A DNA stretch of 64,000 nt from NCBI RefSeq assembly GCF_001999325.1, contig NZ_MVAR01000005.1, positions 1-64,000 on the forward strand, read 5' to 3'. Positions within the stretch are counted from its first letter, which is position 1; every line of letters starts with the position of its first letter. This document shows, one piece after another, positions 1-64,000 of this stretch. A model generated the notes under the pieces. It ran no database searches. It saw nothing but the letters and a program-made list of their open reading frames with translations, and was not told the origin of the DNA. Made by a program: the position numbers and the translations under genes. Origin of the DNA: Thioalkalivibrio versutus. GTDB taxonomy: Bacteria; Pseudomonadota; Gammaproteobacteria; Ectothiorhodospirales; Ectothiorhodospiraceae.

Positions 1-1443
1 CAGGGCGTCAAGATGACCGGGCCGGCCCCGGTCAGCGACAGCGCACCCTCCGCTCCAGAGACGTCACCGCCGGTGGCGAAGCCCGGATTCTTCACGCGCA
101 TCTGGTCCTCGCTGTTCCCCAACGCGCGTCCGGCAGACGGACCGGAAGATGAACAGGAAGACAGCCGCAAGGGCGGAGGTCGCGGGCGCGCCGGCGAAAG
201 CAACCGCGGCGGCAAGGGCAGCGGCCGCGGGGGCAGTCGGAAAAAGGCCGACAACGGCGGCCGCAATACCGGCGACAAGCGTGACGAGACCGACAAGGGC
301 AAGAAGGGCGCACCCGACAAGACGGATAGTGCCAAGGGCAATGGCACCAAGCCCGATGGTGCCAAGGGCCGTTCCCGTCGTGGCGGCAAGAAAGATGCCG
401 ATGCCGCGAAGGGCACGAGCAACGAATCTCCGAAACAAGCCGCCGAAAGCCGGACGCCTGACACCAGGGGACCCGAGAAGTCCGCAGACTCGAAACCGGC
501 CGAGAAGCCGGCCGAGAAACCAGCACGGGACAAGGACGAGGCCGCCACTAGCGAAGCCGCGGACACTCCTGCGGGTAACGGACCGGAGAAGTCGGACGAG
601 GATGACGGCAGCAAGGGTCGCAGCACCCGTTCCCGCCGTTCCCGTCGCGGTGGCCGGCGTCGTGGCGGTCGTGGACGTTCTGGCGAAAACGCCGGCGAAG
701 CCGGCACCGATGGTGCGCAGAACACTGCAAACGAGGGTTCCGCTCCGGAATCCGGCAGTGATACGGCCGCCCCGGATTCGGCCGCCTCGGCCGACACCGG
801 AAAGGCGCACGCTGAGACGCCCAAAGAAGCTCAGAACCCCGAGTCCTCTGCCCCAACCCGGGACGGTGGCGAGAGTACCCCGCCACCGGAAAAGGCCAGC
901 CCCGACGATGGCGTCCCCAAGGACGCCGCGCCCGCCAAGGGGCGTAGCCGCGGTGGTCGCGGCCGCAAGCCGGCCCCGGCCTCCTCAGACACCTCCGCCG
1001 GCGAAGGGACTCCGGGCTCCAGCGAGCCGAACACCCCGACGGAAAGCCAGCCGGCCGTTTCCGATTCCCGGGAACCGGCCCCAAAAGCCGAGCCGGCTGC
1101 GAAGCAGGACACGGCGGACGCCACAGGCCAAAGCGACAAGGCCCCGGCCAAGCGCCCGGCCCGGGCCAAGAAGTCCGCAGCCGATGCCGGGGATGCCGCG
1201 AGCAAGACCGATGCGACCCCGACGGAACCGCCGGACACCGCTCCCAAGCCAAGAACCCGCCGGCCAAAGGCGACCAAGGCGGAGACCACCCCCTCCGATG
1301 AAGGGGCCTCTGCTTCAAGGCCGGACGAAGTGAAAGCAGAAAAGCCTGCGGAGGCGAAAGACGACAAACCTGCCGCGCCCAAGCCCACTGCCGAGCCAGC
1401 GGAACCGGCCGCCGAAAGTCCGAACCGCAAAGGCGACGACTGA
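1..1443 (+). CDS. rne: RNase E-like protein, C-terminal disordered tail (5' end outside window)
   Basis: The reading frame is open from base 1, so the ATG at 13 is probably internal and the catalytic half lies upstream. Near the start a short aromatic/basic amphipathic stretch (GFFTRIWSSLF) resembles the membrane-targeting helix of gammaproteobacterial RNase E. It is followed by Arg/Gly-rich RNA-binding-type sequence (RSRRGGRRRGGRGRSGEN) and a long Ala/Pro/Glu/Lys low-complexity tail that ends at a stop at 1441-1443. RNase E is the endonuclease scaffold of the RNA degradosome; tails of this kind are disordered and bind RNA and partner enzymes. A downstream low-molecular-weight phosphatase gene is also found close to rne in Pseudomonas. 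No catalytic residues are visible here. Another protein with an Arg-rich tail, such as an RNA helicase, remains possible. Confidence 0.62.
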   Translation, partial: QGVKMTGPAPVSDSAPSAPETSPPVAKPGFFTRIWSSLFPNARPADGPEDEQEDSRKGGGRGRAGESNRGGKGSGRGGSRKKADNGGRNTGDKRDETDKGKKGAPDKTDSAKGNGTKPDGAKGRSRRGGKKDADAAKGTSNESPKQAAESRTPDTRGPEKSADSKPAEKPAEKPARDKDEAATSEAADTPAGNGPEKSDEDDGSKGRSTRSRRSRRGGRRRGGRGRSGENAGEAGTDGAQNTANEGSAPESGSDTAAPDSAASADTGKAHAETPKEAQNPESSAPTRDGGESTPPPEKASPDDGVPKDAAPAKGRSRGGRGRKPAPASSDTSAGEGTPGSSEPNTPTESQPAVSDSREPAPKAEPAAKQDTADATGQSDKAPAKRPARAKKSAADAGDAASKTDATPTEPPDTAPKPRTRRPKATKAETTPSDEGASASRPDEVKAEKPAEAKDDKPAAPKPTAEPAEPAAESPNRKGDD

Positions 1444-1465
1444 CAGGACGAGGTCCCTCGTCCAA

Positions 1466-1501
1466 CCAAAAAGGGCCCGCCTATTGGCGGGCCCTTTTTG
1501 G
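1466..1501 (+). terminator. Perfect intrinsic terminator after rne
   Basis: A 16-bp perfect inverted repeat (1466-1481 and 1486-1501) has a TATT loop. The GC-rich stem core is flanked by A5 and T5. It starts 23 bases after the rne stop. Because the arms are symmetric (A-run on one side, T-run on the other) it can terminate in both directions, and it also lies downstream of the phosphatase gene on the minus strand. Confidence 0.93.
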
Positions 1502-1640
1502 TTCTGGCCTCGGGATTCCGAATGGATGATCTTCCAGAAGGGTCAGACCGACGCCTTTGGCGCGGCTTGCACGCGACCCTGCGCCAGTCGACTCCGGCAG
1601 CGACTCCTGCGCCCGGTCCGCCACTCGCCCGGCAGTGCTG

Positions 1641-2132
1641 TCAGGAGGCCTTCAACGTGTGGCGATCGCGGATATGTTCCAGCAACCCATCCGCTGCCGC
1701 TTCCACCAGGTCCATGACGTGCACGAACCCTTCGTCCCCGCCGTAGTACGGGTCCGGGACTTCGTGTTCGCCGAACTGTGGCGCAAAGTCCAGAAACCGC
1801 AGCAACTCCGCCCGCGCATCTGCCGGACGGATGCGCTCGGCATTGCGGTAGTTTGCGTCGTCCATGGTCAGGATGTAATCGAACTCCAGGAAATCCTCGG
1901 GCTCCAGCCGGCGCGCGCGCAGATGTTCCAGATCGTAGCCGCGCGAGCGCGCCTCCTGGCGGGCCCGGCTATCCGCCTTCGCTCCCACGTGATACCCGGC
2001 GGTTCCGGCCGAATCGACCTCGATGGCCTCGCTCAGTCCGTGTTCGCGCACCCGCGCCTCGAACACCCCATGGGCCATCGGCGAGCGACAAATATTGCCC
2101 AGGCAAACCATCAGTACACGTATCTTCGACAT
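1641..2132 (-). CDS. Low-molecular-weight protein tyrosine phosphatase
   Basis: A 163-residue protein. The P-loop CLGNICRSP (about residues 10-18) matches the CX5R(S/T) active site of the family, with catalytic Cys10 and Arg16. The general-acid motif DPYYGG lies near residue 128. Length and order match bacterial Wzb/PtpA-type enzymes, which dephosphorylate tyrosine-phosphorylated proteins such as exopolysaccharide kinases. The start was placed at 2132 (MSKIRVLMV) because family members begin directly before the P-loop strand; the longer open frame upstream has no homology-like content. It is a monocistronic minus-strand gene divergent from the FliK-like gene. No cognate tyrosine kinase is visible in the window. 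Confidence 0.9.
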   Translation of the reverse strand: MSKIRVLMVCLGNICRSPMAHGVFEARVREHGLSEAIEVDSAGTAGYHVGAKADSRARQEARSRGYDLEHLRARRLEPEDFLEFDYILTMDDANYRNAERIRPADARAELLRFLDFAPQFGEHEVPDPYYGGDEGFVHVMDLVEAAADGLLEHIRDRHTLKAS

Positions 2133-2248
2133 CGCTCCACAGTCCGAATCGCGAAAGGCATCAGGATAACAAACCGGGCATCCTGGGCGGGCCGTTTCAT
2201 TCCGCGCCCTCCGGTATGCCATGCTGAGGCTTTGCATCACGAGATCCA

Positions 2249-3526
2249 TTGATGGTCGACCTTGGCGGTCCGCGCATTCCCGGCTGGACACCCCCCGGCA
2301 ATGTGGCCAGTGGGGCGGGCACCGGAACGCGACAATCCCTCCAGACCGGAACGCGCATCGAGGTTCGTGTCCTGGACGTACTTGCCGATCGCGGGGTGCG
2401 GCTGCGTCTCGAACCCTCCCCGGGCCGCAGCGGCGCATCGACCGCGACACGCCCCTCCCCCCCTGCCACGGTGGTCGCCGCCCAGCTGACCGGCGCATTG
2501 CCCACGGCCTTGTTGAACCGACCCGGCTCGGGCGCTTCCGGCACCGCCATGCTGGCCGAGATCACCCGCACCGAGCCACGCCTGGAGGTCCGCCTGCTCC
2601 CCCTGACCATGGATCGCGCCGCACCCCGCCCCGCCAGTAGCGGCTCAGCGCCCAACCCGGCCCAGCAGTGGCTGGGACAAGAACTGCGTCTACAGCTCCC
2701 CGGGGCTCGCTCACTGGGGCCGGCTCTGCATGGCCTGCTGACCCAGCCCTCCGGGACCGGGGCGCCAGCCACGAGCGCCATGCCCGGGGCCCAGGCCGCA
2801 CCCGCACTGCACCGTATCCTGGAGCTCCTGCCCACGCCGGGCCAACTGGCACAGCCCGAGACCCTGCGCCAGCACGTCCAGCAATCGGGACTCTGGATGG
2901 AGGCCATGCTGGGGCATGCCGGACGCGGTCAAGGCCCGATGCATCCATTCGCGGCAGATCTCAAGGCCCAGCTGCTGCGTGCCGCAGACCAGGTTCGCCA
3001 AGCGGCGGACGCACGCCCTGCAGCGCAAGCACCCCCCGCCACCGCCTCGGCTCCCCCTGCCCCGGCCGCCCTGTCCGGCCTTCTGGAGGGCCTCCTGAAA
3101 CGTGTCACGTCGCTCCAGCTCCAGTCGCTGCAGTCCTTCGCAAGTGACGAGCCCGGCAACAGTCGCTGGTTATTCGAACTTCCGCTGCGCAGCGAGCAGG
3201 GTATCCACGGTGTTTTCGGCGAGATCCACCGCGAAGGCGGAAGCGACGACGAAGCCGAAGCGCCCTGGTCGATTGTGTTGACGCTGGATATCGGTGACCT
3301 CGGCCCGACGCGGATCGCCCTGGCATCGCGCAATGGGGGCGTCAGCGTGCACTTCACCGCACCCGAGGCCGATACTGTCACGCGACTGCGCAGCGAAATG
3401 GCTTATCTCCGCGATCGGCTGGGCGAGCGCGACCTGACGGTGACGGGGCTGTCGGTACGTCAGGGCGAGGTCGATACGGACCCGCGCCCCACGAATTCGC
3501 ATCGCATGCTGGACGAACAGGCCTGA
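2249..3526 (+). CDS. FliK-like flagellar hook-length control family protein (paralogue)
   Basis: A 425-residue protein. The N-terminal 260 residues are Pro/Ala/Gly-rich and low complexity. The last 150 residues form a folded domain resembling the FliK C-terminal (Flg_hook) domain that contacts FlhB during the hook-to-filament switch (LFELPLR, then an amphipathic beta-rich segment, then LRDRLGERDLTVTGLSV). Start codons are TTG at 2249 or ATG at 2252. Four bases separate it from the next gene, a FlhB-C-like protein, so the two form a transcription unit. A second, separate fliK lies at 23792-24880. The pairing resembles ylqG-ylqH of Bacillus subtilis, where a FliK-like and a FlhB-C-like gene are adjacent. 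Its role is probably export related but untested. Confidence 0.8.
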   Translation: MMVDLGGPRIPGWTPPGNVASGAGTGTRQSLQTGTRIEVRVLDVLADRGVRLRLEPSPGRSGASTATRPSPPATVVAAQLTGALPTALLNRPGSGASGTAMLAEITRTEPRLEVRLLPLTMDRAAPRPASSGSAPNPAQQWLGQELRLQLPGARSLGPALHGLLTQPSGTGAPATSAMPGAQAAPALHRILELLPTPGQLAQPETLRQHVQQSGLWMEAMLGHAGRGQGPMHPFAADLKAQLLRAADQVRQAADARPAAQAPPATASAPPAPAALSGLLEGLLKRVTSLQLQSLQSFASDEPGNSRWLFELPLRSEQGIHGVFGEIHREGGSDDEAEAPWSIVLTLDIGDLGPTRIALASRNGGVSVHFTAPEADTVTRLRSEMAYLRDRLGERDLTVTGLSVRQGEVDTDPRPTNSHRMLDEQA

Positions 3527-3530
3527 GCCG

Positions 3531-3902
3531 ATGGCACGAAAGGATCATGGGGACCGAACGGCCGACCGCGGCCGATCACCGGCCAAGGCGGTCGCACTGG
3601 AATGGGATCGTCGGCAGGCGCCGCGGATCACAGCCAGCGGCTCGGGCCTGACGGCCGAGGCCATCCTGCGCATTGCCGAGGAACACGGAATCCCGCTGCA
3701 TCAGGACCCGGCCCTGAGCGAGGCGCTGGCGCAGGTCCCCGTCGGCAGCGAGATCCCGGAAGAGCTCTACATCGCAGTCGCGGAGATTCTCGCCTTTGTG
3801 TTCCTGCTGGCAGGGATCACACCCGACGACCGGGGCAGTGGGTATCAGGCCCCCTCGCGCCAGTCCAGACCGGACCGCGAAGGGCCGGACCGGGACTCAT
3901 GA
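3531..3902 (+). CDS. FlhB C-terminal-domain-like protein (stand-alone FlhB-CC)
   Basis: A 123-residue soluble protein. Residues about 20-100 match the part of the FlhB/YscU cytoplasmic domain downstream of the NPTH autocleavage site: a conserved beta strand followed by EEHGIPLHQDPALSEAL, VPVGSEIPEELYIAVAEILAFVF. It lacks the membrane domain and the NPTH motif. In full-length FlhB this region switches the flagellar export gate from rod/hook to filament substrates. It is directly downstream of the FliK-like gene (4-base gap) and its 3' end overlaps the convergent DUF2802 gene by 6 bases. The full-length flhB of this organism is at 17975-19126. The precise function of the stand-alone form is unknown. 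Confidence 0.82.
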   Translation: MARKDHGDRTADRGRSPAKAVALEWDRRQAPRITASGSGLTAEAILRIAEEHGIPLHQDPALSEALAQVPVGSEIPEELYIAVAEILAFVFLLAGITPDDRGSGYQAPSRQSRPDREGPDRDS

Positions 3903-4334
3903 ACGCCCGGCGAACCCGGAACCGCCGGCATTCCCGGAGCCGTGCAGGCTGAACAACAAGTCGAGTTCGGTGGAAGTAAGGCCACAACGCCGACGGACCT
4001 CTTCACGACCCAGGCCCTGCTGGATCAGAAGAATCGCCTGCTCGTAGGCACCGCTGTCGCCCTCGCGGGCGCGTAGCTCGCTGTGCTGGTCATGCAGGCG
4101 CGCCAGGGCACGCTGTACCGAGGCCTGTGCCTGCCCGTGGGTCGCAACCCCTTCAGACAGAGCCTTCATTGCCCCTTGCAGCGCCATTACCGAGGTGGCC
4201 TGACGCTGATAATCCTGACGCAGGGCAACCAACTGCCGACGCAACAGAATCACGAGCCCCACGGCAAATCCGGCGACGATGGTCGCCAGCAACGCAATCA
4301 ACGCGGCGAGCCAGATCAGCATTCCCTCTCCCAT
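3897..4334 (-). CDS. DUF2802 family membrane-anchored protein
   Basis: A 145-residue protein with one N-terminal transmembrane helix (about 4-28, IWLAALIALLATIVAGFAVGLVILL), a coiled-coil-like middle (about 32-90) and a C-terminal helix-turn-helix-like segment (YEQAILLIQQGLGREEVRRRCGLTSTELDLL) typical of DUF2802. Members sit at the end of polar chemotaxis operons next to cheW in Vibrio and Pseudomonas, as here. The start at 4334 has CAGGAG ten bases upstream; the longer frame to 4466 lacks support. The function is not established; a structural or accessory role at the chemoreceptor array is plausible. The 3' end overlaps the convergent FlhB-C-like gene. Confidence 0.82.
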   Translation of the reverse strand: MGEGMLIWLAALIALLATIVAGFAVGLVILLRRQLVALRQDYQRQATSVMALQGAMKALSEGVATHGQAQASVQRALARLHDQHSELRAREGDSGAYEQAILLIQQGLGREEVRRRCGLTSTELDLLFSLHGSGNAGGSGFAGRS

Positions 4335-4406
4335 TGCCTGCACACTCCTGAAACCCGGGGCCTGCCGATTGTCGCGTGATTCGTGAGGGCGTGACCAGCC
4401 ATGGCG

Positions 4407-4440
4407 AAAAAATCGGACACGGACCCGCGCCCGGACCGAG
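4407..4440 (-). terminator. Possible weak intrinsic terminator between the 61-residue ORF and the DUF2802 gene
   Basis: On the minus strand an imperfect hairpin (4413-4440, arms TCGG/CCGA plus an inner CGG/CCG) is followed by six T residues (4407-4412). The stem is short and interrupted. It may attenuate rather than stop transcription into the DUF2802 gene. Confidence 0.35.
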
Positions 4441-4462
4441 TGGGTGCCGGTCCCCGGGGAGT

Positions 4463-4648
4463 TCAAGCGTAGTCGTCGATCAGGCCGCGCCGCTGGCGGC
4501 GTTCTTCCTTGCGCGGCGGACGCTGCTGGGTTGGACGCACTGCGGGACGAAAGACCGGATCGCGGTCATGGTCGTCGCTCAAACTGCGCCCGGGAACAGT
4601 GGTATGGACCGGTCGAACAGTCCGGTCCGGCTGGAGTTCGTCGACCAT
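4463..4648 (-). CDS. Small hypothetical protein (61 aa)
   Basis: A 61-residue, Arg/Asp/Pro-rich hydrophilic protein without recognisable domain. It is proposed as real because a strong Shine-Dalgarno (GGAGGTGA, 4650-4657 on the minus strand) sits just upstream of the ATG and because it lies within the cheW-DUF2802 interval of the chemotaxis operon in the same orientation. It ends in QRRGLIDDYA. No function can be assigned. A chance ORF in GC-rich DNA is the alternative, but the ribosome-binding site argues against it. Confidence 0.5.
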   Translation of the reverse strand: MVDELQPDRTVRPVHTTVPGRSLSDDHDRDPVFRPAVRPTQQRPPRKEERRQRRGLIDDYA

Positions 4649-4711
4649 GGTTCACCTCCCGGCTTGCGCCTCATGGTCCTCGTCTGTTGACTGTAGACCC
4701 GACGTGCGCGG

Positions 4712-5197
4712 CTACAGTTCGCGCAACTGCGCCCACTCGTCGTCCGATAGCAGCCTGTTCAGGTCCACCAGGATGGTGAGGCCCTCCTCGGTGCTGGTCA
4801 CGCCCTGAATAAAGCGGCTGCTGTCATCGTTACCCACCTCGGGCGCCGGCTCGACCGAATCCGGGGAGATCCGCACGACCTCCGAGACGGAATCCACCAG
4901 AATCCCCACGTTCTGGTTGTCTACATCGATGATCACGATGCGCGAGGCCTCATCCGACTCGCGATCATCCAGCCCCATACGCCGCCGGGCGTCGATCACC
5001 GTAACGACATTCCCGCGCAGGTTGATGATCCCGAGGATGTAGTCCGGCACACCCGGTACCGGGGCGATCTCGGTAACCTTGAGCACCTCCTGAACCTGCA
5101 GAACGTCGATCGCATAGGTTTCCTCCGCCAGACTGAAAGTCACATACGGAGCGGTGTCGGCCTTGGTCATGGCTTCTACGTCTTGTGCGCTGCTCAT
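4712..5197 (-). CDS. cheW: Chemotaxis coupling protein CheW
   Basis: A 161-residue protein made of one CheW/SH3-like domain. Typical signatures are visible: FSLAEETYAIDVLQVQEV, PGVPDYILGIINLRGNVVTVIDARRRMGL and VGILVDSVSEVVRI. It bridges methyl-accepting receptors and the CheA kinase in the polar array. It is separated from the upstream parP gene by 100 bases that carry a sigma-28-like promoter, so it can be transcribed independently of the large operon. Length and motif order are normal for the family. Confidence 0.95.
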   Translation of the reverse strand: MSSAQDVEAMTKADTAPYVTFSLAEETYAIDVLQVQEVLKVTEIAPVPGVPDYILGIINLRGNVVTVIDARRRMGLDDRESDEASRIVIIDVDNQNVGILVDSVSEVVRISPDSVEPAPEVGNDDSSRFIQGVTSTEEGLTILVDLNRLLSDDEWAQLREL

Positions 5198-5254
5198 GTC
5201 ATCCTCGATATTCCGTGCCGGCGGGGGCCGCCCTGTGGTGTCGTCTTGACCGGG

Positions 5255-5281
5255 TTATCGGCCGATTACCGCCATGCTTGA
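5255..5281 (-). promoter_or_regulatory. Predicted sigma-28 (FliA) promoter for cheW
   Basis: The minus strand reads TCAAGCAT, then 11 bases, then GCCGATAA. The -10 element (5255-5262) is an exact match to the FliA consensus GCCGATAA. The -35 (5274-5281) matches 5 of 8 bases of TAAAGTTT at the canonical spacing. The predicted start site lies about 45-50 bases before cheW, and fliA is encoded in the same cluster. Confidence 0.72.
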
Positions 5282-5297
5282 ATGGCGCCGGCCGGGA

Positions 5298-6011
5298 TCA
5301 GTCCCAGCCACCCTCGTCGAGGGTGCGATCCAGCGCCTCCAGGTCCAGCAACGTCGCCATCTTCTCGCGCTCCACGCCGGCCAGCCAGGGCAGGCGCCGG
5401 CGGTGGCTGCGCCAGCGCAACGACTCCGGCTGGATCACCCGGGTACCGTGAATCGCGCGACAGGCCAGCGCGAACCGCGAACCCGCGAGGAACACCACCT
5501 GCCGGGCCGTATCCGGCTCGTAGTCACGATCTTCCGGTGTCACCACTGCGGCCAGGTCAATCAGCTGCACCCGCCCCTGCTTGGTATCCGCCAATCCAAG
5601 GTACCAGACCGAATGATTCGGGGTGGGCCGCACTTCCAGGCTGTCCAGCGGCGCCACCCCGCCCAGCGCATGTAGCGGCGCCAGCAGGGTCAGGTTGCCA
5701 GCCTCGATCACGAGGGCCGAAAACGGCTGCTCGGGCCGCGCATACTCGCGCTCCGCTGGATCGGCCGGTGGGGCTGGTGGGGCCGAGGCCACTACCGGCG
5801 CCGGGACGACGTCCACCGCATCGGCTTCACGGACCGGGGCTTCCAACTCCACTACGGGCGCAGCTTCTTCTACCGGCGGCCGTGGCTCCAGGATATCCGG
5901 TCGCAGAAGCGGGCGAACGGGCTCCGGCTCGTCCAGCAGGCTGCCGAAGTAGTCGTCCAGCGCCTCCGGCTCGGCCTTCAGGGCCAGGTTGTCGACTATG
6001 GAACGGTTCAT
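5298..6011 (-). CDS. parP: ParP-like CheW-domain protein (array localisation)
   Basis: A 237-residue protein. The N-terminal ~90 residues are acidic and Pro/Glu/Ala-rich with a short conserved-looking start (NLALKAEPEALDDYFGSLL). The C-terminal ~140 residues are CheW-like (LVIEAGNLTLLAPLHALGGV, WYLGLADTKQGRVQLIDLAAVV, RFALACRAIHGTRVI). Its gene overlaps the upstream parC by 4 bases (ATGA). The order cheA-cheB-motCD-parC-parP-cheW matches Pseudomonas and Vibrio, where ParP with ParC places CheA arrays at the cell pole and stabilises them. The assignment rests on synteny plus the CheW-like domain. Confidence 0.82.
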   Translation of the reverse strand: MNRSIVDNLALKAEPEALDDYFGSLLDEPEPVRPLLRPDILEPRPPVEEAAPVVELEAPVREADAVDVVPAPVVASAPPAPPADPAEREYARPEQPFSALVIEAGNLTLLAPLHALGGVAPLDSLEVRPTPNHSVWYLGLADTKQGRVQLIDLAAVVTPEDRDYEPDTARQVVFLAGSRFALACRAIHGTRVIQPESLRWRSHRRRLPWLAGVEREKMATLLDLEALDRTLDEGGWD

Positions 6012-6808
6012 CCGCGTCGCCTCCGTTCATGGGGTTCGGACAGCCGGCCACCGATGGCCTCCAGCAGATCCGAGTAGGCGAGCACACCCCGGGCGTCCGG
6101 GATCATGAAACACAGCGGCTGCCCGGCACTGGAGGCATCGCGGAATTTCGTGTCCACCGGGATTACGCCCGGCCAGACGTCGTCGCCGTACAAACGACGC
6201 AGTTCCGACAGGGCCTCGTGCGCCGCGCGCGTACGACGGTCGAACAGGGTCGGAATAATCCGGTACGCCAACTCGGACTTGCGCGATTTCTGTACCATTT
6301 TCAGCGTATTGATCATTCGTTCCAGCCCCTTCAGGGCGAGGAACTCGGTCTGCACCGGCACCAGCAGTTCGTCACAGGCGGCCAGCGCATTGACCATCAA
6401 CACACCGAGCATCGGCGGGCAATCCAGCAACACGTAGTCGTACTGCCCCGAGATCTTCTCCAGCGCGTGACGCAGCACCAGCCCCATGCCACTGCGGGTT
6501 CCCAGCTGGCGATCCAGCGTCGCCAGCGCGGTACTCGCGGTCAGTAGATCCAGCCCCGGGAACCGGGTCTCGCGGATCAGTCCATTCGGGTCCGGATCCG
6601 CACCCTCGGCGCACTGGCTGAAAAGCTCGTACACCCCGCGCGTGGCGGTCTCCGGATCATGGCCGAAATACGCCGTCAGCGATCCGTGCGGGTCCACATC
6701 CACCAGCAGCACGCGTTGCTCCGGGCCCGACAGGAGCCCGCCCAGCGTCACCGTGGTGGTGGTCTTGCCCACCCCCCCCTTTTGGTTTGCAACCGCCCAG
6801 ACCTTCAT
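6008..6808 (-). CDS. parC: ParA-family ATPase ParC (polar positioning of chemotaxis arrays)
   Basis: A 266-residue MinD/ParA-type ATPase. Deviant Walker A KGGVGKTTTT lies at residues 10-19, the switch I DVDPHGS near 40, and Walker B-like DYVLLDCPP near 118. The start at 6808 (MKVWAVANQKGG) is set by family N-termini and overlaps the motD stop by 4 bases; the longer frame upstream runs out of phase through motD. ParA proteins of chemotaxis operons recruit ParP/CheA to the pole; chromosome-partitioning ParA is unlikely because no parB is adjacent and the neighbours are che/mot genes. Confidence 0.9.
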   Translation of the reverse strand: MKVWAVANQKGGVGKTTTTVTLGGLLSGPEQRVLLVDVDPHGSLTAYFGHDPETATRGVYELFSQCAEGADPDPNGLIRETRFPGLDLLTASTALATLDRQLGTRSGMGLVLRHALEKISGQYDYVLLDCPPMLGVLMVNALAACDELLVPVQTEFLALKGLERMINTLKMVQKSRKSELAYRIIPTLFDRRTRAAHEALSELRRLYGDDVWPGVIPVDTKFRDASSAGQPLCFMIPDARGVLAYSDLLEAIGGRLSEPHERRRRG

Positions 6809-7707
6809 GGTGTGTCTCCATCCATCGGGAGCGGTGCGGGCGGAAGATCCTCGCGCAGGCGCTCCGGTTCCTGCGCGCCCTCGGCGCGCGGACGCGCCCC
6901 GGGCAGTACCACGATGGACACGCGCCGGTTCTCGGCCCGCCCCTCCGCAGTGTCGTTGCTGGCCGTCGGCCGGTGCTCGCCATAGCCTAGGGCGACCAGA
7001 TTCTCCGGATCGACCCCGACCTCCTCGAACACGCTGACCACTGCGGCCGCCCGTCCGGACGACAGCTCCCAATTCGACGGATAGATCGCGGTCTGGATGG
7101 GCACATTGTCCGTGTGTCCCTCCACATGAACGCGGGAGACACGTGGCGCAAGAATCTCGCCAACCTCTTGCAGAAGACCCTCCGCCTGTGGGTTCAGGGT
7201 CGCCGCCCCGGACGCAAACAGGAGACGGCTGGTGATCTCGATCTCCAGCCAATAGGCCTCGCGCGTCACGCGCAGGTCGCCATCCTCGATCCATTGCGCC
7301 ATCGCCTGTTCGATCTCGCGCGCGGTATCCGCCAGTTCGTCCAGGAACGCCTGCATCCCAGCGTCGTCCGGGCCCTCGTCAAGCATCCCGCTCAAGGCCA
7401 TGTCGATGGGCTGAGGACCATCCTCCACCAGACCTGGCTGGACCTCGATAGGCACCAGGGCACGCAGATCCTGCGGTGTACGTTCCCGGGCCACGGTGGG
7501 ATCCCCGACCTGAATCGGGTCGGCCTGCATCGGTGCGCGAAAGGCGTCCACTAGCGACTCGGACAGCACCCTGTACTTGCCGTCATCCACCGAGGAGATG
7601 GCGTACATCACCACGAAGAACGCCAGCAGCAGTGTGACCAGATCCCCATAGGGGATGGCCCATGCCTCGTGATTCTGATGTTCTTCCGCCCGCTTGCGTC
7701 GCGCCAT
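6805..7707 (-). CDS. motD: Flagellar stator protein MotD (MotB family)
   Basis: A 300-residue protein. It starts MARRKRAEEHQNHEAW like Pseudomonas MotD. It has one transmembrane helix at about 23-40 (LVTLLLAFFVVMYAIS) preceded by the ion-binding Asp22 in the YGDLVT motif. A C-terminal OmpA-like peptidoglycan-binding domain (VEGHTDNVPI, SNWELSSGRAAAVV, RRVSIVV) ends near residue 275. With MotC it forms the stator that converts ion flow into torque. The start at 7707 is preferred over 7734 because of the GAGGTCACC ribosome-binding site and family alignment. Confidence 0.93.
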   Translation of the reverse strand: MARRKRAEEHQNHEAWAIPYGDLVTLLLAFFVVMYAISSVDDGKYRVLSESLVDAFRAPMQADPIQVGDPTVARERTPQDLRALVPIEVQPGLVEDGPQPIDMALSGMLDEGPDDAGMQAFLDELADTAREIEQAMAQWIEDGDLRVTREAYWLEIEITSRLLFASGAATLNPQAEGLLQEVGEILAPRVSRVHVEGHTDNVPIQTAIYPSNWELSSGRAAAVVSVFEEVGVDPENLVALGYGEHRPTASNDTAEGRAENRRVSIVVLPGARPRAEGAQEPERLREDLPPAPLPMDGDTP

Positions 7708-7714
7708 GGTGACC

Positions 7715-8458
7715 TCACTCGTGGATGAAGCCACTCAGCTTGCTTTCGATGTTCCGCGGGTTTTCACCTTCCGCAATGGCGATAAGACCTTCCATCAGCA
7801 TTTGCTGGTGTTGCGAGCGGTTCTGAATAATCGACTTCAATTTGTTGGCCACCGGAAGGAACAGCAGGTTGGCCGAGGCAATGCCGTAGATCGTGGCGAC
7901 AAAGGCCGCCGCGATGCCCGCCCCCAGCTTGCTCGGATCCGCGAGGTTCTGCATCACTGCCATCAGGCCCATCACCGCGCCGACAATCCCCAGGGTCGGG
8001 GCATAGATCCCCATGCTCTCGAAGATCTTCGCGCCCTGCAGGTCGAAGTGCTCGCGGTTGTCGAGGTCGGCCTCCATGATCTGGCGAATGGTCTGCGGTT
8101 CACTACCGTCCACCAGCAGTTGCAGTCCCTTGCGGGCAAAGCCGTCGGTCTCCTCGTCGGCCAGCGTCTCCAGGCCTAGCAGGCCTTCCTTGCGCGCGAC
8201 ATGCGACCACTCGACGATCTGCTCGACCGTCGCGCGATTGTCGACCTTCGGTGGCTTGAAGGCCCACGGCAGGATGCGCATACCGTGCATGAAGACCGAC
8301 AGCCGTGCCTGCACCAGGGTCGCCCCCAGGGTCCCCAGCACCACGATCAGGAAGGCCGCGGCATTCCACAGCGCACCCAGGCCACTGCCCTTGGCAATGC
8401 TGCCGCCGAGAACCGCCACCAGCCCCAGGGTAATCCCGATGAGGCTCAGGATATCCAT
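7715..8458 (-). CDS. motC: Flagellar stator protein MotC (MotA family)
   Basis: A 247-residue membrane protein with four predicted helices: about 5-22 and 32-50 near the N-terminus, and about 150-170 and 182-202 after a large cytoplasmic loop. The loop carries the charged region that contacts FliG. The motif GAVMGLMAVMQNLADPSKLGAGIAAAF (third and fourth helices) is typical of MotA/PomA proteins, including the conserved Pro. It lies immediately upstream of motD with a 7-base gap, and 1 base separates its start from the cheB stop. It works with MotD as a stator unit. Confidence 0.94.
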   Translation of the reverse strand: MDILSLIGITLGLVAVLGGSIAKGSGLGALWNAAAFLIVVLGTLGATLVQARLSVFMHGMRILPWAFKPPKVDNRATVEQIVEWSHVARKEGLLGLETLADEETDGFARKGLQLLVDGSEPQTIRQIMEADLDNREHFDLQGAKIFESMGIYAPTLGIVGAVMGLMAVMQNLADPSKLGAGIAAAFVATIYGIASANLLFLPVANKLKSIIQNRSQHQQMLMEGLIAIAEGENPRNIESKLSGFIHE

Positions 8459-8459
8459 G

Positions 8460-9575
8460 TCAGCAGAACCCCTTCACCAGTGCGGGCCCGATTTCGGGCA
8501 GCGGGTACACATGATCGGACAGGCCGGCCTCGGCCACTGCCGCCGGCATCCCGTACACCACGCAGGTCGCCGCATCCTGCGACCACACCTGCGCGCCGGC
8601 GCCCTTCAGCGCCCGCGTGCCTTCGCGGCCATCGGCGCCCATGCCGGTGAGGATCACGGCAAGCACCTGCCCGCGCAGCGCCTCCACGGCGGAACCGAAG
8701 GCCGCATCCACGCTCGGCTTGTAGATGGTGCCCAGGGGGCTCTCCGCGATTCGCACATGCGTCTGGCTGCCGCGCTCCAGCGTTGTCTGCATCCCGCCCG
8801 GGGCCAGCAGCGCCACGCCCGGCTTCAGCACATCACCGTCCTTCGCCTGACGCACCTCGATATTGCACATGGCGTTCAGACGTTCGGCGAAGGCCGGGGT
8901 AAAACTGGCGGGCATGTGTTGCACCAGCAGGATCGGCAGCGGGAAATTCGCCGGGAGCGGCTTCAGCACCTCCTGCAGCGCCACTGGACCGCCGGTGGAG
9001 GTACCAATCAGTACCGCGCGCAACTGCCGTAACGGCGTCGGCGGCCGGGAACTGGCAACCGCCGGAGCCGGCTTGCGCGCATCGGCCGCGGCCTGACGGT
9101 CGGTCTCTTCGCGGCGCGCGGACGGCCGGGCCTCCCGCGCAGGCGTGGTCGTGCCCGGGGCACTGACAGAGCGCGCCCGGCTGCGTGACAACGAGCGCAC
9201 GCGGCGCCGAAGCAGCATGCGCGCGCTGTCCTCGTCCCCCGCCATGTCGCTGAAGCGCTTGGGAAGGAAGTCCACCGCCCCGGCCTCCAACGCATCCAGG
9301 GTCGCCTGGGCTCCCTCGGTCGTGAGACTGGAGAACATCAGGATCGGAAGCGGGCGCTCGGCCATGATCTTGCGCACCGCAGTGATGCCGTCCATCACCG
9401 GCATCTCGATATCCATGGTCACGACATCGGGATCGAGGTCCCGGACCTTGGCGATCGCCTGCTCGCCATTCTCGGCCGAACCTACGACCTCAATGCCGGA
9501 ATCGGAATCCAGGATCTCGGCGATACGCCGACGAAAGAACCCCGAATCGTCAACTACCAGAACCCTGATCGGCAT
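8460..9575 (-). CDS. cheB: Protein-glutamate methylesterase/glutamine deamidase CheB
   Basis: A 371-residue protein. An N-terminal receiver domain has Asp9/Asp10, the phospho-acceptor Asp55 (MDIEMP) and Lys near 105. A roughly 70-residue Arg/Ala/Pro-rich linker follows. The C-terminal methylesterase has the nucleophile Ser in IGTSTGGP, the His in VQHMPASF and the Asp-containing GMGADG motif. CheB removes methyl groups from receptors and deamidates receptor glutamines; phosphorylation by CheA activates it. It is two bases downstream of cheA. No cheR is present in this window. Confidence 0.95.
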   Translation of the reverse strand: MPIRVLVVDDSGFFRRRIAEILDSDSGIEVVGSAENGEQAIAKVRDLDPDVVTMDIEMPVMDGITAVRKIMAERPLPILMFSSLTTEGAQATLDALEAGAVDFLPKRFSDMAGDEDSARMLLRRRVRSLSRSRARSVSAPGTTTPAREARPSARREETDRQAAADARKPAPAVASSRPPTPLRQLRAVLIGTSTGGPVALQEVLKPLPANFPLPILLVQHMPASFTPAFAERLNAMCNIEVRQAKDGDVLKPGVALLAPGGMQTTLERGSQTHVRIAESPLGTIYKPSVDAAFGSAVEALRGQVLAVILTGMGADGREGTRALKGAGAQVWSQDAATCVVYGMPAAVAEAGLSDHVYPLPEIGPALVKGFC

Positions 9576-9577
9576 CC

Positions 9578-11641
9578 TCAGCCCTCGCTCGAGCGCGACG
9601 CGCGGCGCGGTCGACCGGACATTTGCAGTTGCCGCATCAGGATGGTCACCAGGTCGGAGACGTCGAGGATCAGGGCGATGCCCCCATCCCCGGTGATCGT
9701 CGCTCCCGCCAGGCCCTTCACGCCTTGCAGATTCTGGCCGAGCGGCTTGATGACCACCTCTTCCTGCCCCACGAGATCATCCACCACCAGTCCTACCTTG
9801 CGGTCGGCCGTATGGACCACCACTACGTGGGCATCCTTGCGCACCTCGGGCTCGTGCCCAGGCTTCAGCCAGCGCTTGAGGTAATGGACTGGCAGGGCGT
9901 GCTTGCGCACCATGATGACTTCCTGATCATCCACGTAATTCGTCTTGGTCAAATCCAGATCCAGGATCTCGGAGACCGAGGCCAGCGGGATCGCAAAACG
10001 CCGGCCGTCCAGAATCACCATCAGGGCGGGCAGGATCGCCAGGGTCAGGGGCAGCTTCACCCGCAGCGTGGTCCCTACGCCGATCTCGGAATCGATCTCG
10101 ATGGTGCCGTTGAGCTGCGAGATCTTGGTCTTGACCACGTCCATGCCAACCCCGCGGCCGGAGACGTCCGAGATCTCGGTCTTGGTGGAGAATCCGGCCA
10201 TGAAGATGACGTTGAAGGCCTCGCGATCGGTCATGCGTTCGGCCATCGCGGGCTCCATCAGCCCCTTCTCCACCACCTTCCGACGCAGGGCCTGCGGGTC
10301 CATGCCACCGCCGTCGTCCTTGATCAGCAGTGCGATGTGATCACCCTCCTGGGCCGCGCCGAGCACGACCGTACCCTTGCGCGACTTGCCCGCCGCCTCG
10401 CGCACATCGGGCGTCTCGATGCCATGGTCCACAGCATTCCGCACCAGATGCACCAGCGGATCGGACAGGGCCTCGACCAGATTCTTGTCGAGGTCGGTTT
10501 CCTCGCCGAAGATCTCCAGCTCGATCTCCTTGCCCAGATTCCGCGACAGATCGCGGATCACTCGAGGGAAGCGATTGAAGACCTTCTTCACCGGCTGCAT
10601 GCGGGTCTTCATCACCGAGGTCTGCAGGTCGGAGGTCACCAGTGCCAGCGAACTGATCGCCTTGCCCAGTTCGTCGTCGACATGCTGCGAACGCAGCATG
10701 CTCAGCCGGTTTCGTACCAGAACCAGCTCGCCCACCAGGTTCATGATCTCGTCCAGGCGCTCGGTATCCACACGCACGGAGGTCTCGCCCTGCGGAGCCG
10801 AGCGCCCACCGGCCTCGGCCCCGCCGGCGCGGGCACTACCGCCGCCCTGCCCACCGGCAGCCGCCGGTTCCGGCGTTACCGCTTTTTCCGGCTCGGGCGC
10901 CACGGCCGCGGGCTCGGTCGGCAGTGGATCCGCAGGGGCGTCCGCAGCCGGTTCGGGCGATGCCGGACCTCCGCCCTTGGCCTGCAACTCGTCCAGCAAA
11001 TTCTCGAACTCGTCGTCGCTGATCAGATCACCGCCCGAGTCTTCGCTGGCCCCGGCGTCGCCCGGCACGGCCGCGTCCACGGGTGCCGGGGCCCCGTCAC
11101 CATGCAACGTATCCAGCAGGGCCTCGAACTCGTCGTCCGTGATCTCCTCCCCACCGCCCACCATGGCGTCGCCGGGGGCCGAGGCCTGTGGCTCGGGGAC
11201 GGGCTCCGGTTCAGGCGCGGGCGGCGCCCCGGCGGTATCTCCGGCGACATCTTCGTTTTTTGCCATGCGCCGCAGGTCCTCGACCACCGCGGCATCGGCG
11301 GGGGTCGGGTCCACTCCGGAACGCAGATCCCCGAACATGACGTTCAGGGAGTCCAGCACGCGGAGCATGGTGTCCACCAGATGGCTATCGGCACGGCGTT
11401 CGCCGTTGCGCAGCAGATTGAAGACGTCCTCGGCGTGATGACACACCGTCACCAGCGCATCCAGGCTCAAGAACCCGGCGCCCCCCTTGATGGTGTGGAA
11501 GCTTCGAAAGACCGCATTCAACAGATCCCGGTCGTCCGGGTTCTGTTCCAGGTCGATGAGTTGCTCGTTGAGCCCCTCCAGCAGTTCCCCGGCCTCGATC
11601 AGGAAGTCCTGAAGGATCTCGTCATTGGGGTCGATGGCCAT
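9578..11641 (-). CDS. cheA: Chemotaxis histidine kinase CheA
   Basis: A 687-residue kinase. The P1 Hpt domain carries the phospho-accepting His49 (SFHTIKGGAGF). A long acidic Pro/Ala/Glu linker (about 130-290) replaces a clear P2 domain and contains two near-identical 14-residue motifs (167-180 and 207-220). The dimerisation helices (RLDEIMNLVGELVLVRNRL) start near 295. The ATPase domain shows the N box (HLVRNAVDHGIE), G1 (DDGGGMD) and G2 (GRGVGMD) motifs. The C-terminal P5 CheW-like domain completes it. It phosphorylates CheY and CheB. The linker architecture fits ParP/ParC-localised CheA proteins. Confidence 0.96.
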   Translation of the reverse strand: MAIDPNDEILQDFLIEAGELLEGLNEQLIDLEQNPDDRDLLNAVFRSFHTIKGGAGFLSLDALVTVCHHAEDVFNLLRNGERRADSHLVDTMLRVLDSLNVMFGDLRSGVDPTPADAAVVEDLRRMAKNEDVAGDTAGAPPAPEPEPVPEPQASAPGDAMVGGGEEITDDEFEALLDTLHGDGAPAPVDAAVPGDAGASEDSGGDLISDDEFENLLDELQAKGGGPASPEPAADAPADPLPTEPAAVAPEPEKAVTPEPAAAGGQGGGSARAGGAEAGGRSAPQGETSVRVDTERLDEIMNLVGELVLVRNRLSMLRSQHVDDELGKAISSLALVTSDLQTSVMKTRMQPVKKVFNRFPRVIRDLSRNLGKEIELEIFGEETDLDKNLVEALSDPLVHLVRNAVDHGIETPDVREAAGKSRKGTVVLGAAQEGDHIALLIKDDGGGMDPQALRRKVVEKGLMEPAMAERMTDREAFNVIFMAGFSTKTEISDVSGRGVGMDVVKTKISQLNGTIEIDSEIGVGTTLRVKLPLTLAILPALMVILDGRRFAIPLASVSEILDLDLTKTNYVDDQEVIMVRKHALPVHYLKRWLKPGHEPEVRKDAHVVVVHTADRKVGLVVDDLVGQEEVVIKPLGQNLQGVKGLAGATITGDGGIALILDVSDLVTILMRQLQMSGRPRRASRSSEG

Positions 11642-11685
11642 TCAGTCTCTCCGGTCCCGTGGCGCCAGTCGTATGGGGGGCACTG

Positions 11686-12462
11686 CTAGAAGCCCAGGCT
11701 TGATAGCAGATCGTCCACCTCGTCCTGTCCTTGAACGACATCTGCGCTGGAATCTTGAGTCTTGGGCACACTGGGGCCGTGACCCTTGCGGTCCGCCTCG
11801 CGGTCTTCTTCGCCACGATCCAGGGACGCCTCGGCCGCTTCGACCTGCTCCATGCGCCCGCTGGAGAGCCGAATCAGGGTAACGAGGTTCTCTTCGAGGT
11901 CAGTCACCAACTGGATCACCCGGCGAATCACCTGGCCGGTAATGTCCTGATAACTTTGTGCCATCAGCACCTCGGAGAGCAGCCGCCGCAACTCCTCGGC
12001 GTCCTCGCCCGCCTGCCCGAAGAAGCTGTCCAGCTCACGCGCGAAATCGCGGAATTCGTCCACCGAGAGCTGCCGGTTGCGAAACCGCGTCCATTTGGCG
12101 GTCAAGTCGGCCGCCTGCTGGCTGAACGACTCGGCGATCGGCAGGCTCGACTCGATGGCGCCCATCGTGGCGTGCGCGGCCTGCTCGGTCATGGTGACCA
12201 CGTAGTTCAGGCGTTCCTTCGCATCCGGGATCTCCGCCTGCGTCAGCTCCACCAGACGCGAGTCCCCACGGAAACTCTGCAAGGCCTCGTGAAGGTCGCG
12301 CGTCAGCTTGCCCAGTTCATCGAAGAGCTCGCGGTCGTAAGGACGCGCAAGATCCTGCACCAGCGCGCGCGCCGCCGCGTCGTCGCCCGCCTCGAGCGTC
12401 TGCACCAGTTGTCGGGCCAGCTCGAGCTGGCCGTCGCGTGGGGGGTGTTCCTGTTCAGTCAT
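11686..12462 (-). CDS. cheZ: CheY-P phosphatase CheZ
   Basis: A 258-residue helical protein. The catalytic motif SYQDITGQVIRRV (about residues 155-167) matches the family signature with the catalytic Gln of QDxTGQ. The extreme C-terminus DEVDDLLSSLGF matches the conserved CheY-binding tail. The start at 12462 (MTEQEHPP) is preferred over 12510 because AGAGG precedes it and the extra 16 residues are basic and not family-like. CheZ accelerates loss of phosphate from CheY and so terminates the tumble/reversal signal. It sits between cheY and cheA, the usual order. Confidence 0.93.
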   Translation of the reverse strand: MTEQEHPPRDGQLELARQLVQTLEAGDDAAARALVQDLARPYDRELFDELGKLTRDLHEALQSFRGDSRLVELTQAEIPDAKERLNYVVTMTEQAAHATMGAIESSLPIAESFSQQAADLTAKWTRFRNRQLSVDEFRDFARELDSFFGQAGEDAEELRRLLSEVLMAQSYQDITGQVIRRVIQLVTDLEENLVTLIRLSSGRMEQVEAAEASLDRGEEDREADRKGHGPSVPKTQDSSADVVQGQDEVDDLLSSLGF

Positions 12463-12557
12463 GAGGAGCCTCTTGCTGGTACGGCGCCGAAGGAGCCGGG
12501 TCACGCCCACCCGCGCAAGCGAGACGGACGTCGTCCGTATTCACCACCGGGCGATCC

Positions 12558-12950
12558 TTAGCCCTGTGCTTCAATACGTTCGAAGATCTTGTCGATCTTT
12601 TCCTTCAGCGTTTCGGCGGTAAACGGCTTGACCACATAACCGTTCACACCCGCCTCCGCGGCCTCCACGATCTGGTCGCGCTTGGCCTCGGCCGTCACCA
12701 TCAGCACCGGCATCGACTTCAGGTTGGCATCCGCCCGGACGGCCTTCAGCAGGTCGATGCCCGGCATGTTGGGCATGTTCCAGTCGGTAATCAGGAAGTC
12801 GAAATCACCATTTTGCAGCATCGGCAGCGCGGTGCTGCCGTCGTCGGCTTCCTGCGTATTATTGAAGCCAAGATCGCGCAAGAGGTTCTTGATAATGCGC
12901 CGCATCGTGGAAAAATCGTCCACGATGAGAATTTTCATTCCCTTGTCCAC
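12558..12950 (-). CDS. cheY: Chemotaxis response regulator CheY
   Basis: A 130-residue single receiver domain close to enterobacterial CheY. The acid pocket is Asp11/Asp12, the phospho-acceptor is Asp56 ([11 protein letters not shown]), the switch Thr lies in MVTAEA and the Lys in GYVVKPF. Phospho-CheY binds FliM and switches rotation. The start is GTG at 12950 with GGAG seven bases upstream; an internal ATG at 12938 is less well placed. It lies 29 bases after fliA. Confidence 0.95.
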
Positions 12951-12979
12951 ACGTCACTCCGGGATTCGTAAGGTGAGTT

Positions 12980-13747
12980 TTAGAATAACTGCAAAGCCGC
13001 GCCGTCTTCGAGCCACGACCCCATGCGCGCGCGCAGCCGAATGACCGCCTGGCTGCGAATCTGGCTCACGCGCGACTCGGTCACGCCCAGAACAGCCCCG
13101 ATCTCGCGCAGATTCAGTTCTTCGGTGTAATACAGCGAAAGCACCAGGCGTTCGCGTTCAGGCAGATCCCCAAGGGCCTCGGCCAACTCCTCGCGAAACT
13201 CGCCAGCCTCAAGGCTACGCGACGGCGAGACTTCCTGCCCCTCGATCACGCGATCGGCCCCGTCATCCCCGCCACCCAGATCGTCCAGTGCAAACAGATG
13301 GGCCCCGGCGTGGTCCTTGAGCATGTCGTAATAGTCATCGATAGGCACGTCCAGCTCGGCCGCCACCTCGCTCCCACGCGCCGCACGCCCCTCGCGGGCC
13401 TCGACACTCTGGATCGCGGCGGCAATACGCCGGCTGTTGCGATGCACCGAACGTGGCGTCCAGTCACTGCGACGCAACTCGTCGATCATCGCGCCGCGGA
13501 TGCGGATTCCGGCGTAGGTGGCAAAGGTCGCCCCCTGCCCGCCCTCGAACTGCCGCGCCGCCTCCAGCAGACCGATCATGCCGGCCTGGATCAGGTCATC
13601 GACCTGGACCGAGGCCGGTAGACGGGCCATCAGGTGGTGCGCAATGCGATGCACCAGTTCAACGTGATCGGCAATCAGCTTCTCGTGTCCACCGGTCGCG
13701 GTGGACGTCGCCTGGTAGCCGGAAAGGCGATTACGCGTCGTCATCAT
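12980..13747 (-). CDS. fliA: Flagellar sigma factor 28, FliA
   Basis: A 255-residue sigma factor of the FliA class. Region 2 (HVELVHRIAHHLMARLPASVQVDDLIQAGMIGLLEAARQF, ATYAGIRIRGAMIDELR) is near the N-terminus. Region 3 (DWTPRSVHRNSR) follows. Region 4 holds the helix-turn-helix (LNLREIGAVLGVTESRVSQIRSQAV). It directs RNA polymerase to late flagellar and chemotaxis genes and is held inactive by FlgM until hook completion. A matching promoter is present upstream of cheW. It overlaps flhG by 4 bases. It starts MMTT; either Met could be used. Confidence 0.95.
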   Translation of the reverse strand: MMTTRNRLSGYQATSTATGGHEKLIADHVELVHRIAHHLMARLPASVQVDDLIQAGMIGLLEAARQFEGGQGATFATYAGIRIRGAMIDELRRSDWTPRSVHRNSRRIAAAIQSVEAREGRAARGSEVAAELDVPIDDYYDMLKDHAGAHLFALDDLGGGDDGADRVIEGQEVSPSRSLEAGEFREELAEALGDLPERERLVLSLYYTEELNLREIGAVLGVTESRVSQIRSQAVIRLRARMGSWLEDGAALQLF

Positions 13748-14568
13748 GCGCTCTGCAGCATTCGTTCCACGAAGAACCCGACGCCCCCGTGGTCACCCCC
13801 ACCGACTGGCCAGCGATCCACCGTGTGTGCCAGGTCGGCAAACGCCTTGCCAGCCGGACTGCCGGGATACTGCTGAACCACCGGCGCCCTTTTCTGCACG
13901 GCCTTGCGCAGATGTTCGTCCATGGGGATATAGCCGGCCAGGTCCAGGACCACCTCCGGCAGGTACTTGCCGCAGACGGTATTGAGTTTCTGCATCAGCC
14001 GCTCCGCCCCCTCGCGTCCGCTGACCATGTTCGTGACCATGCGGAAACGCCGCAGGCCGTGGTCACGGTGCAGCACCTTGATCAAGGCATAGGCATCGGT
14101 AATCGAAGCCGGCTCGTCGCAGACCACCACCAGGGTCTCCTGTACCGCCCGGCAGAACGAAGTCACCGACTCCTGCAGGCCTGCGGCGGTGTCCACGATC
14201 AGGACATCCAGCGGCCTGCGGTAGGCGCTGAAGGCATGGATCAGCCCTGCGTGCTCCGCCGGCGTGAGGTTCGCCATCGCCGCGATACCGGAGGCCGACG
14301 GGACCACCTTCACCCCGTCCGGCCCCTGGACCAGGACATCGTCCAGGCTGTCCACCGCGCCGGTCACCAGATCATGCAGGGTGCGCTCCGGGCGCATCCC
14401 GAGCAACAGGTCCACGTTGGCCAGGCCCAGATCCGCATCGAACAGCATCACCTCGCGGCCCAACCGGGCCAGGCCGACCGCCAGATTGACCGACACGTTG
14501 GTCTTCCCGACCCCGCCCTTGCCCGACGCGACCGCAATGACCTTCAACGGCTTGTTAGTGCGTGGCAT
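13744..14568 (-). CDS. flhG: FlhG/FleN, MinD-type ATPase controlling flagellar number
   Basis: A 274-residue P-loop ATPase. The deviant Walker A SGKGGVGKTN lies at about residues 16-25, followed by DADLGLANVD (switch I) and VLIVDTAAG (Walker B). It ends in a polar tail. In Pseudomonas and Vibrio it restrains FleQ/FlrA and keeps the flagellum number at one or a few, opposite to FlhF. The start at 14568 (MPRTNKP) has AAAGGGG upstream and overlaps flhF by 14 bases; the TTG at 14583 is an alternative. The position between flhF and fliA is the typical one. Confidence 0.93.
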   Translation of the reverse strand: MPRTNKPLKVIAVASGKGGVGKTNVSVNLAVGLARLGREVMLFDADLGLANVDLLLGMRPERTLHDLVTGAVDSLDDVLVQGPDGVKVVPSASGIAAMANLTPAEHAGLIHAFSAYRRPLDVLIVDTAAGLQESVTSFCRAVQETLVVVCDEPASITDAYALIKVLHRDHGLRRFRMVTNMVSGREGAERLMQKLNTVCGKYLPEVVLDLAGYIPMDEHLRKAVQKRAPVVQQYPGSPAGKAFADLAHTVDRWPVGGGDHGGVGFFVERMLQSA

Positions 14569-15829
14569 AACGCCCCTTTCCAACCGGCTGAATCAGTTCC
14601 AGTGTTGCCGGCTCGGTCCCCTGCGCCGGGCGCAGCGGCGCGCGCGAGCGTCGCGGCGGTTCCATTTCGGCCAGCCGTTCGGCAGCCCAGGTCTCACGGG
14701 CATTGCCACCCGCCCGCGCGCCCTCCGCGTCGTCGTCCAGCGCCAGGCGGGTCAGATACCCCGTATCAACCCGGTGAAAATCCTCGGCGATGCGCTGGCC
14801 ATCGCTCACGAACCCAAGTCCCAGGTGCTGATCCAGCAGGACCGACAGGACCTCGCCCAGCTGTTCTGCCTCGTCCAGCTTGGTCAGCACCAGCGCCGAG
14901 GGATCCGCCTTGCGAAACGCCTCCAGCACCCGCCGCAAGGTACTGCCCTGGGTCGTGGCCGACACAACCAACCAGCTCTCGGCACGGATATCCGGCGGCA
15001 GATGCGCGAACAGCGACTCCTCCTCCACCGCGCGCGGCGCCTGCCCGGCGGTATCCACCAGGATCAGGTGGCCATCGTCCACGCGCCGCGCCAGATCGCG
15101 CAGTTCGCGCGCATTCTGCAGCACGCGCACCGAGATCCCCGCCATCTGCGCAAAGGCTTGCAGCTGCCGTGTGGCACCGATGCGCTGGCTGTCCAGGGTC
15201 ACCAGCGTAACCGAATCCGGTCCCATCCGACGGATCTGGCGCAACGCGATCCGTGCCAGCGTGGTGGTCTTGCCGACACCGGTCGGCCCCACCATCGCCA
15301 GCAGCCCGCCCTCGTCCAGGATCGCCGGGCGATGCGTGGCAATCGCACCCGAAAGCCGCGCGCGGAGACGCTCCCAAGCCTGCTCGGGGGAGCTGTCATC
15401 GAGGATGCTGCCCGCCAGGCTGCGGGCCAGCGATTCACTGAAGCCGCGGTCGATCAGGCGGACCTTGCATTCTGCCGCCAGCGGATGACGGGCCGCCCAG
15501 CGAGCCTCGTCACTCTCCGCATACTGACGCGTCATCAGGCTGCGCAGGTCACGCAACTCCTGGCGCATCGCAGTGAGTTCGGGATCGGCCGGCCAGGAAG
15601 GCGCCGCCGAATTCGGGGCGCGGTCGGCGGTGCGCGCCTCGCGGGCCGGGTTTGCAGCCTCCGGCTCGCGAACCGGCTCCGAGGACTCGCCATCCTCCAG
15701 GGCGGCGACCACCTCCAGCCAGCCATCCACCCGGCGACTGGAGAGGATCACGGCATCCTCTCCCTGTTGTTCGCGCACCTGACGCATGGCGTCGCGCATG
15801 TCCCGGGCCCGATATCGTCTGACATTCAT
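14555..15829 (-). CDS. flhF: FlhF, SRP-type GTPase for polar flagellum placement
   Basis: A 424-residue protein. The N-terminal basic/variable domain (about 1-150) is followed by an NG domain. G1 is VGPTGVGKTTTLARIA (about 215-230). DSQRIGA, LVDTAGQ and LTKLDEAEQLG follow in order. FlhF marks the flagellated pole and promotes FliF assembly. The start at 15829 (MNVRRYRARD) has AGGAG upstream and matches family starts; the longer frame to 15853 is not needed. It is followed in overlap by flhG. Confidence 0.94.
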   Translation of the reverse strand: MNVRRYRARDMRDAMRQVREQQGEDAVILSSRRVDGWLEVVAALEDGESSEPVREPEAANPAREARTADRAPNSAAPSWPADPELTAMRQELRDLRSLMTRQYAESDEARWAARHPLAAECKVRLIDRGFSESLARSLAGSILDDSSPEQAWERLRARLSGAIATHRPAILDEGGLLAMVGPTGVGKTTTLARIALRQIRRMGPDSVTLVTLDSQRIGATRQLQAFAQMAGISVRVLQNARELRDLARRVDDGHLILVDTAGQAPRAVEEESLFAHLPPDIRAESWLVVSATTQGSTLRRVLEAFRKADPSALVLTKLDEAEQLGEVLSVLLDQHLGLGFVSDGQRIAEDFHRVDTGYLTRLALDDDAEGARAGGNARETWAAERLAEMEPPRRSRAPLRPAQGTEPATLELIQPVGKGRYATH

Positions 15830-15872
15830 GCTTTGATCTCCTGCGCCGCTCACGCGGCGGAACCCCTATGTC

Positions 15873-17975
15873 TCATGCGGACTGCTTCTGCGTTTCTTCC
15901 TGACCGACCGTGGCCACTACCCGAATCCGCCGGTTGTCGGGGATCTCGGTAAACGCCAGGACGGTCAGGCTGCGAACCGCGCCGCGCAACCAGCCGGCAA
16001 TCCAGGAACGGATCTCCGGTGCCACCACCAGGATCGCCGCTTGGCCGGCCGTCTCCTGGCGCCGCGCCGCATCCGCAACCGAACGCTGCAGCCGTTCCGC
16101 CAGCCCGGGCTCCAGTCCAACCGTGCCACCCGAGCTGCCCTGGAGGGACTTATGCAAGAGCTGTTCCAGCGACGGGTCCAGGGCGATCAGTGGCAGCTCA
16201 TCCTCCGGTCCTACAAGGTCCTGGACGATGGAGCGCGCCAGCGCGACGCGCACCGCTGCGGTCAAAGTGCCGGGATCCTGACTCTTCACCCCGTCGTCTG
16301 CCAGGGTTTCGGCGATCGTGCGCAGGTCGCGGATCGAGACCTGCTCGGCCAGCAGGTTCTGCAACACCTTCAGCACGATCGAAAGCGACAGGGTCTTGGG
16401 CACGAGGTTCTCCACCAGCTTCGGCGAATGCCGCGCCAGCTGATCCAGCAGGTGCTGTGCCTCCTCGTGCCCGATCAGGCGGTGGGCGTTCTCGCGGAAC
16501 ACCTGCGACAGATGCGTCGCAATCACCGTGGAGCAGTCGACCACGGTATAGCCGGCACCCTGGGCCTGGTCGCGATCCGACGGGTCGATCCACAGGGCAT
16601 CCAGGTTGAAGGTCGGGTCCTTGGTCGGGGTACCCGGGACGGTGCCGAAGACCTCGCCCGGATTGATCGCCAGTTCGCGATCGGGAAACACCTCGGCCTC
16701 CGCCACAGTGACGCCCAGCAGGCTGATCCGGTAGGCGTTCGGGCTCAATTCCAGGTTGTCGCGGATATGCACCGGCTGCAGCAGGAAGCCGAGCTCCTGC
16801 GACAGCTTGCGGCGCACGCCCTTGATCCGTCCCATCAGCTGGCCGTCCTGGGTGCGGTCCACCAAGGGGATCAGGCGGTAGCCGACCTCGAGGGAGACCA
16901 GGTCCACCGGCGGGACATCTTCCCAGGTCAGGTCGCGATCCTCCGAACGAGCCCCGCCCTCGTCTTCCTGCGGGATGCGCTCCACTTCCACCTCGGCCTC
17001 GCGGCTCCGGCGCTTGAGCAGGTAGGCCCAGCCAAAGATCAACGCCGCCAGCCCCAGGAACACGGCGTTCGGCATGCCCGGCACGACGCCCAGCGCGCCG
17101 ATCACGCCACCGGCGACGTACAGGACCCGCGGGTTGGAGAACATCTGCCCGTACACCTGCTGGCCCATGTCCTGGCTGCTGGTCACGCGGGTCACGATGA
17201 TCGCGGTGGCGGAGGACAGCACCAGCGACGGGATCTGGGCAACGATGCCGTCGCCGATGGTCAGCAACACGTAGTTGGTCGCGGCATCGCCGATCGACAT
17301 GCCGTGCTGCACCGCACCGATGGTGAGCCCGCCGATGATGTTTACGAACAGGATCAGGATCCCCGCGATGGCATCGCCGCGGACGAACTTGGAGGCACCG
17401 TCCATGGAGCCGTAGAAGTCCGCCTCGCTGGCAATCTCCTCGCGGCGCTTGCGCGCCTCTTCCTGAGTCAGGATGCCGGCGTTCAGGTCGGCGTCGATCG
17501 CCATCTGCTTGCCGGGCATGGAATCCAGGGTAAAGCGGGCGCTGACCTCGGACACACGCCCGGCCCCCTTGGTCACCACCACGAAGTTGATGATGATCAG
17601 GATCGCGAACACCACCAGCCCCACGGTGTAGTTGCCGCCGACCACGAAGTCGCCGAAGGCCTGGATGACCTTGCCGGCGGCATCCGTGCCGGTGTGGCCT
17701 TCCAGCAGGATCACGCGGGTGGAGGCGATGTTCAGCGCCAGGCGCAGCAGCGTAGCGACCAGCAACACGGTCGGGAAGACCGCGAATTCCAGCGGCCGCG
17801 GGGTGTACACCGCAACCATGATCACCACCAGCGACAGCGCGATATTGAAGGTGAACAGCACGTCCAGCGCCAGCGGCGGCAGCGGCAGCACCATCATCGA
17901 GAGCATCGCGATCAGCAGGATCGGCGCCCCCAGCCCCCACTTGCCCACGTTACCCAGACGGTCAAAGAAGGCCAT
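15873..17975 (-). CDS. flhA: Flagellar export gate protein FlhA
   Basis: A 700-residue protein with about eight transmembrane helices in the first 320 residues. The conserved FHIPEP-type loop reads ARFTLDSMPGKQMAIDADLNAG (about 145-166). A large cytoplasmic domain follows that binds chaperone-substrate complexes, with EVGYRLIPLVD at its start and family motifs to the end. FlhA forms the nonameric export gate ring of the flagellar type III apparatus and uses proton motive force. Its start overlaps the flhB stop by one base (TAATG), indicating translational coupling. Confidence 0.96.
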   Translation of the reverse strand: MAFFDRLGNVGKWGLGAPILLIAMLSMMVLPLPPLALDVLFTFNIALSLVVIMVAVYTPRPLEFAVFPTVLLVATLLRLALNIASTRVILLEGHTGTDAAGKVIQAFGDFVVGGNYTVGLVVFAILIIINFVVVTKGAGRVSEVSARFTLDSMPGKQMAIDADLNAGILTQEEARKRREEIASEADFYGSMDGASKFVRGDAIAGILILFVNIIGGLTIGAVQHGMSIGDAATNYVLLTIGDGIVAQIPSLVLSSATAIIVTRVTSSQDMGQQVYGQMFSNPRVLYVAGGVIGALGVVPGMPNAVFLGLAALIFGWAYLLKRRSREAEVEVERIPQEDEGGARSEDRDLTWEDVPPVDLVSLEVGYRLIPLVDRTQDGQLMGRIKGVRRKLSQELGFLLQPVHIRDNLELSPNAYRISLLGVTVAEAEVFPDRELAINPGEVFGTVPGTPTKDPTFNLDALWIDPSDRDQAQGAGYTVVDCSTVIATHLSQVFRENAHRLIGHEEAQHLLDQLARHSPKLVENLVPKTLSLSIVLKVLQNLLAEQVSIRDLRTIAETLADDGVKSQDPGTLTAAVRVALARSIVQDLVGPEDELPLIALDPSLEQLLHKSLQGSSGGTVGLEPGLAERLQRSVADAARRQETAGQAAILVVAPEIRSWIAGWLRGAVRSLTVLAFTEIPDNRRIRVVATVGQEETQKQSA

Positions 17976-19126
17976 TAGCGATCCCTCCGCGGGCCGCGTT
18001 GCTTGTCAGGATCGAGATAGTCCTCGGGCACTGGAAGGTCATCCGGCATCTGCGCGTCGGCATCGGCCCGCTTGAGCTGGTAGACGTACGCCAGGATGCG
18101 GGCCACGGCCACGAACAGACCGTTGGGCACTTCCTGGTTCAGATCGGTGGTGAAATAGATGGCGCGGGCCACGCGCGGGGCCTCGACACGGATGATCGCG
18201 TGTTCGTCCCCGACTGCGCGGATCGAGGCGGCCACCTCGTCGACGCCCTTGGCCACCACCTTCGGTGCCGCCATGCGCGAGGCCTCGTAGACGATAGCCA
18301 CGGCGTAGTGGGTCGGGTTGGTGATGATCACGTCGGCCTTGGGGACCTCCTCCATCATTCGCCGCTGCGCCATCTCCTGCTGCAACTGACGGATCTTCTG
18401 CTTGACCTCCGGCTTGCCGTCGGTCTCCTTGTACTCGTCCTTGACCTCCTGCCGGGTCATGCGCAACTGCTTCTGGTGATTCCACATCTGGAACGGCGCA
18501 TCAATGGCGGCGACCACGATCAGGGCCGCCGAGACCGCGATGAAGGTTCCCAGAACCAGCTGGGCGGCATGGATGATGCCCTGATGAACAGGCTCGTAAC
18601 CGAGCATCAGCAGCCGGTCGGAGAAGGTGGCCAGCACGGCGACCGCGACACTGCTGATCAGTACGAACTTGGCGAAGGTCTTGCCGAACTCCATCAGCCC
18701 CTGCCAGGAGAAGATTCGCTTGAGGCCCTTCCCGGGATTCAGCTTGGAGACCTTGGGCGCGGCGGCCTTCCAGGAAAAATTGGCGCCGCCGATCACGATC
18801 GGCGCGAGTACCGCGGCGACGATCAGTACGCCGAACAACGGGAACAGGGTCCGCAGGGTACGGAAGATCTCATCGGCCAGATAAGGCAATAACAGCGACG
18901 AGTCGTAGGCCATTTCGCGTTCGAAATCCAGGCGACTGCTCATCTGTTCAGTAAGTTGCGCCCCCATGTTCGGGCCGTACATCAGCAGGAAGCTCCCGCC
19001 CGCCATCAGCACCAGAAAGGTGCTCAGCTCGCGCGAGCGCGGGACCTGCCCCTTCTCCTTCGCCTCGCGCAGGCGTTTCGGAGTGGGCTCTTCGCTTTTT
19101 TCCTGTCCGCTCTCGTTCTCGGCCAT
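17975..19126 (-). CDS. flhB: Flagellar export switch protein FlhB
   Basis: A 383-residue protein. Four transmembrane helices lie between about 30 and 215. The cytoplasmic domain carries the autocleavage motif NPTH (ITNPTHYAVAIVYE, about residue 270), where cleavage between Asn and Pro changes export specificity. The N-terminus (ENESGQEKSEEPTPKRLREAKEKGQVPRS-type) is canonical. It works with FliK to switch from hook to filament export. One base separates it from fliR. A separate FlhB-C-like gene lies at 3531-3902. Confidence 0.96.
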   Translation of the reverse strand: MAENESGQEKSEEPTPKRLREAKEKGQVPRSRELSTFLVLMAGGSFLLMYGPNMGAQLTEQMSSRLDFEREMAYDSSLLLPYLADEIFRTLRTLFPLFGVLIVAAVLAPIVIGGANFSWKAAAPKVSKLNPGKGLKRIFSWQGLMEFGKTFAKFVLISSVAVAVLATFSDRLLMLGYEPVHQGIIHAAQLVLGTFIAVSAALIVVAAIDAPFQMWNHQKQLRMTRQEVKDEYKETDGKPEVKQKIRQLQQEMAQRRMMEEVPKADVIITNPTHYAVAIVYEASRMAAPKVVAKGVDEVAASIRAVGDEHAIIRVEAPRVARAIYFTTDLNQEVPNGLFVAVARILAYVYQLKRADADAQMPDDLPVPEDYLDPDKQRGPRRDR

Positions 19127-19127
19127 C

Positions 19128-19901
19128 TCAGAAGCCCATCCGGGTCTGCATCAGGTTGAAGCCCTCGAGCATCAGCTCGCCGAAGCGTTCGGGCAGGCCC
19201 GGCAGGATCAACATCATCAGTACGAACCCGATCAGGATCATCATCGGGAAACCCACCGCGAAGATGTTGAGTTGCGGGGACGCGCGGGTGATGACCCCCA
19301 TGGAGATATTCACCAACAGGAGCGAGGCAACCGCCGGCAACGCCACCAGCACCGCGCCCACAAACATCGTGGAGCCGAAGCCCACCAGGGCGTAGAAGGC
19401 CTCGGCGTTCAGACCGGTCGGGGCGATCGGCATGGTCTCGAAGCTGGTCAGCATCAGCTCCAGGGCGATCAGATGGCCGTTCATCGCCAGGAACAGGAGG
19501 GTCGAGAAGATCACAAAGATGGTGGAGACCACCGGGACCTGCACGCCCTGGGCCGGATCCATGATCGAGGCAAAACCCAGGCCCATGCCCAGTGCGACCA
19601 CCTCGCCCGCCTGAGTCACGGCCGAGAACACCATCTGCAGAATGAACCCCATGAACACGCCGATCGCGACCTGGTGCAGGGTGACCAGCACGCCCTCCAG
19701 GCTGAGCGGATCGATATCCGGCAGGACCGGCCCCTGCATGGCCACGAAGATCGCCAGCAACAGCGCCAGCCCCATGCGCACCCGCGCATTGACCGTATCC
19801 GCACCGAAGATCGGCATGGCGACGAGCATGGCGCCAATGCGGGCGAACGGCCACAGGACCGCCCCCACCCACAGCACCAGCTGTTCCGCCGCCAGGGCCA
19901 T
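19128..19901 (-). CDS. fliR: Flagellar export protein FliR
   Basis: A 257-residue membrane protein with about six hydrophobic helices from residue 8 to the C-terminus. Family motifs include RIGAMLVAMPIFG near the start and VNISMGVITRASPQLNIFAVGFP near residue 195. With FliP and FliQ it forms the export gate core. The start at 19901 (MALAAEQLV) lies 4 bases after the fliQ stop; the extra nine residues from 19928 would overlap fliQ and are unlike the family. Confidence 0.94.
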   Translation of the reverse strand: MALAAEQLVLWVGAVLWPFARIGAMLVAMPIFGADTVNARVRMGLALLLAIFVAMQGPVLPDIDPLSLEGVLVTLHQVAIGVFMGFILQMVFSAVTQAGEVVALGMGLGFASIMDPAQGVQVPVVSTIFVIFSTLLFLAMNGHLIALELMLTSFETMPIAPTGLNAEAFYALVGFGSTMFVGAVLVALPAVASLLLVNISMGVITRASPQLNIFAVGFPMMILIGFVLMMLILPGLPERFGELMLEGFNLMQTRMGF

Positions 19902-19905
19902 ATGC

Positions 19906-20175
19906 CTACCCCACCATCCCCGGCGCACCCTCGTAGAGGCGCTCGGTGTAGTCGATCAACAACGCCAGCATCCAGTGCCCGCTGATCAGCAGCGCCGCGA
20001 ACATCGCCAGCAGCTTGGGGATGAACGACAGGGTCATTTCCTGTATCTGGGTCGCTGCCTGCAGCATCCCGATGGTCAGACCCACGGCCAGCGCCGTCAG
20101 CAGCGGCGGCGCGGCCAGCAGGACCACCACGGTCAGCGTCTCGCGACCGATGTCCACAACGAGTTCGGGTGTCAT
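19906..20175 (-). CDS. fliQ: Flagellar export protein FliQ
   Basis: An 89-residue protein with two transmembrane helices (about 15-38 and 50-72). The conserved loop QAATQIQEMTLSFIPKL lies between them. Length and pattern match FliQ, of which four copies join five FliP and one FliR in the export gate. It is placed between fliP (9-base gap) and fliR (4-base gap). Confidence 0.95.
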   Translation of the reverse strand: MTPELVVDIGRETLTVVVLLAAPPLLTALAVGLTIGMLQAATQIQEMTLSFIPKLLAMFAALLISGHWMLALLIDYTERLYEGAPGMVG

Positions 20176-20184
20176 CGCGCTCTC

Positions 20185-20937
20185 CTACACGAAGAAACTG
20201 GTGGCAAGGGTGTTCATCATCAGCGCCCAGCCGTCCACCAGAACGAACAGCATCACCTTGAACGGCAGCGAGATAATCAGCGGGGAGAGCATCACCATCC
20301 CCATCGACATCAGGACCGAGGCCACCACCAGGTCGATGATCAGGAACGGGATCAGGATCAGGAAGCCAATCTGGAATGCGGTCTTCAGCTCGCTGGTAAT
20401 GAACGCTGGCACCAGCAGGTTCAACGGGATGTCATCCGCCTCCTCGAATCCGTCGATCCCGTTGATCTCGGCAAACATCGCGATATCGCTTTCGCGGGTA
20501 TGCATCAACATGAACTCGCGCAACGGCTGCACCCCCGCCTCGATCACCTCCTCCGTCCCGATCTCCTCGTTCACGTAGGGCACAAACGCGGTCTCGTAGA
20601 TCTCGTCGAGCACCGGGGCCATCACGAACAGGGTCAGGAAAAAGGCCAAACCGATCAGGATCTGATTCGAGGGCGTCTGGGTCGTGCCCAGGCCCTGGCG
20701 CAGGATCGCCAACACCACAATGATCCGGGTGAAGGACGTCATCATGATCAGGATCGACGGCAGCAGGGTGAGCAGCGTCATCAACAGGATGATCTGCAGC
20801 GTGACCGAGTAGGTCTCGCCCCCGTCTCCGTTGGTGGTCACGGTCAGGGCCTCGATACCCTGCGCCACTTGGGCCCCGGCGAGGCCCGGCAGGAGCAGCA
20901 GGCCCAGTGCCAGCGCGAACCGCAGGAACAGCGCCAT
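20185..20937 (-). CDS. fliP: Flagellar export protein FliP
   Basis: A 250-residue protein. A cleavable-type signal peptide is present ([22 protein letters not shown]). Membrane helices follow with the family motifs [35 protein letters not shown] and [38 protein letters not shown]. The start at 20937 (ATG) overlaps the fliO stop in an ATGA arrangement; the preceding in-frame GTG is unnecessary. FliP forms the pentameric core of the export pore. Confidence 0.95.
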
Positions 20938-21383
20938 CACAACTGCCCCCGCTCGCTGCTACCGGGCGGAGCCCGGCGGGTCACGGCGCGCTTGAGCGCA
21001 CTGGAGAAGTCCGGGGTCTCGCCTACCGGCGCCACCACCGGCTCGCGCATCGTGTGCAGGGTGCGCATGCCGGAAGGCGCCACGCCCACCAGCACCTGTT
21101 CATCGCCCACCTGCACCAGCACCAGACGCTCGCGCGTGCCCACCGAGCGTGCCGCGACGATCTCGATCACCTGCGAGCCGCGGTTCAGTCCGCCCTGGGT
21201 CCGGCGCAGGATCCAGCCCAGCACCACAATGGCACCGATCACCAGTACCAGACCGCCGATTAGCTGGGTCAGATAGGCAGCGGCCCCGCCACTGCCACCC
21301 TCCGCAAGGGCAGTCAAAGGCCAGAGGGTCCCCGTGACGGCCGCCAGGACGAGGGCCGAACTACGCGTATTACGTGGATTCAT
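20937..21383 (-). CDS. fliO: Flagellar protein FliO
   Basis: A 148-residue protein. It has a signal-like N-terminus ending ALA (about residue 27), one transmembrane helix (about 38-58, [21 protein letters not shown]) and a short cytoplasmic beta-rich domain ([31 protein letters not shown]). FliO helps FliP complex assembly. It is weakly conserved across species but the architecture and position between fliN (2-base gap) and fliP are diagnostic. Confidence 0.9.
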
Positions 21384-21385
21384 GG

Positions 21386-21988
21386 CTATTTGAGCTTGCG
21401 GATGCGCTCACTGGGGCTGATCACATCGGTCAGCCGGATACCGAACTTCTCGTTGACCACCACGACCTCGCCGTGCGCGATCAGCGTGCCGTTCACCAGC
21501 ACGTCCAGCGGCTCCCCGGCCAGACGGTCCAGCTCCACCACCGAGCCCTGGTTCAGCTGCAGCAGGTTGCGGATCGGGATGCGCGTGCGACCGATCTCCA
21601 TGGCGATGGTCACTGGAACGTCCAGCACCATCTCCAGGTTCATCTCCTCGCCGTCGCCCTGCACCACCCCCGACAGTTGTTCAGGCTGCAGGGCCTCCGC
21701 GGCCGAATCCGGCTTGTGCTTGCGTTCCTTCTTCTCGGTCTTCGGCGCCGCTTGCGCGGACGCGGCACCCCCACCGCCTTGTGCTTCGTTCAGCAGGGCG
21801 TCCGGGTCGGCGGCCTCTTCGTCATCCTTCTGCTCGGCCAGGGCGGACTGTTCCGCCAGAGCGGCCCCCCATTCGTCGGCCAGCGCCTGGTCGTCGCTAC
21901 CGCCTTCGGTCTCGGCCATGGTTTCAGCGCCCGCGGTATCTTCATCCGCGGTCGGGGTGTCCTGTTTGGGATCGTCGGTGTCAGCCAT
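21386..21988 (-). CDS. fliN: Flagellar motor switch protein FliN
   Basis: A 200-residue protein, longer than E. coli FliN (137) because of an acidic, Ala/Asp/Glu-rich N-terminal extension of about 110 residues. The C-terminal SpoA domain is canonical (LDVPVTIAMEIGRTRIPIRNLLQLNQGSVVELDRLAGEPLDVLVNGTLIAHGEVVVVN). It builds the lower C-ring with FliM and receives phospho-CheY signals and export complexes. The start at 21988 (MADTDDPK) avoids overlap with fliM, whose stop is at 21999. Confidence 0.94.
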   Translation of the reverse strand: MADTDDPKQDTPTADEDTAGAETMAETEGGSDDQALADEWGAALAEQSALAEQKDDEEAADPDALLNEAQGGGGAASAQAAPKTEKKERKHKPDSAAEALQPEQLSGVVQGDGEEMNLEMVLDVPVTIAMEIGRTRIPIRNLLQLNQGSVVELDRLAGEPLDVLVNGTLIAHGEVVVVNEKFGIRLTDVISPSERIRKLK

Positions 21989-21998
21989 GCTGCGCCCT

Positions 21999-22973
21999 CT
22001 ATCGTTTGATGATGCGTTCCGAAACCTGGATCGCATTCATGCCATTGGATACGCCGAACTTCCCGCGGAACATCGGGATGTCTTCGACCTGCAAGGTGAT
22101 CTTCTCGGGGAGGTCCACCGGGATGATGTCGCCCGGCTGGATATCCAGTAGCTCGCGCACGGTGACCTCGGTCTCCGCCAGCATGGAGCTGATCTCGACC
22201 TCGGCGGTCTGGATCTCCTCCTGCAGCGCGTGCATCCAGCGCTGGTCGACGTCGGAGCGATCCGACTGGATGCCGGTATCCAGCTGCTCGCGGATCGGCT
22301 CGATCATCGAGTACGGCAGGGTCACGTGCAGGTTGCCGCCGCCCCCGTCGAGCTCGATGTGGAACTCGCTGATGACCACGATCTCGGTCGGCGAGACGAT
22401 GTTCGCGAACTGCGGGTTGACCTCGGAGTTCAGGAACTCGAACTTCAGCTCCATCACCGGCTGCCAGGCCTTCTGCATATCCTCGAAGGCCCCTTCCAGC
22501 ACGCCGTGGACGACCTTCATCTCCATCGGGGTGAAGTCTCGCCCCTCGATGCGGGTGTAGTAGCGCCCGTCGCCACCGAAAAAGTTGTCGACCAGGATGA
22601 ACACCAGCTTGGGGTCGAACACGAACAAGCCGGTGCCATGCAGCGGATGCGCCCGCACCAGATTCAGGCTGGTGGGGACAAACAGCGAGTGCATGTACTC
22701 GGAGAACTTGGTGATACGGGTGCCGACCACCGAGATCTCGGCCGAGCGACGCAGTACATTGAACAGACGGACCCGGAGCTGACGCGCAAAGCGCTCGTTG
22801 ATCATCTCCAGCGTGGGCATGCGCCCACGGACGATGCGATCCTGCGTGGCAAAGTTGAATTCCCGCGCCTGACCGTCACTCGGATACGGGTCTTCGGTCT
22901 CGACGTCGCCCTCGTCCACACCATGCAGGAGGGCATCGATCTCGTCCTGGCTGAGGATATCCGTCTGCGCCAT
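21999..22973 (-). CDS. fliM: Flagellar motor switch protein FliM
   Basis: A 324-residue protein. The N-terminal CheY-P-binding peptide is clear (DILSQDEIDALLHGV, residues 4-18). The middle CheC-like domain with the GGDGRYYTRIEGRDFTPME region and the C-terminal SpoA domain follow. It forms the C-ring and is the direct target of phospho-CheY. AGGAG precedes the start, ten bases after the fliL stop. Confidence 0.96.
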   Translation of the reverse strand: MAQTDILSQDEIDALLHGVDEGDVETEDPYPSDGQAREFNFATQDRIVRGRMPTLEMINERFARQLRVRLFNVLRRSAEISVVGTRITKFSEYMHSLFVPTSLNLVRAHPLHGTGLFVFDPKLVFILVDNFFGGDGRYYTRIEGRDFTPMEMKVVHGVLEGAFEDMQKAWQPVMELKFEFLNSEVNPQFANIVSPTEIVVISEFHIELDGGGGNLHVTLPYSMIEPIREQLDTGIQSDRSDVDQRWMHALQEEIQTAEVEISSMLAETEVTVRELLDIQPGDIIPVDLPEKITLQVEDIPMFRGKFGVSNGMNAIQVSERIIKR

Positions 22974-22983
22974 AACGGGGCTC

Positions 22984-23481
22984 CTACTGCATCACCAGTT
23001 CGTTGAACAACACGGCCTCGACCGCGTCCGGCGCATCCCGCGAGCGCAGAATCTCGCGGATTGCTTCCTTCAGCTCCTCCGCCAGCGCATCCTTGCCATC
23101 ACGCGTATTGAGATCCTCGTAACGCTGTTCCGCCAGGATGCCCAGGATGTCGTTGCGGATCGCCGGCATATGCCGCTCGAACGCCTCGATCACCGGCGCC
23201 TCGTGCGTCACCAGGCTCACCTCGGCACGCAGATACCGGATGCGGCCCGGCGCTTCGATGTTGACAGTCATCGGCTCCAGGCTGGTGTAGAAGCGCTCGG
23301 GGGGGCCCTCCTCCACCTGTTCGGCAGCCTCGTCGCCCGCAACCAGGAAGAACCAGGCCGCAGCGGCCCCGCCGCCCACCAGCAGGATCACAATCAGCAG
23401 CAGCACAAGCAGCTTGCCCATGCCGCCCTTCTTCGGGGTGCCGCCTTCTTCGTCGTCCAGATTGACTTCCTTCTTCGCCAT
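22984..23481 (-). CDS. fliL: Flagellar basal body-associated protein FliL
   Basis: A 165-residue protein with a charged N-terminus, one transmembrane helix (about 22-46, GKLLVLLLIVILLVGGGAAAAWFFLV) and a periplasmic stomatin-like domain (RFYTSLEPMTVNIEAPGRIRYLRAEVSLV ... IRNDILGILAEQRYEDL). FliL surrounds stators and increases torque. It is the first gene of the fliLMNOPQR-flhB run and is preceded by a sigma-54 promoter. Confidence 0.94.
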   Translation of the reverse strand: MAKKEVNLDDEEGGTPKKGGMGKLLVLLLIVILLVGGGAAAAWFFLVAGDEAAEQVEEGPPERFYTSLEPMTVNIEAPGRIRYLRAEVSLVTHEAPVIEAFERHMPAIRNDILGILAEQRYEDLNTRDGKDALAEELKEAIREILRSRDAPDAVEAVLFNELVMQ

Positions 23482-23791
23482 GTCGCACCCGCTATCCGGT
23501 AAACCGAGGATTTGCTCTCGGAAAAGACCTTAGCAAGGCAGATGCCAGCATTGTCTTTCTATCGCTTTATCCGATAGTTAGCGACCAATACTGGAGGAGG
23601 CTGAAGGACACTTCGGGGGAAGGAACGGGCGATAACGTCAAGAATCGGCCGCCCGCCGCGCGGGAAAGACGGATTCTTGGCGGCACTCACGGAAAATCGC
23701 TACGACAGCGAAAGGGGCCCGATGGGGCAGGTCACGGACACCGCCCGCCGCCCATCGGATATCGCAAGACCGAGCCCGCGCCGGGCTCGAA
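23482..23791. other. Intergenic region fliK-fliL
   Basis: 310 bases without a convincing gene. It contains the sigma-54 promoter for fliL at 23532-23547. A GC hairpin directly after the fliK stop (arms 23771-23778 and 23782-23789, loop CGC) may mark the end of the fliK-containing transcript, although no T-run follows. The rest shows no recognisable element. Confidence 0.7.
23532..23547 (-). promoter_or_regulatory. Sigma-54 (-24/-12) promoter for the fliL operon
   Basis: The minus strand reads TGGCATCTGCCTTGCT: GG and GC are separated by exactly ten bases and the flanks match TGGCAc-N5-TTGCw. The predicted start is about 40 bases before fliL. Expected activator: FleR (class III) or FleQ. Confidence 0.88.
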
Positions 23792-24880
23792 TCAGGCAAA
23801 CAAATCCAGGCGCCGATTCAGCATCGAGAGCGTGCTGCCCTCATTCTCGTTGTCTTCGGCCTCGGCCAGCTCCGAAGCGGCCCCGGCGGCTGCCTGGCGC
23901 TCATCCTGCTCGGCCTCCTCCTCGGCCGCCTGGTCGGAGACGGTCGCGTCCTCGAGCATCAGCCCGCTCTCGGCGAGGCTGTCGCGCAAGCGCGGCATGG
24001 CCGCCTCCAGCACCTCGCGGGTCACCGGATTGGCGCTGATGAACTGGATGCTTGTGCGGTCACCCTCGACCAGCACCCGAATATCCAGACTGCCCAGCTG
24101 CGGGGGATGCAGCTTGAGCTCGGTGCGCCCACCCTGTGCCTGGGCGAGCATGCGCACCTGATCGGCCAGCTCGCGGGCCCCATTGGGCTGCTGCAGGAGC
24201 CGGGTCAGGTCCAGTCGCGGCAGCGCACGCGCGGCCTCCGCCCCCTCGGCCTGCCCACCGGCGAGAGCCGGCAGGACGCCCCCCAGGGGGTCGGTACGCC
24301 CGCGGCGCGACTCGTCGTCCCCGCCCTGGGTCATCCACTGGGCGAGGACATCGAGCACGCCGTCCCGCGACAGCCCGCCCTGCGCGCCCAGCAGTTCGGG
24401 CTTCAATGCGGCCAGGCCGTCGCGCCCGCCCGCCGCCTGGCTGGCCTCGACAAACAGGCGCATGACGGCTGCAGGCAGGGGCTTGACCGGCAACGCCTGG
24501 CCCTCGGCACCCCCGCGGCCGGAGGCGCCCGCCTCCCCACGGGCCGCGTCCATACGCCCCGGTTCCTGCACTGCCGCCATCAGGCTGGCGACCGGCAAGC
24601 CCTTGCCCCCCGCCTCGTCGCCCGCGGCGAAACCCTGCCCGTCGAGTAGATCCTGCAGCCGCGCCAGCATGGCTTCCAGATCGAGCCCTTCCAGCTCGTC
24701 TCCAGGCACCCCCAGGTTCGCCAGCAAGGCCTCCATCTGCGGCTCCAGAACCGCGAGGAACCCCTCGCCGTCCTTCCCTTTCAGCCCCTTCAGGCCGTCC
24801 AGGTCCTGCAGCGATGCCTCGCCGCCCAGCAATTGCAGCAGCGGCAGCATGCCCTGACCGGTGTTCTGTGTCGCGATCAT
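23792..24880 (-). CDS. fliK: Flagellar hook-length control protein FliK
   Basis: A 362-residue protein. The N-terminal ~230 residues are Gly/Ala/Leu/Asp-rich and low complexity. The C-terminal Flg_hook domain is clear (AQGGRTELKLHPPQLGSLDIRVLVEGDRTSIQFISANPVTREVLEAAMPRLRDSLAESGLML). It ends in an acidic tail. It measures the hook and triggers the FlhB switch. Its place after fliJ in the fliEFGHIJK cluster identifies it as the main fliK; a paralogous domain is found at 2249-3526. GAGGA precedes the ATG. Confidence 0.93.
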   Translation of the reverse strand: MIATQNTGQGMLPLLQLLGGEASLQDLDGLKGLKGKDGEGFLAVLEPQMEALLANLGVPGDELEGLDLEAMLARLQDLLDGQGFAAGDEAGGKGLPVASLMAAVQEPGRMDAARGEAGASGRGGAEGQALPVKPLPAAVMRLFVEASQAAGGRDGLAALKPELLGAQGGLSRDGVLDVLAQWMTQGGDDESRRGRTDPLGGVLPALAGGQAEGAEAARALPRLDLTRLLQQPNGARELADQVRMLAQAQGGRTELKLHPPQLGSLDIRVLVEGDRTSIQFISANPVTREVLEAAMPRLRDSLAESGLMLEDATVSDQAAEEEAEQDERQAAAGAASELAEAEDNENEGSTLSMLNRRLDLFA

Positions 24881-24945
24881 CTCCGAATCCTCGGTGTGCC
24901 GGGTGGATCCCCGGGCCCTTGCCCTAATCGATAGTCACGGTCCAT

Positions 24946-25392
24946 TCAAGAACCTTGCCAACGCGACGCTTCCTCGCGCGCATGAGCCTGCCGCGTGGCC
25001 CACATATCCTGTTCGGTTTGCTGGCGCCGGGCGCCGTGTTGCGCCGTCTCGGCCTTCCTGCATTGCAGCAGCTTTTCCAGCGACAGGCTGTTGCGGTGGC
25101 GCTCCAGCCACTCCTGGCGCGCGGTCTCCACCTGCGACTCCGCCGCCTGAATGCGCAGGTCCTGTTGCTCCAGCGCCGAGCGCAACTGGTCGCGCATGCC
25201 CGCCAACCACTTGAGGGCGTTGGCGTCATCCGGAAGGGTCGCCTGCAGATACTCGCGCTGATAGGTTTCCAGGCGCTCGCGCTGACCGGCAATGCCATCC
25301 AGTTGCTGCAGACGTTCACCCAGCTGGCGGGTGGCCTCGCTCTCCTCGATCCGGCGCAGGCGCAACAGTCGTTCCAGGCGCTTCGGGTTCAT
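24946..25392 (-). CDS. fliJ: Flagellar export chaperone FliJ
   Basis: A 148-residue, almost entirely alpha-helical coiled coil ([27 protein letters not shown] and onward heptads), rich in Arg, Glu and Gln. It matches the FliJ length and position. FliJ inserts into the FliI hexamer and links it to FlhA during protein export. It overlaps the fliI stop by 4 bases. Confidence 0.9.
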
Positions 25393-26768
25393 GCCGCCCC
25401 GCCAACCAGCGCCAGCAGGTCATCCCGCGCCCGGTCAAAACCGACGGCCTCTTCGCGACCCTGCGCCAGATACGCCTCCAGGCGCTCGTGCATCGCCACT
25501 GCCTCGTCCAGATGCGGGTCGGCACCCTTGCGATAGGCCCCGACCGCGATCAGATCGCGGTTCTGCATATAGGTGGCGGAGAGGCCGCGGAAGCGTCGCG
25601 CTGCCCGCTCGTGTTCCGGCGAGATCAGCGACGACATCACGCGCGAGACCGATGCACCGACGTCGATCGCCGGGTAGCGCCCGGTCTCTGCCACCTCGCG
25701 CGACAGCACGACATGGCCGTCCAGGATCGCGCGCGCGGCGTCCACGATCGGATCGTTCTGGTCATCGCCCTCGGCGAGCACGGTATAGAAGGCGGTAATC
25801 GAGCCGCCCCCTACGTCGCCGTTGCCGGCGCGCTCCACCAGTTGCGGCAGGCGCGCAAATACCGATGCCGCATACCCCTTGGAGGCCGGCGGCTCGCCGA
25901 TCGCCATCGCGATCTCGCGGGCGCCCTGGGCAAAGCGGGTCAGGGAATCCATCAACAACAGCACGTGCAGGCCCTGGTCCCGGAAATGCTCCGCAACCGC
26001 AGTGGCCACCCAGGCCCCGTGCTGGCGCAACAGCGGCGACTGGTCCGCCGGCACGGCGACCACCACCGTGCGCGTGCGCGATTCCTCGTCGAGGATCTCG
26101 TGGATGAACTCGTTCACTTCCCGACCGCGCTCGCCGATCAGCCCGACCACGATCACGTCCGCCGTCGTGTTGCGCGTCATCATCCCCAGCAGCACACTCT
26201 TGCCGACCCCGGATCCGGCGAACAGACCGAGGCGCTGACCACGACCCACCGACAGCAGACCATTGATTGCCCGGATCCCCACATCCAGCGGCTCGCGGAC
26301 CGGTGCGCGTTGCAGCGGGTTGATCGGCCGCCCGGCCAACAGCCCAAAATCATGGGTGCGGATCGGGCCTTTTCCGTCCAGCGGCTGCCCGTTGGCATCG
26401 ATCACGCGGCCCAGCAGCCCCTCCCCGACCGGAATCTGACGCTGGTTATCCAGCGGCTCGATGCGCGCGCCGGGCGTCAGGCCCGCCGCGATTTCCTCAG
26501 GCATCAGGAACGTGCGTTCATTCTGGAAACCGACGACCTCGGCCGGCACCGTGTCTCCGTTCTCGCCGTGGATCAGCGCGCGCCCCCCAATGGGCAAGCG
26601 CAGGCCTTCCGCCTCCAGCGTCAGGCCGGTCAGGCGCGACAGGTGACCCTCCGACTGCGGCGGATTGACCCGCTCGACCCGCCCGCGCGACTGCTGCAGA
26701 CGATCCAGCAAGCCACTACTCAGCCGTTCCCGGCCCTTGCGGCGGACCTCGTCGATCGGGGTACTCAT
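25389..26768 (-). CDS. fliI: Flagellum-specific ATPase FliI
   Basis: A 459-residue F1-beta-like ATPase. Walker [17 protein letters not shown] lies at about 172-187; [11 protein letters not shown], the Walker B region [19 protein letters not shown] and [19 protein letters not shown] follow. It energises unfolding and delivery of export substrates with FliH and FliJ. Its stop and start overlap fliJ and fliH by 4 bases each. Confidence 0.96.
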
Positions 26769-27487
26769 GAATCCTCCGGGGCCGCGCTGTCCACGGAATT
26801 GGCGGACTGGTGATCTTCCTCGTCGGGTGCGCCGTCCATCTCCGGATAGTCGCCATCCCAGAGGGCTTCCACCGCGTGTTGCAGACGCCGCTCGAGACTT
26901 GCGTCGACACTTGCCGCGCCCGATTCGAGGCGACAGCCGCCGCGCGCAAGTCCCGCGTCCGGGACCCAGGTGATGCGCGCATCCGCCCGCTCACCATAGG
27001 CCTCCACCAGCGCCTGGTCCTCCGGGTTCAAGTGCACCCGAACCTCCTGGTTGCGCCCGGGAAGCTGGGCCAATGCCCCCTCCAGGACCGTCCGGATCTG
27101 CTCCGGTCGCGTCTCCAGCTCGCTCTGGACGACCTTGCGTGCAAGCGCCGTCACCAGCGCCAGCAACTCCGGCTCCAGGGCATCGGCGGCATCCGCCAGC
27201 GGGTCGGCAAGCCCGCCGGCCACGGATTCCAGCACGGCGACCGTCTCCCGCAGTTTCTTGTCCTCACGCGCCCGGGTGGCCTTCTCGGCTTCTTTCTTGC
27301 CCAGTTCATGCCCCTCGGCATAACCGCCCTCGAACCCGTTCTTGCGGGCCTCGTCCTCGATCGCCTCGATCTCGGCGGCCGTGGGCAGGCGACGCGGGGG
27401 GTGGACCCCATTGTCGCCAATCTCCGGCGGCTCCCACCGCGATGCCGCCGCGTCGGTGTAAAGCCTGGCCGCCGGGGCGTCGGTCAC
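26765..27487 (-). CDS. fliH: Flagellar assembly protein FliH
   Basis: A 240-residue protein with an acidic, Pro-containing N-terminus, a helical region with [20 protein letters not shown] (the Gly-repeat coiled helix characteristic of FliH) and a V-ATPase E-subunit-like C-terminal domain ([45 protein letters not shown]). It tethers and regulates FliI. The C-terminal ~30 residues are acidic and Asn/Ser rich. It overlaps fliG and fliI by 4 bases each. Confidence 0.93.
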
Positions 27488-28494
27488 AACATCGCCTCGC
27501 TACCACCGCCACCCAGCACGATATCGCCGTTCTCCGCGAGCCGGCGGGCCACGGACAGGATCTCCTTCTGTGCGGCCTCGACCTCGCTGACCCGGACCGG
27601 CCCCTTGGCCTCGAGGTCTTCGCGCAGCATCTCGGCCGCGCGCTTGGACATGTTGCGGAAGATCTTGTCCTTCATGTCGTCGTCGGCACCCTTCATGGCG
27701 AGCACCAGCGATTCCGTCTGGATCTCGCGCATCAGCGTCTGGATACCGCGGTCCTCGATCTCCACCAGGTTCTCGAACACGAACATCTCTTCCTCGATCC
27801 GCGAACCCAGATCGGAATCGGACTCCTTGATCGTATCCATGATCTCCGCCTCCCGTGAGCCCTCCATCAAGTTCATGATGTTGGCCGCCGAACGCACGCC
27901 ACCCAGCATCGACGTCTTGCTCGCGGCATTGCCGGAAAGCTGACGGTCGAGGATCTCGTCCAGCTCCTGCAGGGCCTGGGGCTGAACGCCATCCATGGTC
28001 GCAATGCGCATCACGATGTCGGACTGCACCCGCGCGGGCAGGTACTGCAGGGTGTCCGAGGCCTGGTCGGAGTCGAGGTGGGAAAGAACAATCGCCACGA
28101 TCTGCGGGTGCTCGTTGCGCAGCATGTCGGCGATCGCCCGTGGATCCAGCCACTTGAGGGCCTCGATTCCCTTGGAATTGCGTCCCAGCAGAATGCGGTC
28201 AATCAGGCCCGAGGCCTTGTCACCCAGCGCGCTCTCCATGACGCTGCGCACGTACTCGTCGGCACCCACGCCCAGCGCCGTCTGCTCCTGCACGTGGGTG
28301 GAGAATTCATGCAGCGCGGCATTCACGTCACTGCGCGAAATGCGGTCCATGGAGGCCATCGCGGTGCCAATCTTCTGCACCTCCTTGGGCCCCATGTGGC
28401 GCATGACCTCGGCGGCGGCGTCCTCGCCGAGGCTCATCATGAACACGGCGGCGCGCTCGGCACCTTCCTGTTTGGCGTTCTTGTCAGCGGCCAT
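27484..28494 (-). CDS. fliG: Flagellar motor switch protein FliG
   Basis: A 336-residue protein with N, middle and C domains. Characteristic segments: AAVFMMSLGEDAAAEVMRHMGPKEVQKIG, EHPQIVAIVLSHLDSDQASDTLQYLP (EHPQ motif), and the torque helix with alternating charges MREIQTESLVLAMKGADDDMKDKIFRNMSKRAAEML. It couples stator movement to the MS-ring. The start at 28494 (MAADKNAK) overlaps the fliF stop by 11 bases; the in-frame GTG at 28500 is an alternative. Confidence 0.95.
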   Translation of the reverse strand: MAADKNAKQEGAERAAVFMMSLGEDAAAEVMRHMGPKEVQKIGTAMASMDRISRSDVNAALHEFSTHVQEQTALGVGADEYVRSVMESALGDKASGLIDRILLGRNSKGIEALKWLDPRAIADMLRNEHPQIVAIVLSHLDSDQASDTLQYLPARVQSDIVMRIATMDGVQPQALQELDEILDRQLSGNAASKTSMLGGVRSAANIMNLMEGSREAEIMDTIKESDSDLGSRIEEEMFVFENLVEIEDRGIQTLMREIQTESLVLAMKGADDDMKDKIFRNMSKRAAEMLREDLEAKGPVRVSEVEAAQKEILSVARRLAENGDIVLGGGGSEAML

Positions 28495-30157
28495 CGTCAC
28501 CCAACCACGTCTTCATCACCTGTGCCACGCGCTTGGGGTCCTCGCGGACCATCTCGCGCACCGCCTCCAGATCCATCTCCTGCTGGTCCGGACCCTTGGG
28601 GCCGGTCAGCGCGGCCACGGCCGAACCCTCGCCCTGGCCCATCCCCATGCCCATCTCGCTGCCCGCTGACTCGTCGGTCAGCGCTTCGCGATCTTCCTCG
28701 CGCCGCGGCGGCGGCGCCGGCCGCTTCATCAGATGCTTCATCGCCGGACGCACCACCGTCAACAGGATAATCAGAGCCAGCAGCAATGCCGCCACGATCT
28801 TGACCACCTCGAGGAACCAGGGTTGTTCCCAGAACGCGATTTCGTCCGCCGCCACCGCCTCGATGGGCGCCTCGAACGGGGCGGTCACTACATTGATCGT
28901 ATCCCCCCGTTCGGCATTGAATCCAACCGCCTCGCGCACCAGCGCTTCGATGCGTTGCAGTTCCTCCGCATCCCTCGCCACCTGCACGGTCTCGCCGTCC
29001 TCGTTGACCTCCTGGCGGAAGTCCACCACCACCGCCGTGGACACGCGTTGCACGCCCCCCGGCATCTCGCGGATATGGTTGATGCGGCGATCCACCTCGT
29101 AGTTGCGGGTGATATTGGTGCTGCGGCTGCCCGGGAGCGCCGCGGGCGGGCCCTCACCCTCCTCGCCTTCCTCGCCGACCACCCCACCGGCGGGCGGCTG
29201 GTTAGTCAGCGCCCCGGGGACACCCCCGATACCGCCCTCGGGTCCCGTGCGCTCGTCCTCGCGGGTCTGTTCGGACCGCAGGGCAATCGTCTCGGGATCG
29301 TACAGTTCCTCGGTGCGCTCGACGCTCGAGAAGTCGATGTCCGCGTTCACCTGCACCCGTACCTTGTCGCGCCCGACGATCGGAATCAGCAGGTCACGGA
29401 TACGGTCGGTATAGCGGGTCTCCACGTCGCGGGTGAAACTCAGGCGGTCGCCACTACCACCCATGCCCGTCTCGCCGCCATCCTGGGTCAGGAGCGTCCC
29501 ACTTTGGTCCACCACAGTGACCCGATCAGGATCCAGATCAGAGGTGCTGGACGCGACCAGGTGCACGATCGCACCGACCTGCGACTCGCTCAGGGACCGC
29601 CCACCGCGCAGGTGCACGACCACCGACGCGCTGGCCGGGCGCCGATCACGCACGAACACCGACTGCTCACCCTCGGCAATGTGCACACGCGCGCGGTCCA
29701 CCGCATTCAGCGATGCCACAGTACGCGCCAGTTCGCCCTCCATCGCCCGATGGTGGCGCGCCCCCTCGATCATCCGGCTCGTACCCAGGCCGGTATCCTC
29801 CTGCAGCAGCTCGAAGCCCATGTCGCCGGAACGTGGCAGGCCTTCGCCGGCCAGCTGCAGCCGCGCACCAGCCACCTCGCCCTGGGGCACCTTCACCTGC
29901 CCCGTCGTGGAATCGACCTGATACTGGATACCGGCCTGCGAAAGGACTTGCACGACCTCCGCCGCATCCTCCGCATCCATGCGCGGAAACAACGGTACGT
30001 AGGTCGGGCGCAGCGCCCAGTACAGCAGCGCCACGATCACCACAATGGCACCCGCCAGCATGCCGATCAGGGCAAGCTGGCGGCCCGCAGGCATCCCGTT
30101 AAACTCCTTGATCCCGCCGGTCACCACCGCGGGCAGGGATTGTGCATTTTCGGCCAT
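28484..30157 (-). CDS. fliF: Flagellar MS-ring protein FliF
   Basis: A 557-residue protein with two membrane helices (about 28-48 and 445-465). The periplasmic ring-building domains lie between them, including the YscJ-like segment (PTYVPLFPRMDAEDAAEVVQVLSQAGIQYQVD) and a Gly/Pro/Glu-rich insertion near 315-345. The cytoplasmic tail binds FliG (LEAVREMVREDPKRVAQVMKTWLGDD at the C-terminus). It nucleates the basal body at the site marked by FlhF. It lies 32 bases downstream of fliE. Confidence 0.95.
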   Translation of the reverse strand: MAENAQSLPAVVTGGIKEFNGMPAGRQLALIGMLAGAIVVIVALLYWALRPTYVPLFPRMDAEDAAEVVQVLSQAGIQYQVDSTTGQVKVPQGEVAGARLQLAGEGLPRSGDMGFELLQEDTGLGTSRMIEGARHHRAMEGELARTVASLNAVDRARVHIAEGEQSVFVRDRRPASASVVVHLRGGRSLSESQVGAIVHLVASSTSDLDPDRVTVVDQSGTLLTQDGGETGMGGSGDRLSFTRDVETRYTDRIRDLLIPIVGRDKVRVQVNADIDFSSVERTEELYDPETIALRSEQTREDERTGPEGGIGGVPGALTNQPPAGGVVGEEGEEGEGPPAALPGSRSTNITRNYEVDRRINHIREMPGGVQRVSTAVVVDFRQEVNEDGETVQVARDAEELQRIEALVREAVGFNAERGDTINVVTAPFEAPIEAVAADEIAFWEQPWFLEVVKIVAALLLALIILLTVVRPAMKHLMKRPAPPPRREEDREALTDESAGSEMGMGMGQGEGSAVAALTGPKGPDQQEMDLEAVREMVREDPKRVAQVMKTWLGDDGR

Positions 30158-30189
30158 CGTCCGTTCTCTCCCTCAGCCCGATCGGCCGA

Positions 30190-30528
30190 TCAGACCTGCA
30201 TCCGCATGATTTCCTGATACGCCGTCAGCAGACGGTTGCGCACCTGGTTGGTCGCCTCGAAGGCGATGCTCGACTTGCTCATCGCGGTCATCACCTGCGG
30301 CAGGCTCACGTTGTCATCGCCCAGCTCGAAGCGCGTCTGCAGATCGGTCGCCTGCTGCTGCACCTGATTGACACCCCGTAGCGACTCCGTCAGCACGTTC
30401 TGGAAGTCCGTGCCGCCGACGCGCTGGGGTTCGCGCGCCTGCTGGGCCGCATTCGTGTTTTCCACGCCGTTGGCTTGCGTCAGTTGACGCATCTGCTGCA
30501 GGACGTTCTGGATCTGCATCTCGCTCAT
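30190..30528 (-). CDS. fliE: Flagellar hook-basal body protein FliE
   Basis: A 112-residue protein with the family C-terminus (FQNVLTESLRGVNQVQQQATDLQTRFELGDDNVSLPQVMTAMSKSSIAFEATNQVRNRLLTAYQEIMRMQV region). It connects the MS ring and rod and is an early export substrate. The ATG at 30528 has GGGGG at a suitable distance; the GTG at 30534 would be too close to it. It is the first gene of fliEFGHIJK and is preceded by a sigma-54 promoter. Confidence 0.94.
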   Translation of the reverse strand: MSEMQIQNVLQQMRQLTQANGVENTNAAQQAREPQRVGGTDFQNVLTESLRGVNQVQQQATDLQTRFELGDDNVSLPQVMTAMSKSSIAFEATNQVRNRLLTAYQEIMRMQV

Positions 30529-30613
30529 GCTCACTACCCCCGGGGCGTCTTGTTACGCCGGCCGACCGACCACGACGGGCCCGTCGTATTTTCGTGTTCG
30601 ACAGAAACTCTCA

Positions 30614-30629
30614 AGCAATCCATATGCCA
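30614..30629 (-). promoter_or_regulatory. Sigma-54 (-24/-12) promoter for the fliE operon
   Basis: The minus strand reads TGGCATATGGATTGCT with GG-N10-GC spacing. The predicted start lies about 75 bases before fliE, leaving a long leader. In Pseudomonas the equivalent operon is sigma-54 and FleQ dependent. Confidence 0.88.
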
Positions 30630-30641
30630 GGCGACCACACA

Positions 30642-32000
30642 TTAGCCCGACGCGGGCACCGCAAAGCCGTGCTCGCGCAGACGCGCAATCTTGTAACGCA
30701 ATGTTCTGGGGCTGATTCCCAGCCGGTCGGCGGCCTCCTTGCGCCGCCCGCCGGACTCGCGCAGGACGTTCATGATCACCCGGCTCTCCTGCGTCTGCAG
30801 GGTCTGCTCCAGCATCGGTGTCGGGTTCTCGTCATCCGGCTTCGATTGCGCCCCGGTGGTCACCTCGCCGGCCCCGGTACTCCAGGGATTCACCATGTCC
30901 GCATCCAGCCAAACCGACTCTGCACTCACCTGCGGATCCGCGTTGTCATGCAATGTGACCGCGCGTTCCATCACGTTCGCCAGTTCGCGCACGTTGCCCG
31001 GCCAGTCGTGTTCGCGCAGCCGTCGTTGTGCGCCGTCATCCAGGGTCTGGAGCTGGCCGTCACTCAGGCGTCGGAGCAAGGCCTCGGCCAAGGGCACAAT
31101 ATCTTCTGCACGCTCGCGCAGTGGCGGGATGCACAGGGGAAAGACGTTCAGTCGGTAGTACAGGTCTTCGCGCAAATGCCCTTCGGCCACGGCCGCGCGC
31201 AAATCGCGATTGGAGGTTGCGATCACGCGCACGTCCACGCGCTGTGGCCGCCGCCCGCCCAGGGGCTCGACCTCGCGCTCCTGCAGCGCACGCAGCAGCT
31301 TTGCCTGCAAATGCACCGGGATCTCCGTCACTTCGTCCAACAGCAATGTGCCGCCGTCGGCCCGCACAAACTTGCCCGGTCGTGCCTCGACCGCGCCGGT
31401 AAAGGCGCCCTTGGCATGCCCGAAGAGCATCGCCTCGAGCATCGCCTCGGGCAGTGCGGCGCAGTTGATCGCTTCGAATGGTCCCCGTCGCCGCGGCGAG
31501 CGCGCGTGCAACTGCCGCGCCAGAACCTCCTTGCCCACCCCCGACTCACCGGTAACGAACACGGTTGCCGTGCTGCCGGCAATGCGCGTAACGAAGCGAT
31601 CGATGCCGCGCATCACGGGACTGCGTGTCACCAACGCAGGGACCTCGAGCGACGGCTCCGGTCGCACCCGCGGACGCAGCCACCCGGCCAGCTCGTCCGC
31701 CATAAGCGGGAGCGCGAAGTGCGCCTCCAGCCCATGTCGCATCGCGGCCAGTTCCTGATCCTGGCTCGCGTCGCGGCTGACTGCCGCCAGCGCTGCCGTG
31801 GCATGGCTCAGGGCATCCCGGGACAGGTCCGCAGGCTGCGCCAGCAGAATGACCGCCGGGGCGGATACCTCCAGGGATTGCACCAACTCGCCGGCAGTAC
31901 ACGTCTGCAGACGCACCCGCGGGATCGTGGCCAGCACCTGGACCACGGCCTCTCGCAGTTCGGGTTCGGCATCCACCAGCAGGATCGTGGCTCGCGACAT
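30642..32000 (-). CDS. fleR: Sigma-54 dependent flagellar regulator FleR/FlrC with degenerate receiver
   Basis: A 452-residue protein. Residues about 3-118 look like a receiver fold, but the phospho-acceptor position reads VILLAQ (Asp replaced by Ala) and the conserved KP motif reads LPL. The AAA+ domain is intact: Walker A GESGVGKE (about 155), the sigma-54 contact loop GAFTGA, Walker B LLLDE and the arginine fingers region. The C-terminal Fis-type helix-turn-helix reads RRKEAADRLGISPRTLRYKIARLREHG. The start at 32000 is forced by the sigma-54 promoter at 32034-32049, which overlaps the longer frame. It lies downstream of fleQ with no kinase gene between. It probably activates class III genes independently of phosphorylation. 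Confidence 0.9.
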   Translation of the reverse strand: MSRATILLVDAEPELREAVVQVLATIPRVRLQTCTAGELVQSLEVSAPAVILLAQPADLSRDALSHATAALAAVSRDASQDQELAAMRHGLEAHFALPLMADELAGWLRPRVRPEPSLEVPALVTRSPVMRGIDRFVTRIAGSTATVFVTGESGVGKEVLARQLHARSPRRRGPFEAINCAALPEAMLEAMLFGHAKGAFTGAVEARPGKFVRADGGTLLLDEVTEIPVHLQAKLLRALQEREVEPLGGRRPQRVDVRVIATSNRDLRAAVAEGHLREDLYYRLNVFPLCIPPLRERAEDIVPLAEALLRRLSDGQLQTLDDGAQRRLREHDWPGNVRELANVMERAVTLHDNADPQVSAESVWLDADMVNPWSTGAGEVTTGAQSKPDDENPTPMLEQTLQTQESRVIMNVLRESGGRRKEAADRLGISPRTLRYKIARLREHGFAVPASG

Positions 32001-32033
32001 GAAGGTCTTCCCGTATCGATTCGGGAAAGATCT

Positions 32034-32049
32034 AGCAAACATCGCGCCA
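32034..32049 (-). promoter_or_regulatory. Sigma-54 (-24/-12) promoter for fleR
   Basis: The minus strand reads TGGCGCGATGTTTGCT with GG-N10-GC spacing. The predicted start is about 24 bases before the fleR ATG at 32000, so it decides that start. FleQ is the expected activator. Confidence 0.86.
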
Positions 32050-32211
32050 TCAAGGCAGGCGATTGGTTTATAGAGGGTTTTTCTGGATCGGCCCGGGATC
32101 CGTCAAGCCTATGACGCGGGGGTTGCCCATCTCGGCTCCATCGAGTGACGGGATTCCGTCCACTTGAGCACACCGATTTCCGGGCGCATTCACGCCCGCA
32201 TTCGCGTCTTC

Positions 32212-33591
32212 TCAGGCCTTGCCCAGGCCGAACTTGCGCATGCGCTCAACCAGGGTGGTCCGCCGCATGCCCAGACGCCGCGCGGCGCGCGCCACCACGT
32301 GCCCGGTTTCATCCAGGGCACGGGTGATCATGTCGCGCTCGAGGTCGTTGAGGAAGCTGCGCAGATCGACGCCCTCCGGTGGCAGACCACCGGCCAGCAG
32401 GTTGGCGCCCGCAGCGGAACCGCCTTCGAAACCATTCGGCGTAGTCGGCGGCAGGGTCAGATCCTCGATTCCGTCCGGACGCACCCGCGGTGGCAGCTGC
32501 GCCAGGTCCACCGGTAGATCCGGATAGATGATCGCAAGCTGCTCCAGGAGGTTAGCCAGCTCGCGGATATTCCCCGGCCACGCCAGTTGCCCCAGGTGGG
32601 CAACCACCGCAGGGGTCAGGTGGGCGGGGGCCATGCCCTGGTCGCGCAGCCGGTCTTCCAGAGCGGCGATCAGCAGCGGCATATCGCTGGTGCGTTCGCG
32701 CAGGGGTGGCAGCTCGATCGGGAATACACTCAAGCGGAAGAAAAGATCCTGCCGGAAGCTGCCATCCGCCACCGCATCATCCAGATTCCGGTGGGTGGCC
32801 GCGATGATTCGCGCGCGGGCCGGGATCGACTTGTTGGAGCCGACCCGCTCGAACACCCGCTCCTGCAGTACGCGTAGCAGTTTCACCTGCATCGGCAACG
32901 GCATGTCGCCGATCTCGTCGAGAAACAGCGTGCCATCCTCGGCCAGTTCAAACCGGCCGGCGCGCGCGGTGAAGGCGCCGGTAAACGCGCCCTTCTCGTG
33001 GCCGAACAGCTCGCTTTCCAACAGATCCGCCGGGATGGCGCCACAGTTGACTGCCACGAACGGCTTGTCCGCGCGGTCGGAGGCGTTGTGGATCGCGCGG
33101 GCCACGACCTCCTTGCCGGATCCGGTCTCGCCCAGGATCAGCGCCGTGGCATCGGTCCGCGCCACTTGCCCGACCAGGCGCTTGACCGCCTGCATGGTCG
33201 GATGCGACCCGACCAGCCCGGGGATATCGTCGTACCCCGGCTCGCGACCGAAGCGCAGCCACTGAAGGACCTGAGAAACCCGGCCAATCGAGAGCGGATG
33301 CTCGACGATGCAATCCACCCCGTTGGCCTGCACCTGGCCACCGTCAGTCGGTTGCACGACAACCGGTGCCAGATTCCCGCGCGGCTCCTGCAGGCGCGCG
33401 GAGAGTTCGGCGGCAGGTCCGCAAAGCCACACGGCTGCGGCGGGCGTGCCGTCCATCAGATCAGTGGGGTTGGAGTGGGTCTCGGCCTCGCAACCAAGGC
33501 AGTTCAGGATCGCCCGTGTTGCGTCCGCGGCTCCCGCATCGCCGCTGAGTGCAATGCGCATGGCCTGTTGTTGTTCCCCCGGATCCCGCAT
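32212..33591 (-). CDS. fleQ: Master flagellar regulator FleQ/FlrA (sigma-54 activator)
   Basis: A protein of about 459 residues. The N-terminal ~115 residues form a FleQ-type receiver-like domain without phosphorylation residues ([23 protein letters not shown] start). The AAA+ domain holds Walker [16 protein letters not shown], Walker [11 protein letters not shown] and R-finger regions. A C-terminal Fis-type helix-turn-helix ends it ([29 protein letters not shown]). It is the top sigma-54 activator of flagellar genes; in Pseudomonas it also binds c-di-GMP and FleN. The start at 33591 has CGGGG upstream; ATG 33561 is an alternative. Confidence 0.92.
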
Positions 33592-33680
33592 CTGTGCCCC
33601 GATTGCCGCGATCGGATGCGCCCACCCGAGAAAAGTCCGGGCCGGCATCCAATGGTGTGATCGAGTTCGCAGTATCGAGC

Positions 33681-34217
33681 TTATTTGTGATTGCCGTCAA
33701 CTTTCTGGCGTTTCCCGGCGACCTCGCGGCGATGCAACCGAAAGATCCAGCGACCGATCGCCTCTTCCAGGGGACCTTCAATCCCTGTCCAGCGAGTCAT
33801 CTGCAGGCCTCCACGGGTTGTCGGAGTCTCGACACCCAGAACGCAGGGCTGGGGCAACAGGCGACTGAGATAGACCTCCACGCGGTCACAATCCTCCGGC
33901 AGCGTGCCCGCTGGCAGCACAATCCCGTGGCCACTGAGCGTCGCCTCCACCGGATCCGGGCGCTCGGGGTGGAGTGACTCCGCGACCAGATGCAACAACA
34001 GATCCAGCTTGTGTTCCAGACGCTGCACCTCGGGCGAGGACTCGTCCTCGTGCGGCATCGCTCCGCGCGGGTGCGCGTCGTCGAACAGGTCCAGGCTCTC
34101 GATCAGGCGCTGCGCCAGCACAGGATCGGTGGCGGACCGGACCGACGGACCAATCATCAGCGCGGTCGTCACACGCAGGTCATCTCCGAGAAACTCGTCC
34201 TGACTGGCGTCATCCAT
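33681..34217 (-). CDS. Atypical PilZ (tPilZ-like) putative c-di-GMP related protein
   Basis: A 178-residue protein. The middle contains a heptad-type helix ([19 protein letters not shown], about 64-82) followed by a PilZ-like beta-barrel segment ([17 protein letters not shown] ... [25 protein letters not shown]) and a helical end. This resembles the tetrameric atypical PilZ proteins of xanthomonads, which keep the fold but lack the RxxxR c-di-GMP motif; no RxxxR/(D/N)xSxxG pair is visible here. It sits just upstream of fleQ, suggesting a link between c-di-GMP signalling and flagellar control. The assignment is moderate. Confidence 0.6.
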
Positions 34218-34277
34218 GTGCGCTCCCGCCTCCCTCGTCGCCGGAACAAATGTTTCCGTTATAGACCATGGCGGGCT

Positions 34278-37200
34278 TCAGCCGACGAACACCCGGGCAT
34301 TGCGGAACAGCCGCAACCACGGGCCCTCCTCGCCCCAGTCCGCCGGGTGCCAGCTGTGCTGCACGCTGCGGAACACGCGTTCCGGATGCGGCATCATGAT
34401 CAGCGCGCGCCCATCCTCACTCGCGAAGCCGGTGGCCCCGCCGGCAGAGCCATTCGGATTGGCCGGATAAACCGTCGCCGGGGTGTCATCGGCCTCCACG
34501 TAGCGCAGGGTGGCCTGATCATGGACCGGCACACCATTAGCGTAACGGGTGCGTCCCTCGCCATGCGAGACCACGACCGGCAGCACCGAGCCGGCCATTC
34601 CGTCGAGCAGCACGGCCGGGCCCGGCTCGATGCGCACCTGCGACAGGCGCGCTTCGAACTGCTCGGAACGGTTGCGCACAAAGCGCGGCCAGTGATCGGC
34701 TCCCGGGATCAGCGGCGCGAGATGCGAAAGCATCTGACAGCCGTTGCAGACCCCCAGCGTGAAGGTCTCGGGACGCTCGAAGAACCCCTGGAAGGCATCC
34801 CGCAGAGCCGGATGATTCAGGATGGTCTGCGCCCAGCCGCCGCCGGCACCCAGCACGTCGCCGTAGGAAAACCCGCCGCAGACGGCCATCCCCTGCATCG
34901 AGCGCAGATCCTGGCGCCCATCCAGCAGGTCAGTCATGTGCACGTCCACCGGGGCAAACCCGGCGCGCTCGAACGCCGCCGCCATCTCCAGCTGCCCGTT
35001 GACCCCCTGCTCGCGCAGGATCGCAATGCGCGGACGTTCGCCGCGCACGATCATCGGGGCGGCCACATCCTCGGCCGGATCGAAATTCACCCGTGGCTGC
35101 AGACCGCCATCGGCCTCCACCCGCGCGAGCTCCTCGTCGGCACACTCCGGATCATCGCGCAGCCGCTGCATCCGCGCCGAGGTCTCCTGCCACTGACGCT
35201 GCAGACCGGCACGGTCACCGGTGTACAGATGCCGCCCGTCCTGGCGGATGGCGATCTGCTCATCCTCGCGCAGGCGCGCCACCGGGTGCAGGTGCGCCTC
35301 CAGCCCCGCCTCCGCGAAGGCGTCGCGCAGCGCGGACTCGGCACCCGCAGCCATCTGGACCACCGCACCCAGTTCCTCGTTGAACAGCCAGGCCGCTACC
35401 GGCTGGCCGCCAGGGATCTCCACATCGAGCCCACAGCGCCCGGCGAAGGCCATCTCCAGCAGGGTCGTGACCAGTCCGCCGTCGGAGCGGTCATGGTAGG
35501 CGCGCAACAGGCCGTTGCGGCGCAGGGTGCCGATGGCATCGAAGAAGGCGCGCAGGCGGGCGGCATCCACCACGTCCGGGGCGGTCTCGCCGATATGCCC
35601 GTAGCCCTGAGCCAGCGCCGAGCCCCCCATGCGCGCGTGACCCTCGCCCAGATCGATCAGCCACAGCCGATCGTCCGCAGCCGGATCCGGCTGCGGCGTC
35701 AGGGTCCGGCGGGCATCCGCGACCCGGGCAAAGCCCGAGACGATCAACGAGACCGGGGCGTGCATGTGCCGCGCCTGCCCGTCCTCGGTCTCCCATACCG
35801 TGCGCATGGACAGCGAGTCCTTGCCCACCGGGATCGAAATCCCCAGCGCCGGACACAGGTCCTCGGCAATGGCGCGCACGGTGTCGAACAGGTTGGCGTC
35901 CTCGCCCGGTACCCCGGCGGCGGCCATCCAGTTGGCCGAAAGGCGAATCGCATCCGTGCCGCCGATATCGGCCCCGGCCAGGTTGGTCACCACCTCGCCG
36001 ATCGCCATGCGCCCGGAGGCCGGCGCCGACAGGATCGCGAGCGGCGTGCGCTCGCCCATGGCCATCGCCTCGCCGGTATACCCATCGAAATCCGTCAGCG
36101 TGACGGCGCAGTCCGCCACCGGCACCTGCCAGGGACCGACCATCTGGTCGCGCGCGACCAGCCCTCCCACGCTGCGATCCCCGATCGTGATCAGGAAGTG
36201 CTTGGCCGCGACCGAAGGCATGTGCAGCACGCGCTCCAGTGCCTCCGCCAACGGACAGGCCTCGGGATCGAAGTCCGTCACCGGCGGCGCCCGGCGGCGG
36301 TCCTCGCGGGTCATCAACGGCATCTTGCCCAGCAACATGCCCATGGGCATATCCACCGGCGGCTCGTGGAACAGGTCGTCCTCGACCTTCAGGTGCCCCT
36401 CGTCCGTGGCCTCGCCCACCACCGCGAACGGGGCGCGCTCACGCGCCGCCAGGGTACGGAAGGTCTCCAGATGTTCGCGGGCAATTGCCAGCACGTAGCG
36501 TTCCTGCGCCTCGTTGCACCACAGCTCCATCGGCGACAGACCCGGCTCGGCCGTCGGCAGGTCGCGCAACTGGATCACCCCACCGCGCCCGGCGTCGTCC
36601 AGGATCTCCGGAATGGCGTTGGACAACCCGCCCGCACCCACGTCGTGGATCGACAGGATGGGGTTGCCGGCCCCCAGGGCCGTACAACGGTCGATCACTT
36701 CCTGGCAGCGCCGCTCCATCTCGGGGTTGCCGCGCTGCACCGAGGCAAAGTCCAGCTGCTCCGAACTCGCCCCGCTCGCCATGGACGAGGCCGCCCCGCC
36801 GCCCAGACCGATCAGCATCGCCGGGCCACCCAGCACGACGATCGGGGTGCCGGCCGGCACATCCTGCTTGTGCACGTGCTCGCCGCGGATCGACCCGACC
36901 CCGCCGGCCAGCATGATCGGCTTGTGATAGCCGTACAGGGTCTCGCCACCGGCGGCATCCGGCAGTGCCATCTCCAGGGTACGGAAGTAGCCAGCCAGCG
37001 CCGGCCGTCCGAACTCGTTATTAAAGGCAGCCGCGCCGATCGGGCCATCCAGCATGATCTGGCGCGCGCTTTCGATGCGGCCAGGGCGGCCAAAATCCCG
37101 CTCCCAGGGCTGTTCGAAGCCGGGAATGCGCAGGTTGGACACGGAGAACCCGGTCAGCCCCGCCTTGGGCTTGGACCCCTGTCCCGTCGCGCCCTCGTCG

Positions 37201-38153
37201 CGGATCTCGCCACCGGAGCCGGTGGCAGCCCCGGGAAACGGGGAGATCGCGGTCGGATGGTTATGCGTCTCGACCTTCATCAGGATCGCCAGATCCAGCG
37301 CCTCGCGACGATACTCGCCGGTAATTGCATCCGGCATCAGGCGCGTCCCTTCATGCCCGGCGATGACCGATGCGTTATCACTATAGGCGGACAGCACGCC
37401 CTCGGGATGGCGCGCATGGGTCTGGCGAATCATCCCGAACAGCGTGCGCTCGTCGGCCTCGCCGTCCAGCACCCAGGCGGCATTGAAGATCTTGTGCCGG
37501 CAGTGTTCCGAGTTGGCCTGCGCGAACATCATCAGTTCGGCATCGGTCGGCGCGCGCCCCAGCGCGGAGAACCCATCGGCCAGGTAATCGATCTCGTCGG
37601 GGGACAGCGCCAGGCCCAGCTCGCCATTCGCGCGCTCCAGCGCCGCGCGGGCATCCTCGCCGAGCTCCACACGCCCCAGCGACCGTGGCGTCTCGTGGTG
37701 AAAGAGTTGGGCCGCGGCCGCCGGATCCTCGATCACCGCGTCGGTCATGCGATCATGGAGCAGGTCGGCCAGCGCCTCCAAATCGGCCCTCGCCGCTGCT
37801 TCGCCCCCGATCTGCCAGTGGATGCCGCGCTCGATCCGCTCGACCGCGTCCTCCAGCCCGGCATGGTGGGCAATCTCGGTGGCCTTGGACGACCACGGGC
37901 TGATCGTGCCAAAGCGCGGGATCACCACCAGTTCGCGCTGCACCGCAAACTGGGGGGCCTCCCAGGCATCGCCCTCGCGCAGCAGGCGCGCCAGCACCGC
38001 CTCCTCGTCCGGACTCAGCCGACGGCGAGTCGCCACGAAATAGATGAACCGTGCCGCCAGCGGGCCGGCGCCCGGTACGCTTGCCCGCAGCCCTGCCTCC
38101 AGAGCCCGCAGCCGAAACGGCGAGACCGCCGCGCCCCCTTCCACAACCCGCAT
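34278..38153 (-). CDS. purL: Phosphoribosylformylglycinamidine synthase PurL
   Basis: A 1291-residue single-chain enzyme of the gammaproteobacterial type. It converts FGAR, glutamine and ATP to FGAM in de novo purine synthesis. The N-terminal PurS-like, linker, two synthase (FGAM I/II) modules and C-terminal glutamine amidotransferase are in order. [23 protein letters not shown] lies near 295. The amidotransferase nucleophile Cys is in GVCNGCQ and the HPE motif in [11 protein letters not shown]. The start at 38153 (MRVVEGG) has GAGGAAG upstream. It is monocistronic and divergent from ssrA. Confidence 0.97.
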
Positions 38154-38286
38154 TACGCTTCCTCGAAACCGGACGTACCGAAAGCCGCGCATTGTACCGG
38201 AGGCGCCTGCCGCGCGGGACCGGTACGTGACAGCAATTGCGCTGGTTGGGGAACTCCCAATGCGTTACCCTGTCCATGTAGTACTT

Positions 38287-38647
38287 GGGGGCGACATGGC
38301 TTCGACGCGGGTCGCGAAACCTGAGGTGCATGCCGAGGCTGTAGTGGACCTCGTTAAAACCACTGCAAAAAAATAGTTGCCAACGACGACAACTACGCAC
38401 TCGCCGCTTAAAAACCGGTAGATGCCGTCCGACTGGAGCCGTGCTTATGCGTCCAGTATCGGGCGTCGACTCTCATAAGATCGTGGTGAAGCGCGCCCGG
38501 CGTGGATCCATTAAAACTCAACCGGGATCGCCAGCTACATTCCCTGCCTGTCGGGTAGTCGCTGGTTAAATTAAAAGACAGAATAAGCATGTAGAGCCGA
38601 AGGCGGAGGTCCTGCGGACGCGGGTTCGATTCCCGCCGCCTCCACCA
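38287..38647 (+). ncRNA. ssrA: tmRNA (ssrA)
   Basis: A 361-base RNA. The 5' GGGGGCGACATGGCTTCGAC and the 3' GGTTCGATTCCCGCCGCCTCCACCA-type T-arm/acceptor end pair as the tRNA-like domain, with CCA encoded. The resume codon GCC is at 38379 and the tag reads ANDDNYALAA before TAA at 38409-38411. tmRNA with SmpB rescues stalled ribosomes and tags the peptide for proteolysis. Pseudoknot-forming segments fill the remainder. Confidence 0.98.
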
Positions 38648-38664
38648 ATTTAGATCGACCAATC

Positions 38665-38687
38665 AAGCGCCTACGGGCGCTTTTTTG
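38665..38687 (+). terminator. Intrinsic terminator of ssrA
   Basis: A 7-bp stem (AAGCGCC at 38665-38671, GGCGCTT at 38676-38682) with a TACG tetraloop is followed by a T-run. It begins 18 bases after the tmRNA CCA end and before yjbQ. Confidence 0.93.
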
Positions 38688-38707
38688 TTTGCATTCGAGG
38701 AGTGCGC

Positions 38708-39127
38708 ATGGCCGTCTACCAGGACACCCTGACCGAGCAAACCCGCGGACGCGGCACCCTGAACATCACCCAGGCGGTCGAGCACATCGTACGCGCCTCC
38801 GGCATCACCACCGGCACCTGCCACGTCTTCCAGCACCACACCAGCGCCTCCCTGCTGGTCACCGAGAACGCCGATCCCGACGTCCGCCACGACCTGGAGA
38901 CCCTGATCGCGCGCATGGCCCCGGACGGCGACCCGGCCTACCGCCATGACATGGAAGGCGACGACGACATGGCCGCCCACGCCCGCGCCATGCTCACGCA
39001 CAACGACCTGACCCTCCCGGTCGGCCAGGGCCGCCTGATCCTCGGCACCTGGCAGGGCCTCTTCCTCTGGGAGCACCGCTACGCCGCCCACACGCGCAAG
39101 CTCACGATTACGGTCCAGGGCGAGTAG
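38708..39127 (+). CDS. yjbQ: YjbQ/UPF0047 family protein (secondary thiamine-phosphate synthase type)
   Basis: A 139-residue protein of the YjbQ family. Conserved features are the HHTSASLLVTENADP block, the YRHDMEGDDDMAAH segment, and the C-terminal GQGRLILGTWQGLFLWEHR. Members have weak thiamine-phosphate synthase activity, but the physiological role is uncertain. AGGAG lies five bases before the ATG at 38708; the in-frame GTG at 38702 is less likely. The last 41 bases around its stop are repeated exactly at 55835-55875, at the far end of the defence island. Confidence 0.93.
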   Translation: MAVYQDTLTEQTRGRGTLNITQAVEHIVRASGITTGTCHVFQHHTSASLLVTENADPDVRHDLETLIARMAPDGDPAYRHDMEGDDDMAAHARAMLTHNDLTLPVGQGRLILGTWQGLFLWEHRYAAHTRKLTITVQGE

Positions 39128-39155
39128 AACCCGTATCGGCCCCGCTCCTGAGGAA
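39068..39155 (+). repeat. Junction repeat, left copy (yjbQ 3' end)
   Basis: Functional copy: the 3' end of yjbQ plus about 28 bases. Bases 39093-39133 are identical to 55835-55875. After the stop, GCCCCGCTC still matches the rlmM 3' end seen in the middle copy, then similarity ends at about 39150. This marks the left edge of the inserted region. Confidence 0.8.
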
Positions 39156-39219
39156 ACACAATCACCGGCTCGGCGTACATCCGCTTCAGAAAGCGCAAAA
39201 GCAAGGTTTGACCCAGTGC

Positions 39220-39414
39220 TCACAAGATGTCCCGGCCCTCCAAGGCCATGTAGCTGACCAAAGTCCTGTTCTTATCAGCTCCACAGATCATCTTGCCGCC
39301 CAGAAGCCACCGCCCTTGGTGGGCACCTTTGCAGAGCGCCGAGAACCCCTGGACGAAGGTTCCACCAATCTCTTCTAAGCGACTTCGGGTCGGAGGACTT
39401 TGATGCTTGCCCAT
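39220..39414 (-). CDS. Small unrecognised ORF (64 aa), possibly a remnant
   Basis: A 64-residue ORF downstream of the DUF6998 gene. The frame stays open for about 30 codons upstream of the ATG (to a TAG near 39490), so the ATG may be internal or the gene may be decayed. The content (LEEIGGTFVQGFSALCKGAHQGRWLLGGKMICGAD-type) is mixed and not obviously low complexity, but no family is recognised. AAGGA lies rather far (about 11 bases) upstream. It may be a fragment of a gene lost at the island edge. Confidence 0.28.
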   Translation of the reverse strand: MGKHQSPPTRSRLEEIGGTFVQGFSALCKGAHQGRWLLGGKMICGADKNRTLVSYMALEGRDIL

Positions 39415-39499
39415 CCCGATGGTCCTTCCGGATACCCAGATGCGCCTACCGTCGATTGCGGGAGGCTGAAGGCTGTCTTCTGGGCCGATGAAGGCCTAC

Positions 39500-39958
39500 T
39501 CATCCGTTTGCGATCTTCATTGCCACTCTCTGATGGGGAGAGACAGCCTCCATTAATTGGGTAAGCCGCTTCACCGAGATCTGATACTGGCCGTTACTCA
39601 GTTTCGCTTTTCCCTCGAACTCTCGCCAAACGACTTTCCCCGGTCCGTTGTAGATTTCCGCGAAGCCGCCTTCCCGGTCCAGCTTTAGCACAAGCAGATG
39701 CTCCGGACCACTTCGAAGGCCTACGCTTTTGCCCTGAGTCGCCTTGATCTCGATCTCTCGCCCATCCTTAACGGCGTCCACGCCCGGTGAAGATGCCCGG
39801 AGGAGATCCAGCCCGTAATGATAGGCCGCGAGACACTCACCCAGACTGCCCACAAGGTGACCATCCGGCGTGAAATGCCTACCCGGAAACATCGCTTCTA
39901 GCTCCCCGACAACACGATACAACTCGCCCACCAGTCTCGGCAGATGTTCCTTATCCAT
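39500..39958 (-). CDS. DUF6998 family protein, PD-(D/E)XK nuclease-like
   Basis: A 152-residue protein. The pattern FPGRHFTPDGHLVGSLGE, then GVDAV, then REIEIKATQ, then LLVLKLD and YNGPG fits DUF6998. Glu43, Asp63, Glu72 and Lys74 are spaced like a PD-(D/E)XK nuclease core (E ... D ... ExK). The ATG at 39958 is preferred (AGAGG eight bases upstream); a TTG at 39964 is possible. It lies at the end of the minus-strand defence cassette, 345 bases after the protease gene. The nuclease function is inference from the motif. Confidence 0.68.
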   Translation of the reverse strand: MDKEHLPRLVGELYRVVGELEAMFPGRHFTPDGHLVGSLGECLAAYHYGLDLLRASSPGVDAVKDGREIEIKATQGKSVGLRSGPEHLLVLKLDREGGFAEIYNGPGKVVWREFEGKAKLSNGQYQISVKRLTQLMEAVSPHQRVAMKIANG

Positions 39959-40070
39959 GCGCAATGCCTCTCAGCTCTGTCGAAATCAGATACCGGACGT
40001 CACGTCGCGGGGAAAAGCAGGGAAACCTGCCAGTCCTCCGCCGGTATTCCGGCAGGGCTGAACAATAACC

Positions 40071-40100
40071 AGGGTCGGACCACCATAAGTCCCTGACTCC
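40071..40100 (+). repeat. GGGTCGGACCAC intergenic repeat, copy A
   Basis: Shares AGGGTCGGACCAC and CCTGACTCC, at the same 8-base separation, with copy C at 57495-57524. Confidence 0.65.
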
Positions 40101-40257
40101 GGGAGTGTTATACCGACACAACCCGCCCAGTGGAGTGGAACGCGTACTCGTCGCGTTGCATGGCTCTCTTCCCTGGAATGGCCATTTGAAGACAGAAATT
40201 GCCGCTTTAAGCCCGAATTCAGGGCTCAATTCCGCATATTCTGTCGTGTTCTCCATC

Positions 40258-40276
40258 GGTTACCGTGGTCCGACCC
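40258..40276 (-). repeat. GGGTCGGACCAC intergenic repeat, copy B
   Basis: The minus strand reads GGGTCGGACCACGGTAACC, identical over 19 bases to 57496-57514. Confidence 0.65.
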
Positions 40277-40303
40277 CGCGTATCGCGGGACGCGAGGGAA
40301 CCA

Positions 40304-41077
40304 TCACTGGATGCCTCCAAACTTCTTTAGCCGACCAAGACCGATAGCCGCCAAGATGGGGACGAGGGTTGTGCCAATGATTAGCCCATCTTTCTCCTTG
40401 AATGAGTGAATAACCCCGACGAGGCGCGGAAGTGACCAATCGTCAGATAGTTCAGCTCCGGGAGGCCAAGCAAATATTCCACCGCCACTAGAACCCTTGA
40501 GGCTTGGTGTAGGAAATGTATCCATCGTTTCTGGATGCACAGCCCGCTTCTTGTGGAAATGAATGATGATGGACTGCTCAGGAGAGAGACCAAATTGGTC
40601 ATACGTTTCCAGGCGGGCTGCAACGCCACGAAACGAAAAGATTTCCGACGAGTATGTTTGATCATTTTTCTTGCCTTTACTGGCCGGATACCCGGACGCC
40701 GAGCATACGGTCAGTTCGAGGGCCGACTGAATAATTTCGCCGCGACCTTGGGGCAGAGGTTTGAAATGATATGAAAGTTGCGCTGCGAACTCCGAAGATA
40801 GCCTGTAGTAAGCGACGTCCACATTGTCTTCGCGGCGAGAGACCTCCGGCGGCAAGTCGATGTAAGCCATGTATCCGTCGATTGGACTTAATCCTTGTAC
40901 GGTCGGAACGAGTAATACGCCGTTGCTCAGTTCGTCTGTAACGTGCGCGACGGTGATAAGAAAAGGCTCACCCCAGAACTCGCGGAAGATGGCGGTGCCG
41001 ATCTGATGCACGCGCTTCGGAATCTCCGTTTCGACAAACACAGGAACCAACGAATCGTACGGGTCAAAGTCCGGCAT
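40304..41077 (-). CDS. Trypsin-like serine protease (cassette-borne)
   Basis: A 257-residue protein without signal peptide, so probably cytoplasmic. The chymotrypsin-fold triad is visible: His45 in LITVAHV, Asp87 in NVDVAYY, and Ser197 in GSSGGG (GxSGG). Such proteases accompany defence genes, where they can act as proteolytic effectors. Its ATG lies six bases after the right end of a candidate attC site, as is usual for an integron cassette gene. Its own attC was not found downstream. The substrate is unknown. Confidence 0.75.
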   Translation of the reverse strand: MPDFDPYDSLVPVFVETEIPKRVHQIGTAIFREFWGEPFLITVAHVTDELSNGVLLVPTVQGLSPIDGYMAYIDLPPEVSRREDNVDVAYYRLSSEFAAQLSYHFKPLPQGRGEIIQSALELTVCSASGYPASKGKKNDQTYSSEIFSFRGVAARLETYDQFGLSPEQSIIIHFHKKRAVHPETMDTFPTPSLKGSSGGGIFAWPPGAELSDDWSLPRLVGVIHSFKEKDGLIIGTTLVPILAAIGLGRLKKFGGIQ

Positions 41078-41082
41078 AAGAG

Positions 41083-41154
41083 GCCCAACGCCTTGGGTAA
41101 GCTGCCGGGACGGAGCGCAGCGTAGTATCGGTCAGCTTCATCCACTTGTTAAAT
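41083..41154 (-). other. Candidate integron attC recombination site
   Basis: On the minus strand the 72-base element begins with ATTTAAC (R'', fits RYYYAAC) and ends with GTTGGGC (R', fits GTTRRRY). Internal arms TGGATGAAGCTG and CAGCTTACCCA are nearly complementary with one extrahelical base, as in L''/L'. The middle forms a variable hairpin. It lies between the HEPN gene stop (41211) and the protease ATG (41077). No integrase gene is present, so this would be a solitary attC. Confidence 0.72.
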
Positions 41155-41210
41155 TTCAGGTTGGTTGCGCTATTCCGGCCGATATCAGCATGAAGCTCTT
41201 TTTTGATCAT

Positions 41211-42005
41211 TCACCTTATTGATTCCAGGAAAGAAATAACTATTCGATATGCCGGTTCGAAGCAGGCAAGCACTTGCTCGTCCGGGTCCACTTCACCGTG
41301 CAACAAGGCATTGCGCATCGCGTAGAGCGTTTCGACAAGGCCAGCCAACAAGTCTTCGTTCGTGCATTGGAAATGCATGGTCGATACCTGCAACTGCGGG
41401 CCGCCGCCCTGCACAAGGTCCACCATCGGGCGCGGATTGCAACCGTCATAGAACTCACGCAGTCTCAGTTGCTGTGGTGCTGATAGGCCGCTCGTGAACT
41501 CTGGCTGCGCATACACGGTCGCCGGGTCATACCGTTCCTGCACATATTCGAACTTCACGTGGCCAGTAGTGAGTGACACAACCTTAACTTCGATATGGCC
41601 GCCTTGGATTTTGCGAGCGGTGAAGCGTTGGCCGTTCCGTTCAATCTGCTCGTTCTGAAGATACCTGGGTGCGATGCACACTTCCCTAAGCGATACTCGC
41701 TCGACATTGCCCTTGGGCGTTACCTCCCACTGAATGCCGTCCAGTTGAAGTTGTAGGTCGCAGATTGCCTGTTTGAGCCGCTCCGCTTCTGCGGTTTCGT
41801 TGTCGTGTTGCAGCAAGGGCAGGACACGGCGACGCAATCTACTATTGTTGTTGCGGATAGCGAAGTTGAGCATCGCGCGTTCCGTGGCCGCGCCGCTGTC
41901 GTGCCGATACCATGCGTTGAACGCTGCCCATGCTTTTACGAACGGGCCGATATAGTCAATCTCTGCCCGTTCAAGCCAATCCCTAGCATGTGGTGGAAGC
42001 GCCAT
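41211..42005 (-). CDS. HEPN-domain protein (RNxxxH) coupled to the specificity gene
   Basis: A 264-residue protein. N-terminal helices (DYIGPFVKAWAAFNAWYRH) and a C-terminal helix with Arg231-Asn232-x3-His236 (MRNALLHGE) fit the HEPN superfamily, whose RNxxxH motif is the metal-independent RNase active site. The middle (about 90-170) is beta-rich and unrecognised. Its ATG overlaps the stop of the specificity gene by one base (TGATG), indicating translational coupling. An RNase toxin/abortive role tied to restriction is inferred. Its base composition is less GC-rich than the core genes. Confidence 0.7.
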   Translation of the reverse strand: MALPPHARDWLERAEIDYIGPFVKAWAAFNAWYRHDSGAATERAMLNFAIRNNNSRLRRRVLPLLQHDNETAEAERLKQAICDLQLQLDGIQWEVTPKGNVERVSLREVCIAPRYLQNEQIERNGQRFTARKIQGGHIEVKVVSLTTGHVKFEYVQERYDPATVYAQPEFTSGLSAPQQLRLREFYDGCNPRPMVDLVQGGGPQLQVSTMHFQCTNEDLLAGLVETLYAMRNALLHGEVDPDEQVLACFEPAYRIVISFLESIR

Positions 42006-43444
42006 CAGTCTGCCCCCTCTGCTTCGTCAAGGAAGGCCATCGCTGCGTCTTCGCTGTCTTCAATGGCGATCTCGACGGCACGCTTGGCGGCTTCGAGAAG
42101 GTTGTGGGATTGGCGTTGCTTGTGGAAAGCCGACAGTACCGCGTCGCGAACGCTTACCTGCACATGCTCGGGAGCATCCCAGAAAACGACTTTCGCAATA
42201 TCATTCGGGTACAGTTCAATCTGGCCAGATGAACCTTTGATATGCCGCTCGATTTGCAGCTGGCCTAGCAAGCTGTTCAAGAACACGGCGAGATAGATCG
42301 GATCGACACGAGACGTCCGCAGGATTGTGACATGGTTATCTGGCAAGGCCCGTTGTTTATGCAAGTAGGCCGCTGCGCGACCGATGGTGCCGACACCTGT
42401 TCCATTCACCAAAACATCGCCTTCTTCGATAGCGATTGGCGAGCCTGCCTCAACTGCAAGTCGATTGCCATCATCTAGCAGCACCTTGTTCGTGCGGACA
42501 TGCTTAGAGTTGACGACCGGCAATCCCTCGTCCGAATAGCTCGGCTGTCGTCCCCTACTGTTGATGTCTAGGATTGCGCCTAACTCTATAGCTCCGCTAG
42601 TCGCCAGTAGTCGCCGTTCGACTTCTGCGAACACCGGGCGGAAATACTGCGCATCCAAACGCCCGGCGGCTAAGGCATCGCTGGAGCGGGCGGAGTAGCT
42701 GAGCGGTTCCGGCGGCGTCCAGTCTGCCAGCCCGAGTGCTTCTAGCAGTGTTTCTTCGGCCTGCTCCTGTAGTCCTTTTGACTGCTCTGTTAGGTCGAGT
42801 GCTCCGCGAAAGGTTTGTTCAACTACACACTGAAAGCCCTGTGAAGGCTCGAATACCAGCACGTCCTTCAAATCGTCGAGGTTGAGGCCCTTTTGTATTG
42901 CACCGCGCTCTTTTCGCAGCGTGAGGTTTCTGCCATGCCGACAATTGAGATAGACAGTGAGGAAAACCGGATTTAGCTTCTCAGGCCTTACCACTGAACT
43001 CTTGCAACTGAATATAGCCGGAAGGTCTTTGGCAGTCACAAGCGCAGCATTTCCAATCGTGCCCACTACCGAAATCATCACGTCGTCTTCTCTGAGCGCG
43101 TATCTCTCCAAACGCCTGTAATCCGCTTCGGGCATGAAGACATTGTCATTATCCATTAGCATGAGCGGCTTGACGTCTTTTCCCCGGATATACCGATAGT
43201 CTTCTACATCGGTGTAGTTATTGACCGTGAATGCAGACCCGAACGGACCAATCAAGAAGTCTGCTGCGTCGCCCATAGGGACGCACGTCCTTGCTTGAAC
43301 CTCAGCTTCAAGTTTGAGGAACTTCTTTTGGTAGTATTCGCTGTCGATCCGGCCCGAAAACTCAAGGCTGGACTTCGGTACAAGGCTTGCTTCCAGCCCC
43401 TCTAACAGTGCGCTTAGGCGGTCACTGTCAAAGGGGCGTGGCGA
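42005..43444 (-). CDS. hsdS: Restriction-modification specificity subunit (S), entered in -1 frame from hsdM
   Basis: The S protein has two target-recognition halves with repeated boundary motifs (first GRIDSEYYQKKFLKLEAEV, second GRLDAQYFRPVFAEVERRL). The first ATG in frame is 43276, but it cuts off the first boundary motif. The frame continues 56 codons upstream without ATG/GTG/TTG to a T7 tract (43444-43450) inside the end of hsdM, where a -1 shift (T_TTT_TTT in phase) joins the two. The full S region is about 479 residues, a normal length. From 43276 it would be 423 residues. It determines the DNA target of the nuclease-methylase. The HEPN gene follows in 1-base overlap. Confidence 0.78.
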   Translation of the reverse strand, partial: SPRPFDSDRLSALLEGLEASLVPKSSLEFSGRIDSEYYQKKFLKLEAEVQARTCVPMGDAADFLIGPFGSAFTVNNYTDVEDYRYIRGKDVKPLMLMDNDNVFMPEADYRRLERYALREDDVMISVVGTIGNAALVTAKDLPAIFSCKSSVVRPEKLNPVFLTVYLNCRHGRNLTLRKERGAIQKGLNLDDLKDVLVFEPSQGFQCVVEQTFRGALDLTEQSKGLQEQAEETLLEALGLADWTPPEPLSYSARSSDALAAGRLDAQYFRPVFAEVERRLLATSGAIELGAILDINSRGRQPSYSDEGLPVVNSKHVRTNKVLLDDGNRLAVEAGSPIAIEEGDVLVNGTGVGTIGRAAAYLHKQRALPDNHVTILRTSRVDPIYLAVFLNSLLGQLQIERHIKGSSGQIELYPNDIAKVVFWDAPEHVQVSVRDAVLSAFHKQRQSHNLLEAAKRAVEIAIEDSEDAAMAFLDEAEGAD

Positions 43445-45471
43445 AAAAAACTGAATTGCTCCTGCGCCGCAAACTCTTGGAAGGATTCGGCTATGCCGTC
43501 CTGCGTCAGCCCTTCGTGATTGTAGAGGTCATGGGCCACGATAAAGTGGCCGTGCGTGTCGCGCATGAGGGTTCCGTCATCGCGGCGCACATAGACCTTC
43601 TCTCCCGAGTTGTTTACGCATTCCACCTGCTGCGTGGCGAAGAAGATGTTGTAGTCGTCCACCTTCGGACATAGCGGCCCCGCGGCGGGATCGTTGTTCC
43701 ACTTCTGCACGAATAGCACGCTGGTCTTGGTGCCCGTGTGCGGCTTGAAGGTGTTGGGGTGCAGCCCCACCACGGCAAGGATGCGGCAGCGTTCCATGAT
43801 GAACTCGCGCACGCGCTGGTCGGACGAGTTGTTGAACCGTCCTTGCGGCAGCACCACGGCCATGCGCCCGCCCGGTTTGAGGAAGTCCAGATTGCGCTCG
43901 ATGAACAGCAGGTCGCGCCCCACTGCGCGTTCCAGCTTGCCCGTTTTCTTGTGGGCCAGGTCATAAGGCGACAGCATGTCTGACTGTTTGATATCGCCCG
44001 CGAAGGGCGGATTGGCCATGAGTACGTCATAGCCGAATGACCGATAGTCTGCCTGACGTGGGTTTGCCCTCTGCTTGCGCAACCGTCGCCACCCGTCGCC
44101 GTAAGTGTCAGACCATTCGTCCTGCTTCACTGTCTCGTCCCACTTGGTCCAATCCAGCGTGTTGAGATGCAGCACGTTAGTTTCGCCATCCCCCGCAATG
44201 AGGTTGAGGCAGCGCGACACGCGCACGGACTTTTCGTCAAAGTCGATAGCGAACACCTTGTCTCGCACGTAGTCTTCGCAGCGTGGCGGCTTCTGGTCCA
44301 TCGTGAACAGGTGGCTTTCTTCCATCCCCATGTCCGCGATGATCTGACGCCAGACGTGGAACATGGTGTGCACGGTAAAACCTGCCGACCCACACGCCGT
44401 GTCGATGACAGTTTCATGCTCCTGCGGATTGAGCATCTTCACGCACATGTCGATGACCCAGCGCGGCGTGAAGTACTGCCCCTTCTCGCCCTTCGACGAC
44501 TTGTTCACGAGGTATTCAAAGGCGTCGTCTATCACGTCAAGATTGGAGTTGAAGAGCTTCCACTCTTCAAGCGACCCGACGCAGACTTGAAGGTGATCGG
44601 GCGACAGGCGGATGCGTTCATCTTCGAGGAAGACGCCGGGCCATTTGCGCTTGGCTTCGTCGAACAGGTCTTGCATGGCGCGCTTGAGTTGTGCGGCGGT
44701 GTTGGTGTTACGGAAGCGCAGGTACGGGTACTGACCCCGGTGCGTGGCCATCTCGTCATAAAGTTTCGTAAAGATCAGCTTGAACACTTCTTCGAAGACA
44801 TCGACGCCAGCGTTGGCCAGCACTTCGTTCTCCATGTCCACGATTAACTCGCGCAGCGACCGTGCTTTTGACCCTTCACGCTCCCGCTCGTTCTCTTTGT
44901 CGATGAGGGTCTGAATGGTCCACGGTTGATCGACGATATCTTCAATCGTCTGCGCAGCCCGTGGCAGGTGGTGAATGGGGACGAAGTAGTTGGGGTTCTT
45001 GCGGTGCCAGACCTCGGCAATAATCCCGTTGCTCCACATCGCCAGCGGTGCGCCTGTCGCGTGCGCATAGGAGCGAAGTTGTTCCTTGCCATCGCGCAGT
45101 TTGGCCGCCTTTACTTCGATTATGATGTAAGGAACTGTAGGGCGGTCAGCGTCGAAGACCACGATATCGGCGCGCTTGGAACTGTCGCGCCCGAAGGTGA
45201 TCGGGTATTCAACCTGTATTCTGGACGAGGGATAGCCATATTGGTCGATCAGCCGCGCCAGCCATAGTTGCCGAGTGCGCTCCTCAGGCTTGAGCTGGAC
45301 GTCTTTATTGCGAGCAAGGCAAGTAACGAAGACAGCAGGTTTTCCTCGAACTTCTCGTTCAAAGCTCCGCTGGTCTAGGGCTTGGTTCTCGTCTTCGGAA
45401 AAAAGAACGAATTCGCTAAATTCATTGTTTGCGATATTCTTCAAAGTTAACTCACCTTTTTCTGTATTCAC
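43414..45471 (-). CDS. hsdM: Nuclease-methyltransferase fusion (HsdR_N + N6-adenine methylase), helicase-free RM protein
   Basis: A 685-residue protein. The N-terminal PD-(D/E)XK domain reads Asp102 (RADIVVFD), Glu119/Lys121 (IIIEVKAAK). A helical M-subunit N-domain follows (FEYLVNKSSKGEKGQYFTPRWVID). The methylase has motif I DTACGSAGF and motif IV NPPF (about 480). No DEAD helicase is present, so the layout is BcgI-like (nuclease-methylase plus separate S). The ORF ends AAQEQFSFF then RHAPLTVTA after the T7 tract. Start: GTG at 45471; a TTG at 45444 has the better ribosome-binding site (AAGGTGAG). The DNA is A/T-richer than the core. Confidence 0.85.
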   Translation of the reverse strand: MNTEKGELTLKNIANNEFSEFVLFSEDENQALDQRSFEREVRGKPAVFVTCLARNKDVQLKPEERTRQLWLARLIDQYGYPSSRIQVEYPITFGRDSSKRADIVVFDADRPTVPYIIIEVKAAKLRDGKEQLRSYAHATGAPLAMWSNGIIAEVWHRKNPNYFVPIHHLPRAAQTIEDIVDQPWTIQTLIDKENEREREGSKARSLRELIVDMENEVLANAGVDVFEEVFKLIFTKLYDEMATHRGQYPYLRFRNTNTAAQLKRAMQDLFDEAKRKWPGVFLEDERIRLSPDHLQVCVGSLEEWKLFNSNLDVIDDAFEYLVNKSSKGEKGQYFTPRWVIDMCVKMLNPQEHETVIDTACGSAGFTVHTMFHVWRQIIADMGMEESHLFTMDQKPPRCEDYVRDKVFAIDFDEKSVRVSRCLNLIAGDGETNVLHLNTLDWTKWDETVKQDEWSDTYGDGWRRLRKQRANPRQADYRSFGYDVLMANPPFAGDIKQSDMLSPYDLAHKKTGKLERAVGRDLLFIERNLDFLKPGGRMAVVLPQGRFNNSSDQRVREFIMERCRILAVVGLHPNTFKPHTGTKTSVLFVQKWNNDPAAGPLCPKVDDYNIFFATQQVECVNNSGEKVYVRRDDGTLMRDTHGHFIVAHDLYNHEGLTQDGIAESFQEFAAQEQFSFFRHAPLTVTA

Positions 45472-45720
45472 GTTCTTGCAATCATTCTCATATACGATTG
45501 TAAATTTAACAGTGTATTAGGCAGAATCTGGGATATTGGCGCTATACAGATTCTGGATTACACCGGCATAGCCGTGATATCCCGCGTGCGAGGGTCAATA
45601 CCGTCCGGTTACCAACGCGCAGATGGGAGACCGCTTGGCGAACCGATCGACAGGATGGCGGCGTGCTGCGTTTCAGCCCCCGGGCTGCTGAAGGGAGCGC
45701 CAATGCCCTGAGACGCTTGT

Positions 45721-48700
45721 TCATTGAGCGGGCCTCGTGGGGCTGGGTCGTTGGTCGCCTGCCCCGGCGGTCAGCAGGCGCAGGATCAGCAGGGCAAAGT
45801 CGCGTTGGCGTTCGGGATCGTCCAAGACCTGCATGGAGAGTTTTTCGTGGTCGGTCATGGCGTCGAGGACGGTGTCGGTGACGCGTTTGGGGAAGAGGCC
45901 GTGCATCACTTGGTCGGGGCTGTGGTTCTCGACCTGGGCCATTACAGCGTCGTCGCGGCGGATGCGGTCGGCGATCCCGTTGGCGAACTGGAGTTTGTCC
46001 TCGTCGCTGACTTCGGCGCCGAAGAGGTCGTTGAGCTGGTCGATGATCTCGGAGAGACGTTTCTTTTCCGGGTCGTGGGGCTTGCCGGAGCCGACGTCGG
46101 AGAGGGGTTTGAGGCCGTCGTAGTCCTCACCCTCTTCGCCGAGGTTCAGTTGGTGTTCGGCACGCTTGTTCAGGCGGTAGTGGGTCAGCTCCAGCTCGGA
46201 GACCTCGATCGCATCTTCTTCAAGATTCTCGGGGCGCAGGAGTGGATACAGTTCGTGGGCGTACACGTTGAGCTGTTCCAGCTCGCGGTCTTCGAAGTCG
46301 ACGATCTGTGAAAGGAACTCGTAGCTGCGCACGAAGCTCTGGAGATTCTTGCGGAACAGGTCCAGCTCGTCGCGAGTGGTGTGGGCGTCCTTCAGCTCCT
46401 GCTCGGCTCGGTGCAGGCCGGTCTTGTCGCCATTGCGCTCGGCTTCGGCGTAGGCGGCCTTCCAGGCCTGGATCTGCTCGAGCACGGCCTTGTGGCGGGT
46501 GGTGTAGCGCTCCCTGGCGGGCTGGCAGTAGTAGCTGAGCTGGCTGGCGTTGGCCTTCGGGTTGAAGAATGCGCGGGCGAAGTTCTCGACCTCGTCCCAG
46601 TGGTAGATGCCTGAGGCGTCCAGGCTGTGCTGCAGGTCGTAGACCACGTTGGGGTCGGAGACGTCGGCGAGCTCGGCCTTGTTGTAGTAGGGGCGGAAGG
46701 CTTCGAGGATGTCCTCGGCGTCGTTGAAGAAGTCGAGGACGAACGTGTCCTCCTTGCCCGGGAAGGTGCGGTTCAGACGGGAGAGCGTCTGCACGCACTC
46801 CACGCCCTGCAGCTTCTTGTCCACGTACATGGCGCAGAGCTTGGGTTGGTCGAACCCGGTCTGGAACTTGTTGGCGACGATCATCACGTTGTATTCGGCG
46901 GTCTTGAACGCATCGGCCAGATCGCGCCCCTTCAGGCCCGGGTTCAGAAGCGAGCTGTGCTCGGTCACCTCCTCGGGGATCACCTCGTCCGGCAGCACGG
47001 AGCCAGAGAAGGCCACCAGTGCGTGCACGTCGCCATAGCCCTTGTCCTGGATGTATTCGCGCATCGCCAGCGCGTAGCGCACCGCCTCCTGCCGGCTGCC
47101 CGTCACCACCATCGCCTTGGCCTGGCCGTCCAGCAGGTGGCGCACGTTGGCGCGGAAGTGCTCGACGATTACCTCGACCTTCTGGCTGATGTTGTACGGG
47201 TGCAGCCGCACCCAGCGGGCGATCTTGGTCGAGGCCTTGCGCGACTCCACTTCTTCGTCGTCGCCATGGGGGTGAGCCAGCTTCCAGGCGGTCAAGTAGG
47301 TGGTGTAGTTCTTCAGCACATCGAGGATGAAGCCCTCCTCGATCGCCTGGCGCATGGAGTACAGGTGGAACGGCTCGGGCTTGTTGTCGGCCGAAGCCGG
47401 AAGGTCCGGGTTCGGCGGGCGGCCGAACAGCTCCAGCGTCTTCGCCTTGGGCGTGGCGGTGAAGGCGTAGTAGCTGATGCGCTCGGTCGGCTTACGCGAG
47501 GCGACGGCCGCATCCATCAGCTCTTCGGCGCTGATCTCTTCACCCTCCGGCTTGTCGGTGCCCAGGATGGCCTTGAGCTTGGTGGCGGAGGAGCCGGTCT
47601 GTGAGGAATGCGCCTCGTCGGCGATCACCGCGTAACGCCCGGCGGCCAGCTCCGGGCGCTTGTCCAGCGCGTCGAACAGCGCCGGGAAGGTCTGGATGGT
47701 CACGATGATGATGCGCGTCTGCTCGGCCAGCGCCTCAGCCAGTTGCTCCGACTTGCTCTGGCTGCCGACATCGCGGGTGATGGGCCGTACCACCCCGTGG
47801 GCGTGCTCGAACTGGTAGATGGTGTCCTGGAGCTGGCTGTCCAGCACCGTGCGGTCGGTGACGACCACCACGGAGTTGAACAGCTTCTGGCCGCTCCCGT
47901 CGTACAGCGAGGCGAGCTGGTGTGCGATCCAGGCGATCGAGTTGGACTTGCCGGAGCCCGCGCTGTGCTGGATCAGGTAGCGCTGGCCGGCTCCTTCCTC
48001 CCGCGTGGCTGCGATCAACTGGTTCACCACGTCCCACTGGTGGAAGCGCGGGAAGATCAGGGTCTCCTTCTTGCTGCGCTTGCCGTGGAAGTCCTCGACC
48101 GTCTTCTGCTCCAGATGCAGGAAGCGCCCGAGCACCTTTAACCAGGCATCGGGCTGGAACACCTGCTGCCACAGGTAGCCGGTGGCATAGCTGTCCGGGT
48201 CCGGGGGCGCGGGGTTGCCGGCCCCGCCGTCCTCGGTGCCCTGGTTGAAGGGCAGGAAGAAGGTGTCCTTGCCGGCCAGGCGGGTCGCCATCGCTACCTC
48301 GTGCTGGCTGACCGCAAAATGCACCAGCGCCCCACGCTTGGGGGTGAGCAACGGCTCGGGCTTGCGCGTGACCGGGTCTTTTACCGGGCGGTCGCGCCGG
48401 TACTGGCGCTTGGCGTTCTCCACCGACTGCTTGAACTCGCTCTTCAGCTCCAGCGTGGCGGTGGGGATGCCGTTAACGAACAGCACCAGATCCAGCCGTG
48501 GGTTGTACTCCCCGCTGCGGGCATGCGGCGAGTACGAGACCTCCGGCACCACGCGCAGGCGGTTGGCGCCGTAGCGCGCCTGGGACTCGGGGTTCATGCC
48601 GTGGTCGGGCTTGAAGCTGCACAGATCCAGCTTCACGCCGGGCGTCTTGATGCCGTGGCGCAGCACGTCCAGCGTGCCGCCGCGCTCCAGCTCCCGGGTA

Positions 48701-48915
48701 ACCGCCCGCACCAAGGCCCTTTGTGGGTCCTGCGGGTTCTTCGCGGCGAACTTCTCCCATCGTTCCGGCCAGGCTTCCTGCAGATAGCCGACCAGATCTT
48801 CGGTGTACAGCGCATGGGCGGCGTCATACCCGCTGGCCGGACCGGTCAGCCAGCCATCGGCGGTCATCGCGTCGATAATGTCCTGCTGGAACTGTGCTTC
48901 CCTGCTGTCGGCCAT
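45721..48915 (-). CDS. hsdR: Type I restriction enzyme R subunit (HsdR)
   Basis: A 1064-residue protein. The N-terminal nuclease has the Asp...ELK motif (ATLELKSE, about 150). SF2 helicase motifs follow: Walker A HSAGSGKS (about 312-319), DEAH (about 437), SFTATPK-type FTATPK, and later QTGFDQPKL. A C-terminal helical HsdM/S-binding region ends it. It translocates DNA and cleaves unmodified targets with HsdM and HsdS. AAGGAG precedes the ATG. It is the last gene of the hsdM-hsdS-GIY-YIG-hsdR unit, 171 bases after the GIY-YIG stop. Confidence 0.95.
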   Translation of the reverse strand: MADSREAQFQQDIIDAMTADGWLTGPASGYDAAHALYTEDLVGYLQEAWPERWEKFAAKNPQDPQRALVRAVTRELERGGTLDVLRHGIKTPGVKLDLCSFKPDHGMNPESQARYGANRLRVVPEVSYSPHARSGEYNPRLDLVLFVNGIPTATLELKSEFKQSVENAKRQYRRDRPVKDPVTRKPEPLLTPKRGALVHFAVSQHEVAMATRLAGKDTFFLPFNQGTEDGGAGNPAPPDPDSYATGYLWQQVFQPDAWLKVLGRFLHLEQKTVEDFHGKRSKKETLIFPRFHQWDVVNQLIAATREEGAGQRYLIQHSAGSGKSNSIAWIAHQLASLYDGSGQKLFNSVVVVTDRTVLDSQLQDTIYQFEHAHGVVRPITRDVGSQSKSEQLAEALAEQTRIIIVTIQTFPALFDALDKRPELAAGRYAVIADEAHSSQTGSSATKLKAILGTDKPEGEEISAEELMDAAVASRKPTERISYYAFTATPKAKTLELFGRPPNPDLPASADNKPEPFHLYSMRQAIEEGFILDVLKNYTTYLTAWKLAHPHGDDEEVESRKASTKIARWVRLHPYNISQKVEVIVEHFRANVRHLLDGQAKAMVVTGSRQEAVRYALAMREYIQDKGYGDVHALVAFSGSVLPDEVIPEEVTEHSSLLNPGLKGRDLADAFKTAEYNVMIVANKFQTGFDQPKLCAMYVDKKLQGVECVQTLSRLNRTFPGKEDTFVLDFFNDAEDILEAFRPYYNKAELADVSDPNVVYDLQHSLDASGIYHWDEVENFARAFFNPKANASQLSYYCQPARERYTTRHKAVLEQIQAWKAAYAEAERNGDKTGLHRAEQELKDAHTTRDELDLFRKNLQSFVRSYEFLSQIVDFEDRELEQLNVYAHELYPLLRPENLEEDAIEVSELELTHYRLNKRAEHQLNLGEEGEDYDGLKPLSDVGSGKPHDPEKKRLSEIIDQLNDLFGAEVSDEDKLQFANGIADRIRRDDAVMAQVENHSPDQVMHGLFPKRVTDTVLDAMTDHEKLSMQVLDDPERQRDFALLILRLLTAGAGDQRPSPTRPAQ

Positions 48916-49086
48916 GATGCTCCTTGTGTTTCGTGGGTCCCGTTACTAGCGCGGAGTGTCGGCTTGTCTGTTTGCACCGGCCTATACGCAATGGCCCCGG
49001 ACCTCTGCTCAGCAGAGTGCTACGGGCAGCCCGTCAACCCCTCCGAGCCCGACCCCATGCGACTTGCGGCTTTCCAGATACCCGCC

Positions 49087-50010
49087 TCAACCCTCTCCCG
49101 CCGCTGCCGACACCTGTTGGTCCTGCCAGGCGGCGTAGGTCTGTCCAGAGCCCTCGACACACCAACTTGTCCGGCCATTGGCCGGGCGCCCGGAAACGAT
49201 TGCCGCCGCCGCGCTCGGGCTTGAAAACGCCTGTTCCGCCGAAAAACGCGTCTTGCCCGACTCATCAACCTTCAGCACTCCGTCTGCCTTGAGCTGCTCG
49301 TAGAGGGCTCGGTAACTGGTGTGCTCGCTAACCCACTTCTCCCGCGCAATGCTTCCGGAAAGCACAAAGAACTGCCCATCGACTTCCTGTGCTCGCGCCT
49401 TGACCCCGTGGGAGGCGATTTCCATCACGAAGACCGGCGAGGATTCAGGCCCGCCTTCCCCTGGCCCTTCATTCGAGGGCGTCTTGCGTTGTTCGCTCAG
49501 GAAGTCGAAACCCAGTACCGGCAGTATCGTGCGGATCTGTTCAAGGAAAAATGCCATATCGGCACGATCCGACTCTGGAAGATTGATGTACTCATGTGCT
49601 GTCCCGTTGACCAGCTTGCACCGGCCCACCTCGCCCGCGCTCTGTATCAACAGGCTCTCCAAATACTTCACATGCGCCTTGGTCAGATTAGGATCCTTGC
49701 TGGTGACCAGGCAGGCCTTTTCCCAGAAATCCTTACCGCCTTTTTCCTCCGGACGATTGTGCTGCTTCAAACGCATACCCACATCGTCAGATTCGCCGAT
49801 ATAAACCAACGGGCGCAAACCATTATCCGGGTCCGGGCCCACCAGGAAGTACACTCCGGTGCGGCCGCACTCTGGGCGTTTCACTAGCTCCGAGAGTTTC
49901 GTCCGCTGTCCCGATAGCACATGACCGGTCCAGTTCATGATCTCCGCAGTCAGCAGTCCGTGCGGCGTGCCATCGACCAAGAACAGGCGGATGCTGCGAC
50001 CCTGACTCAT
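49087..50010 (-). CDS. GIY-YIG nuclease with C-terminal DUF4357
   Basis: A 307-residue protein. The GIY-YIG core is at about 50-140 (GVYFLVG ... PLVYIGES, GMRLKQHN, KYLESLLI with catalytic Glu). The C-terminal DUF4357 reads FFVLSGSIAREKW ... YEQLKADGVL ... FSSPSAAAAIVSGRPANGRTSW. Proteins of this type are often embedded in Type I RM operons. Its start overlaps hsdS by 4 bases, so it is part of the same unit. The role is unproven; an accessory nuclease acting on DNA is likely. Confidence 0.88.
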   Translation of the reverse strand: MSQGRSIRLFLVDGTPHGLLTAEIMNWTGHVLSGQRTKLSELVKRPECGRTGVYFLVGPDPDNGLRPLVYIGESDDVGMRLKQHNRPEEKGGKDFWEKACLVTSKDPNLTKAHVKYLESLLIQSAGEVGRCKLVNGTAHEYINLPESDRADMAFFLEQIRTILPVLGFDFLSEQRKTPSNEGPGEGGPESSPVFVMEIASHGVKARAQEVDGQFFVLSGSIAREKWVSEHTSYRALYEQLKADGVLKVDESGKTRFSAEQAFSSPSAAAAIVSGRPANGRTSWCVEGSGQTYAAWQDQQVSAAAGEG

Positions 50011-51421
50011 GCCGAACCGCCTTGCGCCGAATAGCCGGCCGACTCTTCGGCGACCATCGCCAGCTCCGGCTCTTCCGACTCGGCCCCGGCCGACCAGCCG
50101 TGAACATCGATCTTCCCGGTAACGGCTGCGGAGATCAGGGCTGATCTCCTTTCCTGAAGGAAATTCTTCGCCTTTTCTGCTTCAGATATCAACCCCGAAA
50201 AACTTTCCAACTCACGTTTTATATGACCGACCAAATCATATTGCTCCCCAAGTGGCGGCACAGGCACATAAACATCTTTCACGTACCCGCAATTAAGGTG
50301 CGGATGGAGAGCTCCTGTCTTTATGGAAAGCAATGAGTTATAGCCATAATCCGAGTTCAAAACCCAAGATAGCCATACCCCATCTACAAACTCTGACACA
50401 GGTGACGCGACGATCAATGCGTGGCAGTTCGAACCTGAAAACTCCTTCGTTACTACTGCCACCTGGCCAATATCACCCGTCTGCACGATCAGGACATCCC
50501 CTGCCTGCAATATCGATTTCTGGTGAAGGCGACTCCAACCATCGGAAACAAAATACCTGGGTGAGAACACAATCTGATTATTCTTGATATGAAGGGACTG
50601 AAGATAGGGCACCCCTTCATTAACGAAAATATCCCGCGTTGGCCCAACATACCCATTCGTAATCTTTTCCGTAACGGTAGACAGCTTCCGAACCTCCCAA
50701 TGCGCAGGCACCTCGCCCAGCCATTCGACGCCGGAGTCCTTCATGGGCACGTTGAGGTCAAGGCCCTTGGTGACGGCGTGGGAGATCACCGCCTGCCGCT
50801 TCTCCTTCAGCAGCTCGATCAGCCGCCGCTGCTCCTCGATCAGCGCATCGATCTTCCCGGTCTCGTGGTCGAGGAAGGCGGAAATCTCGGCCTGCTCCTC
50901 CCTAGATGGCCATGCAATTGAGAAATCGCGCAGGAAATCGTCCGGAACACGCTTCTGCCCGCCGGCTCCGTACATGTGTGATTCACCCAACCACCGGAAC
51001 GGCTCCGACGTGACGATCCGGAAAAGATAAGCGCTCGTGGTAACCGGGCCTCGTGGACGGAGAACGGTTAGTTCCGTCGTGCCAAGTCCCACTCCATTGG
51101 TCAGACCACGCATCATTGCCGCTTTCCCGTTTTCGAAGCAGGGCGTGATCTTCGCCACAGCCACGTCACCTTCACGGACGTACGTATAGCCATCAATCAC
51201 ATCGTGAAGCGCACGGGTCTGATCCAGGACAAGGGAGCCATCGTCACCCACGGCCTCCATCGGGATAAAACTCACCCGGGTCTCTTCCGGCAATGATCGG
51301 ATCTCGGATTTTGATGGGTTCAGCTCCGCCACATATCGCAGTCGTTTCACTTTCCAATGCGCCGGGACCTCGCCCAGCCACTCGACACCGGAGTCCTTGT
51401 ATTCGGGGTACTTCGGGAAGC

Positions 51422-51425
<4 letters not shown>
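50007..51425 (-). CDS. hsdS: Type I specificity subunit HsdS (second system)
   Basis: A 472-residue protein with two target-recognition domains, each opened by the repeated [16 protein letters not shown]-type motif (residues 9-24 and about 230-245; the second copy reads [16 protein letters not shown]). The conserved helical spacer reads [43 protein letters not shown]. It ends in an acidic tail. The start is GTG at 51425, overlapping the hsdM stop by 4 bases. It recognises the bipartite target of the system. Confidence 0.94.
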
Positions 51426-53401
<1,976 letters not shown>

Positions 53402-53537
53402 CTACCGCTCTCCCTCAATGAACTCGATATGCGGCTTACCCCCAGCCACAATCCCCACGCGATTGTTGCAGCAATGAGCGCTCAGCGCGATCAGCGTCCG
53501 ACGTGGCCAACGGCAATACCTCCTTGTGGACGCTCAT
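53402..53537 (-). pseudogene. Possible broken small ORF upstream of hsdM
   Basis: An ATG at 53535-53537 opens MSVHKEVLPLATSDAD, and a second frame (+1) continues LIALSAHCCNNRV... to EFIEGER and a TAG that touches the hsdM TTG. The two pieces together would make a coherent protein of about 45 residues, which suggests one frameshift. Neither piece is recognised. Low confidence. Confidence 0.25.
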
Positions 53538-53640
53538 GGCGTAGGCAGCCGCCGTCCATCGCGGGCTTACCTGAGCCGCACATTCGTACGTGACGGATCG
53601 CGAAACTCGGCCTATCGCTATGAGAGGAACCAGCGCCCAA

Positions 53641-54741
53641 TCAGAGCTGGATATGTCTTCGCAGGGGCAGGCCCGTCCGCGTCACGTGGTCGAACGAGAA
53701 AACATGCTCAGCAGGCGAAGCCGCACAACGCCCGACCAATCGCCCATAGAACTCGCGACCACCGGCGGCGACATGTACCGGTGCGGAGCAGATGGGGCAA
53801 TCGGCCGAATAATGGGCGAGATAGAGACGGTTCACTCCATGGGCAAAGTCCGGGCGCAGTTCCAGCACACGGTCATCCCAGCCGCTGGTGGCGCGTTGCA
53901 TCCAGAAGGGAGCCAGGGCGATCCGGTTTCGAGAGAGCTTTTCCAGCGGCCCTACGACCCACCAAGCCAGTCCTGCCGCCAGCGCCACCACCATTGCCAC
54001 GGCAACGACGTGGCCGGTAGTGGACGCCTGAGCGATCGACACCAGCGACACCCAGGCTCCAACAGCACCCAGTGAGACAACGAGAAAGATGAGGAATCCC
54101 GTCAGAACCGCTCGCCAACCCGTGATCGGCCAGCCACGCACCAAGGCGGCTCTAGCCCCCCGTCCGAGTTGAAGATCTTCAGTGTAGTAACGCACCCCGT
54201 ACGGTGAGACGGTGTCAGGCAGGGAGTCCGAAGGCCCCTCAGACTCGGAAATCGGATCCAGCTTGATGAAGTACTTAGTTGGCTTGTTTCTCCCGCCCTG
54301 ACTCTTCTGTTTTTCGGGTCGCGGACAGGACGGCCAACCCGCATCCCTGAATCGCTCTTCCACTCCTTGCGACTTCCTTGACCAAAGGTCTTCCACCTCC
54401 CTCCATGCGTTCGTGACTGCCTTTCTTGCGGATTCCCGATCGTCGATACCGCCATCGGATCCGACGCCCCACGTCGAGGCACTTGCTCCCCCGCGAACCG
54501 CGCATTGAGCCAGGGCCTTATTGGTAAACCAGGGTTCTTCCGAGTCCTCGGACTCTGCGGTCATTTCGCATAGGCAGCGCAGGAGCCTGACGGGGTTTGT
54601 TTTCGACTCCGAAGCCAGCCATGCCTCGGAGATGTCCAGCAGCTTGCGAGCCGCCGCGCGCTCATGAAAACCGGTTTTTCCGGTTTCTACTCCCTGTTTG
54701 GGCGCGGCAATCGAAGCCAACTTTGCCTCTGAGTGTTCCAT
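53641..54741 (-). CDS. Unrecognised membrane protein with C-terminal Cys/His cluster
   Basis: A 366-residue protein (ATG at 54741, AAGGA upstream). The N-terminal ~200 residues are hydrophilic. Two transmembrane helices lie at about 209-232 and 245-265 (GWRAVLTGFLIFLVVSLGAVGAW; VVAVAMVVALAAGLAWWVV). After them a cytoplasmic or external domain has Cys316, Cys319, Cys340 and nearby His residues (CPIC ... C ... H) that may bind zinc. It is divergent from a CoiA-like nuclease gene, with starts 25 bases apart. No family is recognised; a defence role is only suggested by context. Confidence 0.62.
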   Translation of the reverse strand: MEHSEAKLASIAAPKQGVETGKTGFHERAAARKLLDISEAWLASESKTNPVRLLRCLCEMTAESEDSEEPWFTNKALAQCAVRGGASASTWGVGSDGGIDDRESARKAVTNAWREVEDLWSRKSQGVEERFRDAGWPSCPRPEKQKSQGGRNKPTKYFIKLDPISESEGPSDSLPDTVSPYGVRYYTEDLQLGRGARAALVRGWPITGWRAVLTGFLIFLVVSLGAVGAWVSLVSIAQASTTGHVVAVAMVVALAAGLAWWVVGPLEKLSRNRIALAPFWMQRATSGWDDRVLELRPDFAHGVNRLYLAHYSADCPICSAPVHVAAGGREFYGRLVGRCAASPAEHVFSFDHVTRTGLPLRRHIQL

Positions 54742-54765
54742 CAACAGGTCCTTCTGGAGGTCACC

Positions 54766-55674
54766 ATGGAGAAGTCCACGCTACTGCAGTCCTTTGCCCG
54801 CAACAACGCGGGCCAGATCGTTTCCATCCACGACGTTACCAAGGGCAAGGCCTGTGGCTGCAGCTGCCCCGAGTGCGGCGAGGTCGTCATCGCGCGGCAG
54901 GGTCAGGTACGGCAATGGCACTTCGCCCACAGCAGCGGCGCGGACTGCGGGGGCACAGGAGAGAGCGCACTGCATCAAGCGGCCAAGCAGATCCTCCTGC
55001 AAGAAAGATGGATCACCCTGCCCCCACTTGAGCGAGAACGAACGAGCTTGGAGTGTGAACCGAGCGACTCTGACGGCGCATGGATGCCGCCCGAGGGGGT
55101 TGCCCACCTTCATGACCCGAAGCCCGAAGTGACCCTTGCCTCCGGGCTGATCCGCGCGGACGTTGTCGCTGAGTACGCCGGCCAACCGATCCTGATCGAG
55201 GTCGCCGTCAGCCATTTCGCAGACCCGGAGAAAAGACAGCTCCTGGCCAACCTTGGACATCCCGCCATGGAAATCCACTTGGCAGGCGATCCGAATCTTG
55301 AATGGAGCTGGGAGCTGCTGCGCAAGCAAGTTCTGGAGGACCCTCTTAACCGGGTGTGGCTCTACCACCCAATCCTTGAACAAATGCGAGAGAACGCCCG
55401 CAAGCCGGCTGTTCCGGCGGAAACCTCAGACAGCAAGACGAAACCCGACCAGGAAAAATGGCGTTGGGATGGCGTGCCCATCGTAATCCGCACTTACCCT
55501 TGGGGTATCACGCTGTGGTCGGCCTTCGACAAAGATCTCAACGCACGGCTTAAGGAAACCGCCCGGAACCTTGGTGGTCGCTGGAAACCCCGATACACGA
55601 ATTGGTCGTTTCCGTCCGGCGTGAAGACACTACTCGAAGAAACCCTGCGCGAGGGGGGCGCTCAGCGCGAATAG
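54766..55674 (+). CDS. CoiA-like protein: zinc finger plus PD-(D/E)XK nuclease domain
   Basis: A 302-residue protein. The N-terminal treble-clef-like segment reads CGCSCPECGEVVIARQGQVRQWHFAH (about 30-55), matching the competence protein CoiA family. The nuclease-like core follows (SGLIRADVVAEYAGQPILIEVAVSHFAD, about 125-152: Asp ... Glu-x-Ala). The C-terminal ~60 residues (LWSAFDKDLNARLKETARNLGGRWKPRYTNWSFPS) resemble small DUF5710-like modules. The ATG at 54766 has GGAGG upstream. The third catalytic residue reads Ala rather than Lys, so activity is uncertain. A palindrome spans its stop (55665-55689). Confidence 0.72.
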   Translation: MEKSTLLQSFARNNAGQIVSIHDVTKGKACGCSCPECGEVVIARQGQVRQWHFAHSSGADCGGTGESALHQAAKQILLQERWITLPPLERERTSLECEPSDSDGAWMPPEGVAHLHDPKPEVTLASGLIRADVVAEYAGQPILIEVAVSHFADPEKRQLLANLGHPAMEIHLAGDPNLEWSWELLRKQVLEDPLNRVWLYHPILEQMRENARKPAVPAETSDSKTKPDQEKWRWDGVPIVIRTYPWGITLWSAFDKDLNARLKETARNLGGRWKPRYTNWSFPSGVKTLLEETLREGGAQRE

Positions 55675-55982
55675 GCGCCATATTCGCGCTGTACGTTCAA
55701 CCCGACGGCCGATGCGGCTCTACCGACAGTTGGTGCGCGGTCTAGGGCGAATCGCGGCTTTCGGTCAACCTAACGCAGGGTACGACCGTTGATCCCACGA
55801 ACCATATCTGGGAGCACCGCTGGCGCCGCCCACTCGCGCAAGCTCACGATTACGGTCCAGGGCGAGTAGAACCCGACTCAGCCCCGCTCTACATGCACGG
55901 TAATCATCTCCCTCCGGACCTCATCGACGCGTACTCGGCTCGACGAATGCCGCGAGGCCCGGGAAGGATTGAGACACGAAGC
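55675..55982. other. Intergenic region with decayed yjbQ/rlmM junction
   Basis: 308 bases with no intact gene. It contains a 9-bp perfect hairpin at the CoiA-like stop (55665-55673/55681-55689) and the middle junction copy (55808-55920). Nothing else was recognised. Confidence 0.7.
55808..55920 (+). repeat. Junction repeat, middle copy (decayed yjbQ 3' end fused to rlmM 3' end)
   Basis: Bases 55808-55869 repeat the last ~20 codons of yjbQ with a one-base insertion that breaks the frame; 55835-55875 is identical to 39093-39133. Directly after, the minus strand of 55879-55917 encodes REMITVHVERG-stop, a copy of the RlmM C-terminus (REEITVHVERS-stop at 57617). The copy preserves an ancestral convergent yjbQ-rlmM junction. 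Confidence 0.82.
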
Positions 55983-57392
55983 TCAGACCAGAATCAGCAG
56001 CGTCGCCAGCCCCAGGAATGACAGGAATCCGACCACGTCGGTGACGGTCGTCAGGATGACCGCTCCGGAAAGTGCGGGGTCCATGCCGAGGCGTTTCAAG
56101 GTCAGCGGTATGGTGATCCCGGCCACGTTGGCCACCGTCATGTTGATGATGATCGCCAGGGTGATGATGAGGCTGATCGCCAGGTCCTGGAACCACAAAT
56201 GGGCCACCAGGCCGACAACCAATGCCCAGATAATCCCGTTGGCCAGGCCGACCCACAGCTCCTTGTTCAAGAGCCACCAGCGATTCGTACCGGCGATTTG
56301 ACCCATGGCCAGGCCACGGATGACCACAGTCAGGGTCTGGCTCCCGGCAATACCCCCCATGCTGGCCACCACGGGCATGAGTACCGCCAGGGCGACGACC
56401 TGCGAGAGCACGGCCTCGAACTGGCCAATGACGTAGGCGGCCAGAAAGGCCGTTGCCAGATTGATGCCGAGCCAGATACCGCGACTGCGAATACTGAACC
56501 GGATCGGTGCGAACAGCTCGCCTTCTTCCTTGACCCCGGCCATCCCGAGCAGGGTCGCGTCCGCATCCTCGCGCACGATCTCCATGATGTGGCTCATGTT
56601 CAGCTGACCGACGAGGACGCCTTCGGCGTCTACCACGGGCGCAAACGGCAGTTCCCGGGCACGCAGGATGGTTGCCGCCTTGCGGATATCCATGGTGTCG
56701 AGCAGGCACGTCGGCATGTACATGAAATCGGCAACCGTCCTTTTTTGATGGTTGCGCACGAGGTCGACCAGACGTAGCGAGCCAACGAGGCGGGCATCCT
56801 TGTCCGTGACCAGCAATTCCTGCGACTCGCTGTCCAGCGAGTGACTAATGCGTACAAACCGTTGAACGGCCTCGAGTGTTACATCCGGTTTCACATTGGT
56901 GGTTTCGGGATCCATGTAACGCCCGACCGCATCGTCATCGTAGCCATGAAGCGTCGTGACATGGTGTCGCACTCCCGCGGCCAGCGTTTCGATCACGGAT
57001 TCTCGGATCGGATCGTCGATCGTGTCCAGGAGCTCCGCCACCGTTTCCGGTGGAAGATCCTGCGCCAGGGCCGTGACCTCCTCGACCGGCATGTCCGCCA
57101 TCAAATGCTCGCGGGCATCCACGCCGACTTCGGCCAATACCTCCCCGCGCTGGTCTTGAGGTATGCAGGACCAGATGCGTTCCCGCTCACGGAATGGAAA
57201 CGATTCCAGCAACAAGGCGATGGCCTGTTCATCCAGGCCTTGCAGGAAATCGCAGACAGCGGCTTGGGAGTCGGATTCGGCGAGCTGCGCCTGCAGGCCA
57301 AGCAACAACTCTTCGATCGTGGCGGAACCGTCACTGGCCGGAACCGAAGTCTCCCGTTGCGGATCAGGGGCGTCTTCGGTGGCGGGAGTCAT
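55983..57392 (-). CDS. mgtE: Magnesium transporter MgtE
   Basis: A 469-residue protein. The N-terminal MgtE superhelical domain (about 25-150) is followed by two CBS domains (about 155-275, with YMDPETTNVKPDVTLEAV and LLDTMDIRKAATILRARELPFAPVVD). Five transmembrane helices occupy about 305-469, including the selectivity-type segment PVVASMGGIAGSQTLTVVIRGLA. It imports Mg2+ with gating by cytosolic Mg2+. It stands between two junction repeats, so it may have arrived or moved with an insertion. AGAGG precedes the ATG. Confidence 0.95.
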   Translation of the reverse strand: MTPATEDAPDPQRETSVPASDGSATIEELLLGLQAQLAESDSQAAVCDFLQGLDEQAIALLLESFPFRERERIWSCIPQDQRGEVLAEVGVDAREHLMADMPVEEVTALAQDLPPETVAELLDTIDDPIRESVIETLAAGVRHHVTTLHGYDDDAVGRYMDPETTNVKPDVTLEAVQRFVRISHSLDSESQELLVTDKDARLVGSLRLVDLVRNHQKRTVADFMYMPTCLLDTMDIRKAATILRARELPFAPVVDAEGVLVGQLNMSHIMEIVREDADATLLGMAGVKEEGELFAPIRFSIRSRGIWLGINLATAFLAAYVIGQFEAVLSQVVALAVLMPVVASMGGIAGSQTLTVVIRGLAMGQIAGTNRWWLLNKELWVGLANGIIWALVVGLVAHLWFQDLAISLIITLAIIINMTVANVAGITIPLTLKRLGMDPALSGAVILTTVTDVVGFLSFLGLATLLILV

Positions 57393-57494
57393 TAGCAGGC
57401 CTCTTCAGTCCAGGTGCCGGGGTCCAACCGCAACCCTCTCCTGCGGTCCTGACATATGGTACATGGCCACCGCCCGGCCCGACGGGTGACCGCT

Positions 57495-57524
57495 AGGGTC
57501 GGACCACGGTAACCACCTGACTCC
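57495..57524 (+). repeat. GGGTCGGACCAC intergenic repeat, copy C
   Basis: AGGGTCGGACCAC, then GGTAACCA, then CCTGACTCC. It shares 13 + 9 bases with copy A and 19 bases with copy B. It lies between mgtE and rlmM. Confidence 0.65.
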
Positions 57525-57594
57525 ACGTATTTTTTGCCCACAAAAACCACCCAATGAGACGCTTATTCGTGCAATTTCGGACGCAAAACGGTCG

Positions 57595-57645
57595 CGTCAG
57601 GGCGAGTACATCCAATTCAGCTCCGCTCGACATGCACGGTGATCT
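57595..57645 (+). repeat. Junction repeat, right copy (yjbQ stop remnant + rlmM 3' end)
   Basis: CAGGGCGAGTA (57598-57608) equals the last bases of yjbQ; it is followed by the rlmM 3' end. Alignment with the middle copy continues through ACATGCACGG. It marks the right edge of the inserted DNA. Confidence 0.7.
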
Positions 57646-58693
57646 CCTCGCGGTCGTGATAGAGCTGGCGCGCCCGCATCCGGTGGGTGATTCGGGCATC
57701 CAGCAGGCGTTCCTCGATGTGGTCGAGGCAGTCGTATACGGTCTGCCAGCGCTGTTTCATCGGCAGCTTGAGATTGAAGATGGCCTCGCGGCACCAGCCG
57801 GCCTCCAGCCAGTCCGCCATGCGTGCGGCCACCCGCGAGGGCTTGTCCACGATGTCGCAGACCAGCCAGGTGACCGATTTCGGTGGCACCCAGGAGAAGG
57901 CGTCCTCGCGGTGGTGCTCCACCTGGGTGGTTGCCATCAACGTGGCATCCATCGGCCCGTTGTCTACTGCATGCACATACATACCGCGCCGCACCAACTG
58001 CCAGGTCCAGCCGCCCGGGGCTGCGCCCAGATCCACGGCCTGCATGCCCTGCGCCAGGCGCGCGTCCCAGGCATCCCGCGGGATGAAGGTGTGCCAGGCC
58101 TCCTCCAACTTCAGGGTCGACCGGCTGGGTGCCTCGCGCGGCGAGCGCAGGTGCAGGATCCCGCCCGGCCACTCGCTGCGCTCGCCGGGCCGGCTAAGGC
58201 CCAGTTGCACGCAGTCGCCGGAGTGCCAGAACACATGCAGGCGCAGCCCGCCTGCCTGCGCCCGCAGTACCCCGCGTTTGCGCAGGACGGAGGCCAGCGG
58301 GCGTTCCACGGCCTTGATCAACCGGCGCAGGCCCTTGCCCTCGTTGGTATCGGGCATCTCGTGCCAGATGGAATCCACCGGGCACCCGGCTGCAAACGCC
58401 TGTTCGATGATGGGCGTCAGCCGATCCGCGCGATCCAGGCCCTCGAGTGCGGGCAACGCCGGAAAGACCTGCCGCGCAAAGATCAATTCCGCGAACGGCA
58501 ATGCGCGCGCCAGCGCCTCCACCGTGCAACCGGCCGGCTCGAAATGGACGTACCCGCTGCCTGGCTGCACCCGCGCAAAGCCACCCAGCCCCGCGCGCGC
58601 TGCCCGGTCGGTCAGCTCGGCCGTCAGGTCCGCCTCGAAGCCCGCGCGACAATACAGCAGCAGGCCGGAAAAGCCTGATCCGCTCGCTTCCAT
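57617..58693 (-). CDS. rlmM: 23S rRNA C2498 2'-O-methyltransferase RlmM
   Basis: A 358-residue enzyme. The N-terminal THUMP-like/RRM domains precede a Rossmann methyltransferase. The SAM motif reads AVDLGAAPGGWTWQL (about 218), and the K-D-K catalytic set is visible in LKLEEAWHTF, VCDIVDKPSR and FNLKLPMKQRW. It methylates C2498 in the peptidyl transferase region. The ATG at 58693 (MEASGSG) is used; an upstream ATG at 58714 lies inside the soxB terminator area. It is convergent with yjbQ in the inferred ancestral order. Confidence 0.95.
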   Translation of the reverse strand: MEASGSGFSGLLLYCRAGFEADLTAELTDRAARAGLGGFARVQPGSGYVHFEPAGCTVEALARALPFAELIFARQVFPALPALEGLDRADRLTPIIEQAFAAGCPVDSIWHEMPDTNEGKGLRRLIKAVERPLASVLRKRGVLRAQAGGLRLHVFWHSGDCVQLGLSRPGERSEWPGGILHLRSPREAPSRSTLKLEEAWHTFIPRDAWDARLAQGMQAVDLGAAPGGWTWQLVRRGMYVHAVDNGPMDATLMATTQVEHHREDAFSWVPPKSVTWLVCDIVDKPSRVAARMADWLEAGWCREAIFNLKLPMKQRWQTVYDCLDHIEERLLDARITHRMRARQLYHDREEITVHVERS

Positions 58694-58716
58694 CCCAGAA
58701 CCCCTCTCCCACACAC

Positions 58717-58751
58717 AAAAAACCGCCGTACACCCGAATGGTGCACGGCGG
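58717..58751 (-). terminator. Intrinsic terminator of soxB
   Basis: On the minus strand a 12-bp stem (58740-58751 with 58723-58734, one G-U pair) and a 5-base loop are followed by T6 (58717-58722). It lies 47 bases after the soxB stop. Confidence 0.92.
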
Positions 58752-58797
58752 CTGCGAGACTACCCGGACCGCTTGCGCGGGCCAAGCCAAACGCCGA

Positions 58798-60531
58798 TCA
58801 GCGATCCAGGCCAGGATCACCCGCCACGTTCTTCAGCTTCGGCAGATAGGGCTTGCCGGGGCTGATGGTTTCGCGATCACGCAGATACCCGGCGACCACC
58901 TCCCAGACCGGATCGGTATCCAGCGGCTCGTGGACATTGGCCCAGCCGGCCACCACGTAGTTCTTGTCCGGGTCCAGCGGCTCACCGTTGATGTGCATGT
59001 CGCTGATACGGCTACCCATCGATTCGTGCGGATCGATGGTGTATTCGATGCCGGAGGTTCGCACCATGTCCCCGCCGCGGTGATGGTAGGGATTGGCATT
59101 GAAGATCGAGTTGGCCACGTCCTCCAGGGCATTCTTGAGCTGCGCACCGGTCATCTCGTTGCGCTGCGTCTCCGAATAGGTGGTCGCGGTCTGCGTCATC
59201 AACTCCTCGAAGGTGATGGGCGAACCCGGCAGGACGCTAATGCCCCAGCGGAAGCCGGGCGACAGGGCCACCTCGGCATCCATTTCCTTGATCATCGCAT
59301 CCATGATGACCTCGTCGAAGGTACCGTTGAAGTTGCCGCGGCGGTAAAGAACACCGTCGGTTACGGCCAGTTCTTCATTCAGTTTGTCCTCATAGGGCTC
59401 GCGCACCGAGCGGATGTGCTCCTCCATCTCGGCATCCGCCTCGATCAGGTTGGAGAACACCGGCAGCAGCGTGAACTTGTAGTCGCGGATGCCGCTGTCG
59501 GTCACGTCGAGATCCATCACGCCAAGGAACTTGCCATTGGAACCGGCATTGGTGACCAGCGTGGTCTCGCCGCCGACATTCTCGATCTCCATCGCGCCCG
59601 GCACCGCGTCATGCGTGTGCCCGCCCATGATGATGTCCACATCGCGCAGGCGACGGGCCATCTCCATGTCGGTGACCATCCCGTTGTGCGACAGGATCGC
59701 CACCACCTTGGCGCCCTTCTCGCGGCACTCGTCGATCATGCGCTGCATGTTCTCGTCGCGGATGCCGAAGCTCCAGTCCGGGAACATGTAGTCGGGGTTG
59801 GCCACGGATGTATAGGGAAACGCCTGGCCGATCACGGCGACCGGCACGCCATTCATCTCGCGGATGGTATAGGGCTCGAACACCGGGTCGCCCCAGTCGC
59901 GATCCTCGATGTTCTGCGCCAGGAACTCGATGTTGTTGGGTTTGAAGTCGTTTTCGATGATCTCCATCACCCGCTCGTCGCCGAAGGTGAACTCCCAGTG
60001 GCCGACCATGATGTCCACGCCCAGTAGTTTCTGCGCATCGACCATGTCCTGCCCGTTCGTCCACAGCGATGTCGCGGAGCCCTGCCAGGTGTCGCCACCA
60101 TCCAGCAGCAGGGAATTCGGGCGCTCCGCGCGCAGCTTCTGGATCAGCGTGGACAGATGGGAGAACCCACCCAGACGACCGTATTTCTCGGCCGCATACT
60201 TGAAGTCCATATGGGTGACAGCATGCGCCAGCGGCGTGCCCGGCTGGATATCAAAATATTCGAGCATGTCCTTGCCGGCCAGCACCGGCGGCTTGCCCTG
60301 CATGTCGCCCACGCCGATGTTCACGTCCGGCTCGCGGAAGTGCACCGGCTTCAGCTGCGCGTGGCAGTCGGTGTAGTGCAACAGCGACACGTTGCCGAAT
60401 TTCGGCAGGTCGTACATGTTCGCATCGGCCGGCTTCCAGGACCCCTTCTCGCCAGCCCAGGCATTCATCGAGAAGCCGGCGGCACTGGCCGCGACCATGG
60501 CTTCGAGAAACTCTCTGCGCGTAAGACTCAT
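58798..60531 (-). CDS. soxB: Thiosulfohydrolase SoxB
   Basis: A 577-residue periplasmic enzyme. The Tat signal is at the N-terminus (LTRREFLEAMVAASAAGF, twin Arg at 5-6). The 5'-nucleotidase/metallophosphatase fold shows dimanganese ligands in HYTDCHAQLKP, DGGDTWQG, VGHWEFTFG, LSHNGM and MGGHTHD. It hydrolyses the sulfonate from SoxYZ-bound thiosulfate in the Sox pathway. It stands alone, away from soxXA/YZ, as in many Chromatiales. AAGGAG lies seven bases before the ATG. Confidence 0.97.
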   Translation of the reverse strand: MSLTRREFLEAMVAASAAGFSMNAWAGEKGSWKPADANMYDLPKFGNVSLLHYTDCHAQLKPVHFREPDVNIGVGDMQGKPPVLAGKDMLEYFDIQPGTPLAHAVTHMDFKYAAEKYGRLGGFSHLSTLIQKLRAERPNSLLLDGGDTWQGSATSLWTNGQDMVDAQKLLGVDIMVGHWEFTFGDERVMEIIENDFKPNNIEFLAQNIEDRDWGDPVFEPYTIREMNGVPVAVIGQAFPYTSVANPDYMFPDWSFGIRDENMQRMIDECREKGAKVVAILSHNGMVTDMEMARRLRDVDIIMGGHTHDAVPGAMEIENVGGETTLVTNAGSNGKFLGVMDLDVTDSGIRDYKFTLLPVFSNLIEADAEMEEHIRSVREPYEDKLNEELAVTDGVLYRRGNFNGTFDEVIMDAMIKEMDAEVALSPGFRWGISVLPGSPITFEELMTQTATTYSETQRNEMTGAQLKNALEDVANSIFNANPYHHRGGDMVRTSGIEYTIDPHESMGSRISDMHINGEPLDPDKNYVVAGWANVHEPLDTDPVWEVVAGYLRDRETISPGKPYLPKLKNVAGDPGLDR

Positions 60532-60763
60532 ATGGATCTCCTTGGTGGCTTGGTTTTATCCGGGACGCCAATCGCACCCCTTACCAAGCTCCCGACGCAC
60601 GGCCACCGCGAATGTTCCCCGGACCGGGCGGGGGAATGCGCACAACAAAAGCGTATTTTCGCGCTGTTTGATGGAGATCGGGAGGAAAACACGCCATTTC
60701 CTGAGTGTTGGCGAATTTCCATCTTTTTGCCAGGCCCGTCACATTTCGCACCGGTGCAGACAC
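60532..60763. other. Leader region of soxB
   Basis: 232 bases upstream of soxB. Apart from the AAGGAG ribosome-binding site, no promoter box is convincing. The remainder up to 60987 holds the sRNA, its terminator and FNR box. Confidence 0.5.
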
Positions 60764-60793
60764 AAAAAAGCCTGCTATCCGGAGATAGCAGGC
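60764..60793 (-). terminator. Intrinsic terminator of the predicted sRNA (and read-through from fba)
   Basis: A perfect 10-bp stem (60770-60779/60784-60793) with a 4-base loop is followed on the minus strand by T6 (60764-60769). It is 195 bases downstream of the fba stop. Confidence 0.93.
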
Positions 60794-60884
60794 CAAGACG
60801 CGACATACACCGTCGGAAGCAATCGGCCCGCAGCGCACGCTGGGGGATCGTGCATCCCTTGCTGGGCCGAGGATCGGATCCGAC
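60764..60884 (-). ncRNA. Predicted FNR/Anr-activated small RNA (about 121 nt)
   Basis: The transcript is predicted to start near 60884 (GTCGGA) from the FNR-dependent promoter just upstream and to end at the terminator at 60764. The 5' GTCGGA pairs with TCCGAC at 60812-60817, and an inner CGGCCCAGC/GCTG-CGGGCCG stem (60822-60833 with 60861-60870) gives a compact structure. No ORF is evident. Size and layout resemble E. coli FnrS (122 nt) but the sequence is different. It is inferred from sequence features only. Confidence 0.5.
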
Positions 60885-60890
60885 GATCTC

Positions 60891-60932
60891 AGGCTAGTCA
60901 GCCTTCCGACGGTCTTTCTTGATCCAGATCAA
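60891..60932 (-). promoter_or_regulatory. FNR/Anr box with -10 element (class II promoter)
   Basis: TTGATCCAGATCAA at 60919-60932 (minus strand TTGATCTGGATCAA) is a perfect TTGAT-N4-ATCAA box. A -10 TAGCCT (60891-60896, minus) lies 22 bases downstream, which is the exact class II spacing (box centred at -41.5). Confidence 0.66.
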
Positions 60933-60987
60933 TATATACGCCGATCCGTTTGCCGCGCTTGCGAACCGCGGTTGGCAGGCGGCGACC

Positions 60988-61992
60988 TCAGGCCCCGTAC
61001 TTTCCCTGGGCCGCCAGCCCGTTGTCCCGGGCGCGCTCGAACACCGTCTGCTGGGCCTTCTCGAAATTGGCGGCGGGATCCTTGCCCCAAAGCTCCATCG
61101 CGGCCTGCTGCATGCCACGGCCATAGGAGAAGGACAGCGGCCACGGTGTCCCACCGATCTGGTTCATGGCGTCCAGGTGGTTGGTGGCATCGGCGTCGCT
61201 CTGCCCCCCCGAGAGGAACACCACCCCCGGCAGGATGGCAGGCACGGCGGATTCCAGGCAGCGCAGGGTCGCATGGGCGACGTCCTCGACACTGGCCTGC
61301 TCGGGGCAGTCCTTGCCCGGCAGCACCATGCTGGCCTTGAGGATGGTGCCCTCGAGCAGCACGTGATGCTCGTACAGCGCCCGGAACACGGCGCGCTGGG
61401 TCGCCTCGGTCACGCCGTAACAGGTCTCGATGTCATGGTCGCCATCCATCAGGACCTCCGGCTCCACGATCGGCACGATCCCGTGCTCCTGGCACAGTGC
61501 GGCATACCGTGCCAGGGCATGCGCATTCGACTCGATGCAGGTATCCGTGGGCATGGTCTCGCCAATGGTGATGACCGCGCGCCATTTGGCGAACCGGGCC
61601 CCCATCCGCGCGTACTCCTCGAGCCGCTCGCGCAGCCCGTCCAGACCCTCGGTCACCTTCTCCCCGGGGAAGCCGGCCAGATCCTTCGCGCCGGTATCGA
61701 CCTTGATGCCGGGCAGGATGCCGGCCTCGTTCATCACGTCCACGAACGGCTTGCCGTCACGGGTGGACTGGCGAAGCGTCTCGTCATACAGGATCGCGCC
61801 CGAGATGTACTCCTTCAGCTTCGGCGTCGTCAGCAACAGCTCGCGGTACGTGCGGCGGTTCTCCTCGGTATTCTCGACACCGACCGCGCCCAGGCGCTTG
61901 GCAATCGTCCCGGTGGATTCATCAATGGCGATGATGCCCTTGCCGGGGGCCACCATCGCTTCGGCCGTCTCTACCAACTGATCGATCTTCAT
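60988..61992 (-). CDS. fba: Class I fructose-bisphosphate aldolase
   Basis: A 334-residue enzyme of the eukaryotic-like class I aldolase family. GKGIIAIDESTGTIAKRL lies at about 18-35. The Schiff-base Lys is in LLEGTILKASMVLPGKD (about 222), and SGGQSDADATNHLDAMN follows. It interconverts fructose 1,6-bisphosphate with dihydroxyacetone phosphate and glyceraldehyde 3-phosphate in glycolysis/Calvin-cycle regeneration. The start at 61992 (MKIDQLVE) has AAGGAG upstream; the 66-residue upstream frame overlaps another gene. It ends 195 bases before the sRNA terminator. Confidence 0.94.
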   Translation of the reverse strand: MKIDQLVETAEAMVAPGKGIIAIDESTGTIAKRLGAVGVENTEENRRTYRELLLTTPKLKEYISGAILYDETLRQSTRDGKPFVDVMNEAGILPGIKVDTGAKDLAGFPGEKVTEGLDGLRERLEEYARMGARFAKWRAVITIGETMPTDTCIESNAHALARYAALCQEHGIVPIVEPEVLMDGDHDIETCYGVTEATQRAVFRALYEHHVLLEGTILKASMVLPGKDCPEQASVEDVAHATLRCLESAVPAILPGVVFLSGGQSDADATNHLDAMNQIGGTPWPLSFSYGRGMQQAAMELWGKDPAANFEKAQQTVFERARDNGLAAQGKYGA

Positions 61993-62131
61993 GCCTGCTC
62001 CTTGGGTTTCTGCGTGGAACTGCCTTCGAAGAGTAGTCACCCTCCGCGGGTTCTTCCAACCCGACAGGGAAAACCCCACCACAGTTTCCGGAACAGCACG
62101 AAAGGCCGTGTGCACGGCGCACGAAAACCGC

Positions 62132-63319
62132 TCAGGCGTACTCGCCCGCGGCGTGTCCGGAGGCCCAAGCCCACTGGAAGTTGTGGCCACCCAGGTGCCC
62201 GGTTACATCCACCACCTCGCCAATGAAGTAAAGGCCCGGGATCGTCCGGCACTCCATCGTCTTGGATGACAGCGCAGCGGTATCCACCCCGCCCAGGGTG
62301 ACCTCCGCCGTACGATAACCCTCGGTCCCTGCGGGCCACACCGTCCATGGCTGACAAGCGGCCACTACCTGCTCGATATCCGCGTTGCTCAAGTGCTCCA
62401 GCGCCCGGTTCTCCACCCACAACTCGCACCAGCGCTGCGCAACCCGGCGCGTCAGCTGCTCGCCCAGCACACTCTTGAGCTCCAGCTTCGGACGCTGCTC
62501 GCGCAGTTCGCGCAGATGCGCCGCCAGATCGATGCCCGGGAACAGGTCGATCGCCACCGCCTGCCCCTCCTCCCAATAGGACGACGCCTGCAACACCGCC
62601 GGCCCGCTCAATCCCCGATGCGTGAACAGCAGATTTTCGCGAAACCCCATGCCCCCGGCCGTCGTCACCGTATCCAGCGCCACACCCGAAAGCCCCTCCA
62701 GCTCCTCCAGGGGCCGCCCGCTCAGGGTGAACGGCACCAGGGCCGGACGGGTTGGCTGCACCGGCAGCCCCAGCGAACGCGCGAGGTCCAGCCCAAAGCC
62801 GGTGGCCCCCATGCGCGGGATGGAATAGCCGCCCGTGGCAATCACCAGCGACTCGCAGACAATGGTCTCCGCACCGGCCTGCAGGCGGTGCGGCGAGCCC
62901 GTTTCCACATCCGTCACCGGCGTGTCCGTGCGCACCGTGACACCGGCCGCCGCGCACTCGTCCAGCAGCATCCGCACGATATCCTTCGACGAATGGTCGC
63001 AGAACAGCTGGCCCAGCTTCTTCTCGTGGTAGGGAATGCCGTGCTTTTCCACCAGGGCGATGAAGTCCCACTGGCTGTAGCGGCTGAGCGCGGACTTCAC
63101 GAAATGCGGGTTCGCGGAGATGAAATTCTCCGGCTCGCAGTACATGTTGGTGAAGTTGCAGCGGCCGCCACCCGACATCAGGATCTTCTTCCCGACCCGG
63201 TTGGCGTGGTCCAGAACCAGCACCCGGCGCCCGCGGTCGCCCGCCGTCAGGGCACACATCAGCCCGGCCGCCCCGCCCCCGATCACGACCACATCGAAAT
63301 GCTTCGCCGCCTCACTCAT
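62132..63319 (-). CDS. HI0933/YhiN-family NAD(P)/FAD-dependent oxidoreductase
   Basis: A 395-residue flavoprotein. The FAD-binding GxGxxG motif reads VVVIGGGAAGLMCALTAGDRG (about 10-30). The family signature KKILMSGGGRCNFTN is at about 44-58. The C-terminal FAD motif reads GLYFIGEVVDVTGHLGGHNFQWAWASG. The family is widely annotated as aminoacetone oxidase or BaiN-like flavoprotein, but the reaction in this organism is unknown. It ends 140 bases upstream of fba and its frame is independent of it. Confidence 0.92.
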   Translation of the reverse strand: MSEAAKHFDVVVIGGGAAGLMCALTAGDRGRRVLVLDHANRVGKKILMSGGGRCNFTNMYCEPENFISANPHFVKSALSRYSQWDFIALVEKHGIPYHEKKLGQLFCDHSSKDIVRMLLDECAAAGVTVRTDTPVTDVETGSPHRLQAGAETIVCESLVIATGGYSIPRMGATGFGLDLARSLGLPVQPTRPALVPFTLSGRPLEELEGLSGVALDTVTTAGGMGFRENLLFTHRGLSGPAVLQASSYWEEGQAVAIDLFPGIDLAAHLRELREQRPKLELKSVLGEQLTRRVAQRWCELWVENRALEHLSNADIEQVVAACQPWTVWPAGTEGYRTAEVTLGGVDTAALSSKTMECRTIPGLYFIGEVVDVTGHLGGHNFQWAWASGHAAGEYA

Positions 63320-63368
63320 GGCGCGCGTTGCGGCTCGAACCGGGAGTCGGGCGTCGTCCCTGGCACAA

Positions 63369-63917
63369 TCAGCGCACCCACTCCTTGCGCACCACCAGGG
63401 TCTGCGCGATCAGGTCATGCAAGGCCTGCCGACGCTTGGTAAAGGCCACCATGATGTAGCCGATCATCAGGATCAGCCCGGACAGGATGGTCGCGAAATG
63501 CCGCCCGGTCGCACGCAGGAACGAGATCCGCTCGCCCTGGAAGTCCACCACCCGCAGCCCGAACACCATCTTGCCCAGCGTCGCCTGGTACTGGGAGCTG
63601 TGCATGCCGGCCCAGTACAGCCAGGCCACCACGACATTCACCAGAAACCAGGCCGCCTCCCCCGGCGGCACGGGATCATCCGGCCCGCGCGCAGCCAGGG
63701 TCTCCGGGCTGATCAGCGCCTGCGCCACGATCTGCGGCACCCCGATAATCACCGCATCCAGCAGATAGGCCCCCACGCGCACCCAGAAGCCACCGTAGGC
63801 CGCGCGCGCCTCGGGCGGGCCGTCGTCACTACCGACTCCGGCCGCCAGTGGCGCACCACACTGAATACAAAACCGCGCCTCTGGTGGGTTCTGCTTGCCA
63901 CACTGTCCACAATCCAT
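63369..63917 (-). CDS. RDD family membrane protein with N-terminal zinc ribbon
   Basis: A 182-residue protein. A double CxxC zinc ribbon begins the chain (CGQCGKQNPPEARFCIQCG, Cys3/Cys6/Cys17/Cys20). The RDD domain follows with its Arg-Asp-type segment (GGFWVRVGAYLLDAVIIGVPQIV), three hydrophobic helices (about 42-62, 88-106, 150-170), and the GKMVFGLRVVDFQGERISFLRATGRHF signature. RDD proteins are transport-like; some act as Na+/H+ exchange. The substrate here is unknown. It lies 49 bases upstream of the flavoprotein gene in the same direction and could be cotranscribed. Confidence 0.85.
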   Translation of the reverse strand: MDCGQCGKQNPPEARFCIQCGAPLAAGVGSDDGPPEARAAYGGFWVRVGAYLLDAVIIGVPQIVAQALISPETLAARGPDDPVPPGEAAWFLVNVVVAWLYWAGMHSSQYQATLGKMVFGLRVVDFQGERISFLRATGRHFATILSGLILMIGYIMVAFTKRRQALHDLIAQTLVVRKEWVR

Positions 63918-64000
63918 GATGTCTCGCTCTCCCTTTATGTTGTGCGCTCTCGCCGGGACGGTCCGCCTACAATAACGGCTCGACGGGAAGGATCCGGGTC

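What the first reader, a model, noticed from the sequence alone, without database searches (positions are those of the whole stretch)
60764..60932. Predicted oxygen-responsive sRNA between soxB and fba
A perfect FNR box (TTGATCTGGATCAA on the minus strand) is followed after exactly 22 bases by TAGCCT and, about 121 nt after the predicted start, by a strong terminator. The first bases of the predicted RNA pair with an internal segment, consistent with the chosen start. The architecture is like FnrS of E. coli and the Anr-dependent sRNAs of Pseudomonas, but the sequence looks new. In a sulfur oxidiser it could tune sulfur oxidation or carbon metabolism to oxygen.
Basis: partly seen in the sequence, partly recalled or inferred. 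Interest (0 to 1): 0.66.

Follow-up and report, generated by a model that had tools for sequence, protein, structure and literature searches.

The report
FNR-controlled small RNA in Thioalkalivibrio
Upstream of the soxB gene in the sulfur-oxidising soda-lake bacterium Thioalkalivibrio lies a gene for a previously undescribed small RNA of about 120 nucleotides that the oxygen sensor FNR almost certainly switches on when oxygen runs low, and an 18-letter stretch of it is identical in 13 species although most of the sequence around it has drifted to chance level.

Summary
Minus-strand TTGATCTGGATCAA (60932-60919), a 22-nt spacer, TAGCCT, a predicted start at 60884 and a terminator ending at 60764 are all present. 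The site is centred at -41.5, the standard position of an activating FNR site. Homologues occur in 13 of 30 Thioalkalivibrio genomes, plus two divergent ones. Across the two main clades, spacer, hairpin and flanks are at chance identity (25-31%), while the FNR-box arms and an 18-nt linker GUGUAUGUCGCGUCUUGG are 100% identical and the -10 is 83%. The 5' stem and terminator pair in 13/13 sequences with compensatory changes. FNR and Hfq are encoded. soxB has its own conserved promoter-like motif, so this is not its leader. Outside the genus nothing was found: 367 sampled genomes of the class, a linker scan of 84,980 species, Rfam. Best reading: an FNR-activated, trans-acting sRNA pairing through the linker. 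Targets are open: soxB's start region is a poor match; a GntP-type permease is the best, weak, candidate. It works like FnrS/SicX but is a separate family. No expression data exist here.

The parts
60919..60932 (-). FNR box TTGATCTGGATCAA, centred at -41.5 from the predicted start
   Evidence: arms 100% identical in 13 genomes
60897..60918 (-). 22-nt spacer: length fixed in 13 genomes, sequence not conserved
60891..60896 (-). -10 element TAGCCT (TAG[C/A/G]CT in the family)
60764..60884 (-). predicted sRNA, 121 nt (118-127 nt in relatives)
60879..60884 (-). 5' arm of outer stem (GUCGGA)
   Evidence: pairs in 13/13 with compensatory U-A to C-G change
60812..60817 (-). 3' arm of outer stem (UCCGAC)
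60793..60810 (-). invariant linker GUGUAUGUCGCGUCUUGG, mostly unpaired in predicted folds (last two bases enter the terminator stem); proposed base-pairing seed
   Evidence: 100% identical in 13 genomes, one substitution in each of two further ones
60764..60794 (-). intrinsic terminator, 11-bp stem plus six U
   Evidence: two compensatory pairs between clades
60594..60618 (-). separate ECF/sigma-E-like promoter motif of soxB, GGAAC-N16-CGTC (not part of the sRNA; shows it is a separate unit)
   Evidence: 13/13 genomes
58798..60531 (-). soxB (thiosulfohydrolase), downstream neighbour in all 15 loci
   Evidence: TIGR04486, 812.8 bits
60988..61992 (-). class I fructose-bisphosphate aldolase, upstream neighbour in 13 loci, gene not found in the two distant genomes
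   Evidence: NF033379

Best explanation
This is a stand-alone gene for a small regulatory RNA of about 120 nt. When oxygen is low, FNR with its iron-sulfur cluster binds the box at -41.5 and recruits RNA polymerase (class II activation) to a weak -10, giving an RNA from about 60884 to 60764. The RNA folds into a 5' hairpin that protects its end, an open linker GUGUAUGUCGCGUCUUGG and a terminator with a U tail. The linker is inferred to pair, probably with Hfq, with several mRNAs near their start codons and so lower translation or stability of proteins not wanted at low oxygen. Shown here: anatomy, spacing, strong selective conservation, base-pair covariation, and presence of FNR and Hfq genes. 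Inferred: transcription, FNR dependence, Hfq use, trans-action and targets.
For: 13 genomes: box arms 100%, spacer exactly 22 nt, TAG[CAG]CT, predicted RNA 118-127 nt. Cross-clade identity: box arms 1.00, -10 0.83, linker 1.00, against spacer 0.29, hairpin 0.31, 60 nt upstream 0.30, downstream 0.25. In five genomes only the 3' part was matched by DNA search, yet all five carry the perfect box at the same spacing. Outer stem and terminator pair in 221/221 cells with 16 both-side changes against 6.1 in shuffles; hairpin helices pair in 92-98% of cells in clade 1. FNR orthologue over cut-off, with the cysteines and the recognition helix LTQETISRL kept; Hfq in 29/30 genomes. Other perfect FNR boxes precede ccoN, a COX1-like gene and a di-haem cytochrome c peroxidase, as expected of an FNR regulon. 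In E. coli, 19 of 23 FNR-activated promoters with known start have the site at -41.5 +/- 4, fnrS at -42.5 (PMC3688515).
Against: No transcript data. The -10 is poor by sigma-70 consensus. No general excess of pairing between the linker and gene starts was seen in a 464-kb sample, and whole-genome pattern counts were not above the reversed-pattern control, so targets are unproven. Constant linkage to soxB in 15/15 loci leaves room for a local role.
Confidence: 0.82

Rival explanations
1. It is a 5' leader or attenuator of soxB: FNR starts a soxB transcript and conditional read-through of the terminator decides soxB expression.
For: soxB is the next gene downstream, same strand, in all 15 loci, even where fba is absent.
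Against: The 171-253 nt between terminator and soxB are not conserved (25% across clades just after the terminator) apart from soxB's own GGAAC-N16-CGTC promoter motif (13/13) and ribosome-binding region. The terminator is always strong and no alternative antiterminator fold was seen in the MFE predictions.
Confidence: 0.08
2. It is a longer RNA starting inside the FNR box from the upstream TATATT, closed by the repeat ACCGTCGGAAG/CTTCCGACGGT, with FNR as repressor.
For: In the window alone the 11-bp inverted repeat is perfect and TATATT precedes the box; the longer RNA also folds well.
Against: Neither the upstream arm nor TATATT is conserved in relatives, while TAG[CAG]CT and the 22-nt spacing are.
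Confidence: 0.03
3. The conserved segment encodes a small protein starting at the AUG in GUGUAUGUCGCGU (MSRLGLL...).
For: An AUG lies in the invariant segment and the fourth residue would be L, I or V in the variants.
Against: Over the first five codons no third-position change occurs and the one variable base is a first codon position; the frames then run through the terminator and end differently between clades.
Confidence: 0.03
4. The invariant linker binds a protein (titration) instead of pairing with mRNAs.
For: Complete invariance of 18 nt and no clear set of complementary mRNA sites.
Against: No repeated protein-binding motif such as GGA hairpins; linker mostly open in predicted folds, U-tailed terminator and hfq present, as for Hfq-type base-pairing sRNAs.
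Confidence: 0.1

Closest known systems
FnrS (E. coli and other enterobacteria)
   Same: FNR-activated, about 120 nt (own knowledge), FNR site near -41.5 (fnrS -42.5, PMC3688515), ends in an intrinsic terminator; represses many mRNAs in trans.
   Different: No Rfam match to FnrS for this RNA; even at E up to 5 only two irrelevant weak hits, so not the FnrS family; different genomic neighbours (own knowledge for fnrS).
SicX (PA1414) of Pseudomonas aeruginosa
   Same: Anr-box driven, low-oxygen-induced, species-restricted sRNA with a conserved pairing region (PMC10247376).
   Different: SicX is restricted to P. aeruginosa and proposed to activate ubiUVT translation; no direct alignment was made here.
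PaiI and PhrS (other P. aeruginosa low-oxygen sRNAs)
   Same: Anaerobically induced sRNAs linked to oxygen or nitrate regulation (PMC5703892, for PaiI; PhrS from own knowledge).
   Different: PaiI depends on NarXL; no match to such families in the Rfam search.
Thioalkalivibrio structured RNAs of the 50-genome survey (mgtE, aceE-II, ykoW, smtA 'Soda Lake RNA' motifs)
   Same: Genus-restricted structured RNAs found from Thioalkalivibrio intergenic regions (PMC11109978).
   Different: Those named in the main text sit by other genes; soxB, FNR and aldolase are not mentioned. The supplement could not be read, so an unnamed entry for this region is not excluded.

Membership tests
FNR/Anr-activated sRNA (functional class) | FNR box at about -41.5 of an sRNA start | tested here: met
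   Perfect box at -41.5 of the predicted start in 13/13 genomes, near-perfect and one nt closer in 2 more
FNR/Anr-activated sRNA (functional class) | FNR protein with Fe-S cysteines and TTGAT-reading helix encoded | tested here: met
   NF008365 over cut-off in G000; CQHCTLRQLC, a later Cys, LTQETISRL
FNR/Anr-activated sRNA (functional class) | Transcript induced at low oxygen and lost in fnr mutant | not testable with these tools
   needs RNA from cultures
FnrS (Rfam family) | Match to the Rfam covariance model | tested here: not met
   No FnrS match at gathering score or at E<=5
FnrS (Rfam family) | Known FnrS target set repressed | not tested
   targets not examined one by one
Hfq-dependent trans-acting sRNA | Intrinsic terminator with U tail | tested here: met
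   11-bp stem and six U, 13/13
Hfq-dependent trans-acting sRNA | Conserved accessible seed | tested here: met
   18-nt invariant linker, mostly unpaired in six folded members (a 3-bp hairpin is predicted within it)
Hfq-dependent trans-acting sRNA | hfq gene present | tested here: met
   G000 and all 23 good genomes of the genus
Hfq-dependent trans-acting sRNA | Conserved mRNA targets | tested here: inconclusive
   No enrichment in sample; one partly conserved candidate, GntP permease
cis-acting leader of soxB | Conserved leader continuous with soxB mRNA | tested here: not met
   Intervening sequence unconserved, soxB has its own promoter motif

The most novel reading that the evidence does not exclude
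A genus-specific FNR-driven sRNA family, held next to soxB for the whole history of this Thioalkalivibrio lineage, forms the post-transcriptional arm of oxygen control in obligate chemolithoautotrophic sulfur oxidisers, with one 18-nt linker serving several start-codon sites such as that of a GntP-type permease (AAAGGACGCGACAUGC).
Probability: 0.35. Interest if true: 0.62.

Novelty: new member of a known kind. Interest (0 to 1): 0.52.

Why it matters
FNR-activated sRNAs are known from heterotrophs such as enterobacteria and pseudomonads; none was found described for chemolithoautotrophic sulfur oxidisers in the papers searched. Thioalkalivibrio lives on opposing gradients of oxygen and sulfide and is used to remove sulfide from gas, where oxygen supply decides between sulfur and sulfate (own knowledge). 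An FNR-run sRNA would be a post-transcriptional control point there, and the sharply bounded linker makes target finding and mutational tests direct. It is also a clean example of an FnrS-like design with unrelated sequence.

Tried and rejected
Rfam at permissive threshold: two irrelevant hits. Plasmid collection: no match. Order and class search with the covariance model: beyond the 13, two real distant members (L027, L028); L029 is only a terminator match without linker or box, L030 has neither. Exact 19-nt linker search in 84,980 genomes: Thioalkalivibrio plus three chance hits without box or terminator. Longer RNA closed by the upstream inverted repeat: not conserved. Small protein: rejected on codon-position pattern. 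Target search: linker complement in G000 and G013 and duplex energies over 364 start regions in a 464-kb sample, no excess over 30 shuffled linkers. soxB start region -11.5 kcal/mol and fba -19.2 against a sample mean of -15.5. GntP permease: -25.4 in G000, 14 contiguous pairs over SD and AUG; GGACGCGA or close to it kept in most of 11 orthologues, all in sRNA-bearing genomes, but four sRNA-bearing genomes lack the gene. One helix was entered one column off; one search is the corrected count.

Full report
Observation. The minus strand of 60764-60932 holds a perfect FNR palindrome TTGATCTGGATCAA, a 22-nt spacer, TAGCCT, and 121 nt from the predicted start to the end of a strong intrinsic terminator. 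The box centre is 41.5 nt upstream of the predicted start. The genome has only seven such perfect boxes and none of the reversed control pattern. The predicted RNA folds better than all 200 shuffles (z -3.93).

Family. A DNA search of 30 genomes of the genus found 13 matches; an exact linker search in a named collection identifies the genus as Thioalkalivibrio, including T. thiocyanoxidans ARh2, ALJ3, ALJ7, ALE14, ALE31, AKL19, ALMg11 and others. All 13 have both box arms perfect, exactly 22 nt of spacer and TAG[CAG]CT, followed by a predicted RNA of 118-127 nt. Five of them were found by their 3' third only, so their boxes are an independent confirmation. The loci fall into two clades. Between the clades the spacer (29% identity), hairpin (31%), upstream (30%) and downstream (25%) sequences are at chance level, while box arms and the 18-nt linker GUGUAUGUCGCGUCUUGG are 100% identical and the -10 is 83%. 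Purifying selection is the only plausible reading.

Structure. The 6-bp outer stem (first bases of the RNA) and the 11-bp terminator pair in every one of 221 cells, with 16 cells changed on both sides against 6.1 expected from shuffles, and slid controls pair at 34-53%. In clade 1 the inner hairpin helices pair in 92-98% of cells, with four doubly changed pairs in the main one. The linker is mostly unpaired in all six members folded, apart from a predicted 3-bp hairpin and the first bases of the terminator stem.

Distant members. A covariance model finds two more (L027, L028) with box TTGATCTGCATCAC (9 of 10), 21-nt spacer, TACAGT or TACACT, linker with one change (GTATTGG, GTGTTGG) and a different terminator. 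There fba is missing but soxB is still downstream. Nothing was found in 367 sampled genomes of the class outside the genus or in the other genera of the family at a credible score. The family is confined to part of Thioalkalivibrio on present evidence.

Stand-alone unit. Between terminator and soxB lie 171-253 mostly unconserved nt plus a conserved GGAAC-N16-CGTC, an ECF/sigma-E-like promoter motif, in 13/13. soxB therefore seems to have its own promoter, and the RNA is not its leader.

Regulator. The genome encodes an FNR orthologue (NF008365 over cut-off) with the N-terminal cysteine motif, a later cysteine and the helix LTQETISRL, and close to solved FNR structures. Other perfect boxes precede ccoN, a COX1-like gene and a di-haem cytochrome c peroxidase, a sensible low-oxygen regulon. 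Position -41.5 is that of 19 of 23 FNR-activated E. coli promoters (within 4 nt); fnrS is at -42.5 (PMC3688515). Hfq is encoded.

Function. The best-supported model is a trans-acting, base-pairing sRNA made at low oxygen, with the linker as seed. This step is inferred. Start regions in a 464-kb sample show no general excess of pairing, as expected if targets are few. soxB is a poor match and fba a moderate one, so the idea that it acts on its neighbours is not supported. The best single candidate is a GntP-family permease whose AAAGGACGCGACAUGC pairs 14 bp in a row over the Shine-Dalgarno and start codon in the window's species; GGACGCG is kept in 10 of 11 orthologues. I give this target about 0.25.

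Known or new. Low-oxygen sRNAs under FNR or Anr are a known kind (FnrS; SicX, PMC10247376). This one has no sequence relationship visible to Rfam and no paper found describes it. A survey of structured RNAs included a Thioalkalivibrio genome (PMC11109978); its main text does not mention this locus, but its supplement was not readable. It is a new family of a known kind.

Noticed in passing
window 60594-60618 (minus strand): soxB has a conserved ECF/sigma-E-like promoter motif GGAAC-N16-CGTC in 13 of 13 relatives, suggesting soxB is under an extracytoplasmic-function sigma factor.
   Followed up: partly
L098, L093, L100, L097, L102 (boxes at about position 1501): Other perfect FNR boxes of the genus lie upstream of ccoN, a short COX1-like membrane protein and a di-haem cytochrome c peroxidase: a first outline of the FNR regulon.
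   Followed up: partly
L166-L176: A GntP-family permease in an autotrophic sulfur oxidiser, found only in sRNA-bearing genomes of the genus, with an unusually conserved ribosome-binding region GGACGCGA(C/G)AUG.
   Followed up: partly
L097 near position 1430 (minus strand): In G013 the start of the FNR-boxed COX1-like gene, ACGCGACAUGCAUC, pairs 14 nt with the sRNA linker (with two G-U); its orthologue in the window's genome lacks this.
   Followed up: partly
window 57390-57600 (minus strand): The region upstream of mgtE should hold the 'mgtE motif' riboswitch candidate described only from Thioalkalivibrio (PMC11109978).
   Followed up: no
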